Positions 1-15,511 of a DNA stretch of 15,511 nt are shown piece by piece. Both the position numbers and the translations under genes were made by a program. Origin of the DNA: Candidatus Omnitrophota bacterium (GTDB taxonomy: Bacteria; Omnitrophota; Koll11; Zapsychrales; Zapsychraceae); the NCBI GenBank assembly GCA_023140095.1, contig JAGLMJ010000015.1, forward strand, positions 1 through 15,511, read 5' to 3'. The notes beneath the pieces were generated by a model that was given only the letters and a program-made list of their open reading frames with translations, was not told the DNA's origin and made no database searches. The number at the start of each line of letters is the position of its first letter. Positions within the stretch are counted from its first letter, which is position 1.

Positions 1-815
1 CGGTGCATGATGTTATTTTTAAGGCCTTTTCTCAGGGGCACACGCCGGTGACCATTGATGCCGGCGAGAGGCAGTTTGAGCAGATCCGGAAGCACGCCGC
101 AAGGATCATTTGCTGCTCGGACAACACGGCTCGTGACCTTAAAGGATATTTTCAAATACCGGAAGAAAGGATCGTGCGGATCTATCCGGGCGTTGATAAG
201 GGGATATTTAACCGTATCGCAAGGGAAGAAGAGGCGACGGCAGAGCGCGTTCTTTTGGACAAAGGCGTTGAGCAACCGTTCATTCTCTCCGTCGGAACGA
301 TCGAGCCCCGCAAGAATTTGATCAATAGTATCCATGCCTTTCACGCGTTGAGGGCCAAAAAAGATTTCTCGGGAAAGCTGGTCGTGATCGGGATGGACGG
401 ATGGCTGCATGAGGATCTCGTCGATCTTATCGAAACGCTAGGGTTAAAGGGCCATATTATTTTCTTGGGGTACTTGTCGGACTCGGAATTACGTTATTTT
501 TATAACAAGGCGGAGGTATTCATTTTCCCGTCATTTTATGAGGGATTCGGTTTTCCCATCCTCGAGGCGTTTTGCTGCGGCGCCCCGGTCGTGACGTCGA
601 ACGTGTCGTCCTGCCCGGAGATCGCCGGAGACGCGGCATTGACCGTCGATCCCGGAAATCCTAAGGATATTGCTGATGCGATCGCAAGGATCGTTTCAGA
701 TCAGGATCTAAGGCAAGCATTGAAAGAAAAGGGATCGAAGAGGGCTCGCGAATTTGATTTCCGTAAAACGGCTGAGGAAACCCTCAAAGTGTACGAAGAG
801 GTTTACGGGCTTTAA
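1..815 (+). CDS. GT4-family glycosyltransferase, 5' end outside window
   Basis: The protein would transfer a sugar from an activated nucleotide donor to a growing envelope glycan at the cytoplasmic face of the membrane. The frame is open from the window edge. A GTG at base 3 could be read as a start, but it encodes the Val of a VHD motif found inside GT4 enzymes, so the acceptor-binding N-terminal domain lies mostly outside the window. The visible part (270 codons from base 3) carries the C-terminal Rossmann domain: SVGTIEPRKNL near residues 96-106 (phosphate-binding Arg/Lys) and the EX7E motif EGFGFPILE at about 180-188, followed by GAPVVTSNVSSCPEIAGDAA. The stop lies 2 bases before the next gene, so it shares an operon with the envelope genes downstream. 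Donor and acceptor cannot be read from the sequence; mannose is plausible given the manC-like gene nearby. Confidence 0.9.
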   Translation, partial: VHDVIFKAFSQGHTPVTIDAGERQFEQIRKHAARIICCSDNTARDLKGYFQIPEERIVRIYPGVDKGIFNRIAREEEATAERVLLDKGVEQPFILSVGTIEPRKNLINSIHAFHALRAKKDFSGKLVVIGMDGWLHEDLVDLIETLGLKGHIIFLGYLSDSELRYFYNKAEVFIFPSFYEGFGFPILEAFCCGAPVVTSNVSSCPEIAGDAALTVDPGNPKDIADAIARIVSDQDLRQALKEKGSKRAREFDFRKTAEETLKVYEEVYGL

Positions 816-817
816 TA

Positions 818-1675
818 ATGGCAGATCATGTTATGAAAGTCAGCGGCTTTACCATTGCGCGCAACGCGATCAAGTTCAACTATCCGATCCTGGAATCGAT
901 ACAGTCTATTTTGCCGATCTGCGATGAGTTTATCGTTAATGTCGGCGACAGCGACGACGGCACGCTCGATCTGATCCGGTCGATCGACAGCGATAAGATA
1001 CGGATCATACAAAACATTTGGAATTCTGCGGACGGAGCCGAAGTTCTTTCTGTGCAGACCAATTTGGCTTTAGGCGCGTGCACCGGCGATTGGGCGTTCT
1101 ACCTGCAGTCGGATGAAATTATCCATGAAAAGGACCTCAAGAAACTAAAGCGTATGATGGAGGAGCATCTCCACGATAAGGAAGTCGACGCCTTGCGTTT
1201 CCGGTGGCTGCATTTTTACGGAAGTTATTTCCGTTATCGGATCGACAGCGGATGGTATCAAAAACAGGACCGGATTATCCGCAACAACGGAATCGTTGAA
1301 TCCTGCGGAGATGCCTTTGGATTTAGGCGTCGAGACGGCCATCCTTTAAGAAGAATGAGCACCAATTATTTTGTTTATCATTACGGGTGGGTCCAATCGA
1401 ATGAAGTAATGATGCGGCGTCGGGCCAATGCCGAGATGATAGGATTTATAAAATTAGCGGATCACAAGAGGCATGAACGGTATAATTATGGGGATCTCAA
1501 CCGGTTCCCTATTTATTTCGGAACGCATCCGTCAGTCATGCGGGAGAAGATCGATCGGCATTCTTTAAGCCAAAATGATCTCAAAGGTATTGATAAAAGA
1601 TATTGGTGGCAGCCCTTGAAATGGTTCAAAGTAAGGTTTAAAACAGGGAATAGAGTAAGAGAGAGAATAGAGTAA
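818..1675 (+). CDS. GT2-like glycosyltransferase (QSDE-type)
   Basis: This 285-residue protein has a GT-A nucleotide-sugar fold. The start shows the usual beta-strand followed by ARNA (residues 14-17), then CDEFIVNVGDSDDGT (35-49). The position of the metal-binding DXD holds QSDE at 97-100, within WAFYLQSDEIIHE. I recognise this Q-(S/A)-D-E form from a subgroup of bacterial GT2-like proteins with ADWAFYIQADE-type motifs, so it is probably not a loss of function. No membrane segment is evident. The C-terminus is basic and rich in Trp/Lys/Arg. ATG 818 was taken as the start because it sits 2 bases after the preceding stop; the internal Met6 (833) is an alternative with no better ribosome binding site. 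The last codons lie in a short direct repeat (AATAGAGTAA at 1649-1658 and 1666-1675), the second copy of which contains the stop. Donor and acceptor are unknown. Confidence 0.85.
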   Translation: MADHVMKVSGFTIARNAIKFNYPILESIQSILPICDEFIVNVGDSDDGTLDLIRSIDSDKIRIIQNIWNSADGAEVLSVQTNLALGACTGDWAFYLQSDEIIHEKDLKKLKRMMEEHLHDKEVDALRFRWLHFYGSYFRYRIDSGWYQKQDRIIRNNGIVESCGDAFGFRRRDGHPLRRMSTNYFVYHYGWVQSNEVMMRRRANAEMIGFIKLADHKRHERYNYGDLNRFPIYFGTHPSVMREKIDRHSLSQNDLKGIDKRYWWQPLKWFKVRFKTGNRVRERIE

Positions 1676-1695
1676 ATCTATTTGGGATCAAGCCT

Positions 1696-2757
1696 ATGAA
1701 ATCATCAAACGTATATGCTGTTATTTTAGCCGGCGGTTCGGGGACCCGTTTCTGGCCGGTCAGCCGCAAGTCGAATCCTAAACAGTTTCTGAATATCACC
1801 GGCAAGGGAACGCTGCTTCAGGAGACATTAGAGCGTATTAAGCCGCAGATCGCGGGAACGCATGTTTTTATCATGACCAATACGTCTTACCGGAAGGCCG
1901 TGCAGCGGCAGATGGCCCGGTTCAGGATCCCAAAGGGGAACCTGTTGCTTGAGCCGGAAGCAAAGAATACAGCACCCGCGATCGCTTGGGCGGCGGCTAA
2001 GATCCAAAGGGTCGATCCCGGCGCGGTCATGGCTGTTTTACCGTCGGATCATCTTATTTTAGAACAAAAAAAGTTCCTAAAAGTATTGAAAGAGGCTGTT
2101 CGATTGGCGCGCAAGAATTATTTGGTCACATTGGGCATTCATCCTACGAGGCCCGATACAGGATACGGGTATTTAAAGACGGCAAAAAAGAAAGTTGACG
2201 GAAAACAGATCATAACGGTTGAGAAGTTTACGGAAAAGCCTTCTCTGTCTAAAGCGAAGCAATTTCTAAAAACAAAAAAATATTTCTGGAACAGCGGGAT
2301 ATTCGTTTGGAAGAGCTCTGTGATCCTCGAAGAATTTTCTAAGCGTCTTCCCGGGATCCATCGGTTGCTCGGCAAGAAAACCGGAATAGCCCATATCCGG
2401 AAGGTATGGCGCCGGATACCGTCGATCTCGATTGATTACGGCATTCTGGAGAAGGCAAAAAATGTTGTCGCCGTCCCGGCGCCCGGCATTGGCTGGTCGG
2501 ACCTGGGCAGCTGGGAGTCTTTAATGGCGGTCCTCTCTAAGGATAAATGCGGGAATATTCTCAAAGGAGATGTTGTTGCGGTTGATTGTCGAAACACATT
2601 GGTCTGGGGAGGGAAAAAAGTCATTGCCCCGGTCGGGCTCAACGATATGGTCATTATTGACACGCCTGATGCATTATTGGTCTGTCCCAAGGACCGGTCA
2701 CAAGACGTTCGGGACGTTGTAAATGTTTTAGTTAAGAAGAAACGCCGGGAGGTTTAG
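1696..2757 (+). CDS. manC: Mannose-1-phosphate guanylyltransferase
   Basis: This cytoplasmic enzyme makes GDP-mannose from GTP and mannose 1-phosphate, supplying mannose or GDP-deoxyhexoses for envelope glycans. The 353 residues match the nucleotidyltransferase-only form of the family; the C-terminal phosphomannose isomerase domain of the long bifunctional type is absent. Diagnostic motifs appear in order: LAGGSGTRFWP (11-21), PKQF, LLEPEAKNTAPAI (84-96), PSDHLI (116-121), TGYGY (155-159), VEKFTEKP (175-182), WNSGIF (198-203), SIDYGILEK (245-253) and GWSDLGSW (266-273). ATG 1696 follows a weak GGGA at about 1684-1687 and gives the expected N-terminus directly before the signature. It sits 20 bases after the glycosyltransferase and is probably in the same transcript. 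The guanylyl assignment rests on the FWPxSR and WSDxGSW motifs; a closely related GDP-sugar pyrophosphorylase specificity is possible. Confidence 0.93.
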   Translation: MKSSNVYAVILAGGSGTRFWPVSRKSNPKQFLNITGKGTLLQETLERIKPQIAGTHVFIMTNTSYRKAVQRQMARFRIPKGNLLLEPEAKNTAPAIAWAAAKIQRVDPGAVMAVLPSDHLILEQKKFLKVLKEAVRLARKNYLVTLGIHPTRPDTGYGYLKTAKKKVDGKQIITVEKFTEKPSLSKAKQFLKTKKYFWNSGIFVWKSSVILEEFSKRLPGIHRLLGKKTGIAHIRKVWRRIPSISIDYGILEKAKNVVAVPAPGIGWSDLGSWESLMAVLSKDKCGNILKGDVVAVDCRNTLVWGGKKVIAPVGLNDMVIIDTPDALLVCPKDRSQDVRDVVNVLVKKKRREV

Positions 2758-2805
2758 CCCGGTTTTTAATAGGATCATTTTTTAAAACAAAGATTTGGGT
2801 TAAGC

Positions 2806-3891
2806 GTGCATTCTCGTAACTGTCCACCTAAAAAGATCCTCATCATCAATACATTCGGTGTTGGGGATGTCCTTTTCACTACTCCGTTAATTAGCAATCT
2901 CAAAGCGAATGATCCGGATGTCTATATCGGGTATATCTGTAACCGCAGGACAGAGGCCCTTTTGGAGCGCAATCCTAAGGTGAACCGTATCTTTGTGTAT
3001 GAACGTGATGAATTTAATGCCGTCTATCAGCGTTCTAAAATAGCGTTAGTAAAAAAATTCCGTCAGTTCCTCAAAGAAGTGCAAAATGACCGGTTCGATC
3101 TTGTTATTGATGTGTCTTTGAGTAGGGGGACGGGTTTTTTAACGTGGATGATCGGTATTAAACAGCGTATTGGATACAATTACAAGCATCGGAGCCTCTT
3201 TCTTAATAAAAGGATCCCTCTCAAAGGATATGAGGAGAAACATGTGGTTGAATACTATTTGAGCCTTTTGGAGGAGTTGGGATGGGAGGTCCGGTCAAAA
3301 GACCTCGAATTGACGCTCAATGAGGACGATCTTAAGTGGGCAGAGAGCTTTATGTCCTCAAACCAGACGTTTTCGAACGGGAATCCCGTGATCGGCCTTG
3401 TTCCTGGCGGAGGGGCCAGCTGGGGAAAAGAATCCGCTTATAAACGATGGCCGGCTGAAAAATACGCGAAATTAGCTGACAAATTAATTGAAAAATTCTC
3501 TGCAGCCACTATACTGATGGGAGATAAAAACGAATTGGCTCTTTGTACAAAGGTTTCGCAAGCGATGTCCCATAAGCCAGTCATGGCTTGCGGAGAGACA
3601 ACCATAAATCAATTCGCCGCTTTAGCCCAAAAATGTTCATTAATGATCGTTAATGACGGCGGGCCCTTACATATTGCGGCGGCAGCCGGTGTTCAGACCG
3701 TTTCGATCTTCGGCCCTGTAGATGAGAACGTATACGGTCCATATCCTATTGGGAACCATATAGTTGTTAAAAAAGAGATCGCTTGCCAGCCCTGTTACCG
3801 GCGTTTTCGCAAAGCGAAGTGTGAACATATCAGTTGTTTAAACCAATTAACGGTTGAAGAAGTATTAGAAAGGATCAAAGAGGCTTTATGA
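2806..3891 (+). CDS. GT9 heptosyltransferase-like LPS glycosyltransferase
   Basis: This is a 361-residue GT9 (WaaC/WaaF/WaaQ) protein, the family that adds heptose from nucleotide-activated heptose to the inner core of lipopolysaccharide on the cytoplasmic side of the inner membrane. The N-terminal domain opens with KILIINTFGVGDVLFTTP (10-27), whose GD-x3-TTP is the family's acceptor-side motif. The C-terminal domain has GLVPGGGASWGKES (197-210) and NDGGPLHIAAAAG (283-295), the usual donor phosphate-binding segment. A Cys-rich segment with C327, C330, C339 and C344 near the end is typical of one GT9 subgroup. The start is a GTG: an in-frame stop at 2770-2772 bars an upstream extension, and no ATG falls before the first motif. 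No strong ribosome binding site is seen. The last codons overlap the next gene by 4 bases. Heptose as substrate is inferred from family and from the gmhB gene nearby. Confidence 0.88.
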   Translation: MHSRNCPPKKILIINTFGVGDVLFTTPLISNLKANDPDVYIGYICNRRTEALLERNPKVNRIFVYERDEFNAVYQRSKIALVKKFRQFLKEVQNDRFDLVIDVSLSRGTGFLTWMIGIKQRIGYNYKHRSLFLNKRIPLKGYEEKHVVEYYLSLLEELGWEVRSKDLELTLNEDDLKWAESFMSSNQTFSNGNPVIGLVPGGGASWGKESAYKRWPAEKYAKLADKLIEKFSAATILMGDKNELALCTKVSQAMSHKPVMACGETTINQFAALAQKCSLMIVNDGGPLHIAAAAGVQTVSIFGPVDENVYGPYPIGNHIVVKKEIACQPCYRRFRKAKCEHISCLNQLTVEEVLERIKEAL

Positions 3892-5009
3892 ACGTTCCAT
3901 TTATTGACTTTAGTAAACAATACGAGGCTATTAAGGACCGGATCGATGAAGGTTTAAAAGCTGTCTTTAAAAAAGGGAATTTTATTCTTGGGGAAGAAGA
4001 AAAGACGTTTGAAACGCAATTCGCGAATTATTGTGACACTAAACATGCCGTAGGCGTGAATTCCGGGACAGACGCGCTTTATCTGGCTTTAGGGGCTTTA
4101 GACATCAGTGTCGGCGATGAGGTGATCATCCCGACGTTCACATTTATCGCGACGGCCTTGTGTATTTCCTATACAGGGGCGAAGCCGGTTTTTGTCGACA
4201 TTGAAGATGAGACCTACAATATTGACCCGCAAAAGCTTGAAGAGGTCATAACCGATAAGACCAAGGCGATTATTCCCGTCCATTTATACGGCCAGCCGGC
4301 CAATATGGATGAGATCATAGCGATCGCCCGGAAACACAATATTGCCGTTGTTGAAGATGCTTGCCAGGCTCACGGAGCGACTTATGGAGGTAAGAAGACC
4401 GGATCATTGGGCGATATCGGCTGTTTCAGTTTTTATCCGACAAAAAGCTTAGGGGCCTTTGGGGACGGCGGCATCATTGTGACCAAGAGTGATGAGGTTA
4501 ACGAAAAAGTCCAGATGTTAAGGGATTATGGCCGTAAGGGCCGTTATGAGCATAAAGTTAAGGGATATAATTCCCGTCTAGATACGGTTCAGGCGGTTAT
4601 TTTATCAGCTAAGCTTGAGCATTTAAATGAATGGAATAAAATGCGCAATGGCCATGCGGCTTATTATTGTGAATTGTTGAAGGAAGCTTCGGGGATCACG
4701 GCTCCGGTCATTAAGGAGGGCAGAACGCATGTCTTTCAAACGTTTGCTGTGCGTGTTTCTGACCGGGGCACGGTATTAGATGGGATGAAGGCTAAAGGGA
4801 TCGGTGTCCTTATTCATTATCCGATCCCTATCCATCTTCAGGAGGCCTATGCCGATCTCGGTTATAAAAAAGGTGATTTTCCTGTTTCAGAGAAAGTTGC
4901 CGATGAAATTTTATCGCTGCCGATGTTCCCGCATATGAATAAGAATCAGATCGAATATGTTTGCGCGTCCTTGAAAGAGGTATGCGCCCAAAACCAGAAA
5001 GTGTTCTAA
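3888..5009 (+). CDS. DegT/DnrJ/EryC1/StrS sugar aminotransferase
   Basis: This PLP-dependent enzyme of 373 residues aminates a keto group on a nucleotide sugar to make an amino sugar for the envelope glycan. Visible family features are GVNSGTDAL (56-64, PLP phosphate binding), VVEDACQAHGA (154-164, with D157 contacting the pyridine nitrogen), and SFYPTKSLGAFGDGG (181-195), where K186 should form the Schiff base. NSRLDTVQA at about 228-236 is more like the sugar 3-aminotransferases (WbpE, QdtB, FdtB group) than the 4-aminotransferases, so a 3-keto substrate is my inference. ATG 3888 lies in an ATGA overlap with the GT9 stop, which indicates translational coupling. The next gene starts directly after its stop. 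No dehydratase, dehydrogenase or acetyltransferase that would complete the pathway is in the window. Confidence 0.92.
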   Translation: MNVPFIDFSKQYEAIKDRIDEGLKAVFKKGNFILGEEEKTFETQFANYCDTKHAVGVNSGTDALYLALGALDISVGDEVIIPTFTFIATALCISYTGAKPVFVDIEDETYNIDPQKLEEVITDKTKAIIPVHLYGQPANMDEIIAIARKHNIAVVEDACQAHGATYGGKKTGSLGDIGCFSFYPTKSLGAFGDGGIIVTKSDEVNEKVQMLRDYGRKGRYEHKVKGYNSRLDTVQAVILSAKLEHLNEWNKMRNGHAAYYCELLKEASGITAPVIKEGRTHVFQTFAVRVSDRGTVLDGMKAKGIGVLIHYPIPIHLQEAYADLGYKKGDFPVSEKVADEILSLPMFPHMNKNQIEYVCASLKEVCAQNQKVF

Positions 5010-5774
5010 ATGGAAAAGATCCTGCTGTCGCTCGTCGTCATTACAAAGAATGAAGAGGATAATATCGAGAAATGCCTGGGCAGCGCGTATGGCTGGGCTG
5101 ATGAGATCGTTGTCGTTGACGATCAGAGCACGGACACTACAGTTGCGCTGGCTGAAAAATACGCGGATAAAATATTGCACCGCCGGATGGACAACGAGGG
5201 CACGCACCGCAATTGGGCCTATGCCCAGGCAAAGAACGAGTGGGTCTTAAGCCTTGACGCGGATGAATATGTGACCGAAGAGCTCAAGAAAGAAATTACG
5301 GAAGCGATCAAGGATCCGAGTTTCCATGCCTATTCGATCCCGCTGCGCAATTTTATCGGAAGTTATCAGGTTCGGTATTCCGGATGGTATCCGGCGGGAA
5401 AATTACGGCTATTCATGAGGAGCCGGTTTAAATATGAAGAAGTCGAGGTCCACCCCAGAGTTTTTCTCGAAGGGGAGACCGGGCATTTAACCAAAGACAT
5501 TGTCCATAAAGGATATCCTGATTTTGAGCATTTCCTGACGAGCCTCAATCGCCAGACGACGCTTGAGGCGAGAAAATGGATACAAACAGGGCGTCACATG
5601 TCTTTAGGTAAGGCTATTTGGCGGACTATCGACCGGTTCCCGCGCTCCTTCATCCGCAAGCGCGGATACAAGGACGGGTTTATCGGTTTTATGATCGCGT
5701 TTTTTGCTTCGCTTTATCAGGTTATGAGCTACGCGAAATACTGGCAGATGAAAAAAGAGAACATTAAGCTATGA
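5010..5774 (+). CDS. WaaE/KdtX-like GT2 glycosyltransferase
   Basis: This 254-residue GT2 enzyme resembles the WaaE/KdtX subgroup, known in enterobacteria for adding glucose to the inner-core heptose of lipopolysaccharide. It starts LSLVVITKNEEDNIE, has WADEIVVVDDQSTDTT (29-44) for nucleotide binding, and SLDADEYVTEE (81-91), whose DAD binds the metal and UDP-sugar. GWYPAGKLRLFMR (125-137) and VEVHPRVF (145-152) are further subgroup features. The C-terminal part after residue 217 combines RKRGYKDGFIGF with a hydrophobic stretch (about 224-240), suggesting peripheral attachment to the inner membrane. The ATG abuts the stop of the aminotransferase (TAA ATG), and the end overlaps gmhB by ATGA, so translation is probably coupled on both sides. 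The exact donor (glucose or another hexose) cannot be settled from sequence. Confidence 0.88.
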   Translation: MEKILLSLVVITKNEEDNIEKCLGSAYGWADEIVVVDDQSTDTTVALAEKYADKILHRRMDNEGTHRNWAYAQAKNEWVLSLDADEYVTEELKKEITEAIKDPSFHAYSIPLRNFIGSYQVRYSGWYPAGKLRLFMRSRFKYEEVEVHPRVFLEGETGHLTKDIVHKGYPDFEHFLTSLNRQTTLEARKWIQTGRHMSLGKAIWRTIDRFPRSFIRKRGYKDGFIGFMIAFFASLYQVMSYAKYWQMKKENIKL

Positions 5775-6403
5775 AAGTTGTTTTCCTCGACAGAGATGGT
5801 GTGATCAACCAATTCCCGGGCAACGGAAAATATGTGACCAAGCTCAACGAATTTCACTTTGTTCCCGGGTCTCTCGATGCCTTGCGCATTCTAACGGAAG
5901 AGGGGTATTCGATCTATATTGTTTCTAATCAGGCCGGTGTTGCTAAGGGGGTCTATTCGAAACAGAAGCTTGAGCATATCACCCGCAATATGCTTAAGGA
6001 TATTCAAGCGATGGGGGGCAAAATAAAAAAGGTATTTTATTGCACGCACTTTTCGCATGCCGGTTGTGAATGCCGCAAGCCGGAGATCGGGGCTATCCGC
6101 AAGGCCTTTGAATTGGCCAATAAAACGATCCATTTAGCTCAGAGAGCGTTCTTTGTCGGCGATACGGAATCGGATATTCTTACAGGACATAATGCCGGCT
6201 GCACGACTATTTTTGTTCTATCCGGACGTGAAGACCGCCGCCACATGCGCGGCTGGAAGATCAAGCCGGATTATGTCGCCAGAGACCTGCTGGAGGCCAC
6301 GGATATTATCAATGAGCGCAATCTTCTCCGGTCACGCCGGAGGAAGAGAAGGGCGTTGACCGTTAAGTCTGTCCGCAGGCGTTCACCCAAGAAAGCCTCT
6401 TAA
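5771..6403 (+). CDS. gmhB: D-glycero-manno-heptose 1,7-bisphosphate 7-phosphatase
   Basis: This HAD-superfamily phosphatase removes the 7-phosphate from heptose 1,7-bisphosphate in the route to ADP- or GDP-activated heptose. All catalytic elements are present: DRDGVIN (7-13) with nucleophile D7 and acid/base D9, S52-N53 in VSNQAGVA, K103 in CRKPEIGAI, and FVGDTESDI (128-136) with D131 and D135. The GmhB-specific zinc loop is intact (C91, H93, C99, C101). The core ends near residue 186. Residues 187-210 form an extra basic tail with 13 Arg/Lys among 24 residues, which is unusual; typical GmhB proteins are shorter. The start overlaps the WaaE-like gene by ATGA. The alpha (GDP) versus beta (ADP) anomer preference is not decidable here. 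An HisB-type histidinol phosphatase is the main alternative and less likely in this context. Confidence 0.9.
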   Translation: MKVVFLDRDGVINQFPGNGKYVTKLNEFHFVPGSLDALRILTEEGYSIYIVSNQAGVAKGVYSKQKLEHITRNMLKDIQAMGGKIKKVFYCTHFSHAGCECRKPEIGAIRKAFELANKTIHLAQRAFFVGDTESDILTGHNAGCTTIFVLSGREDRRHMRGWKIKPDYVARDLLEATDIINERNLLRSRRRKRRALTVKSVRRRSPKKAS

Positions 6404-6423
6404 CCGACAATCGACTATCTGTA

Positions 6424-7509
6424 ATGAAAATTCTTGTTATCCATGCTTCTGCCGGAGCGGGGCATCTCAAAGCTGCCGAGGCGGTCTATAACGGCATCCG
6501 CAAATCGACGGACCATGATGTTGTTCTCGTCGATGCCCTTGACTACTCGAGCTTCTTTTTCAGAAGATTCTACAAAGAGACCTATTTCTTTCTTATTTCC
6601 AGGATTCCTTCCGTATGGGGATTCTTTTTCCGGATCCTGGATATTCCTGGGCTTCAGCCCTTCATAAGGGTTTTACGGCGTGTTCAAAACCGGTTGAATA
6701 CGGGGAAACTTCACCGGTTCATGCAGGAGGAGCAGTTCAATTATATCATTATGACGCACTTTATGCCGACGGAAGTAGCGGCGGCATTGAAAAGGTCGGG
6801 GCGCATTTCTTCAAAACTGATCACGGTTGTCACGGACTTTGATGTCCATAAAATTTGGCTTGCCGACGGGATCGATATCTACACCGTTGCCAGCGATTGG
6901 ACAAGAGGAACATTGGAGAATATCGGCATTCCGCAAGAAAATATTGTTGTCTCAGGCATCCCGACAGATGAGAAATTTTCTCATCCTGTTGATATCAAGT
7001 CTCTCAAAAGGAAGCTGGGCCTCCAGGAGGATCTGTTCACGGTCCTTGTGGCGACCGGTTCATTTGGCATCGGGCCCATTGAGGAGATCATTGATACGCT
7101 TAAAGGTTTCCAGATCGTCGTTGTCTGTGGGCATAATAAGGGCCTTTATAATAGGTTAAGCGCCCGGGATTCCAGGCTTGTGCATGTGATGGGTTTGGCG
7201 GATAATATGCATGAGCTGATGGCGGTCTCTGATGTGATGGTGACCAAGCCCGGCGGGCTGTCGATCTCTGAAGCCTTGGTGAGCCAGTTGCCGCTGGTCT
7301 TCTTTAACGCCATTCCCGGGCAGGAGACCGGAAATATCAGGGTGCTGGCGACATACGGGATCGGTATCAGCGGGTGCAGTGTTAATGAAATCGGCGAGCG
7401 TTTGAAGAAAATGAGAGCTTCCAAGGATATGTTCCTTACCACTCTTAAGAGGACAAAAGCATTAGCCCGTCCTTGCGCTGTCAGCGATATCATATCTTTG
7501 ATTAGGTAA
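6424..7509 (+). CDS. MGDG synthase/UgtP-like diacylglycerol glycosyltransferase
   Basis: This 361-residue GT28-type enzyme resembles monogalactosyldiacylglycerol synthases and UgtP-type glucosyltransferases, which transfer a hexose from UDP-sugar to diacylglycerol at the membrane surface. The N-terminal domain has HASAGAGHLKAAEAV (7-21), the glycine loop of the family, an aromatic segment at about 40-72 that may contact membrane, and TVVTDFDVHKIW (134-145), where family members carry TDFxxHxxW. The C-terminal domain has ATGSFGIG (210-217), VVCGHN (233-238), TKPGGLSISEAL (274-285) and PGQETGN (298-304), matching the UDP-sugar site. It starts 20 bases after gmhB without a strong ribosome binding site and closes the envelope run; no terminator hairpin with a T tract follows. 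The acceptor may be a lipid other than diacylglycerol. Confidence 0.85.
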   Translation: MKILVIHASAGAGHLKAAEAVYNGIRKSTDHDVVLVDALDYSSFFFRRFYKETYFFLISRIPSVWGFFFRILDIPGLQPFIRVLRRVQNRLNTGKLHRFMQEEQFNYIIMTHFMPTEVAAALKRSGRISSKLITVVTDFDVHKIWLADGIDIYTVASDWTRGTLENIGIPQENIVVSGIPTDEKFSHPVDIKSLKRKLGLQEDLFTVLVATGSFGIGPIEEIIDTLKGFQIVVVCGHNKGLYNRLSARDSRLVHVMGLADNMHELMAVSDVMVTKPGGLSISEALVSQLPLVFFNAIPGQETGNIRVLATYGIGISGCSVNEIGERLKKMRASKDMFLTTLKRTKALARPCAVSDIISLIR

Positions 7510-7538
7510 AAGTTATTTTGTTTATGTTGTAAACGTTA

Positions 7539-7688
7539 TATGAGGTTATGTCGGTTATAAAGGTTAGAGTTCGAAAGTGGCTTTAAGTTGTATGAGGTTA
7601 TGCTAACCTTAACTTTATGTAACATAAAACAACCTATGGACGGTAACGTCCATAACCTTCATTAACCTTCATAATGTTTATAACCTCA
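7539..7688. repeat. AGGTTA/TAACCT repeat-dense intergenic region
   Basis: The gap between the lipid glycosyltransferase and the priA-like gene is packed with short related units. TATGAGGTTATG occurs twice exactly (7539-7550 and 7591-7602, 52 bases apart). TAACCTTCAT is an exact 10-base tandem pair (7653-7662, 7663-7672). Further AGGTTA lies at 7561-7566, a CGGTTA variant at 7552-7557, and TAACCT at 7604-7609 and 7681-7686. The two orientations can pair: AAGGTTAG (7560-7567) with CTAACCTT (7603-7610), and TGAGGTTAT (7541-7549 or 7593-7601) with ATAACCTCA (7680-7688). No coding frame of note crosses it. It may be a binding array for a regulator, a decayed interspersed element or a structured leader; the sequence alone does not decide. 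Confidence 0.7.
7635..7654 (+). other. 8-bp hairpin with GTAA (GNRA-type) loop
   Basis: TATGGACG (7635-7642) and CGTCCATA (7647-7654) form a perfect 8-bp stem closed by GTAA, which as RNA would be a stable GNRA tetraloop. It lies inside the AGGTTA/TAACCT region, about 50 bases before the priA-like start. No T tract follows, so it is not a standard intrinsic terminator. A structured leader or part of an element is possible. Confidence 0.6.
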
Positions 7689-7702
7689 ATAACATTTAGA
7701 TC

Positions 7703-9550
7703 ATGAAACCCAAAATAGCTAAAGTTGTTGTCGGCCTTCCGGTTGACGGTCCGTTTGACTATCAGATCAGCGCGGATCTCCAAAGTCGAATTACCGTCGG
7801 GCAACGCGTGCGCGTGTCCTTTAACCGGCGCGACCGCGTCGGGTTTGTCGTCGGCACGGCGCAGCGCAGTTCATTTGCGCGGTTGAACCCAATCGTGTCT
7901 TTATTGGATAACGGCCCTGTCCTGGACGGGCCGGCCTTTGAATTGGCCCGCGCGATCAGCGCTTATTACGGCTGTTCGTTGGGAGAAGCGATCGAGGCGT
8001 GCCTGCCGCCGGCGTTGCGGCATGACAAAGTTTCCATAAGTTCCGTCTTTGCGCCGGCAGCGACGAAAGCGGACGCGGAAAAGAGCGGAAGGGTCCTCGT
8101 TCATGATCACACCCGTTATAAACGCTGGCCGTTCATTATCGAAAATATCAAGAAGGTTATTGATCAGGAGAGGCGCGTGATCGTCCTTGTTCCCGAGATG
8201 GCGTTCATTCCGGGAACTGTTTCAATCCTTAGAAAGGCGCTCGCGTGCCCTATGGTGGTTCTTGACAAGAAGTTAACACCGAAAAAGGAATGTGCGCAGT
8301 GGGAGAAAATAAGAGGCGGAGAATACGCCATTGTCGTCGGAGTGCGTTCAGCGGTCTTCGCGCCGGTCCCCGATTTAGGGCTTATCGTTATTGACGACGA
8401 GGAAAACGAGGCTTACAAGCAGGAGCAGACGCCTCATTATCGCGCCGGGGAGGTTGTGCAAATGCGCGCGGACATCGAACAATGCCAAGTGATATTTTCC
8501 AGTTCTGTCCCTTCGGCGGAAATATGGGAGAAGGCCAGGCGCGACAAGTGGGAAAGAGCCGTTTTGGATACGGACAACGACAGTCAAGTACAGGTCGTTG
8601 ATATGACCAACTATAATCCCGGCAAGACCTCGATCCTTTCGTTCCCGCTTCAAAACGCGATGCAAAAGACATTAGACGATGGGGGGAAGGCGCTTCTTTT
8701 TATGAACCGCCGGGGTTTTAGCACGCGGACGCATTGCCAGCAATGCGGGTTTACCGTCAAATGCGAACGGTGCAATGTCAATTTGTCCTATCTGTATTCA
8801 AAAAAGATGATGGTTTGCCGCCACTGTAATTTTAAGAGGGAACTCCCCAAGGTGTGCCCGCAGTGCAATGGGTCCTATCTGCAGTCGACGGGGATCGGCG
8901 TCGAGAAATTAGAAAGTAATGTGGCCAGATTTTATCCGGGGGCGAGAATTCACCGTTATGATAGCGGGAACAAAATCTTTATCAAGAATGCGGATATTAT
9001 TATTGCGACGGGCGCGGTGTTCCGGCGGCATGAACAATGGGCCGTTTCCCTGGTGGCCATGCTGGATTTTGACGGCCAGATGCATCACTATGATTTCCGT
9101 TCGGGCCAAAAGGCGTTTTCGCTTTTAGTTCATTTAAAACAGTTGGCAAGCGAAAAATTGTTGATACAAACGCGCATGGGCGGCAATTATTGCCTTGAGG
9201 CCGTTAAGACCATGGATTTTCCTAAGTTTTACCGTGAAGAATTAAAATTACGCAAAGAATTGAACTTGCCGCCGTACAGGCATTTAGTGGCATTGGGCCT
9301 GCGCGGGAAAAAAGAGGATACAGTTTTTGAGCAGGCTCACGACCTTTATGACCGGTTAAAGGAGAAAGGTTCTAAGGGCATTGATATGTCCGACCCTCAT
9401 CCTGATGTCAATCCAAAATTGCGGGATCAATATCGTTACACGATCTTATTGAAAGGCAGGTCGGTTAAGAGTATACTGGCCCTTATTAAATCGGTGCTTA
9501 AAGGTTTTAAAAAGCGAAGTATTATTATCGCGGTTAATGTGGATCCCTAA
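7703..9550 (+). CDS. priA: PriA-like primosomal protein N' lacking helicase motifs
   Basis: PriA normally binds stalled replication forks, unwinds DNA with ATP and reloads the replicative helicase. This 615-residue protein is collinear with PriA but shorter than the usual ~700-800. Kept features: the N-terminal DNA-binding domain start (KVVVGLPVDGPFDYQI, GQRVRVSF), VGVRSAVFAPVPDLGLIVI (212-230), YKQE-x2-PHYRAGEV, and a complete zinc module with eight Cys (345, 348, 354, 357, 372, 375, 385, 388). Lost features: the Walker A position reads DHTRYKRW (135-142) instead of GxTGSGKT; the DEEH box reads DDEE (231-234); the SATPS motif reads SSSVPS; GTQM reads ATGAV; and the QVAGRAGR arginine-finger motif is absent (HLKQLASE, 477-484). 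ATG 7703 has no clear ribosome binding site. Its stop overlaps the fmt start (TAATG). Probably a non-ATPase fork-binding or loader-scaffold protein, as known for actinobacterial PriA. Confidence 0.82.
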   Translation: MKPKIAKVVVGLPVDGPFDYQISADLQSRITVGQRVRVSFNRRDRVGFVVGTAQRSSFARLNPIVSLLDNGPVLDGPAFELARAISAYYGCSLGEAIEACLPPALRHDKVSISSVFAPAATKADAEKSGRVLVHDHTRYKRWPFIIENIKKVIDQERRVIVLVPEMAFIPGTVSILRKALACPMVVLDKKLTPKKECAQWEKIRGGEYAIVVGVRSAVFAPVPDLGLIVIDDEENEAYKQEQTPHYRAGEVVQMRADIEQCQVIFSSSVPSAEIWEKARRDKWERAVLDTDNDSQVQVVDMTNYNPGKTSILSFPLQNAMQKTLDDGGKALLFMNRRGFSTRTHCQQCGFTVKCERCNVNLSYLYSKKMMVCRHCNFKRELPKVCPQCNGSYLQSTGIGVEKLESNVARFYPGARIHRYDSGNKIFIKNADIIIATGAVFRRHEQWAVSLVAMLDFDGQMHHYDFRSGQKAFSLLVHLKQLASEKLLIQTRMGGNYCLEAVKTMDFPKFYREELKLRKELNLPPYRHLVALGLRGKKEDTVFEQAHDLYDRLKEKGSKGIDMSDPHPDVNPKLRDQYRYTILLKGRSVKSILALIKSVLKGFKKRSIIIAVNVDP

Positions 9551-10476
9551 TGAACATAATCTTTTTTGGAAGCGATGATTTTGCGGAAGCTCATTTAAGA
9601 GCATTGATCGGTTCTAAACATGAGTTGCTTGCCTGCGTGACGCAGCCGGACCGTCCTAAGGGCCGGGGAATGAAGGTCGTGGTTTCAACGGTCAAAGAAT
9701 GCGCCCAAAAGCATGATATCCCTGTTTGGCAACCGGCATCCTTGAAAGAGGCTTCCTTTATTAAAGGCCTGGCAGGCTTTCAAAGCGACCTGTTTGTTGT
9801 GATCGCTTACGGGAAGTTTCTCCCGACGGAGGCCTTAAGCGTTCCGTCTCAAGGCGCGATCAATGTCCATGCGTCACTTCTGCCGAAATACCGGGGAGCG
9901 GCGCCGATCAATTGGGCGATCATTAACGGTGAGGCGAAGACCGGCATCTCGATCATAGAAATAAATGAGGAGATGGATGCCGGGGATATTCTGGTCCAGA
10001 TGGAAATAAAAATAGAAGAAGAGGAAACGGCGCCGACTTTACGCGCCAAGATGATCAAACAAGGGCCGGATCTTCTTTTGCGAACCATCAATGATCTCTC
10101 AAGCTGCGTGGCAAGAACGCAGGACCGCGGTGACGTCACGTTTGCGCCGAAGTTGACCAAGGAATTAGGACGCATCGATTGGGCAAAGCCGTCCATCGAG
10201 ATCGGCCGCTTGGTGCGCGGTTTAATGCCGTGGCCCGGGGCATATACGTCCTATAACGGAAAGTTACTGAAAATATTAGAGGCCCAGGTTCTCGACGGAG
10301 ATCCGTCCCAAGGGGAAGCCGGGGTCGTTCTGGAGACCGGCAAGGAGGGCGTTGTTGTTTCGACGGGCGACGGCCGGCTGCTGGTTCGGAAAGTTCACTT
10401 GCAGGACGCTAGCCGCATGGACGCGCATAGTTTTGTCATTGGGCACGATCTGAAAGTCGGATACAAGCTTACGTAA
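9550..10476 (+). CDS. fmt: Methionyl-tRNA formyltransferase
   Basis: This cytoplasmic enzyme formylates Met-tRNAfMet using 10-formyl-tetrahydrofolate, for translation initiation. The 308 residues match the family's usual length (about 310). The N-terminal formyltransferase domain begins NIIFFGSDDFA and has TQPDRPKGRGMK (31-42), the catalytic segment INVHASLLPKYRGAAPI (104-120) with N105 and H107, and MDAGDIL (142-148) with D143 as the third catalytic residue. The C-terminal oligonucleotide-binding-like domain starts near RIDWAKP and includes RGLMPWPGAYT (219-229 region). It overlaps the priA-like stop by one base, a common priA-fmt arrangement, but the def (peptide deformylase) gene often found between or next to them is missing. 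The gene ends just before an extragenic inverted repeat. Assignment is secure. Confidence 0.96.
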   Translation: MNIIFFGSDDFAEAHLRALIGSKHELLACVTQPDRPKGRGMKVVVSTVKECAQKHDIPVWQPASLKEASFIKGLAGFQSDLFVVIAYGKFLPTEALSVPSQGAINVHASLLPKYRGAAPINWAIINGEAKTGISIIEINEEMDAGDILVQMEIKIEEEETAPTLRAKMIKQGPDLLLRTINDLSSCVARTQDRGDVTFAPKLTKELGRIDWAKPSIEIGRLVRGLMPWPGAYTSYNGKLLKILEAQVLDGDPSQGEAGVVLETGKEGVVVSTGDGRLLVRKVHLQDASRMDAHSFVIGHDLKVGYKLT

Positions 10477-10492
10477 GACGTAATTTGGAGCA

Positions 10493-10616
10493 CCAAATAA
10501 CAAGCACCAAATTACAAATAAGAACCAAATCTCAATGACCAAATGACCAAAACTGGTTTTGATCATTCGAATTTCGGTTATTGTGATTTATTTGCTATTT
10601 GGGATTTGTTTATTGG
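10493..10616. repeat. Imperfect ~124-bp inverted repeat, likely interspersed element
   Basis: The fmt-galT gap holds a long imperfect palindrome. Its left half repeats ACCAAAT-like words and its right half repeats ATTTGG-like words. The centre pairs AATGACCAAAAC (10542-10553) with GTTTTGATCATT (10556-10567), 11 of 12 positions, around a 2-base loop. The outer arms (CCAAATAA at 10493-10500 against TTATTGG at 10610-10616) also match with small gaps. I recognise this ACCAAAT/ATTTGG style from extragenic repeats in metagenome-derived bacterial genomes. It makes spurious reading frames on both strands. It carries no transposase, so it would be a non-autonomous element if mobile at all. Confidence 0.65.
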
Positions 10617-10661
10617 AATTTTGTTATCAACATATCTTACAAGTAGCGCAAGAGGGAAGTT

Positions 10662-11666
10662 ATGCCGCAGTTGAGAAAAGATCCGGTTGTCGGCCGGTGG
10701 GTGATCATTGCCAAGACGAGGGCGAGAAGGCCGGGTAACTTTGTCGATCGGAATGATCATGAGCAGGAAGACGCAGACCGGGAATGCCCGTTCTGCAATG
10801 TTCAGCCGGGAGGCGGCAGTCCGGTTTTCTCATCGGGAGATATCCATATTGTTTCTTCGCAGATCTACAGTTCCGACAGGCGCCGCAAACTGCGCCGGAC
10901 GAAGAAGGGCCTCTATGATGTGATTGATGGTTTAGGCGCGCATGAGATCGTTATTGAAACGCCGGAGCATCTGACGAACATGGCTGACCTGGACGTCGAT
11001 CAAATTCAGCTGGTCCTCGAGGCTTATTCGGCCCGGATGCAGGAACTGGAGAAAAATCCGCAGTTCCGTTATGTCCTCGCCTATAAGGATTACGGCCCGA
11101 CGGCCGAAGGACGCAGGAGGGCGCATACATGCTCGCATATTGTGGCCACTCCCGTGAGGCCTTTACGCGTTAAAGAGAAATTGACCGGGGCCAAAGAATA
11201 TTTTGATGCCAATAAAACTTGCGTTTATTGTGACCTGATCGCCCAGGAACTTGAGTCCCGCGAGAGGATTATTTATGAAACCGAGCATTTTCTCGCCGTC
11301 ACGCCGTTTGCGGCCCGGTCGCTCTTTGAGACATGGGTCCTGCCCAAAGCGCATCATTGTGATTTTCCTCAAGGTATTATCGGCAAGGAAGGCGACCTTG
11401 CGGCGATGATGAAGATGCTATTAAAGAAATTTCAACAAGGTTTAGATGATCCGGCGTATAACTTTGTCGTCCAGACGGCGCCGTTCGTGCGGGGCAGTTT
11501 AGGCAAGCGCAAGTGGGAAAGTATCGAACGCGATTATCATTGGCACATTGAACTGATGCCGCGTTTGACCCGGGTGGCCGGGTTCGAAAAAGGGACCGGG
11601 TTTTATATTTGCGCCATCCCGCCGGAAGATATGGCGGAATATTTAAGGGGGGTTGAGGTTACGTGA
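10662..11666 (+). CDS. GalT-family paralogue with degraded active site
   Basis: This 334-residue protein has the GalT fold of hexose-1-phosphate uridylyltransferases (HIT superfamily). It starts LRKDPVVGRWVIIAKTRARRP, has zinc-ligand CPFC (42-45), GAHEIVIETPEH (92-103), a second CVYC (187-190), HWHIE (293-297) and a usual C-terminus. Active-site positions differ: the HxHxQ motif reads H155-T-C157-S-H159, so Cys replaces the uridylylated histidine; the loop before it has one extra residue and three Arg; the RVVPNKFPA segment of active relatives reads HIVSSQIYS (62-70); and the later metal-ligand His is Q271. I infer that it is not a standard uridylyltransferase and may be a regulatory or structural partner of the next gene. 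A GAGGG ribosome binding site (about 10652-10656) supports ATG 10662. Its stop overlaps the next start by 4 bases (GTGA). Confidence 0.85.
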   Translation: MPQLRKDPVVGRWVIIAKTRARRPGNFVDRNDHEQEDADRECPFCNVQPGGGSPVFSSGDIHIVSSQIYSSDRRRKLRRTKKGLYDVIDGLGAHEIVIETPEHLTNMADLDVDQIQLVLEAYSARMQELEKNPQFRYVLAYKDYGPTAEGRRRAHTCSHIVATPVRPLRVKEKLTGAKEYFDANKTCVYCDLIAQELESRERIIYETEHFLAVTPFAARSLFETWVLPKAHHCDFPQGIIGKEGDLAAMMKMLLKKFQQGLDDPAYNFVVQTAPFVRGSLGKRKWESIERDYHWHIELMPRLTRVAGFEKGTGFYICAIPPEDMAEYLRGVEVT

Positions 11667-12676
11667 CAGAATTAAGACGCGATCCCGTCATCGGCCAATG
11701 GGTCAATGTGCATGTTGAAGATTCTCTTAGCCCGGGACATTATGAAAAGCAAGACCAAACGCCCAGGCATGAGGCGACATGCCAGTTTTGCCCCGGCCGC
11801 GAGCAACAGACGCCGCCAGAGGTCGACGCTATTCGCCTGAACAATTCTGCCCCGAACACGCCGGATTGGCAGGCGCGGGTCGTTCCCAACAAATTCCCGG
11901 CCTTGCAGATCGAAGGAAATATCGACGAGGCTAAGGATGGGCTGTTCGATTTCTCGAATGGCGTCGGGGCCCATGAAGTCCTCATTGAAACGCCGGTTCA
12001 CGGAAAAAATCTGGCGGACTTTACTGAAGGCGAAGTCGGTGATGTGATCAGGCTGTATCAAAACCGCCTGCGGGATTTGACCGGAGATAAGCGGTTCAAA
12101 TATATCATCATCTTTAAGAACTACGGAGAGTCCGCCGGAACAAGCGTTGAACATGCCCATAGCCAGATCATCGCGCTTCCGATGATCCCGAAATATGTCC
12201 TTGAGAAGATCGAGGGGGCAAAGGCTTATTACGGTCAGCATCAGAGATGTGTTTTCTGTGATATGGCCGGGCAGGAGCATGAGGATAAGAAAAGGATCTT
12301 CTGCGAAAATGACGATTTTATCGCCTTTTGCCCGTTTGTTTCAAGGTACGCGTTCGAATATTGGATCATGCCTAAGGCACATGATTCAAAATTCGCGGAA
12401 ATGAACGATAAAAAGAGGCAGGCCCTGGCCAATATATTAAGGGAAACGCTATTGCGCCTTAAGAATTGCCTATCGGACCCCTCGTATAATTATTATCTGC
12501 ATGTGGCGCCTGTGAACACAGGAAAGGAAGAAGAATTCCATTGGCATATTGAGGTCGTCCCTAAATTGACGCGAACGACCGGTTTTGAACTGGGAACGGG
12601 ATTTTATGTTGTACGCACTTCCCCCGAAGAGGCCGCCGGCTATCTGCGCGGTGTCCAATGCGCTTTAGCCGCTTAA
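11663..12676 (+). CDS. galT: Galactose-1-phosphate uridylyltransferase family enzyme
   Basis: GalT exchanges UMP between UDP-glucose and galactose 1-phosphate in the Leloir pathway; close relatives act as other sugar-1-phosphate nucleotidylyltransferases or nucleoside-diphosphate-sugar phosphorylases. All expected elements are present in 337 residues: LRRDPVIGQWV (4-14), CQFC (40-43, zinc), RVVPNKFPAL (72-81, nucleotide binding), GAHEVLIETPVH (102-113), the catalytic H164-A-H166-S-Q168, CVFC (196-199), YYLH280 and FHWHIEVVP (292-300). H166 should be the residue uridylylated during the reaction. The GTG start lies in a GTGA overlap with the upstream paralogue and follows a G-rich ribosome binding region (GGGGGGTTGAGG, ending about 11658). 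The exact substrate pair is open: no galK or galE is in the window. Confidence 0.88.
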   Translation: MTELRRDPVIGQWVNVHVEDSLSPGHYEKQDQTPRHEATCQFCPGREQQTPPEVDAIRLNNSAPNTPDWQARVVPNKFPALQIEGNIDEAKDGLFDFSNGVGAHEVLIETPVHGKNLADFTEGEVGDVIRLYQNRLRDLTGDKRFKYIIIFKNYGESAGTSVEHAHSQIIALPMIPKYVLEKIEGAKAYYGQHQRCVFCDMAGQEHEDKKRIFCENDDFIAFCPFVSRYAFEYWIMPKAHDSKFAEMNDKKRQALANILRETLLRLKNCLSDPSYNYYLHVAPVNTGKEEEFHWHIEVVPKLTRTTGFELGTGFYVVRTSPEEAAGYLRGVQCALAA

Positions 12677-12689
12677 ATTCTCCTTTATC

Positions 12690-12709
12690 TGCAAATATTT
12701 GCAAATATT
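12690..12709. promoter_or_regulatory. Perfect 16-bp palindrome / tandem decamer, candidate operator of gapA
   Basis: TGCAAATATT is repeated exactly at 12690-12699 and 12700-12709, one helical turn apart. Bases 12694-12709 read AATATTTGCAAATATT, a perfect 16-bp palindrome, and 12691-12702 are a perfect 12-bp palindrome. The site ends five bases before the gapA -35 candidate, a position suited to a dimeric activator or a repressor overlapping RNA polymerase contacts. The regulator is unknown. Confidence 0.6.
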
Positions 12710-12713
12710 GTTC

Positions 12714-12740
12714 TTGACAATTCGGCGGACTAGTTATATT
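12714..12740 (+). promoter_or_regulatory. Sigma-70-type promoter candidate for gapA
   Basis: A perfect TTGACA lies at 12714-12719. The best -10 match, TATATT, is at 12735-12740 with a short 15-base spacer; a poorer TATTTT at 12737-12742 gives a 17-base spacer. It is the only clear promoter-like pair in the galT-gapA gap and fits a gapA transcript with a leader of roughly 65-70 bases. Confidence 0.6.
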
Positions 12741-12799
12741 TTATATGTCTTACCGGATCTCGGATTCCATATATAAACAATGAATAGTAGTGAACATAA

Positions 12800-13828
<1,029 letters not shown>

Positions 13829-13863
13829 ATCCATTGATTTAATGGGCTCACGCATAATAGAAT

Positions 13864-13902
13864 AAAGCCCTCAACAGGTTATGCTTGTTGGGGGCTTTTC
13901 TT
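13864..13902 (+). terminator. Intrinsic terminator of gapA
   Basis: AAAGCCCTCAACA (13864-13876) pairs with TGTTGGGGGCTTT (13886-13898) to give a 13-bp stem with one G-T wobble and a loop of about nine bases, followed by TTTTCTT (13896-13902). It ends the gapA transcript 35 bases after its stop. Confidence 0.9.
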
Positions 13903-13942
13903 AATCCCCAGGATTTTCGCGTATTTCGGTTTTGGAAGAAAG

Positions 13943-13948
13943 AGGAGG
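13943..13948 (+). promoter_or_regulatory. Ribosome binding site fixing the start of the first receiver gene
   Basis: AGGAGG at 13943-13948 lies 4 bases before ATG 13953. A longer frame could begin at the TTG at 13932, but that codon precedes the Shine-Dalgarno sequence itself and would add seven residues absent from the receiver fold. The ATG is therefore the start. Confidence 0.85.
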
Positions 13949-13952
13949 ATAT

Positions 13953-14345
13953 ATGGGACAAAAAAAGATACTTATTGTCGATGATGAGAGAAAAATAAGA
14001 GATATGCTCGTGGAGATCTTGTCGGCGGCGGGCTACATGGCGGTCTTTGCCGAGGATGGCGAAGAAGGTGTCAAGCAAGCCAAGGCGCATCTGCCCGACC
14101 TTATTTTAATGGATGTGATGATGCCGAAAATGGCCGGCGGGGAAGCGGTCAGATGTCTTGGGGAAGATCCCGCCACCAAGGATATTCCGGTGATCTTTCT
14201 AACGTCCATTATTACCAAAGAAGAGGAAGAAAGTCAGGAGTTTGGCATTCAATTAAGTATGGGCAAACGCCGTTTTATCGCCAAACCCTTTGAGCCGCAG
14301 AAATTGTTGGCTGAGATCAAGGAAGCATTAGAGGGCCAGGGCTAG
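13953..14345 (+). CDS. Stand-alone CheY-like response regulator receiver
   Basis: This 130-residue protein is a single receiver domain with no output domain, so it acts by protein-protein contact or as a phosphate relay. It starts KKILIVDDE, giving acidic residues D10 and D11, has the phosphoacceptor D54 in LILMDVMMP (51-58), the switch threonine T84 in IFLTS, and K111 in FIAKPFEP (108-115). The stretch between T84 and K111 is longer than in most CheY-like proteins and contains an acidic run (KEEEES, 89-94) that would sit in the beta4-beta5 surface region. Start ATG 13953 is set by the AGGAGG just upstream. It lies 50 bases after the gapA terminator, and no clear promoter is visible in that interval. 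A second receiver gene follows 23 bases later. The cognate kinase may be the sensor gene at the window end, but that is inference. Confidence 0.9.
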   Translation: MGQKKILIVDDERKIRDMLVEILSAAGYMAVFAEDGEEGVKQAKAHLPDLILMDVMMPKMAGGEAVRCLGEDPATKDIPVIFLTSIITKEEEESQEFGIQLSMGKRRFIAKPFEPQKLLAEIKEALEGQG

Positions 14346-14368
14346 AATTTTTTTAAAAAGGAAAGATC

Positions 14369-14749
14369 ATGATTAAAGAAAAGATCCTCATTGTCGAGGA
14401 TGAAAGCACGACGCGGGCTTTGCTTGTCGCGGAACTCGAGAAGGTCGGTTATCAGATGTTCCATTCCAAGGATGGTGAAGAGGCTTTTCAGGTTATCAAA
14501 GCGGTCAGGCCCGATCTTATTATTTCTGATATTGTGATGCCTGAAATGGACGGGAACCAGCTTATCAAACGGGTACGGGAAAGCGAATTCGGTAAAAAAA
14601 TCCTGTTTATTGTGCTGACCTCACACACCAAAATGCAGGATTATTTTGAAATGATGGACGTGCAGGATTTTATTACGAAACCGTTTGACCCTCAAGACCT
14701 CATCTCAAGGGTAGAAAGGGTTTTTGAAAAAGCAAGCGAAGAAGAGTAA
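14369..14749 (+). CDS. Second stand-alone response regulator receiver
   Basis: This 126-residue single receiver domain resembles its upstream neighbour in layout but is clearly diverged. Key residues: E10-D11 in ILIVEDE, phosphoacceptor D54 in LIISDIVMPEMDG (50-62), T84 in IVLTSHT, and K104 in FITKPFDP (101-108). There is no DNA-binding or enzymatic output domain. The C-terminus is acidic (KASEEE). AAGGAAAG at 14358-14365 serves as ribosome binding site. With the preceding gene 23 bases upstream and a strong terminator downstream, the two form a small operon. Its likely role is in a phosphorelay or in control of a chemotaxis-like or sensor-kinase pathway; the partner is not identifiable here. 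Confidence 0.9.
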   Translation: MIKEKILIVEDESTTRALLVAELEKVGYQMFHSKDGEEAFQVIKAVRPDLIISDIVMPEMDGNQLIKRVRESEFGKKILFIVLTSHTKMQDYFEMMDVQDFITKPFDPQDLISRVERVFEKASEEE

Positions 14750-14773
14750 GCCTGATTTCGCATCCGGGTGCAA

Positions 14774-14797
14774 AATTCATCAGCCGGCTGATGAATT
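14774..14797. repeat. Perfect 24-bp palindrome downstream of the receiver genes
   Basis: Each side of the centre (between 14785 and 14786) mirrors the other for 12 base pairs, with a GCCGGC core and AATT ends. Four further bases on each side (14770-14773 with 14802-14805) can pair across a small bulge. It lies 24 bases after the receiver stop and 33 bases before the terminator stem. It has no T tract. It may be a protein-binding site, an mRNA-stabilising 3' hairpin or an interspersed palindromic repeat. Confidence 0.75.
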
Positions 14798-14830
14798 GGC
14801 TTTGCGATGAAAATAAAGTGGTATATTTTT

Positions 14831-14858
14831 AAAGAGGGCAGGAATGCCCTCTTTTTTT
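14831..14858 (+). terminator. Intrinsic terminator of the receiver operon
   Basis: AAAGAGGGCA (14831-14840) and TGCCCTCTTT (14845-14854) form a perfect 10-bp stem with a GGAA loop, and the T run extends to 14858. This is a textbook rho-independent terminator separating the receivers from the sensor gene. Confidence 0.93.
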
Positions 14859-14889
14859 GTGGAATTTTCGCGGTTTTTTCAATAAAGTG

Positions 14890-14917
14890 TTCAAATTCCT
14901 TCAGAACCTTATATACT
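14890..14917 (+). promoter_or_regulatory. Weak promoter candidate for the sensor gene
   Basis: TTCAAA (14890-14895) and TATACT (14912-14917) are separated by 16 bases. The -10 matches 5 of 6 consensus bases but the -35 only 4 of 6, and the region is AT-rich, so chance matches are likely. The upstream terminator does imply that the sensor gene needs its own promoter in 14859-15013. The same spacer holds TGAATATTAAT twice (14919-14929, 14962-14972) and GTATATG twice (14939-14945, 14957-14963). Confidence 0.3.
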
Positions 14918-15013
14918 TTGAATATTAATAGATTTTTTGTATATGTCTAGTAATATGTATATGAATATTAATCAAGTCGAAAAAGACGCTTTCTAGAATC
15001 TGGAAGAAAGAAA

Positions 15014-15511
15014 ATGAAAATACGCCAAAAACTGCTTCTTGGGTCGTTGGGATTTGCTTTACTCGTCGGAATGGTGGGCTATATTTCGGTTTACAAAAGT
15101 CAAGAGTCCTTAGAAAAATCGATCGGAAACGGTTCAACGATTTTAGCTCAAGAAACGTTAGATAAAATCGATAGAGGCATTTATCTTCGGATTGAGGAAA
15201 TGCTAGTTCTTTCACGGGACCGAAAGATTCAAGAGGCGGTTATACAATCAAATCGAGAATTTGATCAGATGCCTGACCGCCAGGCCCACATTAACAAAAA
15301 GGAAGAAGAATGGGTGTCTGTATCAAAAGGGGCGGTGGCGTCTTTTATACAACAGTTATCTGATATTGAGGCGTCACAAGAATTACGGGAAAGGATAGAA
15401 TTTCATAGAAAGAAATATGGGTATAAGATTTTTTCGGAAATTTTTGTGACAAATAAGTATGGCGTCAATGCCGTTCAAACAGGAAAGACGACTGATTACA
15501 GGCAAGATGAC
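15014..15511 (+). CDS. Membrane sensor protein with Cache-like domain, 3' end outside window
   Basis: The frame from ATG 15014 is open for 166 codons to the window edge. It begins MKIRQKLLLGSLGF with one hydrophobic segment at about residues 7-27, following a positively charged N-terminus, as expected for an uncleaved signal anchor. The part after it should be periplasmic and contains IFVTNKYGVNAVQTGKTTDYRQDD at about 143-166 (key residues NKYG, QTGK, DYRQDD), which I recognise from dCache-type ligand-binding domains of sensor histidine kinases and chemoreceptors. The output domain lies outside, so kinase, cyclase or methyl-accepting roles all remain possible; a histidine kinase is favoured by the two receiver genes just upstream. 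A GGAAGAAAG stretch (15002-15010) is a weak ribosome binding site. The gene looks more AT-rich than the upstream genes. Confidence 0.8.
   Translation, partial: MKIRQKLLLGSLGFALLVGMVGYISVYKSQESLEKSIGNGSTILAQETLDKIDRGIYLRIEEMLVLSRDRKIQEAVIQSNREFDQMPDRQAHINKKEEEWVSVSKGAVASFIQQLSDIEASQELRERIEFHRKKYGYKIFSEIFVTNKYGVNAVQTGKTTDYRQDD

Follow-up and report, generated by a model that had tools for sequence, protein, structure and literature searches.

The PriA-like protein encoded at 7703..9550 in the 15,511-nucleotide stretch of DNA analysed here (the window) appears to be a pseudohelicase and is most likely the sole PriA of an Omnitrophota bacterium; this explanation as a whole, including the mechanism proposed below, is held with good confidence. 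Judged from its sequence and a single predicted model, the protein has kept the PriA fold and DNA-binding domains, and its ATP site has been erased. Both clear PriA descent and replaced catalytic residues, the marks of a pseudohelicase, were found.

A PriA-like gene with replaced motor motifs

The gene is an uninterrupted open reading frame of 615 aa with 0 internal stops. Its product scored 367.3 bits against TIGR00595 (curated cut-off 230.35), identifying it as full-length PriA, and 8/8 CRR cysteines were aligned (residues 345, 348, 354, 357, 372, 375, 385, and 388), as the original prediction had claimed. The overall PriA fold was found in the predicted model, and the Foldseek list agreed with VIA-align. 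The features are as follows.

7703..9550, + strand: priA-like gene, motorless PriA (pseudohelicase), 615 aa
7721..8008, + strand: 3'-DNA-binding domain, PF17764, residues 7-102 (83.3 bits, cut-off 22.7)
8084..8572, + strand: RecA-like lobe 1, about residues 128-290, ATP site degenerate (DEAD 17.5 bits, below the cut-off of 26)
8105..8128, + strand: Walker A position, DHTRYKRW, residues 135-142
8393..8404, + strand: motif II position, DDEE where DEEH is expected, residues 231-234
8498..8515, + strand: motif III position, SSSVPS, residues 266-271
8735..8866, + strand: zinc-binding CRR, eight Cys, residues 345-388 (PF18319 17.8 bits, below the cut-off of 26)
9005..9016, + strand: motif V position, ATGA, residues 435-438
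9113..9157, + strand: motif VI position, AFSLLVHLKQLASEK, residues 471-485, without QVAGRAGR
9272..9547, + strand: PriA_C domain, PF18074, residues 524-615 (54.7 bits, cut-off 26.9)
9550..10476, + strand: fmt, methionyl-tRNA formyltransferase, whose ATG shares one base with the priA stop codon

Examination of the Q, I, II, III, V, and VI motifs did not identify the protein as an SF2 motor. Walker A, DEEH, SAT, the motif V glycines, and QxxGRxGR are all missing. The corresponding positions read DHTRYKRW (Walker A), IDDEEN (II), SSSVPS (III), and IATGAVF (V), and LLVHLKQLASEKLL occupies the canonical QVAGRAGR site; the predicted readings DHTRYKRW, DDEE, SSSVPS, and ATGAV, with QVAGRAGR gone, were thus all confirmed in place. 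The patterns GxxxxGK[ST], DE[EAVI][HD], [GS]SATP, and QxxGRxGR were absent from all frames of both strands across 7703-9550, and the other five frames contain 16-38 stops each. Moreover, a like motif replacement was found in other assemblies (for example L001, L002, and L059, at 84, 79, and 74% identity), indicating that the loss is not a sequencing error; the earlier argument against a frameshift holds.

The best 120 homologues of the window protein share 46-91% identity with it, the top one being a fragment. Among these, Walker A was present at residues 135-142 in 0/119 homologues spanning the site, and the single GxxxxGK[ST] string in the 119 lies at residue 184 of P0073, away from the Walker A position. 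The DEEH string occurred in 7/120 and QxxGRxGR in 0/120. In close relatives, Walker A is replaced by a common form, HDxTxxKRWP, with W142 in 116/119; in the wider main group of motorless rows, R141 is kept in 81/113 and W142 in 79/113. Strain-specific decay, which relatives with intact motifs would have indicated, was not seen, as none of the 119 has an intact Walker A; canonical PriA does occur elsewhere in the phylum.

Among the NCBIfam models, the protein was closest to the canonical PriA model PRK05580.1-3 (423 bits, below its own cut-off of 813), and it scored 160.5 bits at best against the PRK14873 models (cut-off 812), to which it does not belong. The winged-helix domain is missing; the 11 canonical Omnitrophota rows displayed lack it as well and have the same domain order as the motorless rows.

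The intergenic stretch 5' of priA (7505-7702) carries recurrent GGTTAT/ATAACC units, with four 15-nt direct copies at 7644-7695 and an imperfect inverted pair of 26 nt at 7541-7566/7663-7688; this repeat stretch is possibly regulatory. Elsewhere in the window, 10662-12676 holds a tandem pair of GalT-family (galactose-1-phosphate uridylyltransferase-like) genes.

Two forms of PriA in Omnitrophota

The distribution of PriA was assessed in 193 Omnitrophota genomes, sampled evenly from the phylum to which G001 (the genome carrying L002) belongs. A TIGR00595 search gave 159 matches above the cut-off with a two-humped score distribution: among the 150 of 159 matches listed, each genome appearing once, 83 scored at least 560 bits, with the alignment beginning at position 1 or 2 of the profile, and 67 scored at most 454 bits. 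Rows were sorted as canonical or motorless by K230 and T/S231, so the contrast in Walker Lys and Thr/Ser is partly definitional. K230 and T/S231 were present in 33/33 of the high-scoring genomes examined as sequence (33 of 83), and the Walker pair in 0/66 of those examined from the remaining 110. The 34 canonical rows (these 33 plus L044; L044, L075-L104, and L162-L164) carry GxxxxGK[ST] and QxxGRxGR in 34/34; for GxxxxGK[ST] this follows in part from how rows were sorted. The 121 motorless rows (the window, 54 further loci, and 66 genomes; 108 distinct proteins), which complete a table of 155 rows, carry QxxGRxGR in 0/121. Two of the 71 loci scanned (L069 and L071, short ends) were not extracted, and twelve partial, frame-broken, or foreign loci stand outside the table (L027, L030, L035, L040, L045, L050, L054, L057, L063, L064, L067, and L070). 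Because the 71-locus scan was built on motorless-row patterns it favoured motorless rows, a bias that the TIGR00595 genome search does not have. Six fragment-like lower scorers were left unclassed (G013, G071, G007, G073, G055, and G141).

PF17764 was detected in 172/193 genomes, in single copy except in G075 and G124, both of which have a high-scoring PriA; the 21 genomes without a match reflect MAG gaps or true absence. No second PriA or second 3'-binding-domain protein was found in the motorless genomes searched, which are MAGs of relatives of the window. Therefore, as far as MAGs tell, the motorless PriA stands in for the canonical one, and the phylum is split between genomes with canonical PriA and genomes with the motorless form. 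Two loci in records titled Planctomycetales (L010) and Elusimicrobia (L060) carry clade-typical motorless PriA in genomes with the RpoB deletion described below; these labels are probably wrong.

Residues were counted in 113 main-group motorless rows and the 34 canonical rows. The Walker Lys (7/113 vs. 34/34) and Thr/Ser (2/113 vs. 34/34) differ partly by definition, given the sorting rule. In addition, the DEEH His (1/113 vs. 32/34), motif III Thr (9/113 vs. 34/34), first and second motif V Gly (4/113 and 2/113 vs. 34/34 each), and motif VI R587 (3/113 vs. 34/34) are nearly gone from the main group. Motif II is half lost: D320 and E321 remain in 54/113 and 56/113 (34/34 each in canonical rows), and E322 is kept in 106/113 (34/34). 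The pre-Walker A stretch is shorter and lacks an LTxEQ-like Q-motif in the 21 main-group rows compared. Motif Ib was kept (R304 99/113, S305 106/113, and F308 110/113; canonical 34/34, 33/34, and 34/34), as were the aromatic-rich loop (Y327 107/113, Y335 109/113, and R344 106/113; 34/34 each), motif IV G429 (107/113 vs. 34/34), and the complete set of eight zinc Cys (106/113 vs. 34/34). The assignment of SF2 motifs to ATP or DNA contact follows general knowledge of the superfamily. On this basis the loss is selective, with nucleotide-contact positions gone and the 3'-DNA-binding domain, motif Ib, and aromatic-rich loop persisting, a pattern that may be described as engine lost and grip retained. 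The original statement that every motif was lost therefore stands for ATP-contact and coupling motifs but not for DNA-contact positions, which are largely kept. According to the accessible text of one study, the aromatic-rich loop sits in the fork junction and has a coupling role (PMC10175261).

Some motorless rows go further, and the zinc module is wholly missing in 11/121, compared with 0/34 canonical rows (L025, L028, the L058/L060/L061/L065 group, and L214-L218). The open frames of these proteins measure 531-569 aa in the small-genome lineage (G005, G009, G012, G015, and G018) and 553-586 aa in the main-clade cases. The E. coli CRR is described as critical for unwinding and as bearing the PriB site (PMC10175261, accessible text), so its loss is understandable where motor and PriB are missing. 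Partial remnants were also found: small-genome rows retain a Q-motif-like LSPHQ or LSPEQ, L105 and L132 have the motif V GT, and L214-L218 have DEEQ or DEEE.

Selection and origin of the motorless form

Nei-Gojobori dN/dS of the window gene was 0.113, 0.121, and 0.109 against L001, L002, and L059. These values of 0.11-0.12 against the nearest relatives are far from 1; relaxed selection is not indicated, and the proposal of a helicase-free PriA kept by selection in a non-actinobacterial lineage was borne out. Since many pairs are near dS saturation and rows are shared among pairs, the comparative figures are descriptive: the median dN/dS was 0.116 for motorless genes (16 pairs, dS<2) and 0.076 for canonical ones (12 pairs), and the ratio of lobe 1 dN to 3'-binding-domain dN was 1.41 (20 pairs) and 0.47 (45 pairs), respectively. 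Motorless genes are thus under somewhat looser constraint; the motor lobe has lost its extra constraint, and selection still acts on it. This remaining constraint could reflect some role besides restart. Coupling to fmt had also been offered as an argument for selection. At loci with room, fmt lies immediately 3' of priA in 46/49 motorless loci, but also in 15/30 canonical Omnitrophota loci (0/2 outside the phylum); the linkage is therefore tighter in the motorless form without being special to it.

The PriA tree was built with motif columns left out and rooted by choice on three proteobacterial rows (E. coli and two others). All 37 Omnitrophota rows, motorless and canonical, lie on the same side of a 100/98 branch from these. 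The main motorless group forms a single clade (100/95), which L105/L132 adjoin (99/95); L106 is separate, and three small-genome rows sit among canonical rows (97/94). A single origin of the motorless rows was not rejected (lnL difference 0.28, p-AU 0.49). In the tree of RpoB, an independent marker, a 100/100 branch has the 26 main-group genomes together on one side, with G135/G048 and G127 placed among canonical genomes. The number of motor-state changes was three over the 5-95% range of the bootstrap, and a single change sufficed in 0% of 200 bootstrap trees; adding the small-genome group, which can join either side, gave 3-4 changes. A single motor-loss origin was weakly rejected (p-AU 0.0441, an optimistic value as the tested group had been seen on the first tree before the AU test), with deep branches weakly supported. 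The trees either lack a root or were given one by choice.

Comparison of RpoB loci (L165-L211 and L224-L235) revealed that a segment at about 220-296 of the TIGR02013 profile is missing in all 26 main-group genomes, in 5/5 added motorless genomes (G037, G101, G122, G136, and G183), and in 8/9 further ones, the ninth (G194) having no RpoB match. The segment is intact in 18 canonical genomes and in G198, G135, G048, G127, G005, G009, G015, and G018. RpoB frames measure 1133-1178 aa in the main motorless clade vs. 1231-1306 aa elsewhere, the fused frame of G193 excepted. The deletion is a clean marker of the main motorless-PriA clade; it represents the loss of an RNA polymerase domain there.

Secondary loss of the motor inside Omnitrophota is the preferred reading, and the motor was probably lost more than once. 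Because the PriA tree does not reject a single loss, repeated loss rests on RpoB. We lean slightly towards a specific course in which losses took place in the ancestor of the RpoB-deletion clade, in G135/G048, in G127, and in the small-genome lineage, followed by a path to a minimal PriA without zinc module.

Replication restart, rival explanations, and known systems

Factors that could act with a motorless PriA were searched for. A DciA-type match was found in 54/58 genomes, 53 of them above the cut-off; it is weak in some main-group genomes (G037 5e-4, below cut-off; G038 4e-5; G052 3e-5) and there is none in G044. RecG was above the cut-off in 161/193 genomes, and a RecG/Mfd-type match at E<=1e-60 was found in 192. 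DciA and RecG accompany both forms of PriA. Profile searches of 47 genomes gave 0 DnaT matches, 0 PriC matches above the cut-off (one sub-threshold), and 0 PriB matches above the cut-off; sub-threshold PriB matches in 46/47 (frames of 126-186 aa) are presumably SSB. With none above the cut-off, no E. coli-type alternative is visible, and the suggested check for a second PriA or such replacements came back empty in the genomes searched.

Two candidate companions of motor loss were rejected. In E. coli, priA300 suppresses recG defects according to the accessible text of PMC4752480, which predicted RecG loss alongside motor loss; no correlation was seen, as a strong RecG match (threshold about 1e-197) was missing in 15/83 canonical-scoring vs. 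12/66 examined motorless genomes. RecQ as a motor substitute showed no enrichment (6/18 canonical, 6/26 main motorless, and G135 of 3 others). Mapping of the SSB-tail pocket by K. pneumoniae residue numbering did not agree with the E. coli sequence at W82, Y86, R697, and Q701, so no pocket claim is made. A single strong RecG-type match (E<=1e-60), instead of the two that most genomes have, was noted in G003, G005, G009, G015, G018, G048, G098, G131, G135, G156, G165, and G176; the missing second match is probably Mfd.

We propose that the window PriA would be unable to bind or hydrolyse ATP productively and would not unwind the lagging strand, although residual non-canonical ATP binding is possible. 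An abandoned fork or D-loop would be recognised via the 3'-binding domain, the lobe-1 loop, and the CRR/C-terminal domain, and the lagging-strand template would be held by the protein as a passive clamp. DnaB would then be recruited directly or, probably, with DciA. At junctions with a duplex lagging strand, single-stranded DNA would have to come from another enzyme or from a pre-existing gap. The motor would have been lost in the ancestor of one large Omnitrophota clade, with probable further losses in smaller lineages.

An alternative raised from the outset is an ancient, primitively motorless branch of PriA, in which the motifs were never present or were lost before Omnitrophota arose. The divergent sequence and two-humped scores agree with it, and the PriA tree is compatible with one origin (p-AU 0.49). 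However, motorless and canonical Omnitrophota rows group together across the 100/98 branch (with three proteobacterial outgroup rows and a chosen root), the nearest NCBIfam model is the canonical PRK05580.1-3 (423 bits, below the cut-off of 813) with PRK14873 far off, and L105, L132, and L214-L218 retain intermediate remnants; we regard this branch as quite improbable and prefer secondary loss.

A PriA that has left restart and is kept as a DNA-structure binder, for example in fork protection or recombination control, would explain why the motor is gone while DNA-binding surfaces stay, and the absence of the zinc module from motorless rows only (11/121 vs. 0/34) fits it too. This reading seems improbable, given that the motorless genomes searched hold no second 3'-binding-domain protein, that the PriC, DnaT, and PriB models have no match above the cut-off in 47 genomes, and that the D. 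radiodurans pseudohelicase still binds DnaB (PMC4504706, accessible text). A decaying pseudogene or sequencing artefact could account for the loss of every ATP motif in the window copy, and interrupted frames do occur in motorless loci L030 and L067, as do separate short frames for the 3'-binding domain and the remainder in G068 and G174. Nevertheless, the frames are open in the window, L001, L002, and L059 with dN/dS of about 0.11, and the loss is common to MAGs of one clade that stem from many different projects, which makes decay or artefact extremely improbable.

The natural importance of the PriA motor is an old question, since E. coli survives without it and most bacteria keep it. Erasure of the motor with the DNA-binding parts kept in many uncultured Omnitrophota suggests that replication can restart without PriA acting as a motor, and a large motorless-only clade under strong selection beside motor-bearing relatives offers matched pairs for studying what the motor is for. 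The 3'-binding domain, motif Ib, aromatic-rich loop, and C-terminal domain may be the irreducible PriA core. If the repeated-loss reading is true, Omnitrophota offer a graded natural series, with helicase at one end and fork-binding scaffold at the other, which would show the parts of PriA that restart really needs. The helicase label on motorless Omnitrophota priA genes is misleading.

To our knowledge, actinobacterial PriA lacks helicase motifs. The window protein scores 160 bits at best against PRK14873, which we take to be the actinobacterial PriA set, and 423 against PRK05580.1-3, and in this it is unlike actinobacterial PriA. It resembles that group in being a short, divergent PriA, as actinobacterial PriA is called "smaller and very divergent" in the accessible text of PMC1193525. 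In E. coli, the ATPase/helicase-dead K230R/K230A (priA300) still supports primosome assembly and restart (PMC4504706), and ATPase-dead PriA loads DnaB, helicase activity not being needed for PriA-PriB restart (PMC10175261), as far as the accessible texts go. These are laboratory point mutants with the other motifs intact, whereas Omnitrophota present a natural clade-wide erasure.

The closest precedent is D. radiodurans PriA, whose pseudohelicase nature was demonstrated by biochemistry (Lopper et al., 2015; PMC4504706). According to the accessible text of that paper, its ATPase is not measurable and its unwinding negligible, it binds DnaB, and its affinity for ssDNA and forks is within about twofold of that of E. 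coli PriA; the genome has no clear PriB or DnaT homologue, and restart without unwinding was proposed. Motifs I and II are described there as poor in Deinococcus-Thermus PriA, with the Walker A Lys changed to Arg. A PriA pseudohelicase as such is therefore already known, and the novelty implied for a helicase-free PriA outside Actinobacteria does not hold. A literature search, with most subscription papers outside its range, turned up no publication on Omnitrophota PriA. Like D. radiodurans PriA, the motorless Omnitrophota PriA has no functional Walker A/B and keeps the DNA-binding parts. Unlike it, as far as the paper's accessible text describes, the replacement extends to the Q-motif stretch and to motifs III, V, and VI, the phylum is a different one, and canonical PriA survives within that same phylum, Omnitrophota, some members of which have lost the whole zinc module. 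What is new is the extent of the motorless form in a phylum that also holds canonical PriA, its probable repeated loss of the motor, and the members without zinc module.
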